Shown here in pieces: positions 1-64,000 of a stretch of DNA of 64,000 bases. Origin of the DNA: Candidatus Gastranaerophilales bacterium (lineage in GTDB: Bacteria > Cyanobacteriota > Vampirovibrionia > Gastranaerophilales > Gastranaerophilaceae); contig CALVHB010000046.1 of the NCBI GenBank assembly GCA_944327275.1, forward strand, positions 1 to 64,000. Reading direction: 5' to 3'. How positions within the stretch are numbered: the first letter of the stretch is position 1; each line of letters opens with the position of its first letter. Position numbers and translations under genes: made by a program. The notes beneath the pieces were generated by a model. It was not told where the DNA came from and made no database searches. It was given only the letters and a program-made list of their open reading frames with translations.

Positions 1-332
1 TAATGTTCACTAATTTTTGGGGTAATTTTTAGACTGTCCCCGATTAATAGTTTTGGGGATGGTGAAAATTGTGAGTAATTCTTTTTTATTATTTTTGCGG
101 CTTTTATATTTTTTTCTATACCAAGCACATTTGAAAAACCTCTTGAGAGAGCTTCAAGCCCCATAATCCCAGAGCCTGCATACATATCAAGGAATGAAGA
201 ATCATTAAAGTTTATAATTGCTTGCAAAGTGTTAAATACGCTCATTCTGACTTTTGAAAGCGTTGGTCTTGTTATTGTTTCATCCGGAGCGGTTATTTTT
301 CGTCCTTTAAATTTGCCTGCAGTGATTATCAT
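1..332 (-). CDS. rsmD: 16S rRNA (guanine-966-N2)-methyltransferase RsmD, 3' end cut off by window
   Basis: Reading the minus strand from ATG at 332 gives an open frame of 110 codons to the window edge. The N-terminus (MIITAGKFKGRKITAP) and the SAM-binding motif I region (SFLDMYAGSGIMGLEALSRG) are those of RsmD, a Rossmann-fold methyltransferase of the 30S subunit. The catalytic NPPY region lies outside the window. The gene is divergent from fixC. There is no Shine-Dalgarno (SD) sequence; a TAAAAT box at 340-345 (minus) would put +1 one base before the ATG. Family assignment is firm; only about half of the protein is seen. Confidence 0.85.
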   Translation of the reverse strand, partial: MIITAGKFKGRKITAPDETITRPTLSKVRMSVFNTLQAIINFNDSSFLDMYAGSGIMGLEALSRGFSNVLGIEKNIKAAKIIKKNYSQFSPSPKLLIGDSLKITPKISEH

Positions 333-404
333 ATTTACTATTTTACAATGAATAAAATTTGATGTATAGTTTTGGAAGTAGTTAGATTTAATGGGTTCTT
401 TTTT

Positions 405-1715
405 ATGGAGAGAGAAGAAAATAAAATTGATGTAATAGTTGTGGGTGGTGGTCCTGCAGGAATTTCTTGCGCAATAACAATTGCAAGAGCAGGTAAAGAA
501 GTTGTGTTGATAGAACGTGGAAAATTCTCGGGCAGTAAAAATGTTTTTGGCGGCGCTATTTATGCTAAGCCAACAAGGGAGATTTTCCCTGATTTTGAAA
601 AGTCTGCGCCTATTGAAAGAAAAACTGTGGAGCATAAGTATGCAATTCTTGGAGAAGAAGATGCAACGGTTGTTTCTTATAAAAATAAAAAAGAAGAAGA
701 TGCTGTAAGTTATTCTGTTATAAGAGGAAAATTTGACAAATGGATGGCAGAAGAAGCTAAAAAAGAAGGAGTGTATCTTGTAGAAGAAACCGTTGTACGA
801 GAGTTGATTGTCGAAGACGGTTATGTCAAAGGTGTCAGAACAGAGCTTGAAGATTATTTTTCGGATATCGTAATTTTAGCGGATGGAGTAAATTCCCTTT
901 TGGCTAAGCAGATTGGATTAAGAGGGGAGCTTTCTCCGGAAGATGTTGCATTGAGCGTTAAAGAAGTTATAAAGCTCTCTCCTGAGCTGATTAACGAGAG
1001 ATTTCATGTGAATAACGATGAAGGTTGTATTTACCAAATTTTTGGGGGCCCTATGCTTGGTATGCTTGGTCTTGGGTTTATGTACACAAATAAAGATTCT
1101 GTCAGCATCGGACTTGGTGTTACCTTGAGTGAGCTTATTGAAAAGGAAATCAGACCATATGATTTGCTTGAAAATCTGAAGAAACACCCTGAGATTGCTC
1201 CATTGGTTAAGGATGGTGAGCTTGCAGAATACTCTGCTCACTTGATTCCTGAAGGCGGGTTTAAGAAAGTCCCGATTCTTTTTGGTGCTGGTGTAATGGT
1301 ATGCGGGGATGCGGCTATGTTTGTTAATAACTTGCATTGGGAAGGTACAAATTTAGCTATGATTTCAGGTAAAATTGCAGGTGAAACAGCTGTTGTAGCT
1401 CTTGGAAAAGGTGACTTTTCTGAACACGCCCTTTCAAGATATCAAGAAGAATTGGAAAATTCTTTTATTATGAAGGATTTGAGAACTTACAAGGATTTGA
1501 TGTCTGGCATTCAGTCAAGAACATCTGAATTTTTGGGATATTATCCTAAAAAAATTAATTCGTTTTTTGAAATGTTTACCACTACAGATAGTATTCCAAA
1601 ACGTCAAAAATATTGGGATTTTATAAAATCATTTTTTACTGACAGGAGTTTATCTGAAATCTTTAAAGATTTTTGGGCTGTAGTTAAATTATTATGGAGT
1701 ATTTTGGTAAGATGA
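405..1715 (+). CDS. fixC: FixC-like FAD-dependent oxidoreductase (ETF-quinone oxidoreductase family)
   Basis: The 436-residue protein starts with a dinucleotide-binding fold: GGGPAG at residues 14-19, followed by the acidic end of strand 2 (VVLIERG). A second FAD motif, CGDAA, lies near residues 300-304. I chose ATG 405 over the upstream TTG at 372 because homologues start just before the Rossmann strand; no good SD is visible for either. The stop overlaps the start of fixX (ATGA), so the two are translationally coupled. FixC/FixX form the quinone- or ferredoxin-side module of the FixABCX electron-bifurcating complex. No fixA or fixB is present in this window. Geranylgeranyl-reductase-like flavoproteins are the main alternative, made less likely by the fixX partner. 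Confidence 0.85.
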   Translation: MEREENKIDVIVVGGGPAGISCAITIARAGKEVVLIERGKFSGSKNVFGGAIYAKPTREIFPDFEKSAPIERKTVEHKYAILGEEDATVVSYKNKKEEDAVSYSVIRGKFDKWMAEEAKKEGVYLVEETVVRELIVEDGYVKGVRTELEDYFSDIVILADGVNSLLAKQIGLRGELSPEDVALSVKEVIKLSPELINERFHVNNDEGCIYQIFGGPMLGMLGLGFMYTNKDSVSIGLGVTLSELIEKEIRPYDLLENLKKHPEIAPLVKDGELAEYSAHLIPEGGFKKVPILFGAGVMVCGDAAMFVNNLHWEGTNLAMISGKIAGETAVVALGKGDFSEHALSRYQEELENSFIMKDLRTYKDLMSGIQSRTSEFLGYYPKKINSFFEMFTTTDSIPKRQKYWDFIKSFFTDRSLSEIFKDFWAVVKLLWSILVR

Positions 1716-1990
1716 GTAATTTAGAAGATAAATTGTATACGGTTAAATATACACCTGATTCAGAATCGCATTTGAGACCTGTGGATGAATGCTGTCGTGT
1801 TTGTAAGTCTAAAGTATGTACAAAAATTTGTCCTGCAGGAGTATATGAGTGGGATGAAGATAAGAAAAAATTGATTGTAAACTATGAAAATTGCCTTGAA
1901 TGTGGTGCTTGTAGGATAGCTTGTGAAAGTTCATCATTAGGATGGGAATATCCTAAAGGAAATAAAGGAGTTACCTTCAAACAGGGCTAA
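1712..1990 (+). CDS. fixX: FixX ferredoxin-like protein
   Basis: This 92-residue protein carries the FixX pattern: a Cys-rich N-terminal half (C27, C28, C31, C36, C40, with CPAGVYEW following) and a second cluster, CLECGACRIAC (C61, C64, C67, C71), that can bind a [4Fe-4S] centre. It ends with the family's usual WEYPKG...GV tail. I chose ATG 1712 because it overlaps the fixC stop in an ATGA junction; the in-frame ATG at 1694 lies inside fixC. It should pass electrons between FixC flavin and its partner in the membrane-side complex. Without fixAB nearby the electron donor cannot be named from this window. Confidence 0.88.
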   Translation: MSNLEDKLYTVKYTPDSESHLRPVDECCRVCKSKVCTKICPAGVYEWDEDKKKLIVNYENCLECGACRIACESSSLGWEYPKGNKGVTFKQG

Positions 1991-2058
1991 GTACTTGACA
2001 TATTCTGCTAAAACAATCATAATAGTCTTGCTGTTTAGATTAAAAAAGGAGAGGCATT

Positions 2059-2442
2059 ATGAAAGAAGAATATACAAATCAGCATAGACGCTGGTATGAC
2101 AAAGATCCTGTTTTATCTCAAGCTGTTAAAACCCTTGAAGAAACTGATGATGAAACTCAAATTAGAATCGCTTTAAATTTGATAAAAATAATTATAGAAC
2201 ACAATATTGAAGATGAAAAATTTGAAGCAGTTGAAGATATTATAAATGCTGTCGGATCAGGGCTTGACGATAATAGAAAAGGTCGTTGGTATGATATCGA
2301 TTCTACTTTAAGAACTGCTATGAATATGTTGCAGAATTGTCCTCCAACAACTCAACATATTATTGCTAAGGAAATGGCTAAAATGGTTGTTGAAAGAATT
2401 AAAAAAGACGAAGATATGGATGAAGCTTCTGAAGAAGAATAG
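2059..2442 (+). CDS. Small acidic protein of unknown function with duplicated RWYD motif
   Basis: A 127-residue protein preceded by a strong SD (aaaaggagagg). I do not recognise the family. It has an internal duplication: RRWYDKDPVLSQAVKTL near residues 10-26 and GRWYDIDSTLRTAMNML near residues 75-91, each followed by a helical stretch, so it is probably two copies of a helical unit. The C-terminus is strongly acidic (DEASEEE). It has no signal peptide or membrane segment and should be cytoplasmic. It stops with TAG four bases before the stop of the convergent regulator gene. It follows fixX but has its own SD; whether it shares that transcript is unclear. Confidence 0.75.
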   Translation: MKEEYTNQHRRWYDKDPVLSQAVKTLEETDDETQIRIALNLIKIIIEHNIEDEKFEAVEDIINAVGSGLDDNRKGRWYDIDSTLRTAMNMLQNCPPTTQHIIAKEMAKMVVERIKKDEDMDEASEEE

Positions 2443-2445
2443 ACT

Positions 2446-2763
2446 CTATCCTTCTATTGTCTTTATGATTTTGTAAATTAATTCAATATTTTTATCGGAT
2501 GCACTCGTTAAGATTTCATTGATTTCTTTGATGAGTGCATCTTTAGGTAATTTATGTTCATAACGGAATAGCTCATGAATATCTACTTGAAAAACTTTTG
2601 CAATCTTTTCAAGCGTTTCAAACGTAGTGAAACAAGCCCCATTTTCTATTCTACATATTTGTTTTGGGTCTAAATCGATAATTTCTGCAAGCTGTTCTTG
2701 TGTATATTTTCTTGCTTTTCTTAAATCTTTTAGTCTTTTACCGAATAATTGCAGTGAATTCAT
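2446..2763 (-). CDS. XRE-family helix-turn-helix transcriptional regulator
   Basis: This 105-residue protein has a classical XRE/Cro-type helix-turn-helix in the first 60 residues (KARKYTQEQLAEIIDLDPKQ, then ICRIENG). A short helical tail of about 40 residues is probably for dimerisation. It is preceded by an SD-like aggac. The gene is divergent from a promoter at 2833-2861 that carries three related palindromic repeats (2845-2914), which are plausible binding sites for this protein and could give autoregulation as well as control of the short transcript on the plus strand. The ligand and target are unknown. Confidence 0.88.
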   Translation of the reverse strand: MNSLQLFGKRLKDLRKARKYTQEQLAEIIDLDPKQICRIENGACFTTFETLEKIAKVFQVDIHELFRYEHKLPKDALIKEINEILTSASDKNIELIYKIIKTIEG

Positions 2764-2829
2764 ATTAACTGTCCTGTAACAAGTTTATGTAATTTTTTTA
2801 TTTTAATTAACTGCATTAAATATTAAAAA

Positions 2830-2914
2830 CACTTGACAAAGTGATATTAAATGTTTAATAATTTATATTAAATGTTAAGTATTTAGGTTAAATATACCTT
2901 TAAATGTTTAATAT
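2830..2914 (+). promoter_or_regulatory. Promoter with three helically phased operator-like repeats
   Basis: TTGACA at 2833-2838 and TAATAA at 2856-2861 are separated by 17 bases. The -35 lies in the palindrome CACTTgacaAAGTG (2830-2843). Three copies of a TTAAATGTT core are centred at about 2852, 2873 and 2905. The first (2845-2860) has perfect 7-base arms, TATTAAA/TTTAATA. Spacings of 21 and 32 bases are two and three helical turns, as expected for a regulator binding one face of the DNA. The adjacent XRE regulator is the obvious candidate (inference). Confidence 0.55.
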
Positions 2915-3020
2915 AAAAAGAAACTGTCAATATAGATATAAAAAGTGACAGGATGGTTATTAATTCAATAAATTTTATCATATACTCACTGCCGTATAAC
3001 TTTTGTATACGGCTTTTTTT
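2868..3020 (+). ncRNA. Candidate small RNA between promoter and intrinsic terminator
   Basis: The promoter at 2833-2861 predicts a transcript of about 150 nt that ends at a strong intrinsic terminator. No open frame with a usable SD lies between them; the ATG at 2953 has an SD-like agg directly against it and reads through the terminator. The transcript would contain a CTGTCA/TGACAG stem (2924-2951). I do not recognise an Rfam-type family. It may be a regulatory RNA controlled by the XRE protein. Evidence is positional only. Confidence 0.4.
2991..3020 (+). terminator. Intrinsic terminator
   Basis: GCCGTATA pairs with TATACGGC (8 bp, 7-base loop), followed by seven T on the plus strand. There is no T-run on the minus strand, so it terminates plus-strand transcription although it sits directly after a minus-strand gene. 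Confidence 0.85.
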
Positions 3021-3021
3021 A

Positions 3022-3585
3022 CTAAAGGCTGATTGTTCTTAGTAATATGTAATATCTGTAATCTCCCCAGTATATTACAATCGAAATAAAATTGTTTTCG
3101 AGATCTGCTGTTTCCAAAAAAGTGTTTGGAGCAGGTTTTCTTTGGGAACTTTTTATATATTTACCGACAAAGTCTAAAAATTTTATGTGGAATTTTTGAG
3201 ATGGAGTTAACTTTGCTTTAGGTAAATTTTCATCATAAAATCCCATTGGCACGATTTCTCTGTTATAAACCGGTATTATGTATTTCACTTTTCCTTGCAC
3301 TTTAAAGAGTATGTACCAATTCCCTTTATGTTCTCTTGGTGTAAGCAGATAATATCCGGGCTCGATTGTTGTATTTTTAAAATATAATGGTGATGTTAAT
3401 CTGAAAAGTGGGTATGGAGACCAGGAAGTTCCTTGAATATCGTATATTTCTCCCGGATCCACATTGTGGATATATGAAAAGTCTGCAGTGCCAAGATCTC
3501 TATATACCTGTTCATAGTCTATATTTTCGGCATTAACTGCTAGTCCGATTAGGATTATAAATAATGAAATAAGTATTTTTTTCAT
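3022..3585 (-). CDS. Secreted protein of unknown function
   Basis: This 187-residue protein begins with a typical signal peptide (MKKILISLFIILIGLAVNA, probable cleavage after NA). The mature part is rich in aromatic residues and predicted beta strands, with no motif I recognise; export to the periplasm or envelope is likely. It stops with TAG. The start at 3585 has no SD. Instead a TAAAAT box (3592-3597, minus) precedes it by six bases, with TTGCTT 16 bases further upstream, which would place +1 on the A of the ATG and give a leaderless mRNA. It has no operon partner. Confidence 0.8.
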   Translation of the reverse strand: MKKILISLFIILIGLAVNAENIDYEQVYRDLGTADFSYIHNVDPGEIYDIQGTSWSPYPLFRLTSPLYFKNTTIEPGYYLLTPREHKGNWYILFKVQGKVKYIIPVYNREIVPMGFYDENLPKAKLTPSQKFHIKFLDFVGKYIKSSQRKPAPNTFLETADLENNFISIVIYWGDYRYYILLRTISL

Positions 3586-3673
3586 ATTTCTATTTTAATG
3601 ATTTGTTTGAAAAAAGCAAGCTTTTTTGTGTTAAAATGTTATATACACGTACAGACTTATAGGAGAGAATAAT

Positions 3674-4510
3674 ATGCTAAGCGGACCTTTTTTGGATAGA
3701 AATTGGATAGGACAGAACCCAGATTATGATTCATCGGATATTGTAATGATAGGTTTACCTTTTGACGGTACTGTATCTTATCGTTCCGGATCCAGATTTG
3801 CTCCTGAACAGATAAGGCTTGCCAGCTGGGGATTAGAAGATTATTCTCCAAGATTTAATAAGCATTTAGAGGATGTAAATTTTCATGATGCAGGTGATTT
3901 AGAATTCCCTCTTGGAAATACATATAAGTCTTTAGATTTGATAGAAAAAAATGTTGAAGAAATTTATAAAGACGGTAAAAGAGTCTTTGGAATTGGTGGA
4001 GAACATCTTGTAACATTACCTGAAATAAAAGCTGTTGCGAAGTTCTATAAAGATTTGGCGATTGTCCATTTTGATGCACATACAGATTTAAGAGAAGAAT
4101 ATTTGGGTGAAGAAATGTCGCATTCAGCGGTTATTAGGCATGCATCTAAAATCGTCGGTGCTAAGAATATAAAACAAATCGGAATTCGTTCAGGCATGAA
4201 AGAAGAATGGGATTTCATGAAAGAAAATAACACTTTAATTTCAAATTATTCAGAGCTTGATGAATTGAAAAATAAACCAATATTTGTAACAGTTGACTTA
4301 GATGTTCTAGATCCTTCAGTTATGCCTGGTACAGGAACTCCGGAAAGTGGCGGTATGCAGTTTAATGAATTGATGGGTTGGTTTGAATATCTTAAGGATT
4401 TCAATATCGTGGGTGCTGATGTTGTTGAGTTGGCTCCTGATTATGATGCTTCAGGGGTATCTACAGCTGTCGCTACAAAAGTTATCAGAGAACTTTTAAT
4501 GGTGATGTAA
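3674..4510 (+). CDS. speB: Agmatinase / arginase-family ureohydrolase
   Basis: The 278-residue protein has all metal-binding motifs of the arginase superfamily: GGEH (108-111), DAHTD (134-138) and DLDVLDPS (from D208/D210). These hold the binuclear manganese centre. Its length and the SGGMQFNE segment fit agmatinase, which converts agmatine to putrescine and urea. ATG 3674 follows a good SD (taggagag). A -35/-10-like pair lies at about 3607-3637. No arginine decarboxylase is nearby. A related ureohydrolase (for example guanidinobutyrase) cannot be excluded from sequence alone. Confidence 0.85.
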   Translation: MLSGPFLDRNWIGQNPDYDSSDIVMIGLPFDGTVSYRSGSRFAPEQIRLASWGLEDYSPRFNKHLEDVNFHDAGDLEFPLGNTYKSLDLIEKNVEEIYKDGKRVFGIGGEHLVTLPEIKAVAKFYKDLAIVHFDAHTDLREEYLGEEMSHSAVIRHASKIVGAKNIKQIGIRSGMKEEWDFMKENNTLISNYSELDELKNKPIFVTVDLDVLDPSVMPGTGTPESGGMQFNELMGWFEYLKDFNIVGADVVELAPDYDASGVSTAVATKVIRELLMVM

Positions 4511-6511
<2,001 letters not shown>

Positions 6512-6523
6512 AAGGTAGGATTT

Positions 6524-6940
6524 ATGAAAAGAAAGACTAAAGTAATACAAGTATCCGGTTTGCGCGGTATATTTTTAATGATATTTATAGCTGCTTGTCT
6601 GGCAGCAGGATTTATTGCTTTTCCTGCAATTTTAGCTATGCATGCTTGGAATTATTTTGCTAATATGATTGCATTCCCTGTCATTAATATTTATCAAGGT
6701 TTGTTACTTTGGGCTATAATTGCTATTTCAGGTTTTATAATTAACGATAGAAAAAAATTCCTTGTAGCTTTTAAAGCTCCTGATAGGTTAAGTGATGAAG
6801 ATATGCGAAAACTTATGGAAAGAGTAAAAATGCAAGCTCAAGCAAAAGCTCTAAACTCAATGATTTTAAAATCAGCAAAACCTGTCGAAAAAGAAGATAA
6901 GGTTGATGATGCATCAGAAAATAAAAAGGAGAATGTATGA
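6524..6940 (+). CDS. Small membrane protein of unknown function
   Basis: This 138-residue protein has two hydrophobic segments (about residues 12-33 and 58-75), so it is an inner-membrane hairpin. A charged cytoplasmic tail rich in Lys/Glu/Asp follows and contains an RVKMQAQAKAL helix. ATG 6524 is preceded by an SD-like aaggtagg 12 bases after the ligA stop. The stop overlaps the next gene by an ATGA junction, so the two are translated together. I recognise no family. Confidence 0.7.
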   Translation: MKRKTKVIQVSGLRGIFLMIFIAACLAAGFIAFPAILAMHAWNYFANMIAFPVINIYQGLLLWAIIAISGFIINDRKKFLVAFKAPDRLSDEDMRKLMERVKMQAQAKALNSMILKSAKPVEKEDKVDDASENKKENV

Positions 6941-7677
6941 AAAAAGCTTTATTATCTATTGCAGCTCTAAGTTTATTAGTTAGCTGTATTCCTCTTTCAA
7001 CTCAGGCTGTTACAGATGCTGTAGAAAGAGGTTTTGTTTCTGTAAATACTTCTGCTAATACGGAATTAGTCCCTGATATTGCAGATGTTTCTATCGCTGT
7101 ACAGACTTTTGATTCAAAATCTTTACAAAAAGCTACTGCAGAAAATAAGGAAATATCTGAGAAAGTTATATCAGCATTGAAGACTATGATTAACACTCAG
7201 GAAGGTGATTATGTAAAAACAATGAATTATAGTGCTTCACCTGTTTATAGTTATTCTGGAAGCAAAAGGAATTTTGACAAATATCAAGTTTCAAATACTA
7301 TAATTATTCATACAAAATCTATAGACAAAGTTGAAGCAATGATTGATAAGGCTATAGCATTGGGTGCTACTAATGTTGACAATCTGGATTTATCAGTTTC
7401 TAATTACGATTCCCAATGTAATGAATTGTTAGTAACTGCTACTAAAAAAGCTCAAACAAGAGCGAATATATTAGCAAAGGCTGCCGCTACATCTATTTCA
7501 GGAGTTCGTTCTTTAAATGTTAGCTGTAGTGCAAATAATTCAGTAACTCCCCAATATAGAATGCTTTCTGCTAATTTAGCTTCAGCAGATATGGAGGCAA
7601 AAGGTACTGCTACTACTATAGAAAAAGGTGTTGTTAAAGTTTATGCAACAGTAAGTGCTACATTTTTCGTAAAATAA
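6937..7677 (+). CDS. SIMPL (DUF541) domain exported protein
   Basis: This 246-residue protein has a signal peptide ending in LVSC or TQA (either a lipobox or a normal signal peptidase I site). A SIMPL/DUF541 domain follows: repeated beta-alpha units with GFVSVNTSANTELVPDIADV at the front and the LVTATKKAQTRANILAKAA helix that typifies the family. SIMPL proteins are periplasmic, with ill-defined roles in stress tolerance. The gene overlaps the preceding membrane-protein gene by four bases (ATGA) and ends at a strong terminator. Confidence 0.82.
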   Translation: MKKALLSIAALSLLVSCIPLSTQAVTDAVERGFVSVNTSANTELVPDIADVSIAVQTFDSKSLQKATAENKEISEKVISALKTMINTQEGDYVKTMNYSASPVYSYSGSKRNFDKYQVSNTIIIHTKSIDKVEAMIDKAIALGATNVDNLDLSVSNYDSQCNELLVTATKKAQTRANILAKAAATSISGVRSLNVSCSANNSVTPQYRMLSANLASADMEAKGTATTIEKGVVKVYATVSATFFVK

Positions 7678-7692
7678 ATGTAAAGCTATGAT

Positions 7693-7729
7693 AAAAAAAT
7701 ACAGCCTCTTAAAAGGCTGTATTTTTTTT
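7693..7729. terminator. Bidirectional intrinsic terminator
   Basis: ACAGCCT/AGGCTGT stem flanked by A-run and T-run. It serves the SIMPL gene on the plus strand and the convergent glycosidase operon on the minus strand. Confidence 0.85.
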
Positions 7730-7747
7730 ATGTTTTTTATATTAAAT

Positions 7748-8542
7748 TTAATTTATTATCATAAATGACTTAATACTTCTTCCAGCACCGTCTCCTATGG
7801 ATGTTATATTGTATTTATTAAGGTAATTCATAGAAGTAGAACTGCCTCCATCAAATGCCATTGCTCTATCCCAGCCGAGTTTTTTTACATATTCATGCAC
7901 TTCATACATGTCCATTGGGTGTTTGTCTGTAATTATTAAAATGTGTGCTTCTTCATCCTTTAAGCCTATTATTGTTCTTGCTGTTTTGTGCAAAACAGAG
8001 CAACTTTCTCTAACAATTTCTCCATCTTTTTTCACGATAAAAAATTCTTCCTCAAGTCTTAATTGTGGGTAGACCAAAGGTCCAGCTTGAGCAGCAGTTA
8101 TTATATTACAACCAAAATCAACTGAACTTTTGTGAGGAACTATTTCATAATGAAACTTCCCATTGTTACATTCTACTACTCTAAATTCAGTTCTGTTAAG
8201 AATTTTGTCCATATTTCTTCTTAAGACCGGATTATTTAGAATACTTTCATTTATTTGTGGATCTTCCATAGTGATTCTGTCACTTACAATGTATGACATT
8301 GATTTTTGGTTTTCCGGATCGAAATACCCCGCATTAATCGTTAATTTTGATTTTGTTTTTTGATGTACTTCTTTATTGGTCAAAAGACTTTCGGAACTGA
8401 TAAATTTTACGTGTTTTTTTATTTTTTCACCTTTTAGAACAATATGATATATACCATCATCATATGATATTTCAATAGGAGCTGAATATGCAGTACTACT
8501 AAAAATTAATAGTGATAAAAATAAAAATAAAAATTTCTTCAT
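7748..8542 (-). CDS. Exported phosphodiester glycosidase (NAGPA/DUF2233) domain protein
   Basis: This 264-residue protein has a signal peptide (MKKFLFLFLSLLIFSSTAYS). The NAGPA-like domain shows the family signatures TINAGYFD early and AFDGGSSTSM near the C-terminus. Members are related to the enzyme that uncovers mannose 6-phosphate and act on sugar phosphodiesters; bacterial members are linked to exopolysaccharide or wall polymers. It begins one base after the LptF/G gene and has an SD (aaagga) inside it, so it is the third gene of the lpt operon. An envelope-polymer substrate is an inference. Confidence 0.8.
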   Translation of the reverse strand: MKKFLFLFLSLLIFSSTAYSAPIEISYDDGIYHIVLKGEKIKKHVKFISSESLLTNKEVHQKTKSKLTINAGYFDPENQKSMSYIVSDRITMEDPQINESILNNPVLRRNMDKILNRTEFRVVECNNGKFHYEIVPHKSSVDFGCNIITAAQAGPLVYPQLRLEEEFFIVKKDGEIVRESCSVLHKTARTIIGLKDEEAHILIITDKHPMDMYEVHEYVKKLGWDRAMAFDGGSSTSMNYLNKYNITSIGDGAGRSIKSFMIIN

Positions 8543-8543
8543 A

Positions 8544-9659
8544 TTATAAATCCTTTGATTTGTAAAAAGCTACTATTGCACATAAGAACGCAAAAGGAGG
8601 GAATATTGCCGTAATAAGAGGAGGGAGTACTCCCTTTTCCGCTAAAAGATCAAAGAACGGCAGTGTTATATAATATAAGAATATGCATCCTATTGCAATT
8701 GTAAACCCGATTAATCTTTGTTCTCTCGGTTTGCTAAATCCTAAAAGAGTTCCCATGATTGCTAAAAGAACGCATACAAAAGGATGGAAAAATCTTTGGA
8801 GGTATTTGTTTAGCATATACCTATACTCTTCATCAAGACCTTCTTTTTTTAGTAATTTAATATAATTATGTAAGTCTGAATTTGTAATTTCTCTTTCTTT
8901 CTTTACAGAATAAGTCATTAATGTGAAAGCATTTTTAGCTGCTTCACCCTCCAGAATATCCATTTTAGGGAGTTTTGCTATATCGATAAAGATTCCATCA
9001 TTTGATATTTGATATTGGGTGATATCGTATAGTTCCCATTTATTTTGAAAATTTTTACCTGTTTTGGCGTAGTATATGTTTTGTAGTTGGTGTACATCTG
9101 AATATTGTTTTTTTGAAAAATCAAGAACAATGACGTTATACATTGTATCTTTTGAGAATTTAGAAATTACAACTGCTTGAGTAGGTATGCCATCTTTATC
9201 TTTTTGAGTGTATATGTATTGAGTTGAAATATACCCGCCACCAAGAGCCATTGACTTATTTACAGACATAGGAATAAGTTTGTCACAGGTAACAAAACAA
9301 AGCCATGTAACAATGAGGCTTAAAACAACGACAGGTGCAACAATTCTTCTAAAAGATAATCCAACAGCTCTGAAAATGGTAAGCTCTGAATCTTTACTAA
9401 GCTTGTCAAATGTGAATAATGTTCCGAGTAAAAGGCCGACTGGGAAAGCTTTCCCTAAAATTTTAGGCAGCTCATAGAAAAGTACCAATATGGCTGTTTT
9501 TACTCCATATTCTCCTGCCAAAGTTCGTTTAATAGTATTTAGAAGCATTTCAGGAGCAATCCATACAACCGTGAATAGTAGAATAGCTACGATTGTTGCA
9601 AACATCACTTGGTTGAATATGTATTTATCATATATTGTTATTTTAGGAAACAATTTCAT
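8544..9659 (-). CDS. LptF/LptG family permease of the LPS export system
   Basis: This 371-residue protein has the YjgP/YjgQ layout: three membrane helices at the N-terminus (residues about 15-35, 60-80, 100-125), a large periplasmic domain (about 130-270), and three helices at the C-terminus. It pairs with LptB to extract lipopolysaccharide from the inner membrane. Only one permease gene is present, where Proteobacteria have two (lptF and lptG). As I recall, cyanobacteria also have a single LptF/G, so a homodimer is possible. The start overlaps the lptB stop (TAATG). Confidence 0.88.
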   Translation of the reverse strand: MKLFPKITIYDKYIFNQVMFATIVAILLFTVVWIAPEMLLNTIKRTLAGEYGVKTAILVLFYELPKILGKAFPVGLLLGTLFTFDKLSKDSELTIFRAVGLSFRRIVAPVVVLSLIVTWLCFVTCDKLIPMSVNKSMALGGGYISTQYIYTQKDKDGIPTQAVVISKFSKDTMYNVIVLDFSKKQYSDVHQLQNIYYAKTGKNFQNKWELYDITQYQISNDGIFIDIAKLPKMDILEGEAAKNAFTLMTYSVKKEREITNSDLHNYIKLLKKEGLDEEYRYMLNKYLQRFFHPFVCVLLAIMGTLLGFSKPREQRLIGFTIAIGCIFLYYITLPFFDLLAEKGVLPPLITAIFPPFAFLCAIVAFYKSKDL

Positions 9660-10384
9660 TATAAAGCAAAGTCCTTTCCTAAATAAAATTCTTTGGCTAC
9701 AGGGTCTACTGCTACATCAGCACTTTTACCTTGAATTTTAATCTTACCATCAAATATAACGTAAGCTCTGTCGGTTATTGACAAGGTAGCTTTTGGGTTG
9801 TGGTCTGTAATAAGTACTCCTAAGCCTTTATCTTCAGAAATTTTTCGAATGTTATCCTTAATTTCTCCTATTGCGATAGGGTCAATACCCGCGAATGGTT
9901 CGTCAAGAAGCATAAAATCAGGACTTGCAGCAAGAGCTCTTGCAATTTCAACCCTTCTTCGTTCCCCTCCTGATAGAGAAACCGCTGCGTATGAACGTAA
10001 TCTTGCTATACCAAATTCTGTTAAAAGTTCTTCCAGTTTACGTTTTTTCTCATCTACAGTCAGTTTATCATTCATTTCAAGAACAAGTTTTATATTATCT
10101 TCAACTGATAATTTTCTGAAAATAGAAGCTTCCTGTGGTAAATATCCTATCCCGGCTTTAGCTCTTTCATTCATAGGCCAAGCAGAAATATCCTGTCCAT
10201 CTAGTAAAATTTGTCCTTTATTAGGTTTAACAAGACCAACTACCATATAAAATGTGGTGGTTTTTCCTGCTCCGTTAGGTCCAAGAAGACATACAACTTC
10301 TCCTTTATTCATTTCAAAAGAGATGTCATTTACAACACTTCTATCACCGTATATTTTTATAAGATTTTTAGCCTCAATTCTCAT
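9659..10384 (-). CDS. lptB: LPS export ABC transporter ATP-binding protein LptB
   Basis: This 241-residue ABC ATPase has Walker A GPNGAGKTT (35-43), signature LSGGE (137-141), Walker B FMLLDE ending at E162, and the switch-His segment VLITDHNP. The long match to LptB (QEASIFRKLSVEDN, FAGIDPIAIGEI) distinguishes it from amino-acid transporters. It is the first gene of the minus-strand operon lptB-lptF/G-glycosidase. An SD (aagggg) precedes ATG 10384, with a TACAAT box further upstream. It shows that the organism makes an LPS-type outer membrane. Confidence 0.94.
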   Translation of the reverse strand: MRIEAKNLIKIYGDRSVVNDISFEMNKGEVVCLLGPNGAGKTTTFYMVVGLVKPNKGQILLDGQDISAWPMNERAKAGIGYLPQEASIFRKLSVEDNIKLVLEMNDKLTVDEKKRKLEELLTEFGIARLRSYAAVSLSGGERRRVEIARALAASPDFMLLDEPFAGIDPIAIGEIKDNIRKISEDKGLGVLITDHNPKATLSITDRAYVIFDGKIKIQGKSADVAVDPVAKEFYLGKDFAL

Positions 10385-10460
10385 TCCATACCCCTTTTTG
10401 TTCTTAACTAAATTGTACTTGAAAAATTTATATATTGCAATTATTTAGACATTAACTTGC

Positions 10461-10488
10461 TTGAATTTGTCATAAAAAGTGTTATAAT
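10461..10488 (+). promoter_or_regulatory. Promoter of the pilin-like gene
   Basis: TTGAAT at 10461-10466, 16-base spacer, TATAAT at 10483-10488 with an extended -10 (TGT before it). This predicts a leader of about 35 nt before ATG 10531. Confidence 0.65.
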
Positions 10489-10530
10489 ATTATTATTGGT
10501 TGGAAACAAATTTTTATGGAGACGTTTTAT

Positions 10531-11208
10531 ATGATTAAGTTTGAAAAAGCTTTTACTTTGGCAGAAGTTTTGGTAACACTTGGGATTATAGGTGTCGTAG
10601 CTGCGATGACAGTTCCGAACTTAATAAAAAATTATCAAGAGCAAACTCTGGTTACTGAGTTGCATAAAGTTTATAACGAATTTTCTCAAGCTTTTGAGGG
10701 CTATTTGTCTGATCAAAGAGTTGAGTCGTTACTTGAAACTGACTTATATGGTGATACAAACGGACTTTCTGCATTTATAAGAGATAATTTTAAAATTATT
10801 AACAATTGTGGAGCTGTATACACAAGTGAGGCTGGTCCGGTTTGTTTTTCAAAAGATGATTATTATACAATATCTCAAGGTAATGGTGGTGGCTCTGTAA
10901 GTTTTGTAGGTACTGCTTGTTCAGGAGTGGCTTTTACATTGCCTAGTGGAGCTGCTATATGTGCTGAATCTAACGGAGGTCAAAACAGTGCAGAAGTCCC
11001 TGTTTATATGGTAGTTGATGTTAACGGCGCAAACGGCCCGAATGTTTTAGGGCGAGATGTTTTCGCGATGTATGTCAGACCTTCTGGAGAGTTTTATGAT
11101 AAAGATTACATCGATAATTCCGAAGCGACAACCTTTACAACTACAGCAGGAGCAAGAACTGGTGCATTTGGTAAAGTTATGGCTGATGGATGGCAGATGA
11201 CTTACTAA
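10531..11208 (+). CDS. Type IV pilin-like protein with prepilin leader
   Basis: This 225-residue protein starts with a short positive leader, MIKFEKA, followed by the hydrophobic pilin helix FTLAEVLVTLGIIGVVAAMT. The family Glu lies at +5. Cleavage would fall between Ala and Phe, where most prepilins have Gly. The Ser/Gly-rich body has four Cys that could form disulfides. I chose ATG 10531, not 10516, because ggag lies at proper spacing before it. It may be a minor pilin or a type II secretion pseudopilin. No pil or gsp assembly genes are nearby; a strong terminator makes it monocistronic. Confidence 0.82.
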   Translation: MIKFEKAFTLAEVLVTLGIIGVVAAMTVPNLIKNYQEQTLVTELHKVYNEFSQAFEGYLSDQRVESLLETDLYGDTNGLSAFIRDNFKIINNCGAVYTSEAGPVCFSKDDYYTISQGNGGGSVSFVGTACSGVAFTLPSGAAICAESNGGQNSAEVPVYMVVDVNGANGPNVLGRDVFAMYVRPSGEFYDKDYIDNSEATTFTTTAGARTGAFGKVMADGWQMTY

Positions 11209-11238
11209 AAATTAAAATAAATTGTTTAAATTTAAAAA

Positions 11239-11272
11239 GTACAATTCAGAGTCTCTGAATTGTACTTTTTTT
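11239..11272 (+). terminator. Intrinsic terminator of the pilin-like gene
   Basis: A perfect 12-bp stem (GTACAATTCAGA/TCTGAATTGTAC) with a 3-base loop, then seven T. Confidence 0.92.
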
Positions 11273-11288
11273 AAGTTTAAATTAACAA

Positions 11289-11520
11289 TTGTAAATATAT
11301 ATTAAGTATATGTTATAGATATCTAATAAAGTGGTATACATGAGGTATAAACCATTTTCTTTTTCTTTATTTTCTCCTACACACACTAACCTTTTACCAA
11401 ATATGAAACCAGCCGTTGATAACGGCTATTTTTATGGACAAATGTAACCCGCACAATTAGTCATAGTCGCGGTACAAGCAGGCTCAAAACTCCGTTTATC
11501 TTGAGTCTGCTTGTTGTGTG
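11289..11520 (+). ncRNA. Candidate non-coding or small-peptide transcript in the gap before trpS
   Basis: The 250-base gap holds a possible promoter: TTGTAA at 11289 and an extended -10, TGTTATAGA, ending at 11319 (19-base spacer). A hairpin AGCCGTT/AACGGCT (11411-11427) is followed by ATTTTT. A second hairpin of 14 bp (11474-11514) includes a G-T pair that would be a G-U pair only in plus-strand RNA. A 35-codon ATG frame (11340-11447) runs through the first hairpin but lacks an SD. RNA and peptide are both possible; neither is proven. Confidence 0.3.
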
Positions 11521-11523
11521 TGT

Positions 11524-12525
11524 TTAGTACATACCTATTATATTTCTTACTTCTTTAAGAACTTTACCAGCTTCAGTTCTTGCTTTTTCAGAACCTTCTT
11601 TTATGATTTTTGTAACTTCTTCAGGATGTGCTTCGTAATATCTACGTTTTTCTCTTATAGGGGCGAGTTTTTCGTTTATCACTCTTCCTAATTCTCTTTT
11701 ACAATCTGCACAGCCTCTTAGTCCTTTTTCACATTCGCATCGAACTGTTTCAATTTGATTTTCTTGTCCAAATATTTTCCAATATTTGAATGCCACTTCA
11801 CATTCATCAGGATGACCAGGGTCATCTTTTCTTAGTCTGCTTCTATCGGTAATAGCTGTCATTATTTTTTTTGCGGTTACTTCTTCAGTGTCAGATATTT
11901 TTATATCATTATGGAATGATTTACCCATCTTATTGCCATCAAGTCCGCAAATTAGTGAACAATGGTTCAATATTGGTTTTGGTTCATTGAAAAATTCTGT
12001 TTTGTATATGTTGTTGAATCTTCTTGCAATATCTCTGGTAATTTCTATATGAGCGACTTGATCACTGCCAACAGGTACAGCAGAAGCATTAAACATCATA
12101 ATATCTGCACTCATAAGTACAGGATAGCCCATTAAACCATAGCTGATTTGAGAATTAGCACCTTCTTTGGTTCTTAAAATTTTTGCCATATCTTTTAAGG
12201 TTGGGTCACGTTCTACCCAGTTTTGAGGTGTAACCATACTTAAATATACGTTCAATTCCGCAATTTCAGGGACTAAAGATTGTACATAAATTGTTGACAC
12301 ATTTGGATCTATTCCGCAGGCAAGCCAATCTATTACAACATCTTTTACGTCTTGTTTCAGAGTATCTGTTTTATCATATTTTGTAGTAAGGGCGTGCCAG
12401 TCTGCAACAAAGAAATAACTTTCATATTTATGTTGTAATTCAACCCAATTTTGGATAACTCCTAAGTAGTGTCCTAAGTGAAGTTTTCCGGTTGATCTCA
12501 TTCCTGATACTATTCTTTCGTTCAT
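11524..12525 (-). CDS. trpS: Tryptophan--tRNA ligase
   Basis: This 333-residue class I synthetase has the HIGH-like motif GKLHLGHYLG near residue 13 and a KMSKS-like KMGKS. The TrpRS-specific segments MLMSADI-like (VLMSADIMMF) and PVGSDQVAHIEITRD are intact. I set the start at ATG 12525 (MNERIVSGMR), preceded by gaaaggg; the longer frame from 12573 adds an unrelated 16 residues. It contains a CEKGLRGCADCKRE insertion with several Cys near the C-terminal part, common in this TrpRS subgroup. It charges tRNA-Trp. Confidence 0.95.
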   Translation of the reverse strand: MNERIVSGMRSTGKLHLGHYLGVIQNWVELQHKYESYFFVADWHALTTKYDKTDTLKQDVKDVVIDWLACGIDPNVSTIYVQSLVPEIAELNVYLSMVTPQNWVERDPTLKDMAKILRTKEGANSQISYGLMGYPVLMSADIMMFNASAVPVGSDQVAHIEITRDIARRFNNIYKTEFFNEPKPILNHCSLICGLDGNKMGKSFHNDIKISDTEEVTAKKIMTAITDRSRLRKDDPGHPDECEVAFKYWKIFGQENQIETVRCECEKGLRGCADCKRELGRVINEKLAPIREKRRYYEAHPEEVTKIIKEGSEKARTEAGKVLKEVRNIIGMY

Positions 12526-12691
12526 AATACGCCCTTTCTTTTCTCGTATATTATATAGCAAAAAATCTGACAAATAAATTTCAATATAATTTCAAAATGT
12601 AAAGAATTGTAAATAAAAAGGCTTTTTGTGAAATTGACTTTTTTTAATTTACTTTATATGTGTAAGAGAGTTTAATATAAGGAGAGATGAG

Positions 12692-13015
12692 ATGACTTTT
12701 TTAGCTATCGATGCACAGAAAAATTTATTTACGTTGCAAAAGAGCCAATTGCAATTTGAACAGACTTTGGTAATGAGTAGAGCAAACTATATTACCAAGC
12801 AAATGGGAATCAGAGCCGAACAATTAGGAGATAATGGTGATATTGATAATGACTCAACTTATATCCAATTGCAACAGGAAGAGTCCTACCTTGAGACTCG
12901 ACAGGATTCTTTAGATTCTCAAATAACGTTGATAGAAAACGAAATATCAAGTTTGAAAAACCTTGTTAATAACAATATCAAGACATCTTGTAGCTTGAAC
13001 TTGATTGGTGGATAA
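12692..13015 (+). CDS. Small coiled-coil protein, possible mini version of the MG-AA-QAR family
   Basis: This 107-residue protein has an excellent SD (aaggagag). The N-terminal helix (AIDAQKNLFTLQKSQLQFEQ) and a C-terminal heptad helix (SLDSQITLIENEISSLKNLV) resemble in pattern the conserved ends of the large proteins at 26746, 46373 and 51597, but the variable centre is absent. It has no signal peptide. The relation is judged by pattern and spacing, not by strong identity. A possible promoter (TTGACT 12634, TATATG 12655) has a short 15-base spacer. A long hairpin follows the stop. Confidence 0.6.
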   Translation: MTFLAIDAQKNLFTLQKSQLQFEQTLVMSRANYITKQMGIRAEQLGDNGDIDNDSTYIQLQQEESYLETRQDSLDSQITLIENEISSLKNLVNNNIKTSCSLNLIGG

Positions 13016-13024
13016 CGTTTGCAC

Positions 13025-13072
13025 TTTAGCAGTTAGGGTGGGGCAGCAGACGCTGGCATCCTAGCTGTTAAA
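13025..13072 (+). other. Long GC-rich hairpin after the mini coiled-coil gene
   Basis: A 16-bp stem (13025-13040 with 13057-13072) closes an internal loop and a 4-bp apical stem. Three of its pairs are G-T in plus-strand sense (29/68, 33/64, 38/59), so it pairs fully as plus-strand RNA but would have A-C mismatches on the minus strand. It overlaps the folD stop codon at 13061. No T-run follows. It may stabilise the mRNA end or be a processed RNA. Confidence 0.5.
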
Positions 13073-13891
13073 CAATTCCACGGTGTTGAGCATCAATGAC
13101 GCAATAGTCATTGGTCCAACTCCACCGGGAACCGGTGAAATATAGGAGGCAATTTTTGAGACTTTCTCAAAATCAACGTCTCCGGATATTTTTCCCACCT
13201 CATCTTTAAAAATACCAACATCGATAACAACACAATTTTTATTTATCATATTTTCCCCTACAATATTTTTTCCAACTGCTGAAATTATTATATCAGCAGT
13301 TTTTGTTATTTCAGGGAGATTTTTAGTTTTGCTGTGACATTGAGTAACAGTTGCGTTACGATTTAAAAGCATTTGGGCTATAGGTTTACCTACTAGGTTT
13401 GATCGACCTATTACCACAACATGTTTACCTTCAATTTCAATGTTGTATTCTTCAAGTAATAACATTATACCAAGCGGAGTGCAAGGATATACGTAAGGTT
13501 TTTCGCCTGAAAAAATTTTTCCACTGTTATAGTTGGTAAGACCATCGACATCTTTTTGAGGTGAGATTGTGTTAATAACATTGGATTTATTGATATGAGC
13601 AGGCAAAGGTAATTGAACAAGAATAGCTGTTATTTCTTTATCGTTATTCAATTCCTGAATTTTGTCTAAAAGTTCTTTTTCACTCACATTTTGCGGATAA
13701 GTTATTACTATTGAATTAATACCCAATTTTTCTGCACATTTTTTCTTATTATTAACATATATTTTACTTGATGGATCATCTCCTGCAAGGATTACAGCTA
13801 AAGTTGGTTTTTTAGGCATTTTATCCAACTTAGTTTTTAAATTTTCAAATATTTTGTCTCTTAGTTTTTTCCCGTCAAGTATAATTGTCAT
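13061..13891 (-). CDS. folD: Bifunctional methylenetetrahydrofolate dehydrogenase/cyclohydrolase FolD
   Basis: This 276-residue protein carries the FolD signatures: the active-site Lys segment SSKIYVNNKKKCAEKLGI, QLPLPAHI, KDVDGL, the Rossmann VIGRSNLVGKP loop, and the C-terminal PGGVGPMT. It interconverts methylene-, methenyl- and 10-formyl-tetrahydrofolate with NADP. It lies five bases after a CooC-like ATPase gene, which overlaps a MetE-like methyltransferase gene. This makes a compact one-carbon cluster. The stop codon is TAG, inside a strong hairpin. Confidence 0.96.
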   Translation of the reverse strand: MTIILDGKKLRDKIFENLKTKLDKMPKKPTLAVILAGDDPSSKIYVNNKKKCAEKLGINSIVITYPQNVSEKELLDKIQELNNDKEITAILVQLPLPAHINKSNVINTISPQKDVDGLTNYNSGKIFSGEKPYVYPCTPLGIMLLLEEYNIEIEGKHVVVIGRSNLVGKPIAQMLLNRNATVTQCHSKTKNLPEITKTADIIISAVGKNIVGENMINKNCVVIDVGIFKDEVGKISGDVDFEKVSKIASYISPVPGGVGPMTIASLMLNTVELFNS

Positions 13892-13896
13892 TTTAC

Positions 13897-14649
13897 CTAC
13901 TCTCTTACCTGTGGTAAATTAAGGCGAAAATAAAATTGTTGTATTGCCTCTTTTACTACTTCAGATTCTTTTTCTACTGATTTATATTTTAACTCAGAAT
14001 CAAAAGGTATTACTCCAAGTACATCAAGATCATATCTTTTGAGAAGTTCATATACTGATGTTAAATAAGTATTCTCAACCTTGTTAATAATAACTCCTAA
14101 TTGATTTCCTGCTGCATATTTTGCACTGAATTCTTCAATTCTTTTGGCAAGATGTGCACTTTCGTCTGTTGGATTTGCAACAATAAGAGTTGTATCGATA
14201 TCAGTATCCACAAGTTGATTTAGATATTTTAAGTCAAATTCGCAGTCAAAAATAACAATATCATATCTATCTATAAGTTTTAATACTGCATCGTTAATTT
14301 GTCCTGTAATCGGGCATCTGCAATCTTTTGAACCAACAAACCAAGATACAATTATATCAACATTTTCATCAAGGGAAACGACAATATCTTCCATTGCCCA
14401 TTCAACAAATTCTTGTTTGCTCATCCCTTCAGGGATACCTGTTTTATATTCGTGTTTACCACTTCTGATTCCATAAATGGTATTTCTTATATCAAGTCCA
14501 AAACTGTGTGCTAACTCACTTGTTAAGTCATTATCAAACAAAAGAATTGATTTTTCAGGAAAATATTCTTGAAGAATTCTTAAAAAAGCTTTTGTGATAG
14601 TAGTTTTTCCGCTTCCGCTTTTGCCGGTTAATGCAAGTTTGAATGTCAA
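13897..14649 (-). CDS. CooC-like P-loop ATPase (MinD/ArsA fold)
   Basis: This 250-residue protein has a P-loop GKSGSGKTT (9-17) preceded by a short beta strand, and a DNDLTS segment where MinD-like ATPases have their switch Asp. The later YDIVIFDCEFDL and NKVEN (nucleotide-base NKxD variant) complete the fold. It contains CRCPITGQ (C-x-C) in the middle, reminiscent of metal-loading CooC proteins. The start overlaps the MetE-like gene's stop by four bases. CooC-type ATPases serve nickel or corrinoid activation in acetyl-CoA pathway systems. Here it may activate a corrinoid protein that feeds the methyltransferase (inference). Confidence 0.72.
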   Translation of the reverse strand: MTFKLALTGKSGSGKTTITKAFLRILQEYFPEKSILLFDNDLTSELAHSFGLDIRNTIYGIRSGKHEYKTGIPEGMSKQEFVEWAMEDIVVSLDENVDIIVSWFVGSKDCRCPITGQINDAVLKLIDRYDIVIFDCEFDLKYLNQLVDTDIDTTLIVANPTDESAHLAKRIEEFSAKYAAGNQLGVIINKVENTYLTSVYELLKRYDLDVLGVIPFDSELKYKSVEKESEVVKEAIQQFYFRLNLPQVRE

Positions 14650-15728
14650 ATTTTGTACCTTTCTTTTAATGTATCGGATAATTCTTTTGTCAATTCCATA
14701 GCCTTAAGTGCAAGATCTTTGCTTAACGAACCTGCACCACAGGATGGTGTAATTAAAGAATTTTCAATTATAATTTTCTCATCAATACCTTTTGCAGTCA
14801 AATATTTTACAGCTTGTTCAAATGTTTGCAAGGCATCATTTAAAGTTATGTTTTTCAAAATTTCTGGGTTAAGTGTAGGGATTACTCCCCAAGCAATCTT
14901 GTTACCGTTGTATAAAAATTCTTTTATTTCTTTGTTAAAAAAGCTTAAATTTTTAGCATAATCGAAAGCATCAAGATTAATAATGTTTACCCCAGCATTG
15001 ATAGGAACTGTCCAGTCACATTTCCCGCAACAATGAATTGCACTTACGCCACCGTTTATTTTTATTAGATCTGAGATTTCTTTAATCATTGAAATTACGT
15101 CTTCAGAAGGTATTGTAATAAACGCAGATGTCCCAAGTTGTGATATTGAAGGTTCATCAATAAAAATTATTGGACAAATATCTTTTTTAACTTTTTTAAT
15201 ATGCTTAATTTGCCAAAGTGCTTTTATTGAAAGAGTTTTTACAATTATTTCTCTAAGAGTCTCATCATAATAAGCGCATCTGCCAGATTTGTCGACAAGT
15301 GTCGTTGCTAATGTAAAAGGACCAACTATTTGTCCCTTTGCAAACTGTGGTTCGGTTTTTTTTAATAATGAAATAAATTTCGGAAATACTGCTGAATTGT
15401 TTATAGCATATTTTTCTATAGCATCACAGTTGATATCAGATATTATGTTTTCATAATCCAAGTAAAAATCTTCTATATCTTGAAAGAATTTTTCACTTTC
15501 TGTTTCCAAAAAAATTTTTTCAGAATTTTTGTCGAAAAAAAACGAAGGCATATTTTCCAAAAATTGAAATATCATGTCTTCGTTTTTATTTAATTTCGGT
15601 AATTGAGCCCAAAAAGGAATTTCTCCAAAATTTTGCTCAATAACTTGTAATGTTTCATCTAAATTGGTGTAAGGTAAAGATCCTATTGCTAAACAATTAA
15701 GTTTCAATTTAGATGTTTCAATCATCAA
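14646..15728 (-). CDS. Core-MetE-like methyltransferase (UROD/MetE superfamily)
   Basis: This 360-residue protein matches the catalytic half of cobalamin-independent methionine synthase: a zinc-binding His-x-Cys (H232, C234 in AIHCCGKCDW) and a late Cys (C330 in TPSCGAGSLS), within a TIM-barrel pattern (GPFTLATTL, FIDEPSIS). The usual zinc-ligand Glu appears as Asp (NLDAF). It lacks the N-terminal half of full MetE. Such 'core-MetE' proteins are reported to use methyl-corrinoid donors in anaerobes, which fits the overlapping CooC-like gene and folD. A uroporphyrinogen-decarboxylase-like demethylase is the alternative. Confidence 0.7.
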   Translation of the reverse strand: MMIETSKLKLNCLAIGSLPYTNLDETLQVIEQNFGEIPFWAQLPKLNKNEDMIFQFLENMPSFFFDKNSEKIFLETESEKFFQDIEDFYLDYENIISDINCDAIEKYAINNSAVFPKFISLLKKTEPQFAKGQIVGPFTLATTLVDKSGRCAYYDETLREIIVKTLSIKALWQIKHIKKVKKDICPIIFIDEPSISQLGTSAFITIPSEDVISMIKEISDLIKINGGVSAIHCCGKCDWTVPINAGVNIINLDAFDYAKNLSFFNKEIKEFLYNGNKIAWGVIPTLNPEILKNITLNDALQTFEQAVKYLTAKGIDEKIIIENSLITPSCGAGSLSKDLALKAMELTKELSDTLKERYKI

Positions 15729-15737
15729 GTATCCTTG

Positions 15738-16232
15738 TTATTCTTCAGTTTCTACTACTTCTTCTACAGATTCTTTCAATACTTCAGAAGCTGTAACAAC
15801 TACTGATAATTCACATTTAACTTTTGAAGTTAATTTGATTAACATAGTGTATTCACCAATTTTGTTGATTGGAGCGTTTAGAGAAACATTTTTTCTATCT
15901 ACTTCAATACCAGATTTAGCAAGTAATTCTTCAGCTAATTTTTTAGTAGTGATAGTTCCGAATAATTTACCGGATTCTCCAGCTTTTGCAGAAAGTTCAA
16001 GTTTTCCGAATTCTTCAATTTTCTTAGCTGTTTCAAGAGCTTCTGCGTGTAATTTTTCTTGTTTAGCTTTAATTCTTGCCAAATTCTTTTCTCTGTTTTC
16101 CATAGCACCTTGAGTAGCTACTTCTGCGATAGATTGTGGAAGTAAAAAGTTTCTAGCATAACCGTCTTTTACATTAACGATATCGCCTGCTTCTCCAAGG
16201 TTTTGGACATCTTTTTTTAATATAACTTGCAT
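15738..16232 (-). CDS. rplI: 50S ribosomal protein L9
   Basis: This 164-residue protein starts MQVILKKDVQNLGEAGD and has the KDGYARNFLLP motif, both diagnostic of L9. The long central helix and C-terminal domain follow, and a short acidic tail (EEVVETEE) ends it. I set the start at ATG 16232 because aaggag precedes it at good spacing; the longer frame from 16277 adds unrelated residues. It lies nine bases upstream of the MetE-like gene on the same strand, so the one-carbon cluster may be read from the rplI promoter. Confidence 0.95.
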   Translation of the reverse strand: MQVILKKDVQNLGEAGDIVNVKDGYARNFLLPQSIAEVATQGAMENREKNLARIKAKQEKLHAEALETAKKIEEFGKLELSAKAGESGKLFGTITTKKLAEELLAKSGIEVDRKNVSLNAPINKIGEYTMLIKLTSKVKCELSVVVTASEVLKESVEEVVETEE

Positions 16233-16335
16233 TGTATAAGTCTCCTTTTCTATTAGTTTAACAACATGTAGTTTCACACTACTACAAACAAAAACTAATG
16301 TCGAGCGTTTTTTTCGGATTGTAAAGCAGGTTATA

Positions 16336-16980
16336 TTATTTTATTGCAGGGAAGTAATATTTTACTCCGTCATTTGATCGCCATCTCACATAACCTGTTT
16401 TTGGAATTCTATCTATATCATAGACACTTACTAATGCCCAATTACCTTTTATAACATTTAAATTTATCTTTTGTGGCATATTTATTGTACCTACTATTTG
16501 AGATTTGTCATCTGTAGAGGTATGTAAATCCTTTGCGCTATCAGGAGCTTGTTTAAGAAGGTTAAGTCCGTATTTTCTCCCATACATGTTGTAAAACATA
16601 ATCCAAGTCATAAATCTGTATGGATCGTCCTTTTTTATCCAGCCAGAAGCTCCTGTCTCGTTGTTATAAATAATCTGAATCCAATCATCAGTCTCGTCTG
16701 TAACAGCTAGCATTCCTAAGTTTTTTGAGGGAATAAACAGCACAAAAAGTTCTTCAGGTTTTACTGTTTCCGGGAATAACTTTTCTCCTGATATGATAAT
16801 ACTGTTTACAATAGGAGAACTATCAGAAGGCTCCTTGTGTAGAACAATTTTATCAGGAGCTTGGTAAAGTCCGTATGTATTTGTATATTTAAAACTCACA
16901 TTTTGAGGTATTACATCTGCATAAGCAGCACTAAATGTTGTAAAAAGTAACATAATTAATGTAAGTAAGACTTTTTTCAT
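16336..16980 (-). CDS. Exported protein with SH3-like segments
   Basis: This 214-residue protein has a signal peptide (MKKVLLTLIMLLFTTFSAAYA). Two regions look like bacterial SH3 folds: residues about 35-115, with DDWIQIIYNNETGASGWIKK, and about 150-205, with GNWALVSVYDIDRIPKTGYV. Such domains bind cell-wall peptides or proteins in the envelope. An SD (aagagg) precedes ATG 16980. It is 34 bases downstream of pheT on the same strand and probably co-transcribed. The exact partner is unknown. Confidence 0.72.
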   Translation of the reverse strand: MKKVLLTLIMLLFTTFSAAYADVIPQNVSFKYTNTYGLYQAPDKIVLHKEPSDSSPIVNSIIISGEKLFPETVKPEELFVLFIPSKNLGMLAVTDETDDWIQIIYNNETGASGWIKKDDPYRFMTWIMFYNMYGRKYGLNLLKQAPDSAKDLHTSTDDKSQIVGTINMPQKINLNVIKGNWALVSVYDIDRIPKTGYVRWRSNDGVKYYFPAIK

Positions 16981-17014
16981 TTTTACCTCTTATTGTTTAT
17001 TTTTCGTATCAAGT

Positions 17015-19480
17015 CTATTCTCGGAATGATATTTCAGAATATGTTTTTTGTAATTTAGCACGAACATTGTTCATTTGTTTTTCAATGACTTCGTCTGTTA
17101 ATGTAGCATTTTCATCCTGCATTTTTATTCTGAACGCCAAACTCTTGTAACCTTTTTCTATGTTTTCGCCTTGATATACATCAAATACTTCACTTCCCTT
17201 GAAGATGTTTTGTTGAACTGCACCTTTGATAACCCTTTGGATATCATCAAAGCTTACTTCGTCGTTAATTACAAAAGCAATGTCTCTTCTAACTTCAGGG
17301 AATTGCGGTAATTTTTTATATCTTACGGTATGTTCCTTAATGATTCCAATAATTTCGTCCAAATCAAGTTCAAATATAAAAGCATCTTGGCCTTTTAATT
17401 TCAATTTGTCTTTTAAAAGTGGATGTATTTGTCCGAAATAACCTATGTTGGTTAGATTTTTGCCCAAAATGTTAACTTTAGCACTTCTATATGGGTGCAT
17501 ATATTCTAAATCTTCACATGCAGTAAGCTTAATTCTTTTGCTTACTCCAAGTCCTTCAAATAGTTTTTCAAAAATACCTTTTAATGTGTAGAAATCTGTT
17601 TGAGCGTTAACCTGCCATTTTGAATTTTCTACTTCTCCGGTCAATATACCTGCAAGGACTCTTGATTCTTTAACTCCGGAGGACTTTTCGTCGGCTTCAC
17701 TAACAATAATGTATTTTTTACCGATTTCATAAGCCCAGAATGTTTTCTGACCGTTGTCATAGTTATTTTTCATACAATTCAATATACTTGCTGCAAGATT
17801 TTGTCTTAGCATAGTACATTCTTCGCTTGCAGAATTAAGCACTTTGACAGCTTTTGAATCATCGTATGTTTGCATATATTTATCTAATAATGGTTTTCCT
17901 ATTAAAGAACTTGTAATAATTTCATTTAAGCCGGAAGATAACATTATTTCATTTACTTTTTTTACAACCTTTTCTTCCAAAGTAATTTCAGGTGTTTGAT
18001 TTTTATTTGGAAGTGTTGGAGTTATTTTATCGTAGCCATTAATTCTTGCAATTTCTTCTATTAAATCAATTTCTCTTGTAACATCTCCCATTCTGAATGA
18101 AGGTACGGCGAATTTTGCTGCAGCATCATTGCCTCCAAGTTTTTCAAAACCTAGTCGTTCCAATATAGAAATACATTTTTCTGGTGCAATTTCGCAACCT
18201 AAGATTCTTTTAATTTGAGAATATCTTAAGGTAATGTCGATTGGTTCAAGTTTATTTTCACCAGCTTCTACAACCCCTTCAATTTCAGCATCTGCAAGTT
18301 CTACTAAAAGTTGCATAGCGCGCATTAGAGCTGGTCTTATAGCTTCGATATCTATGCCTCTTTCAAATCTTGCACAAGCTTCAGAACGGTAACCTACACT
18401 TCTGGCACTTTTTCTGTTTGACGCAGGAGTAAAATATGCTGCTTCTAAAGCAATATTTTTTGTATTGTCGTCAATTTCAGAATTTGCACCGCCAAATACA
18501 CCTGCAAGACATACCCCTTCTTTTTCTGTAGCTATAAGCACACTGTCATTTGTAAGATTTCTTTCGACTTCATCCAAAGTTATAAGCTTTTCTCCTTCTT
18601 TGGCACGTCTTACGCACAAATAACCGTTTAATTTGTCTAGGTCAAATGCGTGGAATGGTGTACCGTATTCAAGCATTACGTAGTTTGTGATATCTACAAC
18701 GTTGTTTATTGCTCTTACACCTGAAGCAATAAGTCTTTTTTGCATCCATTCTGGAGATTGTTTTATTTTTATATTTTTCAAAATACCTATTGAATAGTAC
18801 TTACATACATCTTTATCTATAATTTCAACTTTAAATTTATCTGTAGATAAGTCTCTTGTACATTCAAGAGGAGAAAATTTAAGCGGCTTGTTGAAAATTG
18901 CGCTCAGTTCTCTTGCAACACCAATTACAGACATTTGATCTCCTCTATTTGCAGTTGGTGCAATATTTAGAACGTAATCTTTTTCAAAACCTAAGACTTT
19001 TTCAACATCTTCGCCAATTTTTACATCAGGGAAAATTCTGTTCAATACAAGAATACCATCTTCTTCCTGATAGTTTCTTTCAGAGACACCTAACTCGTCG
19101 GCAGAACAAAGCATCCCTTGGGATTCTACCCCTCTAATAACAGCTGGTGTCAAAGTAAACATTTCACCGGTTTTTCTATCTAAAACTTTTGACCCAACGG
19201 TTGCATAAGGAATAATTTGACCTTCCTTGATATTTTGGGCTCCACATACAACAGTTTTAAGTCCTTCTCCTGTATTTATTGTAACTAAATGTAGATGGTC
19301 AGAATTAGGGTGATTGTCAATTTTTTCAATTTTAACTGTTTTAATATTGGTAAATTTAGGTCTGACTTCTTCAATACCTTCTACTTCCAGTCCGCTCATA
19401 GTAAGTTCATGAGCTATTTGCTCAACGTCTTTATCTGATAAATCTACAAATTCGTTTAACCAGTTTAATGATACTTGCAT
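17015..19480 (-). CDS. pheT: Phenylalanine--tRNA ligase beta subunit
   Basis: This 821-residue protein has the full bacterial PheT layout. The MQVSLNWLNEFVDL start leads into an EMAP-type tRNA-binding OB domain (VVCGAQNI) at about residues 40-150. The B3/B4 editing domain and B5 (DLIEEIARINGYDKI) follow. The C-terminal FDX-ACB domain (LPQFPEVRRDIAFVINDEVSF) binds the tRNA anticodon stem. The start has a gaggg SD. pheS is not adjacent in this window; it may be elsewhere, as in cyanobacteria where pheS and pheT are separate. Confidence 0.96.
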   Translation of the reverse strand: MQVSLNWLNEFVDLSDKDVEQIAHELTMSGLEVEGIEEVRPKFTNIKTVKIEKIDNHPNSDHLHLVTINTGEGLKTVVCGAQNIKEGQIIPYATVGSKVLDRKTGEMFTLTPAVIRGVESQGMLCSADELGVSERNYQEEDGILVLNRIFPDVKIGEDVEKVLGFEKDYVLNIAPTANRGDQMSVIGVARELSAIFNKPLKFSPLECTRDLSTDKFKVEIIDKDVCKYYSIGILKNIKIKQSPEWMQKRLIASGVRAINNVVDITNYVMLEYGTPFHAFDLDKLNGYLCVRRAKEGEKLITLDEVERNLTNDSVLIATEKEGVCLAGVFGGANSEIDDNTKNIALEAAYFTPASNRKSARSVGYRSEACARFERGIDIEAIRPALMRAMQLLVELADAEIEGVVEAGENKLEPIDITLRYSQIKRILGCEIAPEKCISILERLGFEKLGGNDAAAKFAVPSFRMGDVTREIDLIEEIARINGYDKITPTLPNKNQTPEITLEEKVVKKVNEIMLSSGLNEIITSSLIGKPLLDKYMQTYDDSKAVKVLNSASEECTMLRQNLAASILNCMKNNYDNGQKTFWAYEIGKKYIIVSEADEKSSGVKESRVLAGILTGEVENSKWQVNAQTDFYTLKGIFEKLFEGLGVSKRIKLTACEDLEYMHPYRSAKVNILGKNLTNIGYFGQIHPLLKDKLKLKGQDAFIFELDLDEIIGIIKEHTVRYKKLPQFPEVRRDIAFVINDEVSFDDIQRVIKGAVQQNIFKGSEVFDVYQGENIEKGYKSLAFRIKMQDENATLTDEVIEKQMNNVRAKLQKTYSEISFRE

Positions 19481-19534
19481 TTTTTATAATTCCCTCTTAA
19501 ATCTAACTTTATAACAAGATTTTATAACAAACCA

Positions 19535-19575
19535 AATAAAAAATCACCCCCTGAATTTAAGTGGGTGATTTTTTT
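19535..19575. terminator. Intrinsic terminator between pheT and the upstream membrane-protein gene
   Basis: AAATCACCC/GGGTGATTT stem with T-rich runs on both sides. On the minus strand it ends transcription of the gene at 19595-20149 before pheT. Confidence 0.8.
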
Positions 19576-19594
19576 ATCTTCATATCAATTATGG

Positions 19595-20149
19595 TTAATC
19601 CACATTAGAATTGAATAATTTTTCATACATATTTTGTTTGTTGTGGTGAACTGCTCCCTTTTCATTCTTTTTAAGTTTTTCAATATAATCTATTTTAAAA
19701 TTTGCATCGTTTGCGATTATTTGTTCTTTTAATGCAAGGGTTGTTCTAGCAGTTTTTTCTTCTAAATAATTGTTTTGTTTTGGTCTTTCATTGCTAAATA
19801 CTGTTCTTATATTTTTTTCTTCAGCAAAAGTATTTTTATTTTTATTTCTTTTGGATAGTTTTGTTAAAAATTTCATAATATCTTTGCGATAAATAACACC
19901 TGTCACAAGTGCTGCTGCTCCAAGCACTAAACCAGTTATTTTTAAAGCTTTTCTATCTTTCTTGAATTCAAAATCTTCCCCAGATTGAATCTTATCAGCA
20001 TTTTTAACAACTTGCTTTTTAAATTCATCTTGTGTAAGAGTTTTAGTTTTACCTTCAGGATTAGTAACCAAAATCTTACCTGTTTGTAGCATTTCAACTT
20101 TGTTTCCACCTACAGCTAAAGCTGGTCCGATTGTCATGTAGTCAGCCAT
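19595..20149 (-). CDS. Single-pass membrane protein of unknown function
   Basis: This 184-residue protein begins MADYMTIGPALAVGGNKVEM and has one hydrophobic helix at about residues 69-86 (ITGLVLGAAALVTGVIY). A basic, Lys/Asn-rich C-terminal region follows. The N-terminal part reads like a short beta-rich domain (KILVTNPEGKTKTLTQDEF). ATG 20149 follows aaagg at good spacing; the TTG at 20167 is less likely. No family recognised. It is monocistronic, bounded by terminators on both sides. Confidence 0.68.
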   Translation of the reverse strand: MADYMTIGPALAVGGNKVEMLQTGKILVTNPEGKTKTLTQDEFKKQVVKNADKIQSGEDFEFKKDRKALKITGLVLGAAALVTGVIYRKDIMKFLTKLSKRNKNKNTFAEEKNIRTVFSNERPKQNNYLEEKTARTTLALKEQIIANDANFKIDYIEKLKKNEKGAVHHNKQNMYEKLFNSNVD

Positions 20150-20254
20150 AATTCTTATACCTTTCAAATTTTACGCATATTATTACTTGATACCATGAAA
20201 ACTCGTAAATAAAAAATATGTTAGTTTTTGTACAAATATTAACAAATATTTACA

Positions 20255-20290
20255 AAAAATACTACCCCTTAAAATTGAGGGGTAGTATTA
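20255..20290 (-). terminator. Intrinsic terminator of nrdJ
   Basis: ATACTACCCCT/AGGGGTAGTAT stem with a T-run on the minus strand, 40 bases after the nrdJ stop. Confidence 0.88.
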
Positions 20291-20328
20291 AGCTTTCCAT
20301 TCTTATTTTTACGGATTCAGTTTATATT

Positions 20329-22305
20329 CTATGAACATCCGGAGTATCCGCATTTTAAGCAGATGAAACATCCTTCTGCCATTTGGATTTCATTTCCACA
20401 TTCAGGACATTTTACTGTTTTTATTTCTCCTGTAGGTTCTTCAGAAACTTCTTCTACAACTGTTTCTTCAACCTTTGCTTCTTCAGATTTTTTCTTATCA
20501 TCCAGATTCATTGGCTGGAATTGACGAGAATTATTTCTGTAAACAGTAATACCTTTAAGATTATTTTCATAAGCCAAGATATAAGCTTCTTCAATATCTT
20601 TACGGGTTGCATGTTCTTCGAAGTTTACGGTTTTTGATACGGCATTGTCTGTATGAAGTTGGAATGCAGCTTGCATTTTTACGTGCCAGTAAGGTGATAC
20701 GTCATGGGCAGTTGCAAATATGTGTTTTACTTCTTCAGATACGCCATCTACGTGAGCTATAGAACCTGTTTTTGCAATCTTTTTCATTAAATCTTCTGAA
20801 TATAGACCGTTTTCAATCATGTAGTCTTTGAAGATAGGATTTATTTCAAGCATTTCAGTGCCATCCATAATTAATCTTGAGAATACAAGACCAAACAAAG
20901 GTTCAACTCCGCCAGAAGCTCCTGCAATCATTGAAATTGTTCCTGTAGGAGCGATACAAGTTGTAGTAGCATTTCTTATACCATATTTTTTGATTTGTTC
21001 ATCAAGTTCTTTCCATTGGTCATCAGAAATTTTTCCCGCAGATTTTCCTTTATACTTGTTGTAAAGGAAGTCTTTTCCATCATATATGCTGCCTACGAAA
21101 TTATTAAATCTACCTCTTTCTTTTGATAATTCAATAGATTCACATTTTGATTCGTAATCAATGAATTCCATAATTTGTCCAGCTAAAGCAGTACCTTCTT
21201 TTGAAGCATAAGAAATTCCCAGCTTCATAAGCATATCAGCCCAGCCCATAACTCCAAGACCTATTTTTCTGTTGTTTTGAACCATTTCAGAAATCTGTGG
21301 TAGAGGGTAGTTATTTACAGCAATTACGTTATCCAAGAATCTGATAGCTGTTCTTGTTGTTTCTGCAAGTAAATCCCAGTTTATAGAACCGTTTTCTACC
21401 ATTTTACCAAGGTTTATTGATCCTAAGTTACAAGCTTCATATGCTAATAATGGAACTTCTCCACAAGGATTTGTAGATTCTATAGGACCTACAAGAGGTG
21501 TTGGGTTATCAGCATTCATTTTATCAATGAATACAATTCCCGGTTCTCCATTTCTCCAAGCTCCGTCTACTATCATATCGAATACTTTTTTAGCACTTAA
21601 TTTCCCTGCTACAGTACCATTTTGCGGATTTATTAACTCGTAATCAGTTCCGGCTTTTAATGCTTCCATGAATTTGTCTGTAACTGCTACAGAGATGTTA
21701 AAGTTATTTAATTTGTTGTTATCACTTTTACATTCAATGAAGTCTAATATATCAGGGTGATCAACTCTTAAAATACCCATGTTGGCACCGCGTCTTGTAC
21801 CACCTTGTTTAACAGCTTCAGTTGCAGCATTGAATACTTCCATGAAAGATACAGGTCCTGAAGATACGCCCATTGTTGAACGAACAACGCTGTTTTTAGG
21901 TCTTAATCTTGAGAATGAAAAACCTGTTCCACCGCCTGATTTATGAATTAGTGCTGTATTTTTTACAGTTTCAAAAATCCCTTCAAGACTGTCTTCAACA
22001 GGAAGAACAAAGCATGCTGCAAGTTGTCCTAATTCTCTTCCTGCGTTCATCAATGTAGGAGAGTTTGGCATGAAATAACAATTTGTAATTGCTTTGTAAA
22101 ATCTTTCAGTTAATTTATCAACATCTGATTGAGTTTTTCCAAATTTCAAATCTCCAGATGCGATTGTACTAGCTACTCGTCTGAACATATCCGCAGGAGT
22201 TTCAGTACAGTTTCCTTCTTTGTCTCTTTTTAAATATCTTTTTTCCAATACTTTAATTGCGTTTTCCGATAAACTCAATTCTTCCATGCATGTGCTTTCT
22301 GCCAC
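20329..22305 (-). CDS. nrdJ: Vitamin B12-dependent ribonucleotide reductase
   Basis: This 658-residue class II reductase has the RNR barrel motifs [32 protein letters not shown] and [17 protein letters not shown]-terminal zinc-ribbon-like tail ([20 protein letters not shown]) holds redox or zinc Cys. It lacks an ATP-cone at the N-terminus, so it should have no dATP overall-activity site. It reduces ribonucleotides using adenosylcobalamin and needs no oxygen. The start is GTG 22305 with a very strong SD (aggggagg). A promoter ATTCAA/ATTCTA (TTGAAT-17-TAGAAT on the minus strand) sits at 22342-22370. Confidence 0.95.
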
Positions 22306-22341
22306 ATTAACCTCCCCTTTTATTTTTATTTAATAATTACT

Positions 22342-22370
22342 ATTCTATATCAAACTTCATGTCTATTCAA
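22342..22370 (-). promoter_or_regulatory. Promoter of nrdJ
   Basis: On the minus strand TTGAAT (22370-22365), 17-base spacer, TAGAAT (22347-22342). The leader is short and shows no cobalamin riboswitch. Confidence 0.55.
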
Positions 22371-22440
22371 CAATATTACATCAATTTACAATGAGCATGG
22401 GTAGAACTGTTAAAAAACATTTACGAAACGTTACAGGATT

Positions 22441-22469
22441 TTTTCATATAACTATGTTTGTAATATAAT
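22441..22469 (+). promoter_or_regulatory. Promoter of the symporter gene
   Basis: TTTTCA (22441-22446), 17-base spacer, TATAAT (22464-22469), 17 bases before the TTG start. Confidence 0.6.
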
Positions 22470-22486
22470 GGTTCTGAGGTAAAAAA

Positions 22487-23791
22487 TTGAAACATTCTAA
22501 ACTTACAGCCCTGATATTTATAGCATTAATTTTAGGTGTTATAGTTGGACATTTTGCCCCTGATTTTGCGGTTAAAATGCGACCGTTCGCAGTTATATTC
22601 TTAAGAATGGTTAAAATGATTATTGCCCCTTTGCTTTTTGCTACCTTGGTAGTTGGTGTTGCGGGTCATGGAGACGCAAAAAGTCTTGGAAAAATCGGGC
22701 TTAAAACAATTATTTATTTTGAAATTGTAACTACTCTAGCTTTAATAATTGGTCTTACTATGGCTAATTTATTCAAGCCTGGTGTGGGTTTTGTGAGCGG
22801 CACAAGTCCGCATGCTATAAGAATGCAGGAAGCAGGACTTCTTGCAGCTACTCAAGCTCATACATCTGTTAGTGAAATGGTTACAAATATTTTCCCTACA
22901 AGTATATTTGATGCCATGGCTCAAGGAAATTTACTGCAGATTGTGGTATTTTCGATATTTTTTGCGTTGGCTATAATTGCTGTAGGAAAAGCAGCAAAAC
23001 CTGTTGTTGATATATTAAATTCAGTATCTCAAATCATGTTTAAGTTTACTGAGTATGTTATGTATTTTGCACCTTTAGGTATATTTGGAGCAATTGCATC
23101 AACAGTAGGTGCAAATGGTCTTGCTGTTTTGAAGAATTACTGTAAGGTTATTGCAGCTCTTTATGTTGCTTTAGCAGTTTTTGTTCTTTTAGTATTGATT
23201 ATTGTATGTAAAATCGTAAAAATATCATTCAGAGATCTTTTAAGAGCATTACAAGAACCTGCTTTATTGACTTTTACAACAGCAAGTTCTGAGGCGGCTT
23301 TCCCAAAAGCAATGGATATCATGGAAAGATTTGGTGTTCCAAAAAGCATTGTGGGTTTTGTTATGCCGACAGGCTATACGTTTAACCTTGATGGCAGCAC
23401 ATTGTATCTTGCTATGGGGGTGCTATTTTCATCACAAATTGTTGGAATAAATTTGGATTTAAATCAACAAATAATTATAATGTTAGCATTAATGCTTACA
23501 AGTAAAGGTGTAGCAGGTGTTCCGAGAGCATCTTTGATAGTTCTTGCAGGAACTCTTGCAAGCTTTAATATCCCAATTCTTGGTGTTGCAATATTGTTAG
23601 GTATTGACCAGATTTTAGATATGGGAAGAACAACCGTTAATTTAATTGGGAATTGTGTTGCGACTGTGGTTATTGCCAGATGGGAAAATGAATTTGACTA
23701 TCAAAAAATGGCAGAGTTTGTAAAACAGTCCAAAGAAGAAAGTATTGGAAATGATATACAGCAAAAATTAGGAAAAATAAAAGAAGGGTAA
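22487..23791 (+). CDS. Dicarboxylate/amino acid:cation symporter (DAACS/SLC1 family)
   Basis: This 434-residue membrane protein has the GltP/SLC1 features: about eight membrane helices, the hairpin-1 serine-rich motif TTASSEAAFPKAM, the NMDGT-like motif FNLDGSTLY, and GVPRASLIV in hairpin 2. It takes up glutamate, aspartate or C4-dicarboxylates with Na+ or H+. The start is TTG 22487 with gaggt at good spacing; no better ATG exists. It lies seven bases before ileS and may share its transcript. The exact substrate is not readable. Confidence 0.88.
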   Translation: MKHSKLTALIFIALILGVIVGHFAPDFAVKMRPFAVIFLRMVKMIIAPLLFATLVVGVAGHGDAKSLGKIGLKTIIYFEIVTTLALIIGLTMANLFKPGVGFVSGTSPHAIRMQEAGLLAATQAHTSVSEMVTNIFPTSIFDAMAQGNLLQIVVFSIFFALAIIAVGKAAKPVVDILNSVSQIMFKFTEYVMYFAPLGIFGAIASTVGANGLAVLKNYCKVIAALYVALAVFVLLVLIIVCKIVKISFRDLLRALQEPALLTFTTASSEAAFPKAMDIMERFGVPKSIVGFVMPTGYTFNLDGSTLYLAMGVLFSSQIVGINLDLNQQIIIMLALMLTSKGVAGVPRASLIVLAGTLASFNIPILGVAILLGIDQILDMGRTTVNLIGNCVATVVIARWENEFDYQKMAEFVKQSKEESIGNDIQQKLGKIKEG

Positions 23792-23797
23792 TTTATT

Positions 23798-26614
23798 ATG
23801 AGTAACGAAACAAGTACAAAAACTGAGTATAAAGATACTCTTAATTTGCCTCAAACGACTTTAGCGATGAGAGCAAATGCTACTGTGAGAGAACTTGAAA
23901 TCCAAAAGTTTTGGCAGGAAAATGATATTTATAATAAGATTATTGATAACCGTGATAAAGCAAATAAATTTATTTTGCACGACGGACCTCCATATTTAAG
24001 TTCTGAAAAAATTCACGTTGGAACTGCTCTTAATAAAATTTTAAAAGATATTTTATTGAAATATAAAGCTCAATCCGGTTTTTATACTCCTTATGTTCCT
24101 GGGTATGACGGTCATGGGCTTCCTATTGAAAATGCTGTTGTCAAAAATATTAAAGGTGGTAGAAGTGCATTAACTCCTTATGAATTAAGACAGAAATGCA
24201 GAGAGTTTGCTCATAAAAACTTGAAAGGACAAGAGTCTGAGTTCAAACGTCTTGGAGTTCTTGGGAATTGGGAAAATCCTTAGTTGACAATTAATCCTGA
24301 ATTTGAAGCAGAACAAGTTAGAGTGTTTGGTGAGATGTATAAGAAGGGTTATGTTGAAAAAGGGCTAAAACCTGTGTATTGGTGTGCATCTTGTGAAACT
24401 GCTCTTGCAGAAGCAGAAGTTGAATACGCTGATCATACATCAACTTCAATATATGTAAGATTTAAGTTTGATGAAGAGTCTACTGAAAAAATTAATAAAT
24501 TAGTTCCAGCAGCTGCCGGCAAAGATATTTATGCAGTAATTTGGACTACAACTCCTTGGACAATTCCTTCAAATATGGCTATAAGTATGCATCCTAAATT
24601 TGAATATACTTTCTTTGAAAAAGATGGTGATGTATATGTTGCAGCTCAAGAATTGTTAGGAAGTTTCCTTGCAGATGTTGAATGGCAAGAAAGTGATATA
24701 AATGTTATAGGGTCTTGTATAGGACAAGATTTAGAGTTGTTAAATACAAAACATCCTCTTGTTGATAGAAAATCCCCTATAATTCTTGGAGAACACGTAA
24801 CATTAGATGCCGGTACAGGTTCTGTTCATACAGCGCCGGGTCACGGTCTTGAAGACTATGAAGTTGGTTGTAAGTACGGTATAGAAGTATTTTCACCATT
24901 GGATAGTAAAGGTGTTTGGACTGAAGCTGTTAAAGATGAAGATTTAGTTGGAGTACCTTATTATAAAGGTAATTCTATTGTTATCGAAAAACTTAAAAAT
25001 TGTGGAGCCTTGCTTGCTCAACAAGATATAAATCACAGTTATCCTCATTGTTGGAGATGTAAAAATCCTGTAATTTATAGAGCAACACCTCAATGGTTTG
25101 TTAAGGTTGATAAATTCAGAGAGCAAACTTTGGAGGAAATCAAAAAAGTAAAATGGATTCCATCAAGCGGAGAAGCCAGAATCTCAAACATGGTTGCAGG
25201 ACGTACTGATTGGTGTATTTCTCGTCAACGTGCTTGGGGGGTTCCTATCCCTGTATTTTACTGTGAGGATTGTGGTGAAGTAATTGTAACTGACGAAACA
25301 ATTGAAAATGTTGCTCAGATATTTGAAAAAGAAAGTTCTGATGCTTGGGTTAAATATTCTGAAGAAGACTTACTTCCAAAAGGATTCAAGTGTCCTAAGT
25401 GCGGAAAAACTCATTTCAAAAAAGAAAATGATATCATGGATGTATGGTTTGATTCAGGTATCACTTGGAGAGCAGTTGTTAACAAACGTAGTGAAGAGCT
25501 TGGTACAACTCCTGTTGAAATGTATCTTGAAGGTTCAGACCAGCATAGAGGTTGGTTCCAGTCATCACTTTTAACTTCCGTTGCAACTCAGGGAATTGCC
25601 CCTTACAAATCAGTTTTAACTCACGGATTTGTATTTGGTGAAGATGGAAGAAAAATGTCAAAATCTTTAGGTAATTATATTAGACCTGATGAGATTATAA
25701 AAACTTATGGTGCTGACATTTTAAGATTATGGGCTGCATCAGTTGATTATAGAAATGATACAAAAATCGGAAATAACATAATTAAACAGCTTGCTGAAAT
25801 TTTCAAAAAAACAAGAAATACTTCAAGATTTTTGGTTGGAAACTTGTTTGATTTTGACCCAAAAACTGATTATGTAGAATATTCTGATTTGAAGCCAATA
25901 GATAAATTTGCATTACATAAGTTGAATCAACTTATTGTAAGTGTTACAGAAGCTTTTGATAATTATGAATTCTATAAATATTTCCAACAATTGCAAAATT
26001 TTGCAGCTGTTGACTTAAGTTCGTTCTATCTAGATATTGTAAAAGATAGATTGTACACTGCAGGAAAGAAATCACTTTCTCGTAGAGCTTGTCAAACAGT
26101 ACTTTTTGAAATATTGCAGACTCTTGTAAGAATGCTTGTTCCGGTAATGCCTCACCAAGCTGAGGATATTTGGATGAGTGTTCCTGATGCTCAAAAAGAC
26201 GGATTGACTAGTATTCTTCTTTCAAATTGGCCAAAAGCTAGACCTGAGTGGAATAATTCAGATTTAGAAGATGATTTCTCAAAAATATTAAAAGCTAGAG
26301 AAGTTGTTACAAGAGCAATTGAGCCGTTGAGAGCTGATAAAAAAGTTGGTAGTTCATTAGAGGTGGCAGTGTATGTGAAAGCTGATGACAATGCAGTATT
26401 AAAGGCTAATGAGGATGAACTATGCAATATCTTTATTACATCTCAGGCTTATGTAACTGATGAAAAACCGCAGGGAGTTCTAAATGAATACTCAGAAGAC
26501 GGTTATACTGTTTGGGTTACAAAGGCTGAGGGCGAAAAATGTGAAAGATGCTGGAAATACAGAAAATTAAATTCCGGCGGTATCTGTGAAGAATGTGCTG
26601 AAGCTATTAAATAG
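23798..26614 (+). pseudogene. ileS: Isoleucine--tRNA ligase gene interrupted by one in-frame TAG
   Basis: Two frames, 23798-24283 (161 residues) and 24284-26614 (776 residues), are in the same phase and separated only by TAG at 24281-24283. The TAG sits where IleRS normally has the Tyr of 'NPYLT'. All other parts are intact: editing domain (TTPWTIPSN, GTGSVHTAPGHG), RTDWCISRQRAWG, KMSKS about residue 620, and the C-terminal Cys4 zinc site (CERCWKY ... CEEC). The HIGH motif is HVGT (73-76). An intact IleRS is essential, so this is a sequence error, a true nonsense allele with another copy elsewhere, or a read-through or split gene. The only restart codon at the break is TTG 24284 with no clear SD. 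Confidence 0.8.
24281..24283 (+). other. In-frame amber codon inside ileS
   Basis: Context is AAT CCT TAG TTG ACA, where homologues encode Asn-Pro-Tyr-Leu-Thr. One base change from TAT or TAC gives TAG. TAG ends other genes here (fusA, uppS, ligA, folD), so general reassignment is unlikely. Confidence 0.9.
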
Positions 26615-26646
26615 AAAAAAGGGAACCGAAAGGGTTCCCTTTTTTT
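26615..26646 (+). terminator. Intrinsic terminator of ileS
   Basis: AGGGAACC-GAAA-GGGTTCCCT with a stable GAAA tetraloop, followed by a run of T. Confidence 0.93.
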
Positions 26647-26691
26647 ATGTAACAAAATGTTAATAAAATCTTATACATTTTTAAAGATTTC

Positions 26692-26745
26692 TTCAAATAG
26701 TTCCGTAGTCATGATTACAGGTACTATTTGAAAGGAAAATCTATT
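26692..26745 (+). promoter_or_regulatory. Structured mRNA leader shared with another family member
   Basis: A perfect 10-bp inverted repeat, TTCAAATAGT/ACTATTTGAA (26692-26701 and 26723-26732), abuts the SD aaagga (26731-26736). The blocks CAAATA-N-TTCCGTAGT and TACTA...TTTGAAAGGAAAATCT recur almost unchanged before the gene that starts at 53432 (minus). This suggests a common post-transcriptional control. Confidence 0.6.
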
Positions 26746-28344
26746 ATGGGAATGGCAGCATCTCAAGCCAGATTATTAAGTATAACTGCAAGATTGACCA
26801 ATAATGAAAATACAGGTCAAAGCATTTCCTATTCAAAACAAAGACTTGCAGATCAAACTCAACAAATTACAAATGAATATAATGAGGCTTTAGATGCAAC
26901 TAAACTTACTGTATTGACAGGGTTTAATGGAGCTGAAGCAAATTATACTGATATTTCATACAATCTTATGACTGGTCTGCAAATGGCAGAAAATGTTAAA
27001 CAGTACGTTGTTACTGATACTAAAGGTAGAATTTTAGTAAATGAAAATATTGCAGATGCATATGAAAAATCAAGAGGTAACTATAATCAATTCTTAGCAA
27101 ATTTAGGTTATTCTCAAGCGGATATATCTGTTCAAAAAACATATACTGATATTAATGACAGAACAGAAGAACAAGCTAAAGCTGAACAAAAGATTCATGA
27201 AGCTTGGGATAAATATTTTGCAACAATTGGTGTAAATCTTGGTGATAATGAGCATGATTTTGGGTTTAGCTGGACAGAGACAGTTGTTCCTGGCGGTGAT
27301 GTTAATAATCAAAATGATTATGCTATTGGTCAAGGTTATGCAGGATATGTAAGAACTGATGAAAACGGTGATTATGTAGATAAAGATGGAAATCCAGCAT
27401 ATTTTACTAATGAACAAGGTGAATTTGTTGATAAAGACGGTAATGTTATTGCAAAAGATGAATACAGTGATGATGTAAAAAATAATGCCGATAACGTTCA
27501 AAAATATGTGGATGAAAATGGAGATATTATCGATTATGACGTAGATACTGATGATGATGGTGTCATGGATGCTTATTCAAATGATGTAACTACAAATGAA
27601 GATAATACATTAAGATATTTTGATAAAAATGGTGATTTAATTGATTATGATGATTATTCTGAAGATGCAAAGTCAAAAAGAATAGTTGATTCTTCAAAAA
27701 TAGTTTATGACCCTATTAATTATGAAGGAACTACAGATGAACAGCGTGAATTATTTGATTACGCTATGGCATTGACTGAAGCTTATCTAAGAGTTAATAA
27801 CGATGGAACTACTCAGCAGTATCATCTTGAATATAATCAAGGTTTGTTAGCATCAACAACAGATCCTGAAAATGTAAGTACGATCAACTATTATAATAAT
27901 ATATTTGATAAAATGCAATCAAGCGGATATTTTACATATACTAATACTCCCGCAAAAGCTGATGATACTCATATCTATGCAGGTATTGGTACAGGGACAG
28001 CTGGTAATGTTCAAAAATCTCCATTAGAAGACAATGCGGTATTTGAACAAGCTCTAAGAGATGGAACTTTGAGATTAGAATACTATTCTACAACTGATAA
28101 ATCATTCAAATCTACTACAATATCTGAAGATTCTTGTATTCAGGAAGTAGCTGATGAAAGAGCTATTGCAAAAGCTGAATCAAAATATAATCAAGACATG
28201 ACTGATTTAGAAAATAAAGATAAAAAATTAGACTTAGAATTGAAAAAATTAGATACTGAACATAGTGCGTTGCAGACAGAATATGATTCTGTAAAGAATG
28301 TTGTTGATAAAAACGTGGAGGCGTCTTTTAAAACATTCGGATAA
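26746..28344 (+). CDS. MG-AA-QAR family protein with Asp-rich repeats (unknown function)
   Basis: This 532-residue protein begins MGMAASQARLLSITARLTN and ends in a heptad helix (LDLELKKLDTEHSALQTEYD) and SFKTFG. Both ends are shared with the proteins at 46373 and 51597. The centre holds Asp/Asn/Gly-rich repeats (residues about 201-309: DENGDYVDKDGN, DENGDIIDYD, DTDDDGVMDAYSND, DKNGDLIDYD) like calcium-binding thrombospondin type 3 or EF-loop repeats. It has no signal peptide. Paired terminal helices around a variable centre recall flagellin-like or type III exported filament subunits, but I see no sequence match. ATG 26746 was chosen for its SD; the TTG at 26728 is inside the leader hairpin. 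Confidence 0.8.
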   Translation: MGMAASQARLLSITARLTNNENTGQSISYSKQRLADQTQQITNEYNEALDATKLTVLTGFNGAEANYTDISYNLMTGLQMAENVKQYVVTDTKGRILVNENIADAYEKSRGNYNQFLANLGYSQADISVQKTYTDINDRTEEQAKAEQKIHEAWDKYFATIGVNLGDNEHDFGFSWTETVVPGGDVNNQNDYAIGQGYAGYVRTDENGDYVDKDGNPAYFTNEQGEFVDKDGNVIAKDEYSDDVKNNADNVQKYVDENGDIIDYDVDTDDDGVMDAYSNDVTTNEDNTLRYFDKNGDLIDYDDYSEDAKSKRIVDSSKIVYDPINYEGTTDEQRELFDYAMALTEAYLRVNNDGTTQQYHLEYNQGLLASTTDPENVSTINYYNNIFDKMQSSGYFTYTNTPAKADDTHIYAGIGTGTAGNVQKSPLEDNAVFEQALRDGTLRLEYYSTTDKSFKSTTISEDSCIQEVADERAIAKAESKYNQDMTDLENKDKKLDLELKKLDTEHSALQTEYDSVKNVVDKNVEASFKTFG

Positions 28345-28389
28345 TTTTAAAAACTTTTCGAGGCGATGTATTTCGGCGAATAGTTTGAA

Positions 28390-28427
28390 AGTGGAGTTTG
28401 AAATTAATTTTAAACTCCACTTTTTTT
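28390..28427 (+). terminator. Intrinsic terminator of the MG-AA-QAR gene
   Basis: AGTGGAGTTT/AAACTCCACT stem (10 bp) followed by seven T. Confidence 0.93.
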
Positions 28428-28453
28428 ATCTAGCAAAAATTAAAATTTACGTG

Positions 28454-28480
28454 TTTTAGAATCCAAAAAGGAGTCTAAAA
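28454..28480 (+). promoter_or_regulatory. SD-sequestering hairpin directly before a start codon
   Basis: TTTTAGA (28454-28460) pairs with TCTAAAA (28474-28480). After one mismatch TCC pairs with GGA, so the SD aaggag (28468-28473) is largely within the stem, and the ATG follows at 28481. Translation would need the hairpin to open. A regulator, temperature effect or coupling is possible. Confidence 0.55.
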
Positions 28481-28792
28481 ATGAAAATAGATCAAGTTAA
28501 TTTTCCTGTTGCTAAAAGTAGTGTTTTTGAAATAAGTGATGGTCGTATTTTGGGAACTAAGGAGTTATCTCCATCAGTTTACCATAACTTTAGGTTATCT
28601 GTTTCTAAAAATAATGCCGGAATTGCTGCATTTGATAAAAAAATGTATGTAATTGCAATAAAAGAAAATTCTAAAAAATTACTTAAGAATCTATCTGATT
28701 TAGGTATTAAAGTTTCAAAAGCTGTTAAAGATCCGGAAACAATTAAGCAAGTTATTATGAATGAAAATAAATTATTGAGGAAATTTTTATAG
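28481..28792 (+). CDS. Small basic protein of unknown function
   Basis: This 103-residue protein has no signal peptide or membrane helix. It reads as a small mixed alpha/beta domain: FEISDGRILGTKELSPSVYH, then KKMYVIAIKENSKKLLKNL, then a C-terminal helix with KQVIMNENKLLRKFL. I recognise no family. It lies between two terminators, so it is monocistronic, and its SD lies in a hairpin against the ATG (28454-28480). Its position after an MG-AA-QAR gene may be chance. Confidence 0.65.
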   Translation: MKIDQVNFPVAKSSVFEISDGRILGTKELSPSVYHNFRLSVSKNNAGIAAFDKKMYVIAIKENSKKLLKNLSDLGIKVSKAVKDPETIKQVIMNENKLLRKFL

Positions 28793-28812
28793 ATTTGTTC
28801 AAAAACGTATAA

Positions 28813-28846
28813 AAAAAAGACCTTTGAATTTCAAAGGTCTTTTTTA
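28813..28846. terminator. Bidirectional intrinsic terminator
   Basis: AAAAGACCTTTGAA/TTCAAAGGTCTTTT nearly perfect palindrome with A and T runs. It serves the small gene on the plus strand and fusA on the minus strand. Confidence 0.93.
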
Positions 28847-28862
28847 TTCTTATTTTATAGAA

Positions 28863-30956
28863 CTAGTCTTTAGAAACAGCTCCTGATTTTTCGATAATTT
28901 CTTTTTCGATGTTAGCAGGAACTTGTTCGTAACACTTGAATTCCATAGAGAATGTTCCACGTCCTTGAGTATTTGATCTCAAGTCTGTAGCGTAACCGAA
29001 CATATTAGCAAGAGGAACCAACGCTCTTACAATTACGTTACCAGTGTTTCCAACAGGTTCTTGACCTTCTACACGGCCGCGACGTCTTGAAATATCACCG
29101 ATGATTGTACCAGTGAATTCATCAGGAATTTCAATTTCAACTTTCATCATAGGTTCAAGAATGCAAGGTTGAGCTTTGCGGCAACCTTCTTTGATTGCCA
29201 TAGAACCTGCGATTTTGAATGCCATTTCAGAAGAGTCAACTTCGTGATATGATCCGTCGTATAGTTCAACTTTAACGTCAATCATTGGGAATCCTGCTAA
29301 AATACCGCCTTCTAGAGCTTCTTCCATACCTTTTCTTGCAGGTTCGATATATTCTCTAGGAATAGCACCACCAACGATTTTGTTTTCAAATACAAATCCT
29401 GCATTTTCTTCAGCTGGAGAAATTCTAACTTTTACGTGACCATATTGACCTTTACCACCTGATTGACGGATGAATTTAGAATCTTGATCAGAGTTTCCGC
29501 GGATAGTTTCACGGTAAGCTACTTGTGGTTTACCGATATTAGCTTCAACTTTGAATTCTCTTAACATACGGTCAACAATGATATCAAGGTGAAGTTCACC
29601 CATACCAGAAATGATTGTTTGACCTGTTTCTGTATCAGATTTAACTCTGAATGAAGGATCTTCTTCAGCAAGTTTTTGTAAAGCAATACCCATTTTATCT
29701 TGGTCAGCTTTAGTTTTTGGTTCAATTGCAACAGAAATTACAGGTTCTGGGAAAGTCATTTTTTCTAAGATGATAGGAGCTTTTTCATCACATAATGTAT
29801 CACCTGTAGTAGTGTCTTTCAAACCTACTGCTGCACAAATATCTCCTGCGTATACTTCTTGTTCTTCAAGTCTTTGATCAGCATACATACGAACTAATCT
29901 TGCGATACGTTCTTTTTTACCGTTTGTAGCATTTAATACATAAGAACCAGAAGTGATTACACCTGAATATACTCTTAAGAATGTTAGACGTCCTACGTAA
30001 GGGTCTGTCATTACTTTAAATGCCAATGCTGAGAATGGTTCAGAGTCAGATGAATGTCTTTCTGTTTTTGTACCATCTTCTAATTCACCTTCAATAGCTT
30101 TAACATCTACCGGTGATGGCATGTAGTCTACAACGTTATTCAATAATAATTGAACACCTTTGTTTTTGAATGCTGTACCGCAGCATACCGGAACAATTTT
30201 GTTGTCACAAACAGCTTTTCTCAAAACTGCTTTTAATTCATCTACAGTGATAGAATCAGGATCTTCAAAGAATTTTTCCATCAATGTGTCATCTTCTGAT
30301 GCGATAGCTTCTACCATTGCATCTCTGTATTCTTTTGCTTTTTCTGCCATATCAGCAGGTATTTCTTCTTCTCTGATGTCTGTTCCTAAGTCGTTTGTGT
30401 AAATTTCAGCCTTCATTTTCATAAGATCAATAAGACCTGTAAATTTGTCTTCTGAACCGATTGGAAGTTGAATAGGAACAGCGTTAGCGCCTAATCTTGT
30501 TTTGATTTGATCTACAACTCTGTAGAAATCAGCACCTGTTCTATCCATTTTATTTACGAATACCATTCTTGGTACTTCATATCTGTTAGCTTGTCTCCAA
30601 ACTGTTTCTGATTGTGATTGAACACCACCAACTGCACAGAATACAGCTACAACACCATCCAATACACGTAAAGAACGTTCTACTTCAATTGTGAAGTCAA
30701 CGTGGCCCGGTGTGTCGATGATATTGATTTGGTGACCTTTCCATTCAGCAGTTACAGCAGCAGATTGAATTGTGATACCACGTTCTTTTTCTTGTTCCAT
30801 AAAGTCTGTTACTGCAGCGCCATCGTGGGTTTCCCCGATTTTATGTGTTTTACCTGTGTAAAACAAAATACGTTCAGTTGTAGTGGTCTTACCAGCATCG
30901 ATGTGTGCGGCAATACCAATGTTTCTGATTTTTTCCAATGGAGTTTTTCTTGCCAT
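28863..30956 (-). CDS. fusA: Translation elongation factor G
   Basis: This 697-residue protein is full-length EF-G: G1 AHIDAGKTT (17-25), switch [20 protein letters not shown] (G4). The domain II-V segments follow ([33 protein letters not shown]). It drives ribosome translocation with GTP. It is a lone gene here, not in the str operon with rpsL/rpsG/tuf. The stop is TAG. The start has an SD-like aaaggaaaac on the minus strand. Confidence 0.98.
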
Positions 30957-31051
30957 TTTTTGTTTTCCTTTTTTATATTGTGTACATCGCTATTATAATT
31001 TTAGCCTCACTTAAAATTATCACACAAACAAATATTTTTACAAATGGATTT

Positions 31052-31080
31052 GTTGATATTTTACATATTTGCAATATAAT
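31052..31080 (+). promoter_or_regulatory. Promoter of uppS that predicts a leaderless mRNA
   Basis: TTGATA (31052-31057), 17-base spacer, TATAAT (31075-31080). +1 falls at about 31087, and the ATG of uppS is at 31088. No SD precedes the ATG. Confidence 0.65.
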
Positions 31081-31087
31081 TATGATT

Positions 31088-31816
31088 ATGAAAACACAGG
31101 AAAAAGATTTATTAACCGCTGAAATAGTAAAAGAGACAAATTTACAACACATTGCAATAATTATGGACGGGAACCGTCGTTGGGCAAAGGAGAGAAATTT
31201 ACCTTCCGCTGTTGGTCATAAAAAAGGTGTTGATGCCTTGAAAGCAACACTTAGAGCTTGCAAAGACTTTGGTATAAAGTATCTCACTGTATACGCTTTT
31301 TCTACTGAAAATTGGAATAGAAAGAAAGAAGAAGTTGATTTTCTTATGGAACTTTTGGCTATTACATTGCAAAATGAACTTGCAGAGATGCATTCTGAGG
31401 GTGTTGTAATAACCTTTATCGGTGATACTTCAAGGTTAAGTGACAAGTTGCAGAAAATTCTTAAAAATTCTGTAGAAACTACGAAAAATAATACGGGAGT
31501 TCATCTTCAAATAGCTTTTAATTATGGTGCAAGGGATGAAATTTTGCATGCAGTGAAAACTATTGTTCGTAGCGGCATTCCAGTTGATCAAATTACAGAA
31601 GAAACTATTTCGGAAAATCTTTATACAAATGGTGTTCCTGACCCTGATTTATTGATTAGGACAGGAGGAGAAAAAAGAATTTCAAATTATTTATTGTGGC
31701 AGATTGCTTATTCTGAGATTCTTGTGGTTGGTCAGTATTGGTCGGAATTTGATAAAACTTCGCTTGCTGATGCTGTTGAGGAGTTTAAAAATCGTCAAAG
31801 ACGTTTTGGAAAGTAG
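31088..31816 (+). CDS. uppS: Undecaprenyl (polyprenyl) diphosphate synthase
   Basis: This 242-residue cis-prenyltransferase has the catalytic IIMDGNRRWA (Asp27), GHKKG, TVYAFSTENWNR and the late RTGGEKRISNYLLWQ motif. It makes the C55 lipid carrier for wall and LPS precursors. The open frame continues upstream to 30938, but homology begins near ATG 31088, and a near-perfect promoter ends eight bases before it, so the longer frame cannot be translated from this promoter. It is followed 20 bases later by rdgB. Confidence 0.94.
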   Translation: MKTQEKDLLTAEIVKETNLQHIAIIMDGNRRWAKERNLPSAVGHKKGVDALKATLRACKDFGIKYLTVYAFSTENWNRKKEEVDFLMELLAITLQNELAEMHSEGVVITFIGDTSRLSDKLQKILKNSVETTKNNTGVHLQIAFNYGARDEILHAVKTIVRSGIPVDQITEETISENLYTNGVPDPDLLIRTGGEKRISNYLLWQIAYSEILVVGQYWSEFDKTSLADAVEEFKNRQRRFGK

Positions 31817-31836
31817 TCTTATTTTTAGAGGTATAT

Positions 31837-32415
31837 ATGAAAATTGTTTTTGCAACGGGAAACCCTCATAAACTTCAGGAAATAAAAGAAATTGCAGGAG
31901 ATACTGATATAGAATTTATTCTCCCGCCTTCCGGATTTGATCCGATTGAAGATGGAAAAACTTTTGAAGAAAATTCTATGATAAAGGCTAAGGAAGCTGC
32001 TCATTTGAGTGGGATGATTGCTCTCGCAGATGATTCAGGACTTTGTGTTGAAGCTCTTGGCGGAGAACCTGGGATTCGTTCTGCCAGATATGCGAAAACT
32101 TCTGAAAAAAGAATTGAAAAATTGTTGAATGCTATTGATGGTTTTGACAATAGGGATGCAAAATTTGTTTGCGCGATGACTTTAGTGGATGCAAATGGAA
32201 ATATTATTTTTCAGACAAGAGGAGAATGTAAGGGGAAAATTGCAAAACACTGCTCCGGAAGTAATGGTTTTGGGTATGATCCAGTGTTTATTGTCGGAGA
32301 TTCAAATGTTACCATGGCTGATATGTCTGAGAGTGAGAAAAATAAGATTTCTCACAGAGGAAAAGCTTTGAGAAATATTTTGGATTATATATCAAAAAAT
32401 TCTTTTAATTTGTAA
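31837..32415 (+). CDS. rdgB: dITP/XTP pyrophosphatase (RdgB/HAM1 family)
   Basis: This 192-residue protein has the HAM1/RdgB pattern: FATGNPHKLQEI at the start, FEENSMIKAKEAA, LADDSGLCVEALGGEPGIRSARYA, GFGYDPVF and KNKISHRGKAL. It hydrolyses non-canonical purine triphosphates to keep them out of DNA. An SD (agagg) precedes ATG 31837, 20 bases after the uppS stop, so the two genes likely share the uppS transcript. Confidence 0.95.
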   Translation: MKIVFATGNPHKLQEIKEIAGDTDIEFILPPSGFDPIEDGKTFEENSMIKAKEAAHLSGMIALADDSGLCVEALGGEPGIRSARYAKTSEKRIEKLLNAIDGFDNRDAKFVCAMTLVDANGNIIFQTRGECKGKIAKHCSGSNGFGYDPVFIVGDSNVTMADMSESEKNKISHRGKALRNILDYISKNSFNL

Positions 32416-32482
32416 TTTTCTTAATCATATTTGCCTTGAAGTACGCTACTTTTCAAATATTTTTAGTGCTGATATTTACTTA

Positions 32483-32530
32483 TTGACATGGGAAAAAATT
32501 AATAATACAATTATTGTTGTAAAAGCAACA
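32483..32530 (+). promoter_or_regulatory. Promoter of the RND efflux operon with possible operator
   Basis: TTGACA (32483-32488), 17-base spacer, TACAAT (32506-32511). The inverted repeat TGTTG-taaaag-CAACA (32515-32530) covers the expected start site and could be an operator. No regulator gene is adjacent. Confidence 0.65.
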
Positions 32531-32582
32531 TAATTTTGTTTTGCTTTAAAAATAATAAATTTTACCAGATGAGGGAGAGTAA

Positions 32583-33758
32583 ATGAAGAAAAACATTATA
32601 ATATTTTTGTCTGTAATTGTGGCTGCAATTTTGTTTAGATACGGTTTTTCATTGGTTAGCAACATAATGCAGGGTAAGGCTATGAGTAATAGACCTGCAC
32701 CTAATGTTACAATTCAGTCGATTGAAGAACAGAGTGTGATCAGAAATTTTGAGGCTCCGGGACGTGTAGTGTCTAAATATAGAGTAGACGTACTTGCTCG
32801 TATATCAGGTTATTTACAAAAAAGTTATTTCAAAGAAGGTGATTTTGTTAAAGCCGGTCAGGTTTTGTTCTTGATAGAACCTACTGAATATGCTAACGCT
32901 GCAAATGTTGCTGGAGCTAATGTGAAAAATTTAAAAGCTCAGTTGATATATGCTGAAAAACAACTTGCTCGTGCTGCTGAACTTGTAAAAAAAGATTATA
33001 TAGCAAAGGCTCAATATGACCAAATGCTTTCTCAAAGAGATTCTTTGAAAGCTCAATTGGCATCAGCGCAAGCTTCATATAATGATGCAAATAGAAGTTT
33101 AGGATATACAAAAGTAAAATCTCCAGTAGATGGTAAAGTAGGTATAATTAATGTTACAGTTGGGAACTATGTTTCTCCTACCTCTGGAGCTTTGACAACT
33201 ATAAATAGTACTAACCCTATATATGTTACTTTCCCTATAGATTCAAATGATTTCCAGTCACTTGCAGTGTCTGATGGTGAAAATAATAAAAATAGGAAAG
33301 TTGAATTATTTTTAAGTAATGGAATGAAATATTCTTTAAATGGTGTTCAAGACTTTCAAGATAACAAAGTTGATGTATCTACCGGTACAGTTACTATGAG
33401 GGCGACTTTTGATAATCCAGATAATGTCTTGATTCATGGAGAATTTGTAACGGTAAAACTTTATGCAAACAAACCTGTTAATGTTCCTGTAGCTCCTGTT
33501 ACAGCTGTTTTGGAAAATCAGGCAGGAAAATATGTTTATAAGTTAGATGAAAATGATTTGCCTCAATTGACATATGTAAAAACAGGAGAACAAAGTGGAC
33601 ATAATTGGATTATCACTGAAGGTTTGAAAAAAGGTGACAGGATAATTACGGAAGGATTACAAAAAGTTACTCCTGGTAAACCGGTAAATATTGTTTCAGA
33701 ACAAGAAATGGAAAAAATTAAAACAGAACAAGTAACAGGCGATAGTAAAGACAAATAG
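32583..33758 (+). CDS. RND efflux periplasmic adaptor subunit (AcrA/MexA type)
   Basis: This 391-residue membrane-fusion protein has an N-terminal membrane anchor (residues 3-22). The barrel-sandwich (RVVSKYRVDVLARISGYLQ ... FVKAGQVLFLIE), an alpha-hairpin with repeated KAQLASAQAS-type heptads, and the second lipoyl half (YTKVKSPVDGKVGI) follow in order. Beta-barrel and membrane-proximal domains complete it. It links the inner-membrane pump to the outer-membrane channel encoded downstream. ATG 32583 follows gagggagag. Confidence 0.94.
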   Translation: MKKNIIIFLSVIVAAILFRYGFSLVSNIMQGKAMSNRPAPNVTIQSIEEQSVIRNFEAPGRVVSKYRVDVLARISGYLQKSYFKEGDFVKAGQVLFLIEPTEYANAANVAGANVKNLKAQLIYAEKQLARAAELVKKDYIAKAQYDQMLSQRDSLKAQLASAQASYNDANRSLGYTKVKSPVDGKVGIINVTVGNYVSPTSGALTTINSTNPIYVTFPIDSNDFQSLAVSDGENNKNRKVELFLSNGMKYSLNGVQDFQDNKVDVSTGTVTMRATFDNPDNVLIHGEFVTVKLYANKPVNVPVAPVTAVLENQAGKYVYKLDENDLPQLTYVKTGEQSGHNWIITEGLKKGDRIITEGLQKVTPGKPVNIVSEQEMEKIKTEQVTGDSKDK

Positions 33759-33810
33759 TGCCCTTATAATTAGAAGTTAGATTTTGAAAGTACATAGTTA
33801 AAGGTAAAAA

Positions 33811-36800
33811 ATGGGAAAAGAAAATTCAGGAAATTTATTTATAAAACGACCTAAGTTAGCGATAGTAATATCACTTGTAATAATGCTTGCCGGTATTTTG
33901 ATGGTGAATACACTGCCACTTGAGGAGTATCCTTCTATTACACCTCCACAAGTTATCGTAACTGCAACTTATGCAGGTGCAAGTTCTGACGTTGTAGAGG
34001 ACACAATAGCAGCTCCTGTAGAAGCTCAGTTGAACGGTGTTGAGGATATGATTTATATGTCTTCTACTTCTCAAAACGGTCAATATCAGCTGACTTTGTA
34101 TTTTAATATCGGTTCAGACCCTGATATGGCGGTAGTAAACGTACAAAACCAGTTACAGTTAGTTACTCCGCGTCTTCCTGAAGAGGTAAAGAGATATGGG
34201 CTTTCTGTAAAAAAATCTACAGGTGGTCCGGGGCTTATGATGATTTCTGTTAATTCACCATCCCATACTTATGATTCTTTGTATATTGCAAACTATGCTT
34301 CTATATATATTAAGGATGAATTAGCTCGTATTAAAGGGGTTGGTAAAGTTGCAGTGTTCGGGTCTTCGGATTATTCTATGAGAATATGGTTGGATGCCGC
34401 GAAAATGGCTAACCTTGGAGTATCTGTATCTGAGGTGAGCAGTGCAATACAGACTCAAAATACTCAGGTCCCAGCAGGTGATTTGGGTGTTGAACCTATG
34501 AAAAATAAACAGATGATTAAGCTTACAATGAGAACTAAGGGGCGTTTAAAGGATGTTTCTGAATTTGAAAATATCATTGTTCGTTCAAAACAAGATGGTT
34601 CTCAAATTAAGCTAAAAGATATTGCAAGAGTTGAGTTGGGTGCTGAAAGTTATTCATTCTTCTCCAGAATTGGCGGAAAAGATTCTGCTATTATTTCTGT
34701 AAGTCAATTGCCGGAAGCTAACGCTATTGATCTTTCAAATAAAATTAGTGCAAAAATGAAAGAATTAAGCAAAAGTTTCCCTCAAGGTATTGAATATAAA
34801 ATTCAAAGGGATGAAACTGAATTCGTAAGAGAATCAATTAAAGAGGTAATTAATGCGATTGGTCTTGCTATTGTTCTGGTAGGTATTGTTACTTATATGT
34901 TCTTAGGTAGTGGACGTGCCGCTTTAATTCCTTTCTGTGCAATTCCTGTATCGCTGATTGGTGTATTTATTTTTATGAGTATACTTGGTTTTTCGGTTAA
35001 CCTATTGATATTATTTGGTCTTGTACTAGCGGTTGGTCTTGTAGTTGATGATGCTATCGTTGTTTTGGAAAATACGCAAAGACATATTCAGGAGGGTAAA
35101 ACCCCTAGAGATGCTACTGAAATTACTATGGTTGAAGTATTTGGTGCTGTAGTTGCAACATCTTTGGTATTGATGGCTGTGTTTGTGCCTGTTTCATTTA
35201 TGTCGGGTATTACAGGACAAATGTTTAGACAATTTGCATTGTGTATTGCATCATCCATCGGTTTATCAACTCTTGTCGCTTTGACTCTTGCTCCGGCGCT
35301 TTGTGCTATGATATTGAAGTCAGGTGAAGAAAAGGCTGATTTTGAATTTATACAAAAATTTGATGATTGGTTTAATAGTGTAAGAGACAAATACCTTGAT
35401 GGGGTAAAGATTTTTATTGATTCTCCAAAACTTACTTTAGTTTTGTATTCAATTATTATCGTATTTACTGTAGGGATGTTTTATATTGTTCCGAAAGGTT
35501 TCTTGCCTACAGAAGATAAGGGGGCAATTTTCTCTCAAATACAGCTCCCAGACGGATCTTCTGCTTCAAGAACTGATATGGTTGCAAACGAAGTAGAACA
35601 ACGAATTTTGAATATTGATGGTGTTAAAAATACAATCACTTTGGTAGGGTATTCAGGAGAAAATACTGCTTTAATTGTTGCAGAACTTACTGATTGGTCA
35701 AAACGTAAAAGTAAAGACTTATCTATGCAAAGTATATTAGGCAAAATTAAAAAAGAATTTGAAAATTATCCTTCTGCAACTATTGCATCATTCTCTCCTC
35801 CTTCTATTTCAGGTTTGGGTATGTTTGGAGGTTTTGAATATCAATTACTTGATAAGGGTGATAGAAGCCCTCAAGAGTTGTATGATGAAGCTCAAAAACT
35901 TATTGCTGCAGCGAATAAGGATTCGGCTTTCCAGATGGTTTACACATCATTTACAGCTAATTTGCCTCAGTTATTAATTAAAGTAGATGAGAATAAAGCA
36001 TTGGCACAAGGTGTTAGTATATCTGAAATATATTCGGCACTATCAGGATATTTTGGAAAATCTTATGTAAATGACTTTAATAAATATGGTCGTGTTTACC
36101 GTGTATATTTGCAAGCTGATTCTCAATTCAGGGAAAAACCTGCAGATATTGATAAAATATACATAAAGAACACCTTAGGGAAAATGGTTCCATTGTCTTC
36201 TGTAGTTACTGTAAGCAATGTTGTAGGACCTTATAGTTTGACAAGGTTCAATATGTATCCTGCTATAACAATCAACGGTCAGGCCAGAAATGGTGTAAGT
36301 TCCGGTGATGCTATGGCTGCAATGGAAAACATTTCGAATCAAGTTCTACCGAAAGATATGGGTTACAGCTGGTCTGGCAGCTCTCTTCAAGAAAAAGAAT
36401 CAAGTGGACAAATTGGTCCGATTCTTGCTATGTCTTTAGTTTTCATATACCTGTTCTTGGTAGGTTTATATGAAAGTTGGATGTTGCCAATTGCTGTACT
36501 ATTGATTTCTCCTGTTGCGTTGGTTGGAGCTTTGTTCTTCCAGTATGTTTCAGGTTATTCACTAGACTTGTATTCACAAATCGGGCTTGTAATGTTAATA
36601 GGTTTGTCTACTAAACAAGCAATTTTGATTATAGAATTCGCAAAAGATGCTCATCAAAACGGTATGAGTATAAAAGATGCGGCTATGCAGGCGGCTAAAC
36701 TGAGATTTAGAGCTGTTATGATGACTAACATAGCATTTATACTAGGTCTGTTACCGCTTGTATTCGCAAAAGGTGCAGGTGCCGCAAGCCGTAATTCTGT

Positions 36801-36930
36801 TGGTATGACAGTTTTTGGCGGTATGATGGCAGTTGCTTTCATAGGTACATTTTTAGTTCCAGCATTTTTCGTGTTGGTTGAAGATTTAAAGGTCTACACA
36901 GCTAAGAAGTTAAGAAAAAGGGATAATTAA
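33811..36930 (+). CDS. RND efflux pump permease (AcrB/MexB, HAE1 family)
   Basis: This 1039-residue protein has full HAE1 length with twelve membrane helices and two large periplasmic loops. Family motifs include FIKRPKLAIVISLVIMLAG at the N-terminus, GLVLAVGLVVDDAIVVLENTQR (TM4 with the proton-relay Asp pair), and GLVMLIGLSTKQAILIIEFA (TM10). It exports hydrophobic compounds driven by protons. It lies 52 bases after the adaptor gene and overlaps the channel gene start by one base (TAATG). Substrate range is unknown. Confidence 0.96.
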   Translation: MGKENSGNLFIKRPKLAIVISLVIMLAGILMVNTLPLEEYPSITPPQVIVTATYAGASSDVVEDTIAAPVEAQLNGVEDMIYMSSTSQNGQYQLTLYFNIGSDPDMAVVNVQNQLQLVTPRLPEEVKRYGLSVKKSTGGPGLMMISVNSPSHTYDSLYIANYASIYIKDELARIKGVGKVAVFGSSDYSMRIWLDAAKMANLGVSVSEVSSAIQTQNTQVPAGDLGVEPMKNKQMIKLTMRTKGRLKDVSEFENIIVRSKQDGSQIKLKDIARVELGAESYSFFSRIGGKDSAIISVSQLPEANAIDLSNKISAKMKELSKSFPQGIEYKIQRDETEFVRESIKEVINAIGLAIVLVGIVTYMFLGSGRAALIPFCAIPVSLIGVFIFMSILGFSVNLLILFGLVLAVGLVVDDAIVVLENTQRHIQEGKTPRDATEITMVEVFGAVVATSLVLMAVFVPVSFMSGITGQMFRQFALCIASSIGLSTLVALTLAPALCAMILKSGEEKADFEFIQKFDDWFNSVRDKYLDGVKIFIDSPKLTLVLYSIIIVFTVGMFYIVPKGFLPTEDKGAIFSQIQLPDGSSASRTDMVANEVEQRILNIDGVKNTITLVGYSGENTALIVAELTDWSKRKSKDLSMQSILGKIKKEFENYPSATIASFSPPSISGLGMFGGFEYQLLDKGDRSPQELYDEAQKLIAAANKDSAFQMVYTSFTANLPQLLIKVDENKALAQGVSISEIYSALSGYFGKSYVNDFNKYGRVYRVYLQADSQFREKPADIDKIYIKNTLGKMVPLSSVVTVSNVVGPYSLTRFNMYPAITINGQARNGVSSGDAMAAMENISNQVLPKDMGYSWSGSSLQEKESSGQIGPILAMSLVFIYLFLVGLYESWMLPIAVLLISPVALVGALFFQYVSGYSLDLYSQIGLVMLIGLSTKQAILIIEFAKDAHQNGMSIKDAAMQAAKLRFRAVMMTNIAFILGLLPLVFAKGAGAASRNSVGMTVFGGMMAVAFIGTFLVPAFFVLVEDLKVYTAKKLRKRDN

Positions 36931-38345
36931 TGTTTAAAAAGATAATATCTTTAAGTTTAATATTAAGTCTTATGACACCTGCAGTTTTTGCGCAGGATAT
37001 TGGTAATACTGTCAGCGAAAAGGAATACCCAAAGGCTAACGCTGTTTTGCCAAATACTGAGGAAAAAGCTGACTTTGTTATAGAAGGTTCCGTTGAAAAA
37101 AATATTGATATGACATTGGAGCGTTGTATAGAACTTGCTCTTGGAAATAATCCTCAAATTAACGCAGCTTTTCATGATATTTTAGCTTCTGACTCTAGGA
37201 TTAAGCAGGTTTGGTCAAATTATTTCCCACAATTTAGTTGGCAGACAGGTTATACAAGAATTCGTCAATTACAATTGTCAGATGCCTTAGGACAAAATTT
37301 GACATTCAATTACTATATTTTAGGTCAAGTTACACTTCAACAGATGTTATATGACTTTGGTGTTACTCAAAATCAGGCTACAATAAAACGTTTGGATTAC
37401 GAAGCTTACAAAACTACATTGGGTGCGATTATTAATGATGTAATTTTCCAGACAAAGGATGCTTATTACAATCTTTTGTATGCTTTTGAAAGTAAAAAGG
37501 TTGCAGAAGATACAGTAAATAAGTTTGAAATGTTTTATAACCAAGCAAAGGCATTTTATGAAATCGGTCTTAATCCAAAGGTTGACGTAACTATTGCAGA
37601 AGTAAACTTAAGTAATGCTAAATTGCAATTGATTCAGGCTGATAATGCTGTTAATCTGGCTGTTGCGAGGTTAAACAACGTAATGGGAGTTCCATTTATT
37701 GACAAATATAATGTACAAGAAAGACTAAAATATCAACCGGTTAATATAACTTTCAATGAATCAGTAGAAATTGCAAGAGAGGCAAGACCTGAACTTAAAC
37801 TTGCAGAATTGAAAGTGGAAAGTGCTAATCAGACTTTAAAATTGGTTAAAAAATCATATTTCCCTACTTTATCAATTGAAGGTCAGCTTCAAATAGGTGG
37901 TAAGCAATGGACTTCAAACCATGGTTATAACCTTGGCGGATATTTGAATTTCCCGACAATCAATGGTATGTTGATTAAAAATGAAATTCAAGAAGCAAGA
38001 TACTTGTATGATAAAGAAATTGCGAATGCTAAGAATACTCAAAACCAAATATATTTAGAAATTCAAAATGCATTTCTGAAACTAGAGGAAAAGAAAAACC
38101 AAATGCCTGTTGCTATTCTAGGTGTAAAACAAGCAAAGGAAAACTACGAATTGTCTTATGGAAGATATCGTGTGGGTGAAGCTAATCCTACTGAGTTAAA
38201 AGATGCACAAATTAACTATCAACAAGCTCAATTAAGTTACTACAATGCTCTTTACCAGTACAATTCTGCGAAAGCTGAACTTGAAAAATCTATAGGTAAG
38301 AACCTCACTGTTAATCAAGAAGATTTAATTGAGTTAGAAAAATAG
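36930..38345 (+). CDS. TolC-family outer membrane efflux protein
   Basis: This 471-residue protein has a signal peptide (ending AVFAQ). Two OEP repeats follow: long helices (ECIELALGNNPQI-like LERCIELALGNNPQINAAF, then PELKLAELKVESANQTLKL) with short beta segments between them. This is the TolC trimer pattern. It forms the outer-membrane duct for the RND pump. It shares the TAATG overlap with the pump gene, so all three genes form one operon ending at a hairpin terminator. Confidence 0.94.
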   Translation: MFKKIISLSLILSLMTPAVFAQDIGNTVSEKEYPKANAVLPNTEEKADFVIEGSVEKNIDMTLERCIELALGNNPQINAAFHDILASDSRIKQVWSNYFPQFSWQTGYTRIRQLQLSDALGQNLTFNYYILGQVTLQQMLYDFGVTQNQATIKRLDYEAYKTTLGAIINDVIFQTKDAYYNLLYAFESKKVAEDTVNKFEMFYNQAKAFYEIGLNPKVDVTIAEVNLSNAKLQLIQADNAVNLAVARLNNVMGVPFIDKYNVQERLKYQPVNITFNESVEIAREARPELKLAELKVESANQTLKLVKKSYFPTLSIEGQLQIGGKQWTSNHGYNLGGYLNFPTINGMLIKNEIQEARYLYDKEIANAKNTQNQIYLEIQNAFLKLEEKKNQMPVAILGVKQAKENYELSYGRYRVGEANPTELKDAQINYQQAQLSYYNALYQYNSAKAELEKSIGKNLTVNQEDLIELEK

Positions 38346-38374
38346 ATTCAAAAAAACTTAATATTTGTTAATAA

Positions 38375-38410
38375 TTACATCTTAAAAAAGCAATTTTTTT
38401 AAGATGTAAT
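38375..38410 (+). terminator. Intrinsic terminator of the RND operon
   Basis: TTACATCTTAAAAAA pairs with TTTTTTTAAGATGTAA; the T-run is within the 3' arm and the following sequence is T-rich. Confidence 0.75.
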
Positions 38411-38454
38411 ATTTTATATATATGTAAGATATATTTAAAGAGAGAGAAAATAAA

Positions 38455-38739
38455 ATGATTACAACAACAGCAGAGTCAAATAATAATACAAGCGGCAATG
38501 GTCAATTTGGTTCGCTTTTAAGAAAAAGAAAAAGGTTTGATGAATCACAAGAGTTTAATATTGAAGATATAAACTATCTTGAAAAAACTGACAAAAGGAT
38601 GCGTTTTAATAATGCAAAGGATCCAATATATTACGTATTCGATGTAATAGAAAATAGACCAATTAAAACATTAGCAAAAGAGTTCGTAAAAGATTCATTT
38701 TTTGAAATAGCAAATTTTGTATCACAAGTCGTAAGATAA
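38455..38739 (+). CDS. Small basic protein of unknown function
   Basis: This 94-residue protein starts with a Thr/Asn-rich disordered segment and a very basic stretch (LLRKRKRFDESQ). The C-terminal half (DPIYYVFDVIENRPIKTLAK ...) may form a short helix domain. It has no signal peptide or membrane helix. An SD-like gagagagaaa precedes the ATG. It lies alone between two terminators. No family recognised. Confidence 0.62.
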   Translation: MITTTAESNNNTSGNGQFGSLLRKRKRFDESQEFNIEDINYLEKTDKRMRFNNAKDPIYYVFDVIENRPIKTLAKEFVKDSFFEIANFVSQVVR

Positions 38740-38770
38740 TCAATAGGAATTAGGAAAAGGAAATAGGATA

Positions 38771-38802
38771 AAAAAAGAACGGTATAAATACCGTTCTTTT
38801 TT
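38771..38802. terminator. Bidirectional intrinsic terminator
   Basis: AAAAGAACGGTAT/ATACCGTTCTTTT palindrome between the small plus-strand gene and the end of the ribosomal operon on the minus strand. Confidence 0.92.
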
Positions 38803-38822
38803 GTATATTTTGAATATAAATA

Positions 38823-39218
38823 TTAACGTTTTGAGAATTGGAAACGTTTTCTAGCACGTTTACGACCGTATTTTTTACGTTCTTTAACACGTGGGTCACG
38901 AGTTAACAATCCTTCTAGACGTAAAACATTTTTGTATTCTTCGTTAGCTTTAACCAAAGCTCTTGAAATACCGTGTCTGATAGCTCCACATTGAGCAACA
39001 ACACCGCCACCTACAGCTTTAACTTTTACGTCATATTTTTCTTGATTATCTGTTAATACTAAAGGTCTGTATACTAACATTTCAATTGCCGGTCTGTTTC
39101 CGATATAGTTTCTAAGAGTTTTGCCGTTAACAAAAATTCTACCTTTACCTTTAACAAGTTTTACAACAGCAATAGAGGTTTTTCTACGTCCTGTAGCCAT
39201 AATTTCTTTATCTGCCAT
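38823..39218 (-). CDS. rpsI: 30S ribosomal protein S9
   Basis: This 131-residue protein starts [19 protein letters not shown] and ends with the S9 signature LLTRDPRVKERKKYGRKRAR and the basic tail KRFQFSKR that reaches the P site. It is the last gene of the minus-strand ribosomal operon. Its start overlaps the last base of the rplM stop, giving close coupling, as in most bacteria where L13 and S9 are paired. Confidence 0.98.
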   Translation of the reverse strand: MADKEIMATGRRKTSIAVVKLVKGKGRIFVNGKTLRNYIGNRPAIEMLVYRPLVLTDNQEKYDVKVKAVGGGVVAQCGAIRHGISRALVKANEEYKNVLRLEGLLTRDPRVKERKKYGRKRARKRFQFSKR

Positions 39219-39655
39219 TATTTAGCCTCCTTTTCCAATACAATTGGTTTTTGTGCTGCATGCGGATGTTCAGGTCCGTTGTACACTTTTAATTTTGTAA
39301 ATTGTGTATCACCTAATGTATTGTGTTGAAGCATACCTTTTACGGCTTTTTCAATCAACAATCTTGCATCTTTTTCACGTAATTCTTTTACGCTTGCAGA
39401 TTTTAAACCGCCTGGGAAACCAGTGTGGTGATAATATATTTTATCAGTTTCTTTTTTACCTGATACCAAAACTTTCTCAGCATTGATTACGATAACGAAA
39501 TCACCTGTATCAACGTTTGGTGTATATTCAGGTTTATTTTTTCCTCTTAAAATATTAGCTACTCTGGTTGCTAATCTACCAAGGATTTCTCCTTCAGCAT
39601 CGATTAGATACCATTTTCTTTCTACTTCTAGAGGTTTTGCTGAATATGTTTTCAT
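39218..39655 (-). CDS. rplM: 50S ribosomal protein L13
   Basis: This 145-residue protein has the L13 features: [31 protein letters not shown]-like [25 protein letters not shown] and the GMLQHNTLG segment near the end. It binds early in 50S assembly. It sits between truA and rpsI in the same transcript. An SD-like ggag precedes ATG 39655. Confidence 0.98.
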
Positions 39656-39682
39656 GCTAATATCTCCATTTACTTTTATTTT

Positions 39683-40453
39683 TTAGTTATATGTTACTTC
39701 CATTAACGTCAACCCGTAAGGGCTAACTGTTTGCCCTGCTTTTTTTCTGTCACATGCATCCAAAACTTGTTTCATATGTTCAGCTTGCAGGTTATGTCCT
39801 TCTATTTCAAGAAGTGTACCGACAATAGTTCTTACCATATTGTATAGGAATCGATTTCCTACAATATCAATAATCACTTTATCTCCGACTCTTTTGCATT
39901 CGGCCTTTTCTATAAAACAAACCTTGCTCGGGTTAAGCGTTCCGGAACTTTTAAAGCTTGAAAAATCATGTTCCCCTATTAGGTAATTAAGGGAATTCTG
40001 CATCCTTTCAATATCAATATTAAATTTCACTCTCATCAAATCTCCATCAAAAGCATTTTTACATTTACGGTTAACAAATACATATCTGTAATATCTTCTT
40101 TTTGCAGATTTTTGAGCATGAAAATTCATATCGACTGCTTTTAAATCACTGACTGAAATGTCTTTGGGAAGTATTTCATTCATTTGGTAGACAAACTTTG
40201 AAGCAACAATAGGTTTGTCTACATCAAAATGAATAATCTGCCCTAAAGAATTTACGCCTCTGTCAGTTCTTCCGGAAAAGATTGTTTTAATCTGTCGGTT
40301 TTTATTTACGGTATCACCGTTTATCAATGTACTGATTGCTTTTTCAAGTTCACCTTGTATTGTAAGTGTTTCCAGCTCTTCACCATTTTCAAATTGAATT
40401 TGGCTTCCTGCGTAGTTTTTCCCTATATATTGAACTTGAAGTGTATAGCGCAT
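39683..40453 (-). CDS. truA: tRNA pseudouridine(38-40) synthase TruA
   Basis: This 256-residue protein has the TruA motif with the catalytic Asp (FSGRTDRGVNSLGQ) and the RNA-binding YRYVFVNR segment. NFLYNMVR-type residues (NRFLYNMVRTIVGTLLEI) lie near the C-terminus. It makes pseudouridine at tRNA positions 38-40. The order rplQ-truA-rplM-rpsI is common in cyanobacteria and Firmicutes. There is no SD; an extended -10 TGGTATAAT at 40460-40468 puts +1 exactly on the A of the ATG, suggesting an extra leaderless transcript within the operon. Confidence 0.95.
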   Translation of the reverse strand: MRYTLQVQYIGKNYAGSQIQFENGEELETLTIQGELEKAISTLINGDTVNKNRQIKTIFSGRTDRGVNSLGQIIHFDVDKPIVASKFVYQMNEILPKDISVSDLKAVDMNFHAQKSAKRRYYRYVFVNRKCKNAFDGDLMRVKFNIDIERMQNSLNYLIGEHDFSSFKSSGTLNPSKVCFIEKAECKRVGDKVIIDIVGNRFLYNMVRTIVGTLLEIEGHNLQAEHMKQVLDACDRKKAGQTVSPYGLTLMEVTYN

Positions 40454-40460
40454 AGTTAGA

Positions 40461-40889
40461 TTATACCAACTGGATTAGCGCCATTTCAGAAGCATCACCG
40501 CGTCTTGGAGGTAATCTGAATATTCTTGTGTAACCGCCTTGACGATCAGAATATTTTTTACCGATTACTGTGAATAGTTTTCTTAGAACTGTTTCTGCTG
40601 CTAATTTTTTATCTGCAGATGGAGCTTCGAAAACTTCTCCTGTAGCTAAGTCCATAAATTTTCCAGTTTCTTTGTCAAAAATAAACTTAGCTGCTTGACG
40701 ACGAGCGTGTAAATCGCCTCTTTTTGCTAGTGTGATAATTTCTTCAGCGTATGGTTTCAATGCTTTTGCACGAGCCATAGTTGTTTTGATTTCACCGTAT
40801 ACAAAAAGTTCAGTCGCCAAAGATCTTAACAAAGCATCTCTTTGATCCTTTGCTTTTCCTAGCGTATGTTTTTTAGTTTGGTGTCTCAT
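40461..40889 (-). CDS. rplQ: 50S ribosomal protein L17
   Basis: This 142-residue protein starts MRHQTKKHTLGKAKDQRDALLRSLA (standard MRHR-K-L-GR-- start) and has ITLAKRGDLHARRQAA, then GGYTRIFRLPPRRGDASEMALIQLV at the end. A short insertion (residues about 75-95) is present compared with the shortest L17 forms. It binds around the exit tunnel and follows rpoA closely. The last codons overlap the -10 box proposed for truA. Confidence 0.97.
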   Translation of the reverse strand: MRHQTKKHTLGKAKDQRDALLRSLATELFVYGEIKTTMARAKALKPYAEEIITLAKRGDLHARRQAAKFIFDKETGKFMDLATGEVFEAPSADKKLAAETVLRKLFTVIGKKYSDRQGGYTRIFRLPPRRGDASEMALIQLV

Positions 40890-40923
40890 TTTTCTATTTC
40901 CTTTTTAGTTATTTGTATTTTAT

Positions 40924-41889
40924 TTATACTTCTTCTTCAACCTCTGGGTTTGGAGCAAGGTCTAAACCGAAGTGGTGAAGTCTTTCGATTACTTCGTCAG
41001 AAGATTTCTTTCCGAAGTTTTTAATATTTAATAAATCGTGTTCTGATTTTTTCAATAGCTCAGCCATTGAATTAATGCTTGCACGTTTTAAGCAGTTGTA
41101 TGCTCTAACTGAAAGTTCTAATTCTTCGATTGTCATTGAAGGAGTATTTGTGTCTTCTTCTACTTCTTCTTCAACTGTCATTGAAGGAAGAGTTACAGGT
41201 TGTCCTGTAATAGCTGCAATTTGCATAAAGTGGTCAATTAATAGGTTTGCAGCTTGGCTCAATGCATTAGTTACATCAATTGAACCGTTAGACCAAATTT
41301 CCAATGTCAATTTATCAAAGTCGATTGAATCACCAACACGAGTACTTTCTACGTTATAGCTTACTCTTTTGATAGGCATAAATGTTGCATCTATAGGTAA
41401 TACATCTATAGAAACGCCTTTTGAGTCTCTAGGAACATCATGTGCAACGTATCCTTTTCCGGTTTCTACTGTTACGTCAGCGTGGAAGCTTCCGCCATCT
41501 GCAACTGTACAAATTAACCAATCCGGGTTAACTACTTTTACACCTGCAGGTAGTTGAATATCGCTTGCCAAAACCGGTCCTGGACGATCAACATCTATTC
41601 TCAATGTTTGAGGTTCTTTGGAATCAGTTTTTACAACCAATCCTTTAAGGTTTAGCATTACATCGATTACGTCTTCTAATACACCTGGAATTGCAGTGTA
41701 TTCATGAGTAATACCTTCGATTCTTGCAGAAGTAACGGCTGTTCCTTCTAAGCTTGATAGAAGTACTCTTCTTAAAGAATTACCGATTGTTGTACCAAAA
41801 CCTTTTTCTAATGGCTCAATTACGAATTTTCCGTATTGTGAACCGTCAGAACTTGTTGTTGTATTAACACATTTAATTTTTAATTCCAT
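40924..41889 (-). CDS. rpoA: DNA-directed RNA polymerase subunit alpha
   Basis: This 321-residue protein has the N-terminal assembly domain (EPLEKGFGTTIGNSLRRVLL) and the linker. The C-terminal helix-hairpin-helix domain (LELSVRAYNCLKRASI, NIKNFGKKSSDEVIERL) contacts UP elements and activators. The position between rpsD and rplQ is the usual one. An acidic tail (NPEVEEEV) ends it. SD-like aggag precedes ATG 41889. Confidence 0.98.
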   Translation of the reverse strand: MELKIKCVNTTTSSDGSQYGKFVIEPLEKGFGTTIGNSLRRVLLSSLEGTAVTSARIEGITHEYTAIPGVLEDVIDVMLNLKGLVVKTDSKEPQTLRIDVDRPGPVLASDIQLPAGVKVVNPDWLICTVADGGSFHADVTVETGKGYVAHDVPRDSKGVSIDVLPIDATFMPIKRVSYNVESTRVGDSIDFDKLTLEIWSNGSIDVTNALSQAANLLIDHFMQIAAITGQPVTLPSMTVEEEVEEDTNTPSMTIEELELSVRAYNCLKRASINSMAELLKKSEHDLLNIKNFGKKSSDEVIERLHHFGLDLAPNPEVEEEV

Positions 41890-41974
41890 TTTTTAATCTC
41901 CTAGTTTTGTAACTATTTGTTTTAGCATCCGCTTTTATTGTTCATTTAGGTTTGGATTAACCATTTAAACAACA

Positions 41975-42577
41975 TTATTTAGAATAGTACTCGATTACAA
42001 GTTGTTCTTTGAATTCTGGGTCTAATTCTTCTCTTTCAGGGATTCTATCAAAAGTGATTTTTAATGCTTCTTTATCGATAGTCATCCAAGCTGGAGCGCA
42101 AGCCATATCAATCATTTCAGTTACATTTTTTACAAAAGATGTACTTCTTGATTTGATTGTGATTACATCACCTGCTTTTACCAAATAAGATGGAATATCA
42201 ACTTTTTTGCCGTTAACAAGTACGTGACCGTGATTTACGATTTGTCTTGTTTGTTTACGTGTAATACCTAAACCGGCTCTGAATAGAACGTTGTCTAATC
42301 TTGATTCAAGGATTTGTAATAGGATTGTACCTGTTACACCTTTTCTTCTTGCAGCTTCATTGTAGTATTTTGCAAATTGTTTTTCACTTACTAAGTATGT
42401 GAATCTGATTTTTTGCTTTTCTGCAAGGTGTATTGCATATTCAGATAATTTCTTTCTAACTGCACCGTGTTGACCTGAAGCAGTTTGTCTCATTGAAGAT
42501 GTCAATTTTCTGTTTGAAAGATCTTTTACTTTTTTATTTCTGAATAATTTATTTGTAGGTCCTGTATATCTAGCCAT
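41975..42577 (-). CDS. rpsD: 30S ribosomal protein S4
   Basis: This 200-residue protein has MARYTGPTNKLFRN at the start, the YHLAEKQ-like segment IHLAEKQKIRFTYLVSEKQF, and the S4 RNA-binding domain (LESRLDNVLFRAGLGITRKQTRQIV NHGHV region). It nucleates 30S assembly and often represses its own operon. Its 108-base leader can fold (42595-42650). As in Proteobacteria it is inside the alpha operon between rpsK and rpoA. Confidence 0.97.
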   Translation of the reverse strand: MARYTGPTNKLFRNKKVKDLSNRKLTSSMRQTASGQHGAVRKKLSEYAIHLAEKQKIRFTYLVSEKQFAKYYNEAARRKGVTGTILLQILESRLDNVLFRAGLGITRKQTRQIVNHGHVLVNGKKVDIPSYLVKAGDVITIKSRSTSFVKNVTEMIDMACAPAWMTIDKEALKITFDRIPEREELDPEFKEQLVIEYYSK

Positions 42578-42594
42578 TAATTTCTCCTTTTCTT

Positions 42595-42650
42595 GTGCAG
42601 GGCGTCTATGGTTTGCTGTTTGGCTTTAAAGCAAGCCCCTGCGTTTGTAC
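42595..42650 (-). promoter_or_regulatory. Structured leader upstream of rpsD (candidate S4 autoregulatory element)
   Basis: On the minus strand GCAGGG (42642-42637) pairs with CCCTGC (42602-42597), enclosing a smaller stem GGCTT/AAGCC (42622-42637 region). These lie in the 109-base rpsK-rpsD gap and are GC-rich against the background. S4 leaders exist in other phyla; no match to a named Rfam family was tested. Confidence 0.4.
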
Positions 42651-42686
42651 TTTTTAAAGAACTGATGTCTTTATACATTCAGTTCA

Positions 42687-43073
42687 CTATACTCTACGTT
42701 TTTTAGGTGGACGGCATCCGTTGTGAGGGATTGGAGTTACGTCTTTGATTAATGTAATTTCCAAACCTGCAGCTTGGATTGCTCTGATTGCAGTTTCTCT
42801 TCCTGAACCAGGTCCTTTGATGTATACTTCAACTTTTTTCATACCTTGGTCGATTGATTTTTTTGCTACAAGTTCAGCTGCTGATTGAGCTGCAAACGGA
42901 GTTCCTTTTCTAGCTCCTTTGAAGCCTGTTGCACCAGCTGTAGCCCAAGCAATTGCATTACCTTGAGTATCTGTTGAAGTTACGATTGTATTGTTAAATG
43001 TTGATTGAATGTGAACAACACCTTGCAATACGTTCTTTTTTTCTTTTTTCTTAGTTTTTACTGGTCTTGCCAT
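42687..43073 (-). CDS. rpsK: 30S ribosomal protein S11
   Basis: This 128-residue protein has the S11 core: [51 protein letters not shown] and the end [18 protein letters not shown]. It forms part of the mRNA path on the platform. It follows rpsM by 46 bases in the operon. An SD-like gagga precedes ATG 43073. Confidence 0.98.
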
Positions 43074-43119
43074 TTTTATTTCCTCTATTTTTTATAAATT
43101 ATTTACCTTTAAGTGTTAA

Positions 43120-43491
43120 TTAAACTGTTTTCTTTTTAGTAATAGCTAAGCCTTTTTTACCACGTCTTGTTCTAGCATTAGTCTTTGTTCTTTGTCCGCG
43201 GCAAGGAAGGTTACGTTTGTGTCTCATTCCTCTGTAAGAACCGATTTCTTGAAGACGTTTGATATGCATAGTTACTTCACGTCTCAAATCACCTTCGATG
43301 TGGTAATTAGCTAATTCGTTACGTAAGTTTTTAATATCTTCTTCTGTTAAATCGTCTGTTCTTAAATCAGGTGAGATACCTGTTGCTGCAAGAATTTTCT
43401 TGCTCCTAGTAGGTCCTATACCGTAAATATAGGTTAAAGCTATTTCCATTCTTTTGTTACGAGGTAAATCTACCCCTGCTAGTCTTGCCAT
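43120..43491 (-). CDS. rpsM: 30S ribosomal protein S13
   Basis: This 123-residue protein starts [26 protein letters not shown] and has the [25 protein letters not shown] basic tail of S13, which contacts tRNA and the intersubunit bridges. It follows rpmJ after a 101-base gap that can fold (43535-43579). An aggag SD lies before ATG 43491. Confidence 0.98.
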
Positions 43492-43534
43492 TTTTTCTTT
43501 TTCTCCTTTTCTTGTTGTTAGATTTTTTTGTGTA

Positions 43535-43579
43535 TGAGGGTTAAATGCTTCCTCACCATCTACCGTTTATCCCGTAGAT
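43535..43579 (-). promoter_or_regulatory. Paired stems in the leader before rpsM
   Basis: Two adjacent stems: TGAGG/CCTCA (43535-43555) and ATCTAC/GTAGAT (43558-43579) in the rpmJ-rpsM gap. The position equals that of the S4-binding alpha-operon leader in E. coli; function here is a guess. Confidence 0.35.
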
Positions 43580-43592
43580 TCGGATTTTGTTA

Positions 43593-43706
43593 CTAACCTT
43601 GTCTTTGTTTATGTTTAGGGTTTTCACAAATTACTGCGATTCTGCCTTTTCTTTTGATACATTTGCATTTATCGCACATTGGTTTTACTGATGATCTTAC
43701 TTTCAT
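43593..43706 (-). CDS. rpmJ: 50S ribosomal protein L36
   Basis: This 37-residue protein starts [15 protein letters not shown] and ends [12 protein letters not shown]. It has the zinc ligands C11, C14, C27 and H32 of the canonical L36. ATG 43706 follows aagga; the longer upstream frame is not part of the protein. It lies between infA and rpsM in the usual order. Confidence 0.97.
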
Positions 43707-43752
43707 AGTTTTTTCCTTTTTTTTTTGTATATATGTTTGTACGTGAGATTTT

Positions 43753-43968
43753 TTATTTAAGTCTGAAGGTAATACGGCCTCTTGATAAATCATAAGGTGT
43801 CATTTCGACTTTTACTTTGTCTCCAGGTAATATTCTGATGAAATTTTTTCTTATTTTACCTGATATGTGAGCAAGTATTTCGTGATCGTTTTCAAGTTTT
43901 ACGCGAAACATTGCGTTAGGCATAGCTTCCAATATTGTACCTTCTAATTCAATTACGTCTTTTGACAT
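43753..43968 (-). CDS. infA: Translation initiation factor IF-1
   Basis: This 71-residue OB-fold protein ([23 protein letters not shown] ... [20 protein letters not shown]) is a standard IF-1. It binds the ribosomal A site during initiation. It is the first gene of the minus-strand ribosomal operon here: a promoter at 43992-43997 is 25 bases upstream and the gene before it is divergent, so the usual secY-adk-map block is not attached. SD gagga precedes the ATG. Confidence 0.98.
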
Positions 43969-43991
43969 ATTTTCCTCTTTTTCGGCTGTAC

Positions 43992-44050
43992 ATTATATGC
44001 CTACAATTAGGCACTATATTAATAATACTTGCAAAATATTCATTTGCAAG
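43992..44050 (-). promoter_or_regulatory. Promoter and inverted repeats upstream of the ribosomal operon
   Basis: A -10 TATAAT (43997-43992 on the minus strand) gives a leader of about 17 nt to infA. The perfect inverted repeat TGCCTA-caat-TAGGCA (43998-44013) fills the spacer next to it. Another, CTTGCAAA-N7-TTTGCAAG, lies at 44028-44050. No clear -35 was found, so an activator or repressor may act here. Confidence 0.5.
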
Positions 44051-44055
44051 CGGTT

Positions 44056-44084
44056 TTGACATGTTTTTAAGACGAAATTAGTAT
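44056..44084 (+). promoter_or_regulatory. Plus-strand promoter in the 373-base gap before the gene at 44342
   Basis: TTGACA (44056-44061), 17-base spacer, TAGTAT (44079-44084). It would give a leader of about 250 nt. The rest of the gap (44085-44341) is AT-rich with no other feature I can support. Confidence 0.4.
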
Positions 44085-44341
44085 ACATATTATTGGTTGT
44101 TTTTATAATAAAGCCACACTATCAATATTTACTTGAATCTTAAAAAATGTTGTTCAAAGCAACTTTCCAGACATTTGTAAATTTTTCTTAATATTTGTAA
44201 TTATTTATATATTTAGAAAAACAATAGTTTTAAAATTTAGAGATTCTGCTTTGTTAACTTTTTTTACAAATATAAAAATCTGTGAAATTAGGTGGGAATA
44301 ATATACTTAATATATTTAGAAGAGAAAAATCGGAGAGTATT

Positions 44342-44728
44342 ATGGCTATAAAAATTGATGGAATACAGTCTGAGGATGAATTAAGAAAAGCTCAGGCGGC
44401 AGCTCAGGCTCAAGGAACTTCAATTATAAACTATAATGAATGGTCAGAGATATTAAAAGAGTTTTCTGAAAATGGGATTCAATCTACAGGTTCTTATGCT
44501 GGGGACAAAGCCAGGATGGAAGAAATACAACTTGCAGTAGAAGAATATGTAAATGAGCTTCAAGCTCAGGAAAAAATTCAGCAAAATATGCCAGATAATA
44601 AAGAATCTCAAAAGGTTCAAAGTAGTTCAGAAAATGACAGGAACCAACAAATTAAAGCTACCGTTGCAAACGCAACCAGCTCTCAGATAATGGCTGATTA
44701 TATGAAATATTACCATCTTTTGATGTAG
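44342..44728 (+). CDS. Small helical protein of unknown function
   Basis: This 128-residue protein is probably mostly helical: a short N-terminal domain (MAIKIDGIQSEDELRKAQAAAQ) with Ala/Gln repeats, a middle helix (MEEIQLAVEEYVNELQAQEK), and a polar C-terminal tail. No signal peptide is present. The chosen start at 44342 has the SD cggagag; the frame from 44282 has none. Convergent with lepB, with only 12 bases between the stops. No known family recognised. Confidence 0.65.
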   Translation: MAIKIDGIQSEDELRKAQAAAQAQGTSIINYNEWSEILKEFSENGIQSTGSYAGDKARMEEIQLAVEEYVNELQAQEKIQQNMPDNKESQKVQSSSENDRNQQIKATVANATSSQIMADYMKYYHLLM

Positions 44729-44740
44729 AATTATAAGGTT

Positions 44741-45388
44741 CTACTTAAAAATTCTTATTCTGTTGAATGGCCAGAATAAAAATACTGCTCTACCTACGAA
44801 TCTGTCTTCCGGGAGGAATCCCCACCATCTGCTATCGTAGGAGTTACCTCTATTGTCGCCCATCATAAAATATTTGTGTTCCGGAATGATTATTGGGCCG
44901 CAAAGCATATCTTCAGTGCAAGGTTTATAGTAATATTCGCTTCTTATGTATGGTTCTGTCAGAGGTTTGTCGTTAATATATACTTTACTTCTACCTTCTT
45001 TATCAGTTTTAATTTCCAGTTTATCTCCAGGCAGGCCTATTACTCTTTTTATGTAGGCTACATCCTTACAGAAAAAGCCTGTTAATCTTGAAAATACGCG
45101 TAAAGGAGTATTTGGTAATTTCTCAAACGGAGGATAAAATACCATTATGTCTCCGCGTTTAGGTGTTTTATAAAATCTGGAAAAACGTTCTACAACTATT
45201 CTATCCCCTTCAATTAATGTTGGACGCATAGATGCTGAAGGGATCCATCTTATTTCTCCTACAAAGAATCTTATTATAATTACCATGACAACAACAAATA
45301 CGACTGTTTCAATAATTTCTCTTGTTATTGGATTTATTTCGTTGTATTTGTTTTTTATTTTTTCTAGTATTTCTTTTAATTTATTCAT
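44741..45388 (-). CDS. lepB: Signal peptidase I
   Basis: This 215-residue protein has one N-terminal membrane helix (about residues 25-42). The catalytic Ser lies in SASMRPTL (Ser53) and the Lys in YIKRVIGLPGD (Lys114). The family boxes GDNRGNSYDSR and VGRAVFLFWPFNRI follow. It cleaves signal peptides in the periplasm and would process the secreted proteins in this window. It overlaps the polyprenyl synthase gene by eight bases at its start. Confidence 0.95.
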   Translation of the reverse strand: MNKLKEILEKIKNKYNEINPITREIIETVVFVVVMVIIIRFFVGEIRWIPSASMRPTLIEGDRIVVERFSRFYKTPKRGDIMVFYPPFEKLPNTPLRVFSRLTGFFCKDVAYIKRVIGLPGDKLEIKTDKEGRSKVYINDKPLTEPYIRSEYYYKPCTEDMLCGPIIIPEHKYFMMGDNRGNSYDSRWWGFLPEDRFVGRAVFLFWPFNRIRIFK

Positions 45389-46235
45389 CTTTTAAAAGTT
45401 CCAAAAGCTCTATTATTTTCTCTTTGTATTTATTGTTTTCAATATTTTCTAATAATTTTATTGTCTCTTCGACGTAATTATTTAACAAAATAACTGTTTT
45501 TTCAATCCCAAATTTTAAATCTTTGGTATTGTTAGAAAATATTATAGGTGCAGTGTATATGCCATCTTGCAAATCTGTTTTTGAGGTTTTTATATTAATT
45601 AAGTCATCTCTGAGTTGAAAAATTATTCCGAAATTTTTCGCAAATTTTGTAGCATCTATGTCTGATTTCCCGATTAATAAAGCTCCACATATTGCGGTCT
45701 CAAAAAGTTTTGCGGTTTTTTGTTCTGATTTTTGAATGTATTGTTCTAATGTCGGAAATTTATATTTATTGAAAAATTGAAATATTTCTCCTTGACACAT
45801 ATCATCAAGTGTTTGTGCAAACATATGTGTAAGATTTGGGTTATTGATTTTACAAATTCTTTTTAGAGCCAGTGAAAGCAAGTAGTCTCCAGATATGACT
45901 GCAAGTTTATTGCCAAATTGTTTATTCAGAGTTGGTATATTGCGTCTTGAACTGCTTTCATCAATTATATCATCATGTATTAATGAAGCGTTATGTGCAA
46001 GTTCAATTGCAACTTGTAGTGAAATTTGTTCTTCATTAATTTTGATGCCGATCGCCTTTAGGTATAAGAAAGAAATGGCGGCTCTTATGTGTTTAGAAGG
46101 TGCATGTAAAAGTTCAAAAAGTTTTGAATTTAGAGGTTCTTGTATGTGCATATCATTTGTGAGGTTTTCAACTACCAATGATATTTCTCCTGATACATCT
46201 TCTAATATTTTCTCGTATTTTTTTTGAAAGCTCAT
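45381..46235 (-). CDS. Polyprenyl diphosphate synthase (trans-prenyltransferase)
   Basis: This 284-residue protein has the first aspartate-rich motif HDDIIDE (D88, D89, D92) and SRR after it. The second motif is reduced to LRDDLINI, where one Asp is Asn. It may make the side chain of a quinone or C40-range prenyl chain. It is shorter than typical IspB (about 320). No SD is visible: an extended -10 TGATAAAAT ends seven bases before ATG 46235, giving +1 exactly at the A. The stop overlaps lepB. Confidence 0.88.
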   Translation of the reverse strand: MSFQKKYEKILEDVSGEISLVVENLTNDMHIQEPLNSKLFELLHAPSKHIRAAISFLYLKAIGIKINEEQISLQVAIELAHNASLIHDDIIDESSSRRNIPTLNKQFGNKLAVISGDYLLSLALKRICKINNPNLTHMFAQTLDDMCQGEIFQFFNKYKFPTLEQYIQKSEQKTAKLFETAICGALLIGKSDIDATKFAKNFGIIFQLRDDLINIKTSKTDLQDGIYTAPIIFSNNTKDLKFGIEKTVILLNNYVEETIKLLENIENNKYKEKIIELLELLKDE

Positions 46236-46280
46236 AATAGTATTTTATCATGGATATCATTACATAATATTTTTATACAT

Positions 46281-46310
46281 AAAAAAAACGACAAACTTTG
46301 TGCTTGTCGT
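46281..46310 (-). terminator. Intrinsic terminator of the 46373 gene
   Basis: ACGACAA/TTGTCGT stem with eight T on the minus strand, about 60 bases after the stop. Confidence 0.88.
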
Positions 46311-46372
46311 AGGAAAATCAATAGGAAAAAGGGAAAGGAAACTTATTTTTTTATATTTTTTACTTTTGCAAT

Positions 46373-47674
46373 TTAGCCGAAAGTTTTAAAAGTTGATTCA
46401 GTATTCTTTTCGATAACTTTTTGTACTGCATCCATTTCAGTTGAAATTGCATCTTGTTCAGTATCTAGTTGTTTTAATCTCAATTCTAAGTTTTTATCTT
46501 GAGACTGTATAATTTCTATTTTTGCATTTATTTGATCAATCGCTTGGTCATATTCATATTTATCGTATTCGTATTGGTTCATAGCATCTTTGTATGCATC
46601 TTGATCTGTAATAGTGTTTGTAGTTAATGCATATGTTGTTTCAGATGTGCCATCTCCGTTTGGTATTGTGATATTTATGTAACGGCCGGAGCTGTCTTTT
46701 TCAATTTTGCAACCATCAACGGATTTTACTTCTTCTGTTTTATTTTCACTGCCGATTGTATAGCAGTTAATATTTGACTGAGAATTTCCGTTGTCGTCAT
46801 AGTTTGCTTTTTCTAAATCTGATTTTTTGTAGAAATATGGAACATATTCATCTGAAGATGAATTTTTTATGTATCTTACCATATATTCTCCGGGACCGTA
46901 TTTTTCTTCAAGGAGAGCAAGATATTCTTGTTCTTCTTTTTGTAAGTCTTTTAATTGACTTTCAGTCAAAGATCCGATGTATTTGTCATCCCCGGTGTAT
47001 ACCATTGAACCTTTAACCGGTTCTTCATCAACTGCTTGGCTGCTCCACATACCGTTAGTGTTAACTCTTTCAGCCCATTCTGCAGGTTCTCCTTCCATTT
47101 CAGGATTTCTCCATAAGTAATGAACTTTATTGAATTCATCGGTATATTGATACCATTCACCATCAGTTTGAGTAGGATCAGGTGATTCAATAGCTTCTAA
47201 AACTTGTCCTTTGTATGAATACTTTTTACCGTTTTCGTTTTCTTGGAATTCGAAATCATTAGGATCTATACTTCCAAGAGTTCTTAATTCTGTAGAACCA
47301 ACCATGTATTTATCATCATCTTTGTCGTCAGTTCCATTAGTATTTCTGTTTACAATGCTTGTAGATGCTGCTACTACAGAAAAATCATCTTTCCATTGTC
47401 TGATATAGCTTACAGAATATGTACCGTCATTTTGAGCAATCATTGCTGTAATTTGGTTTGTTAATGCTCCATCTTCGAAAGTGTACACAGTTTTTGTGTA
47501 ATCATCGACAGACGGAGGAACCGGTACTGACATACCCAACAAATCGTTGTAGTAGTTAGCAGACTGGTTTGACAATGTTGTTCTTTGTTGGTTAATTTGC
47601 TGACCTTCAAATTCAACATTGGTTTTTCTGGCTGTCAAGCCTAAAAATCTAGCTTGTGATGCTGCCATTCCCAT
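46373..47674 (-). CDS. MG-AA-QAR family protein (unknown function)
   Basis: This 433-residue protein begins MGMAASQARFLGLTARKTN and ends with a heptad helix (NLELRLKQLDTEQDAISTEM) and SFKTFG-like TFKTFG. The centre (residues about 60-340) is unlike that of the other copies: polar, beta-rich, many Tyr/Asp/Glu, with repeated 'YTGDDKYIGSL'-type segments. No signal peptide. It lies 90 bases after an operon of unknown membrane proteins and ends at its own terminator. Structural or exported filament-like role is only an inference. Confidence 0.78.
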   Translation of the reverse strand: MGMAASQARFLGLTARKTNVEFEGQQINQQRTTLSNQSANYYNDLLGMSVPVPPSVDDYTKTVYTFEDGALTNQITAMIAQNDGTYSVSYIRQWKDDFSVVAASTSIVNRNTNGTDDKDDDKYMVGSTELRTLGSIDPNDFEFQENENGKKYSYKGQVLEAIESPDPTQTDGEWYQYTDEFNKVHYLWRNPEMEGEPAEWAERVNTNGMWSSQAVDEEPVKGSMVYTGDDKYIGSLTESQLKDLQKEEQEYLALLEEKYGPGEYMVRYIKNSSSDEYVPYFYKKSDLEKANYDDNGNSQSNINCYTIGSENKTEEVKSVDGCKIEKDSSGRYINITIPNGDGTSETTYALTTNTITDQDAYKDAMNQYEYDKYEYDQAIDQINAKIEIIQSQDKNLELRLKQLDTEQDAISTEMDAVQKVIEKNTESTFKTFG

Positions 47675-47763
47675 TGCTATCGATCTTCCTTTCTTTTACT
47701 TAGTACTTATATTTCTTTTATCGACACATGAGAATCAAAACTTTAATCATGTTTTAAATATTG

Positions 47764-48264
47764 TTAAGAATTTGTAACATTAGGACTTTTTATCGAGCCT
47801 CTAAAACGGTCTGAAAGGTAGGACAGTATTGCCCCTCCAATTTCTTCATTCGGATCAAAGTTTGAAGATTGTGGGTGTAAAGAATTTTGAATTAACATTT
47901 TAACAAGAGGTCCGAATGCGTCTGGAACTTGTGTTTTTCTGTAAATTCCCGCAAGAAATGTCTGGATATTTGGGGATGTAGTATTGTTAAATCTCGATAA
48001 AACCGGATACATTTTGTCTATTCCTTTAACTCCCGCATCAGCCATTCTGTCAATAATATATAGTGTTTCTGTGATTTGCGCTTCATTGTTAGAGTGTGAG
48101 AGAATATCTGCAAGGTAAGGTAGGGATGCTTCTTTTTGAGATACAAAACAATCTACTTTATTTTGATCCACAAGAGTATAGTTTCTCCCACCTACCGGTA
48201 ACGAACAAGGTGTGTATGATATGTTTCTAATATTGTATGGTTGTACATATATTGAATTGTTCAT
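47764..48264 (-). CDS. Small helical (HEAT-like) protein of unknown function
   Basis: This 166-residue protein has repeated helix pairs (about residues 45-150) reminiscent of HEAT/ARM repeats: EASLPYLADILSHSNNEAQI, YIIDRMADAGVKGIDKMYPV, TFLAGIYRKTQVPDAFGPLV. These usually bind other proteins. The N-terminal part is Asn/Tyr-rich. SD-like agga precedes ATG 48264, 18 bases after the stop of the membrane-protein gene, so it is the third gene of a three-gene operon starting at 50461. Confidence 0.65.
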   Translation of the reverse strand: MNNSIYVQPYNIRNISYTPCSLPVGGRNYTLVDQNKVDCFVSQKEASLPYLADILSHSNNEAQITETLYIIDRMADAGVKGIDKMYPVLSRFNNTTSPNIQTFLAGIYRKTQVPDAFGPLVKMLIQNSLHPQSSNFDPNEEIGGAILSYLSDRFRGSIKSPNVTNS

Positions 48265-48282
48265 TTATTAATGTCCTAGTTT

Positions 48283-49773
48283 TTATGAGTAAACAAATGG
48301 AGGGCCGTTTTTGATTTCGAGTAATATGTTGTCTGCAATTACTTTAAGTTCTTCTTTTGGTTTTCCATTATCTACTTGTTTGTAAAATTCATCAACTAAT
48401 GGTTGAATTGCTGCATCTTTTTTTGATTTAAAGTTTCTCAATTCTGTGGATACAAGTCTTTGTTGCAATTCAACTTCAGTTTGAGCGTTTAGTTTTTTTA
48501 CTTGAACTTCTTTTATTGCTTCTCCAGCGAGTTTACCTCCATAACTAAGAGCAGAAAGAGCCGTAATACCGAAGAATAATTGTTTAAATTGTTTGTTATC
48601 CGTATCCAGTAACCAATTATAGAAAAATGCTCTGTAATCATCTACGTGTGAATAAAATGTCGGTTTTGGAGTTCCGTCGCCGCCGATGGTTTCATTAACT
48701 TTTGTAGTTGATGTTTGTGATTTTTTTACAAGTTTGTTAGTAAAATCGTCAACTTCATTTTTATCCCATTTTAGATTTTTTAGGAACTCCCTTATTTTTT
48801 GAGGAGTAGCATCTATTGATTGAAAATACGCTTCAAGAAGTTTTTTGTCATTTTCTTTTGTAGAATTTGATGATGTTTTTACCAGATTTTCAATTAAATT
48901 TTCTCTATTTTTAACGTAATTTTCCAAAAGTTTTTTACTTTTAGTAAGGTTTTTTAAGGATAGATATCCTAGGCCGATAATTGCTCCTATGGTTCCTGCT
49001 CCAAGTAGGAAATAATTTATATTATTTTTATTATCTTTGTTTGGGTAATATTTGTTATAGTCTCCTGTAAAATAAAGATGTTTTCCAAAGTTTGGCAGAA
49101 TTTTGTTGTTATCATCTGAAAGATATCTACTGAATTCAATCATTTTTTTTGAAAGCATACTTCTTGTAATTTGAATTTTTCCTGCAAAAGATTGGGTCTC
49201 TATGTCTATCAATTTCTCTTGCATATCTTTTTGAATGTCTGCTTCTCGTTTTTTGACCCAAACATCTTTAAAACCGTCAAAGAATGTTTTACCCATAAAT
49301 CCCATTGCGCTGAGAGTAAGTACACCGATTCCGGCTAAAATTGTTTTCCTTGTAGGACTTGATACCATTTGATAAAGAGCTTGGAATTTTTCATCATTTA
49401 GGGCAACGTTTCTTGTAAGCTCAGGGAGTCTTTTTTCGTTGGATATATTTAAGTTAATTCTTGTATTACGTTTTATAAATGCTGACAGTAGAGCGATTGT
49501 TCCCATTACGCCAACTGCGATAGCACTTATGGGTAGAATGCTTTTTGAGGATGTAGAGTCTTTTTCATAAAGTTTTTTTGGCATTTGGGAATCTTCTGAT
49601 ATTACCAGCGTATCGCATGTATCATCCAGATTAATGTTGCAATTTGGGCAATCTTTAATGAAGCTGTTTACAAGGACGCCTTCTTTTGTTTCGGTATTTG
49701 CTCTTTTTTGAGTAGTTGTCAGATTCCTTTGTTGTCTTAGAGTTTCGCTGTCTCGCAGAGGACTAATAGTCAT
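48283..49773 (-). CDS. Multi-pass membrane protein of unknown function
   Basis: This 496-residue protein has four hydrophobic segments at about residues 79-101, 143-166, 250-270 and 402-422. Long charged, coiled-coil-prone stretches separate them (for example KNLTKSKKLLENYVKNRENL). A CPNC pair lies near residue 42. The two halves look similarly arranged (helix pair, coil), hinting at an old duplication. It overlaps the upstream gene by 11 bases. No family recognised; it could scaffold an envelope complex together with its neighbours. Confidence 0.68.
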   Translation of the reverse strand: MTISPLRDSETLRQQRNLTTTQKRANTETKEGVLVNSFIKDCPNCNINLDDTCDTLVISEDSQMPKKLYEKDSTSSKSILPISAIAVGVMGTIALLSAFIKRNTRINLNISNEKRLPELTRNVALNDEKFQALYQMVSSPTRKTILAGIGVLTLSAMGFMGKTFFDGFKDVWVKKREADIQKDMQEKLIDIETQSFAGKIQITRSMLSKKMIEFSRYLSDDNNKILPNFGKHLYFTGDYNKYYPNKDNKNNINYFLLGAGTIGAIIGLGYLSLKNLTKSKKLLENYVKNRENLIENLVKTSSNSTKENDKKLLEAYFQSIDATPQKIREFLKNLKWDKNEVDDFTNKLVKKSQTSTTKVNETIGGDGTPKPTFYSHVDDYRAFFYNWLLDTDNKQFKQLFFGITALSALSYGGKLAGEAIKEVQVKKLNAQTEVELQQRLVSTELRNFKSKKDAAIQPLVDEFYKQVDNGKPKEELKVIADNILLEIKNGPPFVYS

Positions 49774-50461
49774 TTTCTTCTAAATCCTTTTCATCTTGAA
49801 TAAGCTTTTTGTATAGATCGTGAATGAAAGTTTTTAATTCAAAAGCTTTTTTAGTTTCATCAATTTGTTTGTCGTTGTTATCAGCATCTAATGGTTGGAA
49901 TATTGAGAAAATGGATTTTACTTTCTTTTTTAAATCTTTGAAAGCTTCTGATATTTTCTTTTCAATAGATGCTTTTAGTTCTCCAACCATTGCTGTGAGT
50001 TTGTCAGATATGTCTGCCAATTTTTGTTGAATTGTCTGTATTGCGTTAGAGATAGTTGTCGGAATATTTGCAATTGTTCTTACAAGTCCGCCTATTAATG
50101 TATTGAGTACAAAATTCACAGGCTTAGCAATTATTGGAGGAGTGTTGTTTGAAAAAAACTGAGCAATTGTTGCCAATTTTTGACTTGCATTCATTAGAGA
50201 ATTTTGGAACGCCTGTACATTTTGTGCAAAATTTTGGGCATCTTGAGCTCTTTGCATTTTTGCATTTTGTTGAGCCTTTAAAAAGGCACCTATTGCAGCA
50301 CATTCATTCCAACTCATTTCACCCGGTCTTGCGGAAAAGTCAGCTTTTTTTGCTCCGCCTCCTCCTCCCATTCCGTTACATATCGGGCATGCTCCGAGAG
50401 GTAATCCGTGCGGGCAAGTTCCAACTCTTGCACTTTTTGTTTGTACTGCTCCAAGTGACAT
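49763..50461 (-). CDS. Zinc-knuckle-like Cys/His protein with long helices (unknown function)
   Basis: This 232-residue protein opens with a Cys/His cluster, C16-P-H18 ... C25-P-I-C28 (CPHGLPLGACPIC), followed by GGGGG, which could bind zinc. Long amphipathic helices follow (residues about 65-180, e.g. AFLKAQQNAKMQRAQDAQNF and IQQKLADISDKLTAMVGELK), and one hydrophobic stretch (PVNFVLNTLIGGLVRTIANI) may touch the membrane. It is the first gene of the operon. Its SD (agagga) is in the 3' arm of a hairpin directly before the ATG. Confidence 0.7.
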   Translation of the reverse strand: MSLGAVQTKSARVGTCPHGLPLGACPICNGMGGGGGAKKADFSARPGEMSWNECAAIGAFLKAQQNAKMQRAQDAQNFAQNVQAFQNSLMNASQKLATIAQFFSNNTPPIIAKPVNFVLNTLIGGLVRTIANIPTTISNAIQTIQQKLADISDKLTAMVGELKASIEKKISEAFKDLKKKVKSIFSIFQPLDADNNDKQIDETKKAFELKTFIHDLYKKLIQDEKDLEENDY

Positions 50462-50463
50462 TA

Positions 50464-50605
50464 AAAAATCCTCTAGTTTTTATGATATTAGAGGACGACT
50501 GAGAAAATATATCTTACTATCGATGCTCGAGATAAATAAGTTTTTCTGAGTATTCCGGATTTTACGGTTGCGGCACAGATAGAGATTTTCATTCCATTCC
50601 CTCTG
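50464..50605 (-). promoter_or_regulatory. Structured leader with RBS-masking hairpin
   Basis: On the minus strand TCCTCTA (50495-50489) pairs with TAGAGGA (50475-50469), followed by six T and then AATG. The same AGAGGA is the SD of the operon's first gene. The structure can act as a terminator-like attenuator or as an RBS lock. A 34-codon leader ORF ends in the 5' arm, so its translation could open the hairpin. Confidence 0.55.
50488..50592 (-). CDS. Possible 34-residue leader peptide
   Basis: ATG 50592 has a good SD (agaggg, 50604-50599) six bases upstream and lies just after the predicted transcription start. The frame starts MKISICAATVKSG and ends with TAA at 50488-50490, inside the 5' arm of the RBS-masking hairpin. 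Position suggests coupling to the downstream gene. No composition bias for one amino acid is seen, so classical amino-acid attenuation is unlikely. Coding is not proven. Confidence 0.3.
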   Translation of the reverse strand: MKISICAATVKSGILRKTYLSRASIVRYIFSVVL

Positions 50606-50610
50606 TTTTT

Positions 50611-50639
50611 ATCCTAAAATAACCAAATTTTTATGTCAA
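50611..50639 (-). promoter_or_regulatory. Promoter of the unknown membrane-protein operon
   Basis: TTGACA (50639-50634), 17-base spacer, TAGGAT (50616-50611), all on the minus strand. The predicted start is about 50604-50605. Confidence 0.7.
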
Positions 50640-50706
50640 ACTAATTTTAAGAATTGTTTATTATATTTGAGAAGTTAAGTTTTCTTAAAATTAGACCTTT
50701 GCGTAT

Positions 50707-50735
50707 TTGCCTATTTTTTTTATATGGAGTACAAT
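50707..50735 (+). promoter_or_regulatory. Promoter that predicts a leaderless acyltransferase mRNA
   Basis: TTGCCT (50707-50712), 17-base spacer, TACAAT (50730-50735). +1 falls on the A of ATG 50742. No SD is at proper distance. Confidence 0.55.
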
Positions 50736-50741
50736 TATTCT

Positions 50742-51569
50742 ATGACTACAGTAGAGGAACAATTATATTCTGACATCCCTCCAACAAAATTGAGGAACAA
50801 AGAGGAGAAATTTAAACCGGCTAAGACCAGCAGATTCTGGTTGTGGGTGGCTAGTATGTTTTTCTTTAACATGCTTCAAAACCGTTTTTATGCTTTCAGA
50901 TACAAAGGAGCGGAGAACTATTTTGAAGGTGATAAAGATGTACCTACGATATTGTTTGCTCCTCATTGTAATTGGTGGGATGGTATTGTTTTCTATAACA
51001 TCACTCATAGAATTTTCCATAAAGAAATTCGATTGATGGTTGAAGAATTGAACAGATTCCCACTTTTGAGACGAGGAGGAGCTTATTCGGTTAACAAGAA
51101 ATCTCCTCAATCAGCTATGAAAGCATTGCAATATTCTGTAGATGTAATGGGAGATTTAAGGAATATTTTATGTATTTTCCCTCAAGGGATTATAAGACCG
51201 CCTCATTATAGACCAATTGAATTCCAAACAGGATTAGCTTATATTGCTCAAAATGCGGTTAAAAGATATGGTCGAGTTAATCTTATACCTTTAGCTGTTG
51301 ATTATACATTCTTTAGAGATAACAGACCTGAAGTAATTGTAGAATTCGGTAAAAGAATCGAACTTTCAAAAGATTGTGTTTTAGATAGAAAAGAACTTAC
51401 ACATCGTTTCGAAAAAGCTCTGGAGGAAGTTTGTGACAATCAAGCTTACGAAATTTCCCATGGAGATATTTCAAAGTATAGTATATTGTTCAAGCAGCAT
51501 TTGAAATGGTACCGTAGAATAGAGCAACGATTGAAAAGAATTGATTTGCCTCCGGTTTCTGGAGTATAA
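50742..51569 (+). CDS. 1-acylglycerol-3-phosphate acyltransferase family (PlsC-like) protein
   Basis: This 275-residue protein has the glycerolipid acyltransferase motif H-x4-D (PHCNWWDG, H75 and D80), followed by NRFPLLRRGGAYSVNKKSP and the FPQGIIRPP motif (equivalent to FPEGTRS). A membrane-associated segment lies before the catalytic motif (WVASMFFFNML). It probably acylates a lysophospholipid or a related acceptor at the inner membrane. ATG 50742 fits a promoter that gives no leader; the ATG at 50724 lies inside that promoter. Confidence 0.85.
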   Translation: MTTVEEQLYSDIPPTKLRNKEEKFKPAKTSRFWLWVASMFFFNMLQNRFYAFRYKGAENYFEGDKDVPTILFAPHCNWWDGIVFYNITHRIFHKEIRLMVEELNRFPLLRRGGAYSVNKKSPQSAMKALQYSVDVMGDLRNILCIFPQGIIRPPHYRPIEFQTGLAYIAQNAVKRYGRVNLIPLAVDYTFFRDNRPEVIVEFGKRIELSKDCVLDRKELTHRFEKALEEVCDNQAYEISHGDISKYSILFKQHLKWYRRIEQRLKRIDLPPVSGV

Positions 51570-51598
51570 AAAAAACGAGGTTTAACCTCGTTTTTTTT
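51568..51598. terminator. Bidirectional intrinsic terminator
   Basis: AACGAGGTTTAACCTCGTT palindrome with A and T runs. The minus-strand gene's TAA stop (51597-51599) overlaps the run. Confidence 0.92.
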
Positions 51599-53432
51599 AT
51601 GCGTTATATCGTTTAAATGATTTTTCAATATTTTTTGATATCGTATTCTTTACTGTATCATATTCGGTTGTTAGTGAAGAAATTTCAGTATCCAGATTTT
51701 TCATTTTTAGGTCTAAAGTTTCTTCTTTAGCATTTAACTTAGCTTTTTCTGTATTATATTTAGCTTCTGCCTGAGCAATAGCTGTTTCATCTGCTACTTC
51801 TTTTATATAAGAGTCTGTAGCATAGTTGCCCTGATAATAATATCCGTCATCGCTGACTTTGGATATGAATAACATTCCACTTTGCAGCATTTGTTGCAGA
51901 TATTCTTTATCGTCTATTTGATTATTTTCAGTCCAGCCGTTAGCGCAAATTTGGTTGAATAATGCATCGTAGAATTGGGCTTGACCTAAATCATCACTTG
52001 CAACATTTCCACAGTTGAAAGTGTATTGGAATAACATATCGTCAGTCACGAATCTGTTTACAATAGGTTTGTTATCTAGGTTGCTTGCACATGCTCCAGT
52101 GTTTGCGTAGTACTTGTCTAGTCCATTTTCATCAGTTTTTGATACTCCATTCATATAATCTGCGAAGAATGTAAGGAAAGCTCTTGCTAGGTTATTTAAG
52201 TTAATAGCGGCAATACTACGATCTTGTCCGTCTTTATGTCCCCCACGTTTCTTGTCCCCAACGGCGTATACAAAACCAACGTAATTATCACTTTGATCTT
52301 GGATTTTGTTTTGTGCATTCTGCCAGTTATCCTCATCATTCATTTTCTTTTCATAAACTATCGCATTACCAACAGGTTCTAGATAGTCTTTTGTTGCAGA
52401 GTACATATCGTCACTATCGTGGTTCCATTCTGTGTATTCATCCAAATGTTTTGCTTCGTCAGAACCTTGTGCAGGATTATATTGAAGCCACTGTTGTCTC
52501 CAATCTTCATATGATCCTTCAAATTTACTTGATTGGTTGTATTCTGGAGGAGTTACTACAAGATTCATTGTTTGTTGATAAGCATATTCAAGAGCTTTTC
52601 CTGTAACACCATCACCCAAATCAAGTACTTCTGAGAATGCATTATACATTTGGTCAATAAATGTTTCTAAGTATTGTTGCATCATTGCTACACCTATTAC
52701 AGGAGATTGTTCACCTTTTACACCTACGTATGTAAGTGTACAATCTTTTTCACCTGTTAATAAGTCTGATAATGTAAAACTTTCAGAACCAGATGTTATA
52801 CTAACTTGAGCTTTTTCAACATCCCCAGGCTCATTTGCAACATCTCTTGATAGATTTAAAGCTTCAGCATCAAATGTGAAATTACCTGTTGTATTTTTAT
52901 CCAACATATCACACAAGTCACTAATACTTCCGGTTTCAGTTACTACTCCAACGGTAGTGCCGCCGCCAAGACCTGCACCTTGATTGTAAGGTAAGCTTGC
53001 AATTGAATTAGCTAATTTTTCAGTAATTACACCTGCACTTGCAAGTCCTGCTATAAATGCATTACGCATAGATTCAGATGGTAGAGTTCCCAAGCCTTCT
53101 TGAGGTATACCTGCAGCTCTTGCTGCTGCAGCATATTTACTGTTTAAAGTTACTCTGCCTGAACTGTCAGTAACTGTTATAGGCATATAATCATTTAATG
53201 TTGAAGGACTCATCAATAGACCATAAGTTAATGGAGTTGAAGTATCGCCTGTTCCGTAATAATCATATACCAATTTTGTTTGATCTAATGAATTTTGGTA
53301 TTCATTTGAAAGGTCAGCAAGTTCCCTTGACAATGCTATCTTTTGATGTGATAAACGCATTGACTGGAATTCACAATCAGCTTTTCTGCTTGTGATACTT
53401 AATAATCTAGCTTGTCCTGCTGCTAATCCCAT
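51597..53432 (-). CDS. MG-AA-QAR family protein, largest copy (unknown function)
   Basis: This 611-residue protein starts MGLAAGQARLLSITSRKADC and ends with the heptad helix LDLKMKNLDTEISSLTTEYD and SFKRYNA. After the N-terminal helix it shares a second block with the 26746 protein: 'KL...Y.L(M)...VTD..GR...N' then an Ala/Gly segment (KYAAAARAAGIPQEG). The rest of the centre is unique, with Trp/Tyr/Gln-rich stretches. A VADE(T/R)AIA motif before the last helix is also shared with 26746. No signal peptide. Its leader contains the TTCCGTAGT element found before 26746. Confidence 0.8.
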   Translation of the reverse strand: MGLAAGQARLLSITSRKADCEFQSMRLSHQKIALSRELADLSNEYQNSLDQTKLVYDYYGTGDTSTPLTYGLLMSPSTLNDYMPITVTDSSGRVTLNSKYAAAARAAGIPQEGLGTLPSESMRNAFIAGLASAGVITEKLANSIASLPYNQGAGLGGGTTVGVVTETGSISDLCDMLDKNTTGNFTFDAEALNLSRDVANEPGDVEKAQVSITSGSESFTLSDLLTGEKDCTLTYVGVKGEQSPVIGVAMMQQYLETFIDQMYNAFSEVLDLGDGVTGKALEYAYQQTMNLVVTPPEYNQSSKFEGSYEDWRQQWLQYNPAQGSDEAKHLDEYTEWNHDSDDMYSATKDYLEPVGNAIVYEKKMNDEDNWQNAQNKIQDQSDNYVGFVYAVGDKKRGGHKDGQDRSIAAINLNNLARAFLTFFADYMNGVSKTDENGLDKYYANTGACASNLDNKPIVNRFVTDDMLFQYTFNCGNVASDDLGQAQFYDALFNQICANGWTENNQIDDKEYLQQMLQSGMLFISKVSDDGYYYQGNYATDSYIKEVADETAIAQAEAKYNTEKAKLNAKEETLDLKMKNLDTEISSLTTEYDTVKNTISKNIEKSFKRYNA

Positions 53433-53545
53433 TTTTTAAGATTTTCCTTTCAAACTAGTAACGTTCATGTCTTACTACGGAATTATTTGTTATTTTCTTT
53501 AAAAAAATATGAGATCAATGTTACAATTGTTAACATATTAACAGT
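53433..53545 (-). promoter_or_regulatory. Shared leader element and palindrome before the 53432 gene
   Basis: On the minus strand CAAATAATTCCGTAGT (around 53490-53475) and TACTAGTTTGAAAGGAAAAT (around 53461-53442) match the leader at 26696-26739. A palindrome TGTTAA-cata-TTAACA (53528-53543) lies upstream where a promoter would be. No clear -35/-10 pair was fixed. Confidence 0.5.
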
Positions 53546-53605
53546 TAATTCAAATCCTTATCTCTATTAAGATATGTAAAATTGCTACTTTTGTAATACT
53601 TTGGA

Positions 53606-53696
53606 TTGATGAGTTTTACTCAAAAAGTGGTATAATATAAGTAGAAAGGTGAATTAAAGATTTAAAAATTAAAAAGTTTTCCGCTGCGGGTGCGGA
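53606..53696 (+). promoter_or_regulatory. Extended -10 promoter and GC-rich hairpin before the Ycf45-like gene
   Basis: TGGTATAAT (ending at 53636) is an extended -10, with a weak TTGATG upstream (53606). The roughly 110-nt leader holds the hairpin TCCGC-N7-GCGGA (53680-53696), strikingly GC-rich in this genome. No riboswitch class fits by eye. Confidence 0.5.
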
Positions 53697-53755
53697 GGTT
53701 ATCAGCCAGTGATTATTTTGTAGTGTATACAAAATATTAGAAAGGCAGAGCAAAT

Positions 53756-55384
53756 ATGAGCAACCTACAGTTTCAAAATGATTTAGACCGATTAACAGAG
53801 GTTTTGCCTGACAAGGTTAGAATGCACATCAGCTATGAAAAAATGGAAGATGTTATTGAAATTGTTTTAGATATTGGTAGAACCCCTGAAATAAGGCATT
53901 CTGGTGGCAAGATTGAATATCTTGGAAATGATTTTGTTACTGAAGATGATATTAATTATATAACGAGTCGAATACAAGAGTTTACTTCAGATAACCGCTC
54001 AGGAATCCCCGGAACACTCCACAGAATTAGTGCAATAAGAAACCGACAAGGTAAAATAATCGGTTTGACCTGCAGAATTGGTAGAGTTGTAACGGGGACT
54101 ATTGCTTGTATAAAAGATATTTGTATGATGAACAAGAGTATATTATTTCTTGGTCGTCCGGGAGTGGGAAAAACAACTAAGTTACGTGAAATTTCAAGAC
54201 TTGTTGCTGATGAATTAGGTAAACGTGTTGTAATTGTAGATACGTCAAATGAAATTGCAGGAGACGGCGATACTCCTCATCCGGCGATAGGTCATGCTAG
54301 ACGCATGCAGGTTACTCAACCGCAGTTCCAAAAAGATATTATGATTGAAGCTGTTGAGAATCATACTCCTGAAGTAATTGTGGTAGATGAAATCGGAACT
54401 GAAGAAGAAGCACAAGCTGCAAGAACAATTGCTGAACGTGGAGTAATGATTATTGCAAATGCTCATGGTAATAGCTTAGAAAATTTAATTAAAAACCCAA
54501 CCTTATCTGACTTGGTTGGAGGCATTCAGTCCGTAACATTAGGTGATGATGAAGCAAAACGCAGAGCATCTCAAAAGACGGTTTTAGAAAGAGAAAAGCA
54601 GCCAACATTTGATGTTGTAATTGAAATTCTTGATAGAAATACTCTTGCAGTATATAAAAATACTGCTGAAGCTGTTGATTATATTTTACGCGGTTGGCCT
54701 ATTAGGCCTGAAATCCGTAAGGTTGATAAAACTTATGAGGGTGAATTACCCCCTGCTCAGGAATCCAGAGTAGAGCCAACAGTTGCCGATATTCCAAAAG
54801 AAATTCAAAAGCTTGAACAAAAAATTCAGCCGGAGCATAATACTGACAGCCTTAAATTTAGTTTTTCAAGACAAAAATATGTTGAAGAAGTAAAAGGTTT
54901 TAAAAAAATATATTTATATGCAGTATCAAGAACAATTGTTGAAAAAGTAATTGAACGTTTGAATTTGAATGCAGAGATTACTCGAAATCTTGATGAGGCG
55001 GATATTGTAATTGCTCATAAAAACTTTATCAAAGGCGGTGCAAAAGTCTTAAGTGTCGCTAATGATTATCGTCTTCAAATATTTTATGTAAAAACAAACT
55101 CAATGGCTCAAATCCAAAAAGTATTAAAAGAAGCATTACAAATTACAGAAGCATCAGAAACCCTATTTGGCTATTATGATGACGCTGAAAGGGCTTTGGA
55201 CGAAGCAAAAGCTGCAATAAATAAAATTTTAGCCGGTGCAGAACATGTAGAACTTACTCCTCAAAACCAGCATATACGAAAGTTACAACATGAGCTTGTA
55301 GAACAACATAATATGAAAAGCAAATCCGTTGGAGAAGGTAGTAACAGGCATTTAAGAATTGTTGGAGGAAAAGATTATAATTAA
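53756..55384 (+). CDS. Ycf45/SpoIIIAA-like AAA ATPase with R3H nucleic-acid-binding domain
   Basis: This 542-residue protein has a P-loop GRPGVGKTT (133-141) and Walker B EVIVVDEIGTEEEA. The conserved segment DTSNEIAGDGDTPHPAIGHARRMQV is typical of Ycf45, encoded in red algal plastids and cyanobacteria. A C-terminal R3H motif (RKLQH at about residue 511) should bind single-stranded nucleic acid. It resembles the sporulation ATPase SpoIIIAA, but no sporulation genes are present. SD aaagg precedes ATG 53756. Its precise function is unknown even in cyanobacteria. Confidence 0.88.
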   Translation: MSNLQFQNDLDRLTEVLPDKVRMHISYEKMEDVIEIVLDIGRTPEIRHSGGKIEYLGNDFVTEDDINYITSRIQEFTSDNRSGIPGTLHRISAIRNRQGKIIGLTCRIGRVVTGTIACIKDICMMNKSILFLGRPGVGKTTKLREISRLVADELGKRVVIVDTSNEIAGDGDTPHPAIGHARRMQVTQPQFQKDIMIEAVENHTPEVIVVDEIGTEEEAQAARTIAERGVMIIANAHGNSLENLIKNPTLSDLVGGIQSVTLGDDEAKRRASQKTVLEREKQPTFDVVIEILDRNTLAVYKNTAEAVDYILRGWPIRPEIRKVDKTYEGELPPAQESRVEPTVADIPKEIQKLEQKIQPEHNTDSLKFSFSRQKYVEEVKGFKKIYLYAVSRTIVEKVIERLNLNAEITRNLDEADIVIAHKNFIKGGAKVLSVANDYRLQIFYVKTNSMAQIQKVLKEALQITEASETLFGYYDDAERALDEAKAAINKILAGAEHVELTPQNQHIRKLQHELVEQHNMKSKSVGEGSNRHLRIVGGKDYN

Positions 55385-55391
55385 TTAAAAT

Positions 55392-55417
55392 AAGGCGAGG
55401 ATTTTATCCTCGCCTTT
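55392..55417 (+). terminator. Intrinsic terminator of the Ycf45-like gene
   Basis: AAGGCGAGGAT/ATCCTCGCCTT stem followed by T-rich sequence. Confidence 0.82.
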
Positions 55418-55441
55418 AAATTGTTAGTTTGATATATTTAA

Positions 55442-55480
55442 AAATTGGATAATCTCAATATTTTGAGATTATCCAATTTA
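55442..55480 (-). terminator. Intrinsic terminator of ppdK
   Basis: A long near-perfect palindrome (AAATTGGATAATCTCAA and complement) with a T-run on the minus strand, just after the ppdK stop. Confidence 0.85.
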
Positions 55481-55481
55481 A

Positions 55482-58160
55482 TTATTTACAACCTAGAGGA
55501 CCTTCTTCCTCTTTGCTGTGTTTGAATTCGATTACTGCTTGAGCGGCAGCAAGTCTTGCTTGAGGAACTCTAAATGGAGAGCAAGATACATAATTCAAAC
55601 CAATTCTGTGGCAGAATTTTACTGATGCAGGATCGCCACCATGTTCTCCACATATTCCGCGTTTTAAGTGAGGTCTTACTTTTAATGCTTTTTCTAATGC
55701 TATTTTCATTAATTGACCTACACCTTCTTGATCAAGAGTTGCAAATGGGTTTGCAGGAAGGATTTTTTGTTCTACATAGTTTTGTAAGAACTTACCTTCA
55801 GCATCATCTCTTGAGTAACCAAATGTCATTTGAGTCAAGTCATTTGTTCCGAATGAGAAAAATTCTGCATATTCTGCTATTTGATCAGCAGTCAAAGCTG
55901 CACGAGGAATTTCTATCATTGTTCCGAACATATAATCAACTTTGACACCTTTTTCGTCCATAACTTCTTTAGCGACTCTTTCAAGTACAGTTTGAACAGT
56001 TTTAAGTTCATTTACGTGTCCTACAAGAGGAATCATTACTTCAGGTTTTACATTTAATCCTTCTTTTTTCAAGTCACAAGCTGCTGAGAATATAGCTCTT
56101 ACTTGCATTTCGTTGATTTCCGGATAAGTTAATCCTAAACGGCAACCTCTTAAGCCCATCATTGGGTTAGATTCAGACATTGATTCTACTATATTAAGAA
56201 GTTTTTCGTCTTCTTTATAGTCTTCACCTTTCGCTTTTTTAGTTGCAACTTTGGCGATTAATTCTTCTTTGTCCGGCAAGAATTCATGTAAAGGTGGATC
56301 AAGAAGGCTTATTGTCATTGATTTTTCACCTAAAGCTTTGAACATAGCGTAAAAATCACTGTATTGCATTGGTAATAGGTGGTCGAGAGCTTCTTTTCTA
56401 GCTTCTGGAGTACCGGCAATAATCATTTTTTGTACCCAAGGAAGTCTGTCCGGATCCATAAACATATGTTCAGTTCTGCAAAGTCCGACCCCTTCAGCAC
56501 CAAGTTCTAAAGCTTTTGCGACATCTGCAGGAGTGTCTGCGTTTGCTCTTACTCCAAGAAGTTTTACTTCATCTACCCATTGGAATAACTTTTTAAAGTT
56601 ATCATCCATTGTTGGAGGAACTAAATGTACAGCACCTTCCATAACTTCACCTGTACCGCCGTCAAGAGAAATTACATCGTTCTTGCGGTATACAGTGCCG
56701 TCTGCTGCTGTTAATGTTTCATTTTTAAGATCTATTGATAAATCTTCGCAACCTGCTACACAAGGTTTACCCATACCTTTTGCAACTACTGCAGCATGTG
56801 ATGTCATACCACCTCTTAGTGTTAGTACACCTTGTGATGCAATCATTCCGTGAATGTCATCAGGACAAGTTTCAATTCTTACCAAGATAACTTTTTCACC
56901 TGCTTTTCCGCGTTCAGCTGCTTCTTCAGTATCAAAAACGACTTTACCAACCGCTGCACCAGGAGATGCTGCAAGTCCTTGAGCAATTTTGTGAGCTTCT
57001 TTTTTAGCTTTAGGGTCAAAGTCTGGTAAAAGTACTTGGTATAATTGATTTGGGTCTACCAATTCAATTGCTCTTTCTTTACTGATTATACCTTCTTCTG
57101 CCATTTCAACTGCAATTCTTACAGAAGCTTTTGCTGTTCTTTTACCGTTACGGGTTTGTAGAATGTACAATTTACCTTTTTCAATTGTAAATTCCATATC
57201 CTGAACGTCTTTGTAGCCTTGTTCTAATTTTTTTGCAATATCAACATATTGTTTGTATTGCTCAGGCATTTCTTTTTCAAGATCAGCGATAGGGTGAGGA
57301 GTTCTTATACCTGCAACAACATCTTCACCTTGAGCATTTGTCAGATATTCTCCATAGAATTTGTTTTCGCCTGTAGAAGGGTTTCTTGTGAATGAAACAC
57401 CTGTAGCACAGTCATCACCCATGTTTCCGAATACCATTGTCTGTACGTTTACTGCAGTACCGTAATTGTGATCAATTTTGTAGTGGTTTCTATAAGCTAC
57501 GGCACGTGGAATATTCCAAGAGCGGAATACTGCTTCAATAGCTTCTTGTAATTGTACATAAGGATCTTGAGGAAACTCTTTGCCTGTTTCTTTTTTGATT
57601 AATTCTTTATATGGTTCTATCAAAGATTTCCAATCTTCAGCAGTTAAGTCTGTATCAGATTTGTAACCTTTTTCTTCTTTAATTTTATCCAAATAATCTT
57701 CAAATTTTTGTCTGTCTATATCCCAAGCTACAGAGCCAAACATTGTTAGAAAACGACGGTATGAGTCATAACAGAATCGAGGATTATTGGTTAGTTTAAT
57801 CATACCTTCAACAGTTTCATCGTTCATACCTAAGTTTAAGATGGTTTCCATCATACCAGGCATCGATAATCTCGCTCCTGAACGAACTGAAACTAAAAGA
57901 GGGTTTTCTGCATCTCCGAACTTTTTACCAGCTTGTTTTTCAACATCTTTTAATGCTTCTTTAACTTCATCCATCAATCCTGCAGGCATTTTATTTCCAT
58001 GATTAATATAATCCATGCAGGTTTCTGTTGTAATGGTTAATCCCGGAGGTACAGGTAGTCCTAAGTTAGTCATTTCAGCAAGGTTAGCGCCCTTCCCCCC
58101 TAAAAGGTTGCGCATATCTGCATTACCCTCTCTGAATAACCATACGCGTTTTTCAGTCAT
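55482..58160 (-). CDS. ppdK: Pyruvate, phosphate dikinase
   Basis: This 892-residue protein has all PPDK parts: N-terminal ATP-grasp domain (LLGGKGANLAEMTNLGLPVPPG, then VRSGARLSMPGMMETILNLG), the phospho-His domain (LTLRGGMTSHAAVVAKGMGKPCV), and the PEP/pyruvate TIM barrel ending in SFGTNDLTQMTFGYSRDD and GICGEHGGDP. It interconverts pyruvate and phosphoenolpyruvate with ATP and phosphate. This links glycolysis and gluconeogenesis in an anaerobe. ATG 58160 follows aaggag; the upstream extension to 58193 is unlikely. Confidence 0.97.
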   Translation of the reverse strand: MTEKRVWLFREGNADMRNLLGGKGANLAEMTNLGLPVPPGLTITTETCMDYINHGNKMPAGLMDEVKEALKDVEKQAGKKFGDAENPLLVSVRSGARLSMPGMMETILNLGMNDETVEGMIKLTNNPRFCYDSYRRFLTMFGSVAWDIDRQKFEDYLDKIKEEKGYKSDTDLTAEDWKSLIEPYKELIKKETGKEFPQDPYVQLQEAIEAVFRSWNIPRAVAYRNHYKIDHNYGTAVNVQTMVFGNMGDDCATGVSFTRNPSTGENKFYGEYLTNAQGEDVVAGIRTPHPIADLEKEMPEQYKQYVDIAKKLEQGYKDVQDMEFTIEKGKLYILQTRNGKRTAKASVRIAVEMAEEGIISKERAIELVDPNQLYQVLLPDFDPKAKKEAHKIAQGLAASPGAAVGKVVFDTEEAAERGKAGEKVILVRIETCPDDIHGMIASQGVLTLRGGMTSHAAVVAKGMGKPCVAGCEDLSIDLKNETLTAADGTVYRKNDVISLDGGTGEVMEGAVHLVPPTMDDNFKKLFQWVDEVKLLGVRANADTPADVAKALELGAEGVGLCRTEHMFMDPDRLPWVQKMIIAGTPEARKEALDHLLPMQYSDFYAMFKALGEKSMTISLLDPPLHEFLPDKEELIAKVATKKAKGEDYKEDEKLLNIVESMSESNPMMGLRGCRLGLTYPEINEMQVRAIFSAACDLKKEGLNVKPEVMIPLVGHVNELKTVQTVLERVAKEVMDEKGVKVDYMFGTMIEIPRAALTADQIAEYAEFFSFGTNDLTQMTFGYSRDDAEGKFLQNYVEQKILPANPFATLDQEGVGQLMKIALEKALKVRPHLKRGICGEHGGDPASVKFCHRIGLNYVSCSPFRVPQARLAAAQAVIEFKHSKEEEGPLGCK

Positions 58161-58300
58161 AGTTTGTCTCCTTTTTTCATGTAGAATAAACACTTTTTAA
58201 TGATTCAAATATAACATAAAAATAAAAAATATTGTAAAATTATTGAATATTTTGACTTAAAATAGGAGTTTTTACTTTTGATGTAATTGTTTTAAAAATA

Positions 58301-58341
58301 AAAAAATAGTCTCAGTAAAATTTTACTAAGACTATTTTTAT
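58301..58341. terminator. Bidirectional intrinsic terminator
   Basis: AAAAATAGTCT-c-AGTAAA pairs with the complementary arm ending ACTATTTTT, between the small coiled-coil gene and ppdK (both minus). Confidence 0.82.
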
Positions 58342-58357
58342 TCAATTTTGTAACGAA

Positions 58358-58618
58358 TTACTTTGTTTTGAAGTAATCGCAAATCAAAGTTTTTTTTCGG
58401 GGAATAATACTTCTTATACCCTCAACAATTTTGTTTCTTTTCGAATCTTCCAGTTCTTTTTTTAGGATAGCTTTCTCTAGAACAACCTTGTTGTACAAAT
58501 CAGAACAAACAGAACTTTTATCTATATGTTCTTTAAGTTTTGCTAGTTGAATTTCTTTTTCTCTTATTAATTGGATTAGTTCTTTTTTCACTTTAAAAGA
58601 CCTCTTGAACTGTACCAT
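58358..58618 (-). CDS. Small coiled-coil protein of unknown function
   Basis: This 86-residue basic protein is nearly all helix: KVKKELIQLIREKEIQLAKL followed by a second helix (VVLEKAILKKELEDSKRNKI). Both are rich in Lys/Glu heptads. It has two isolated Cys. No signal peptide or membrane helix. It has no good SD. It lies alone between the oxidoreductase operon and the terminator before ppdK. No family recognised; coding is likely but not certain. Confidence 0.5.
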   Translation of the reverse strand: MVQFKRSFKVKKELIQLIREKEIQLAKLKEHIDKSSVCSDLYNKVVLEKAILKKELEDSKRNKIVEGIRSIIPRKKTLICDYFKTK

Positions 58619-58673
58619 ATTAGAATAAGACTAATTTTGTTTTTTAAAATCATTTTTTTAGTTGATTTAACAA

Positions 58674-59219
58674 TTATACTGTCAATAAATCATACTCATA
58701 GCCGATTTTTAAAGCCTTTATGTTTAAAGGTAATAAGTTTTTTCTATGAGGTGGAATTACTGTGTCTAGAGCTTGTGATAAAGTATCCAAAGTTACAAGA
58801 TTACTAGCTTTTGCAAGTAGTCCGAGAGCCAGAATATTAGTCATTTTTGTATTTCCAACTTCTTCAGCAAGTTTTGTTATTGGTGCAAAAAGGTAGTTTA
58901 TATCATTTCTTGGTTTTATTTCTTTTGCCAAGGATGAGTTTGCAATCATCCAGCCGCCTTTTTTTATTTTTGGTAAAAATTTGTCAAAAGAAGCTTGATT
59001 CAAGGCAACGATAAAATCAGCATCGGATTTATTTACTTCACTTACTTCTTCATTACTCATAACTATTTCGCAGTTAACTGTTCCTCCACGCATTTCTGCT
59101 CCATATGAAGGATACCAAGTTACATTTTTTCCTGACAACATGAAAGCATTTGCTAAAACTTCACCAGCAAGAAGTACTCCTTGTCCGCCAAAACCTGCGA
59201 TTATAAAATTCTTTTCCAT
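58674..59219 (-). CDS. 2-oxoacid:ferredoxin oxidoreductase gamma subunit
   Basis: This 181-residue protein has the gamma-domain pattern IIAGFGGQGVLLAGEVLANA at the start, then WYPSYGAEMRGGTVNCEIVMS and FIVALNQASFDKF. These bind the CoA or TPP-side partners in KGOR, VOR and IOR enzymes. It is the last gene of a four-gene cluster (delta, alpha, beta, gamma). The start at 59219 was preferred to 59225 for its SD (aagga) at six bases. The gene order and separate subunits fit VOR or KGOR. Confidence 0.88.
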   Translation of the reverse strand: MEKNFIIAGFGGQGVLLAGEVLANAFMLSGKNVTWYPSYGAEMRGGTVNCEIVMSNEEVSEVNKSDADFIVALNQASFDKFLPKIKKGGWMIANSSLAKEIKPRNDINYLFAPITKLAEEVGNTKMTNILALGLLAKASNLVTLDTLSQALDTVIPPHRKNLLPLNIKALKIGYEYDLLTV

Positions 59220-59231
59220 TATCATTCCTTT

Positions 59232-59987
59232 TTATACTTTGTTTTCTGTTACATCTTTATATATGCCCGGTTTGAAAATAGGCATCATCTCATTTTTTAC
59301 TCTTTCATGAGCCTTTTCTGGAGACATTTTCCAGTTTGTAGGGCAGGTTGAAAGTATTTCTACAAAACCAAAGCCAAGTCCTAAAATTTGAACTTCAAAA
59401 GCCTTTTTTATTGCCTGTTTCGCTTTTTTAATATTTGCTACCGTATCGAGAGAAACTCTTGCGGAAAAAGCTGTTCCATCGCATAAAGCAATGTGTTCGG
59501 CGATTTTTATAGGGTATCCATAGTATTCTTTATTTCTTCCTGTAGGAGAAGTTGTTGTTACTTGTCCAAGCAGAGTTGTTGGTCCAAGCTGTCCGCCAGT
59601 CATACCATAAGTTGTATTATTTATGCAGATTGCAGTTAATTTTTCTCCTCTTAAGGCTGCGTGCATACTCTCAGCCAAACCAATTGATGCAAAGTCTCCA
59701 TCTCCTTGGTAAGTAAATACTACCTTATCCGGTCTTGCTCTTTTTATACCGGTTGCTTCAGCAAGAGCTCTTCCATGAGGAGCTTCCAATGCATCTACGT
59801 TCAAAAAATCGTATATTGTAACTGAACATCCGATAGATGCTGCAAGGATTGTGTTTTCTCGTATTCCAAGCTCATCCATTACCTCTGCGACAAGTCTGAC
59901 TGCTACTCCATGGTCACAGCCTGGGCAGAATGAATATTTCACGTCTTTTTTTAATGATTCCGGTAATTTAAAAACTTGTGTCGCCAT
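59232..59987 (-). CDS. 2-oxoacid:ferredoxin oxidoreductase beta subunit
   Basis: This 251-residue subunit binds thiamine diphosphate: GDGDFASIGLAESMHAALRG, then INNTTYGMTGGQ forms the TPP/Mg2+ site. The N-terminal FCPGCDHGVA and SIGCSVTIYDFLN carry Cys residues that ligate an Fe-S cluster in related enzymes. It overlaps the alpha gene's stop (TAATG). The PHGRALAEATGIKRARP segment is typical of KGOR/VOR beta chains. Likely substrates are 2-oxoglutarate or branched-chain 2-oxoacids. Confidence 0.92.
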   Translation of the reverse strand: MATQVFKLPESLKKDVKYSFCPGCDHGVAVRLVAEVMDELGIRENTILAASIGCSVTIYDFLNVDALEAPHGRALAEATGIKRARPDKVVFTYQGDGDFASIGLAESMHAALRGEKLTAICINNTTYGMTGGQLGPTTLLGQVTTTSPTGRNKEYYGYPIKIAEHIALCDGTAFSARVSLDTVANIKKAKQAIKKAFEVQILGLGFGFVEILSTCPTNWKMSPEKAHERVKNEMMPIFKPGIYKDVTENKV

Positions 59988-61051
59988 TATATTAACTCCT
60001 CAATTTTTGATATAATTTCCGCTGCTGATGGAGGAGCACCTACTCCTTTATTGATTAATTCAACAGGACATACTCCGTTTACTGCCAGTCTGACATCGTT
60101 AACCATTTGTCCCATATTAACTTCTACAGTTACGAATTTTTTTGTTTTTGCAGCTAACTCTTGAAGTCTTTTATTTGGGAATGGATATAGGGTTATAGGT
60201 CTGAAAAATCCTACTTTTATACCTCTGTTACGAAGTTCTTTCATTGCAGTTTTAACGTTTCTTGATGTACTGCCAAAACTTACCAGAATTATGTCAGCAT
60301 CTTCTGTATTAATTTCTTCCCATTCAGTTTCGTTTTCTTCAATTAATTTGTATTTTTCATACAATTTTTCAAGGAAAACACATTGATTATCTGCAAGAGG
60401 AGCATAAGAACGAATTATTCTGCCATCTCTTCCTTTAGCTCCTGAAAGTGCCCATTGAGAATTGTCAATTTCAGGATATGGGTATTCATAAAACTCTACA
60501 GGTTCCATCATTTGTCCCAAAAGTCCGTCAGCCAACAATACTGTAGGATTTTTATATTTATGTGCTAAATAAAATGCTTTGTAAGTAAGATCAACACATT
60601 CTTGGACTGTTGACGGTGCCAGTACAATAAGTTTGTAATCACCATTACCACCGCCTTTAGTTGCTTGGAAATAATCTCCTTGTGACGGATAAATATTCCC
60701 AAGTCCGGGACCGCCTCTCATAACACTTACTAATACAACCGGTAATTCGTCAGCTGTAGCATAAGAAAGACCTTCTTGCATAAGTGATACTGCACAAGAA
60801 GATGAAGAGGTCATAGCCTTTACTCCGGTTGATACAGCACCGATTACCATGTTAATTGCAGCTAGTTCACTTTCTGCGGATACATATGCTCTTTTTAATT
60901 CTTGCATTTTTCCGCTCATAAATTCCCCTATTTCACTTTGAGGGGTTATAGGATAACCAAAGTAGCATTGACAACCTGCCAAGACTGCAGCTTGTGCTAT
61001 TGCATAATTCCCTTTTGTTAAAACTTTTTTATTAGTTACACATTCTACCAT
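59987..61051 (-). CDS. 2-oxoacid:ferredoxin oxidoreductase alpha subunit (VorB/KorA-like)
   Basis: This 354-residue subunit starts KVLTKGNYAIAQAAVLAGCQ and has FGYPITPQSEIGEFM, ESELAAINMVIGAVSTGVKAMTSSSS, and VMRGGPGLGNIYPSQGDYFQATKGGG. The last segments are strongly like VorB (3-methyl-2-oxobutanoate dehydrogenase). Whether it oxidises branched-chain oxoacids or 2-oxoglutarate cannot be decided from sequence alone. It would supply acyl-CoA and reduced ferredoxin to an anaerobic metabolism. Confidence 0.9.
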   Translation of the reverse strand: MVECVTNKKVLTKGNYAIAQAAVLAGCQCYFGYPITPQSEIGEFMSGKMQELKRAYVSAESELAAINMVIGAVSTGVKAMTSSSSCAVSLMQEGLSYATADELPVVLVSVMRGGPGLGNIYPSQGDYFQATKGGGNGDYKLIVLAPSTVQECVDLTYKAFYLAHKYKNPTVLLADGLLGQMMEPVEFYEYPYPEIDNSQWALSGAKGRDGRIIRSYAPLADNQCVFLEKLYEKYKLIEENETEWEEINTEDADIILVSFGSTSRNVKTAMKELRNRGIKVGFFRPITLYPFPNKRLQELAAKTKKFVTVEVNMGQMVNDVRLAVNGVCPVELINKGVGAPPSAAEIISKIEELI

Positions 61052-61099
61052 TACTATTCCTTTTTAATTATATTTTTCTATGTGGAGTATAGGTTTTTT

Positions 61100-61312
61100 C
61101 TAACCTCTGTATACCTCTTTTATGGCCAAATCCGGGCATCTCATTGCGCACATTGCACATCCGAGACACTCATGGTTTGGATCGTCAAATTTAATTACGT
61201 GATTTCCCAAACTATTTGTTTCTTCTCCGACTTTAATTAGATTTTTGGGGCATTCTTTTACGCATAGATAACATGCTTTACACTTTTCTTTGTCTATTAC
61301 AATATGACTCAT
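61100..61312 (-). CDS. 2x[4Fe-4S] ferredoxin (delta subunit) of 2-oxoacid oxidoreductase
   Basis: This 70-residue protein has two [4Fe-4S] motifs, C-K-A-C-YLC-VKEC and C-LGC-AMC-AMRC, each with the four-Cys pattern CxxCxxCxxxC. It is the first gene of the cluster, 48 bases before the alpha gene, and should pass electrons from the TPP site to free ferredoxin. An extended -10 TGTTATAAT (around 61353-61345, minus) lies upstream. It could also be a general ferredoxin, but the context supports the delta role. Confidence 0.92.
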   Translation of the reverse strand: MSHIVIDKEKCKACYLCVKECPKNLIKVGEETNSLGNHVIKFDDPNHECLGCAMCAMRCPDLAIKEVYRG

Positions 61313-61344
61313 TCACACCTCTTAAAATTTCCTGTCTAGGCATG

Positions 61345-61440
61345 ATTATAACACTTAATAACAAAAAGGGGTAATACATCTTTACAATTGTAATATTAAA
61401 AGTTAACAGTTTGCACAGTTCTCTGTGCTTCTGGTAGAAT
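61345..61440. promoter_or_regulatory. Divergent promoters between the oxidoreductase and coiled-coil genes
   Basis: Minus strand: extended -10 TGTTATAAT (61353-61345). Plus strand: TTGCAC (61411-61416), 18-base spacer, TGGTAGAAT with -10 at 61435-61440. The plus spacer holds a perfect palindrome GCACAG-ttct-CTGTGC (61413-61428). Another palindrome, TTACAATTGTAA, lies at 61382-61393. Both could be regulator sites. Confidence 0.5.
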
Positions 61441-61481
61441 ATATTTAAATAGGGATATTTTTACAAGGAAGTGAATAACAG

Positions 61482-64000
61482 ATGGCTTTAACTATAGATG
61501 AAATTGCTCAGACATTAGATAATATGCGTAGCGAAAATGAAGACAATATTAAGGAACTTGAAAGAGTACTTGCCGGAATTAATTCAAAGATTGATTTGAT
61601 GTCAGAAAATGACGAAACTGTTGATTTAATAAGGGTATATATTTCTGAGTTAAAAAATGCAATAGAGTCAAAAAATGCTGATTTTATCGATAGAATAGAT
61701 AGTCTAGAAACTTCCATTGAAAAAATAAATGCTGCTCAGGATTTATACGTAAAGGACGAAAAACTCGATAAAGTTTTTGCCAATTTACAGTCTGAAGTGT
61801 CTGAATATGAAAGTTTGATTAAAGATAACAAGGATATTTTAGATAGGCTTTATGAAAAATTTGATACAACTATTACAAGCAAAAATTTTGATGAATTCAG
61901 ATCGGATTTAGCTGATTTTGTGCAAAAAATTATTGATAATTCTTCTGTTCTTAACTCAGAACTTGCTCATAATTCTGAGAAGATTGATAATATTCTTGAT
62001 AATTTAGAATCTAGTGACTATAAAGTGAGATTTGATGGAATTTCTTCTAAAATAGATTCTGTTCAGGATGTGTTGTCTGAAAATTCTATGAATAATTTTT
62101 CTAATATTAAGGAAATGCTGGAAAAATTGTCAGAAGCTGTTAATGAACAGCAGAAAATTTATGAACTTTCTGCTTCTCAAAGTGAACAAGATAGAAAAGA
62201 CTTCGTTAAAAATATCTCAGAAAATCTAAAGGATATAGAAAATGCAATAGCTGCGAATATTGAATCATTTAAATATAACGTAAACGAGAATATTTTAGGA
62301 ATAAAAGATTTTGTTACGGAAGTAGGGCATTCTACAAATGGTCTTTATTCTGAAAGTGAGAAAAAACTTACAAGTAAGCTAGAGTCAATAGAAATTTTAA
62401 ATAATGCCTTTGAAGTTTCTTTGAATTCTGTTCATTCTGAATTAAAAGGAGTGATTGATGCAATTGATTCCTTGAACATAGAAGGGTATAGTCAGGAATT
62501 AAAAAATGAAATTTTAAATACTGTTTCTGCCGCAAATCTTATTTTGTCAGCAATCCACGATTTGAATGCTAAAAATGCAGAATTAGATAAAAAGATTGCG
62601 GAAATTTTAAATGATTCACTTATAAAGGAAAACTGTTCTGATATTTTGAATAAGCTTGATGTTTTGATTAGTCATATCGATTATTCAAGTGATTTTACAA
62701 AACTATCATCAAAACTTGATGTCATTGAGGATGGCGTAAATGCAAGCAAGTCTATATCTGCAGATTTGAATTCAAAAGTTGAGTCGTTTGGAGAAGTGTT
62801 GCAAGATGTAAAAGATTTTGTCAATGATTCAGTATCTGAGGGAAAAGAAATTCTAAATGCTCAATTAGAAAAGTTTGAGGATATGTTCTCTAAAGTTGTA
62901 AGTGAGGAAGATTTCAAAAACTTTAGATTGGATTTTGCTGATTTTATCCAAAAAATTCTAGATAATGCGCATGCTCTTCATTTGAATTACGATACTACCA
63001 GAGAACAAATTGCTTTGATTCTGGAAAAAATTAGTTCTTTTGAAAATGTGGAGCAGCTAGAGGAAATTTTAAAAGGAGTTTCTGACGTTAAGCAACTGTT
63101 TGAAAACTGCTCAAAGGAAAATTGCGAAAATATCCTTAGTGAAATTGATAATGTCAGAGATGAAATAAAAAGCAGTATCAGTGAGAATGAAGTTGTTTCC
63201 AGAGAGATTCTAGAAAAAGTAAATATTGGTCTTGTTGATATTGCTGAAAATATTCAAATTGTGAAAGAATGGTCTTCAAATGGGATTTTTGAGGCGATTG
63301 ATAGAATTTCAAAAGAAGTTAATGTAATAAAAGACGATTTATCTGATAAATTAGACAGTAATTTTGGACTTAATTCTGATGATTTGAAAGTCTCAATTGC
63401 AAATGTGATGAGTGAAATTTCAGATCTTAAAAATGAAATTGTAGAAAAAACAGACTCTAATATCTATAATGTTTCAACAGAATTTGAATCCGTTAAGGCT
63501 TCTTTAGAAAATATATTATCAGTGTTTAATTCCTTGAACGATGATTTTAATAATGTATCATCAGGAAACTATAGTAACCTTTCTTCTCAGATTGCGGATT
63601 TATCCGATAAGTTGGAGTATGCGAAGGATGAAATAAACAAAGTTTCTGAAAATTGTTTAGAAAGTATTTTAGAAAAAACTTCTCTTGTTGAGAATAAAAT
63701 GGATTTGATTTCAGATACTTTGTCAGAAAAAGTACTCGAAAACTTTGAAAGTTTAAAGACTATGTTTTCTGAATTCTTGGATAATTTGAATGTTTCAAGA
63801 GAAGATTATATAAATCAATTTAAAGATTTAGGTGAAAAAAATGCCGAAGAATTGAAAAATATTTCTGAAAATGTCAGCAGTTTCAGACTTTGTATTAATG
63901 ATGTACAGACAAGTATTCAAAACTATATTGGAGAGTTGAATGAGGGTATAAAAACTTCTAATTCTGATTTGCAAAAAAAAGTTTCGGAAAAATTGGTTGA
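61482..64000 (+). CDS. Very large coiled-coil protein, 3' end outside the window
   Basis: ATG 61482 after aaggaag opens a frame with no stop to the window edge (839 codons, incomplete). The whole stretch is low-complexity helix rich in Glu, Lys, Asn, Asp, Ser, Ile and Leu, with only four Cys. At least one module recurs: FDEFRSDLADFVQKIIDNSS near residue 140 and FKNFRLDFADFIQKILDNAH near residue 480, so it may be built of about 340-residue units. It has no signal peptide. It could be a structural, tethering or chromosome-organising protein; no family is recognised. Confidence 0.8.
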   Translation, partial: MALTIDEIAQTLDNMRSENEDNIKELERVLAGINSKIDLMSENDETVDLIRVYISELKNAIESKNADFIDRIDSLETSIEKINAAQDLYVKDEKLDKVFANLQSEVSEYESLIKDNKDILDRLYEKFDTTITSKNFDEFRSDLADFVQKIIDNSSVLNSELAHNSEKIDNILDNLESSDYKVRFDGISSKIDSVQDVLSENSMNNFSNIKEMLEKLSEAVNEQQKIYELSASQSEQDRKDFVKNISENLKDIENAIAANIESFKYNVNENILGIKDFVTEVGHSTNGLYSESEKKLTSKLESIEILNNAFEVSLNSVHSELKGVIDAIDSLNIEGYSQELKNEILNTVSAANLILSAIHDLNAKNAELDKKIAEILNDSLIKENCSDILNKLDVLISHIDYSSDFTKLSSKLDVIEDGVNASKSISADLNSKVESFGEVLQDVKDFVNDSVSEGKEILNAQLEKFEDMFSKVVSEEDFKNFRLDFADFIQKILDNAHALHLNYDTTREQIALILEKISSFENVEQLEEILKGVSDVKQLFENCSKENCENILSEIDNVRDEIKSSISENEVVSREILEKVNIGLVDIAENIQIVKEWSSNGIFEAIDRISKEVNVIKDDLSDKLDSNFGLNSDDLKVSIANVMSEISDLKNEIVEKTDSNIYNVSTEFESVKASLENILSVFNSLNDDFNNVSSGNYSNLSSQIADLSDKLEYAKDEINKVSENCLESILEKTSLVENKMDLISDTLSEKVLENFESLKTMFSEFLDNLNVSREDYINQFKDLGEKNAEELKNISENVSSFRLCINDVQTSIQNYIGELNEGIKTSNSDLQKKVSEKLV

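Follow-up and report, generated by a model that had tools for sequence, protein, structure and literature searches.

The window analysed here, 64,000 nucleotides of contig CALVHB010000046.1 from a Candidatus Gastranaerophilales bacterium, carries three genes for large proteins with conserved ends and unlike centres (Table 1). The three open reading frames were found where the initial annotation had placed them, and its description of their ends and centres was borne out, with homology of the shared ends at E-values of 1e-17 to 1e-26. All three proteins start with the motif MG(M/L)AA(S/G)QAR(L/F)L..T.R and end with LDTE...(A/S)(L/I).TE.D.V......N.E.(S/T)FK. In a blastp comparison of the proteins encoded at 26746 and 51597, the first ~100 residues (35% identity) and the last ~112 (44% identity) were aligned and nothing between them. 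A profile of a 109-aa helical hairpin, built from hairpin-only relatives in other genomes with the window sequences left out, singled out exactly these three among the 499 stop-to-stop frames of the window (E 1e-26, 2e-19 and 7e-18), and no shuffled frame matched it. The resemblance of the three proteins is not a matter of chance. A fourth, weaker match to the same profile is a tentative member for which no sigma-28-like promoter was found. The ATG at 26746 is the better start of the first protein: a sigma-28-like promoter stands 38 bp ahead of it, and the TTG at 26728 chosen by the ORF caller adds residues that are missing in the relatives.

Table 1. Family members and sigma-28-like promoter motifs in the window
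Feature	Positions	Strand	Remarks
Tentative fourth member, divergent 107-aa hairpin-only protein	12692..13015	+	profile E 1.2e-5, a score that coiled-coil composition could inflate
Sigma-28 (FliA)-like promoter TAAAGATT-N-TTCCGTA	26682..26707	+	38 bp before ATG of 26746 protein
Family member, B-type, 532 aa	26746..28344	+	ATG start at 26746; profile and genome matches
Conserved N-terminal helix region of 26746 protein, residues 1-50	26746..26895	+	
Conserved C-terminal helix region of 26746 protein, residues 450-532	28093..28341	+	
Family member, A-type, 433 aa	46373..47674	-	subfamily: large protein occupying the cassette place of the ancestral hairpin
C-terminal helix of 46373 protein, residues 358-432	46379..46603	-	pLDDT mostly 92-98, lower at last residues
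Beta-rich variable centre of 46373 protein, residues 47-357	46604..47536	-	blastp, AlphaFold
N-terminal helix of 46373 protein, residues 1-46	47537..47674	-	AlphaFold helix 2-46, pLDDT 83-97
Sigma-28-like promoter TAAAGTTT-N12-GTCGATAA	47720..47745	-	~45 bp before ATG of 46373 protein
Family member, B-type, 611 aa	51597..53432	-	
Conserved C-terminal helix region of 51597 protein, residues 530-611	51600..51845	-	
Conserved N-terminal helix region of 51597 protein, residues 1-50	53283..53432	-	
Sigma-28-like promoter TAAAGAAA-N-TTCCGTA	53476..53501	-	43 bp before ATG of 51597 protein

Residues ~205-320 in the centre of the 26746 protein form repeated (Y/F)(V/F)DK(D/N)G(N/D)-like units, which are rich in aspartate and resemble metal-binding or adhesin repeats. 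A run of three genes directly upstream of the 46373 gene (47764-50461, reverse strand) gave a weak EzrA-like coil match only; it was rejected as a partner set of that gene, as relatives of it were not present near the family copies read from named genomes. A class I tRNA synthetase gene, probably ileS (23798-26614, forward strand), is interrupted by one in-frame TAG at 24281-24283, which is likely to reflect an error in the sequence or else a mutation that hit this essential gene very recently. Rfam gave no match within the window.

Sigma-28 classically drives the late flagellar genes, including that of the filament. The pattern TAAAGWWWN{10,13}YCGWW occurs four times in the window (1.2 expected), and three of the four matches sit 38-45 bp before family genes. 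Elsewhere in this genome, motif matches also precede the family copies on contigs C40, C54 and C25 and the fragments on C49, C52 and C53; the C27 copy is without such a motif. When the loci of relatives were included, a FliA-type promoter (TAAAGTTT-N11/12-GCCGAT) was found, mostly at a distance of 32-69 bp, ahead of 31 of 80 large copies but of only 11 of 585 other genes of the same loci (p 1e-22, a nominal value because the loci are related). Immediately upstream of the C40 copy, the gene of a 178-aa protein also has a sigma-28-like motif ahead of it (L003:7545, forward strand) and is possibly a further member of the regulon.

The genome from which the window comes (G000; 1.62 Mb in 56 contigs) contains seven full copies, all recognized by the profile of the ends at E 1e-20 to 1e-46; besides the three in the window, C40, C54, C25 and C27 have one each. 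A search of the whole genome with the 26746 protein matched the ends of these seven copies and fragments at contig ends, partial copies being situated at the ends of C49, C52, C53, C38, C2 and C3. Near-identical stretches of the copies probably broke the assembly at these six contig ends, and the true copy number is probably higher than seven. A family member of 108 aa without a centre is encoded at C27:11442. The survey of copy number in related genomes that the initial annotation had proposed, carried out with 117 genomes of the class, gave 7-17 family matches per genome in all 38 genomes of the window's own family of Gastranaerophilales (f1) and 1-7 per genome in the families f3, f8 and f9, while the remaining families had none bar one weak match. 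In public genome contigs 528 relatives were found; among the best 80 of them, all entries named beyond 'bacterium' or 'uncultured bacterium' belong to Gastranaerophilales (or Galligastranaerophilus), Vampirovibrionales/Vampirovibrio, Melainabacteria or a 'Cyanobacteria bacterium' MAG. The copies are dispersed over the genome, outside the export operon. Evidence of gene conversion among the full copies was not obtained, the DNA identity of their ends being ~68-90% over short stretches, and the plasmid collection contained no family match. The copy number, the promoters, the fourth member and the hairpin-only members all go beyond the initial annotation.

The matches in f3, f8 and f9 lie in frames of 75-147 aa. 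The proteins read from these families are mostly 109 aa long, align without gaps and consist of a helix, a DPESP loop and another helix; Vampirovibrio chlorellavorus carries such hairpins (L105, L106, L115). Versions of 117 and 125 aa, with the extra residues at the loop, occur in two Gastranaerophilales bins. The search for conserved neighbours, also proposed earlier, revealed a cassette with two further genes, K and s, in the 45 loci with K that were read. Its order is hairpin-(hairpin)-K in Vampirovibrionales (L100, L103), 117-125 aa protein-K-s-hairpin in the intermediate bins (L113, L114) and large A-(large A)-K-s-hairpin in the other Gastranaerophilales, where s or the hairpin is sometimes missing. 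This gene order makes the orthology of the hairpin and the large A-type proteins clear. The ancestral form appears, as judged from these sequences, to be the 109-residue helical hairpin, which has been kept in Vampirovibrionales. Since both the intermediates of 117 and 125 aa and the conserved cassette connect the two forms, the large A-type proteins are most simply explained as the 109-aa hairpin with a centre inserted at its loop. The B-type members (26746, 51597 and the copies on C25, C40 and C54) represent a further expansion.

Protein K (MSYKNDSY...; L006:9159-9977, L100:6935-7804 and the other loci of the 45) is 265-300 aa long, highly conserved and encoded beside family genes. The Gastranaerophilales protein is 42-57% identical to its Vampirovibrionales version. 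Its middle is hydrophobic and rich in glycine and its C-terminus forms a coil, a translocator-like layout; no Pfam family was found for it above the cut-off. Kinship between K and the hairpin was not accepted, as profile comparison of the K C-terminal coil gave E 0.008 at a probability of 5%. Between K and the hairpin gene stands the conserved gene of protein s (90-96 aa; L113:7690-7974, with 23 further loci), and a sigma-28-like motif precedes it in the window's genome (L006:10005).

The AlphaFold model of a 109-aa Vampirovibrionales member (pLDDT 88) is a two-helix hairpin with helices 3-47 and 53-108. In Foldseek searches antiparallel coiled coils were superposed on it at 1.1-1.9 A, no PDB entry matched at E<=0.001, and the best look-alike was a type III translocator coiled coil at a non-significant E of 0.05. 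The 433-aa window protein (pLDDT 85) is predicted to consist of helix 2-46, a beta-rich centre and helix 358-432. Its eight best Foldseek matches in the PDB were all flagellar-filament entries (E 6e-4 to 0.06), and Campylobacter hook-filament junction-cap entries followed lower in the list at non-significant E. The TM-scores against flagellins were 0.10-0.17 and the rmsd 23-35 A. What the model matches is the order of elements, an architecture, and not a superposable fold, which backs the view that the protein works like a flagellin and not that it is one.

By sequence, the family proteins are not flagellins. Pfam and NCBIfam contained no family above cut-off for the window proteins, and searches of Pfam, NCBIfam and PHROGs with the large proteins and hairpins returned only chance or coiled-coil matches. 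A PDB sequence search with the hairpin profile gave coiled coils only. No sequence relation of the family to flagellin, FliE or the Pfam axial proteins was detected; when the hairpin profile was compared with two flagellins from a relative, the probability was 0.2%, and the comparison with FliE revealed no relation. Pfam needle families (SctF) were absent from the families shown at E up to 5. The initial annotation had named strictly cytosolic enzymes as centres that would contradict a flagellin-like plan; no centre matched a known family. It was also right that the three window proteins have no visible signal peptide, the sequences as read showing no hydrophobic N-terminal stretch. An N-terminal 'FxGN' motif was considered as an export signal and dismissed because it was not enriched (9 of 204 proteins, ~7 expected).

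All 57 genomes with the family, and 23 of those without it, encode the FHIPEP domain (FlhA/SctV), so that the family occurs in 57 of 80 FlhA-positive but in none of 37 FlhA-negative genomes (Fisher 6e-15, a value inflated by common ancestry). A single full FlhA is encoded in the window's genome, and a full-length copy was found in 37 of the 38 f1 genomes. In a tree of 20 FlhA proteins, that of the window's genome grouped with support of 100/99 with the b copies, the second FlhA proteins of f3, f8 and f9; its identity is 62-65% to these Vampirovibrionales proteins and 35-39% to the flagellar (a) copies. Long branches meet in this tree and its deep joins are less sure than the clade of f1 and b copies, which the identities back on their own. 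Both FlhA types occur in f4, whereas f5 and f6 have single full copies on the b side. The family is not an obligatory part of b-type systems, since f4, f5 and f6 have a related b-type FlhA and no family member; they may use other shafts or none.

The export gate of the window's genome scored 703 bits with the FlhA model and 585 bits with that of SctV. The genes around the b genes encode FliE (above cut-off), FliF (FliF-sized, below cut-off), protein X, FliH and FlhA, and elsewhere in this genome genes for FlgB, FlgC and FlgF-/FlgG-like rod proteins lie a few kb from that of a FliA/WhiG sigma factor scoring above its cut-offs. With the flagellar models, FliE and FlgB exceeded the cut-offs, whereas FlhA, FliF and FlgC remained below the equivalog cut-offs. 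Among the matches listed, no frame with a rod-domain match in f1 exceeds 164 aa; the FlgF/FlgG-like proteins have 233-237 aa. Flagellin (Flagellin_N) and FliG_C were found in none of the 38 f1 genomes; both are confined to one set of 27 genomes, which have a-type flagella and one FliG copy each. FlgE_D2 is missing even from the flagellated relatives and is thus uninformative as a test for a hook. Protein X (334-398 aa; L096:2703-3704, L050:14232-15248, L057:17599-18792) occupies the place of flagellar fliG between fliF and fliH and matched no family. A copy of the cytoplasmic half of FlhA without the membrane part (L043:5898-7373, reverse strand; G000 C25:5931-6965) is 26-29% identical to b-type FlhA, and almost all f1 genomes have a listed FHIPEP frame as short as this one; this stand-alone half perhaps forms a second substrate-docking ring.

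An 'incomplete flagellum' has been described in the literature (PMC4040986; PMC3787301), with fliP, fliQ, fliR, flhB and fliI present (PMC3787301). Because the f1 FlhA groups with the b copies and both flagellin and FliG are missing, the sequences indicate that in f1 this incomplete flagellum is a distinct second system (system b) and not a remnant of the swimming one. Compared with the bacterial flagellum, system b has FlhA, FliE, FliF and rod proteins, but neither flagellin nor the FliG rotor was found in any of the 38 f1 genomes, and such a machine should secrete or display and not swim. The filament-less flagellar basal bodies of Buchnera (PMC8109811) are likewise a reduced set in which basal-body and export genes are kept. 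System b differs from them in having a second FlhA lineage that evolved separately and stands, in relatives, beside a true flagellum; it is also accompanied by a multi-copy family of dedicated proteins.

The initial annotation had suggested the plan of flagellin, hook or type III export proteins, and this is supported as far as the helical ends, the beta-rich centre, the hairpin model, the link to FlhA and the sigma-28-type promoters are concerned, but not as sequence kinship. Like flagellin (FliC; PF00669/PF00700), the family has helical conserved termini, a variable centre, several paralogues and no signal peptide, its promoters match the sigma-28 type, a flagellar-type export gate is present in the genome, and flagellar-filament chains head the PDB matches of the 433-aa model. 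Unlike flagellin, it has no match to Pfam Flagellin_N/C, other end motifs and a core hairpin of ~109 aa, and the window's genome family is without flagellin and rotor. The proteins contain one to six cysteines each, which is also unlike typical flagellins. With the needle and filament proteins of injectisomes (SctF, EspA type) they share a short helix-loop-helix core tied to a type III machine, whereas the lack of a Pfam needle match, the higher score of the gate with FlhA than with SctV and the flagellar-type rod proteins set them apart.

We therefore favour, with a probability of about 0.58, the reading that the family comprises type III-exported, flagellin-like appendage subunits of a non-rotating machine derived from the flagellum. 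It is built on the family, its insertion history, the cassette, the genomic link to system b, the promoter motifs and the predicted helix/centre/helix architecture, from which we infer export and polymerisation. The family proteins would be late-class substrates of system b, and the short N-terminal MG(M/L)AASQAR helix would enter the FlhA/FliPQR gate. Outside the cell, the N- and C-terminal helices would fold against each other like those of the ancestral 109-residue hairpin, and the hairpins would stack into a helical shaft on a FliE-FlgB-FlgC-FlgF-FlgG rod. The inserted centre, which diversifies fast, would be displayed outward, and K may serve as the tip or translocator. Some hairpin genes of Vampirovibrionales lie near flagellar genes, and the ordinary flagellum could export the hairpins there.

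The large proteins could instead be secreted adhesins or effectors, with ends serving as an export signal and a chaperone-binding or retention coil, while the 109-aa hairpins (and K) would form the needle and tip. The great diversity of the centres, the copy number, the dispersed genes, the separate conserved hairpin-only gene in the same cassette and the translocator-like layout of K suit this explanation, which we regard as possible though distinctly less probable, since homology between the large and the hairpin-only proteins extends over the entire hairpin, beyond what an export signal needs, and the A-type large genes take the cassette position of the hairpin gene. It is unlikely that the proteins, as counterparts of FliD/FlgK/FlgL or of injectisome tip proteins, form the cap, junction or tip of an appendage that consists of other material and holds few copies of them. 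The plan with terminal helices also suits hook-associated proteins, and the Campylobacter junction-cap entries, at non-significant E, point the same way; however, at least seven full paralogues in one genome, most with sigma-28-like promoters, exceed the need for caps, and no other candidate shaft protein is known.

The published view that the flagellar genes are left over from a decaying flagellum, combined with a family that has no part in export, seems very improbable: the retained FlhA is that of the second system and not of the flagellum, it is full-length in nearly all f1 genomes, FliA and the sigma-28-like promoters have been kept, and the family expands where the flagellum was lost. 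The surface layer or internal scaffold that the initial annotation had also put forward found no support. The abundant coiled coil and the absence of a visible signal peptide would suit a protein of this kind, reaching its place by a non-type III route, but S-layer proteins usually have a Sec signal, and the sigma-28-like promoters and the co-occurrence with FlhA would be left unexplained; this is the least probable explanation of all.

More tentatively than the appendage reading itself, and with the odds against it, we propose a third class of type III appendage beside the flagellum and the injectisome, a non-rotating display or secretion device that derives from the flagellum but has a shaft of an unrelated family, the hairpins, and a translocator-like K tip, of which the gut Gastranaerophilales would have a diversified display version. 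The plan of a type III-exported, flagellin-like protein is known as such; the hairpin family, its origin and the second system are, to our knowledge, undescribed, and the titles and abstracts covered contained no description of the family in connection with type III secretion of Gastranaerophilales, Melainabacteria or Vampirovibrionia.

Non-photosynthetic relatives of cyanobacteria are common in animal guts. If the favoured reading is true, a second export machine that was kept, together with a large set of fast-diversifying, probable surface proteins, would explain the repeatedly reported incomplete flagella, and the machine would be a rare case of a flagellum-derived secretion system with its own shaft, evolved by domain insertion into a simple hairpin. 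The attack spike of Vampirovibrio has been attributed to a type IV system (PMC4451040). As this predator of algae has the ancestral hairpins, its spike would become a candidate for an appendage of the proposed third class, and the family would provide a testable candidate for the Vampirovibrio attack device.
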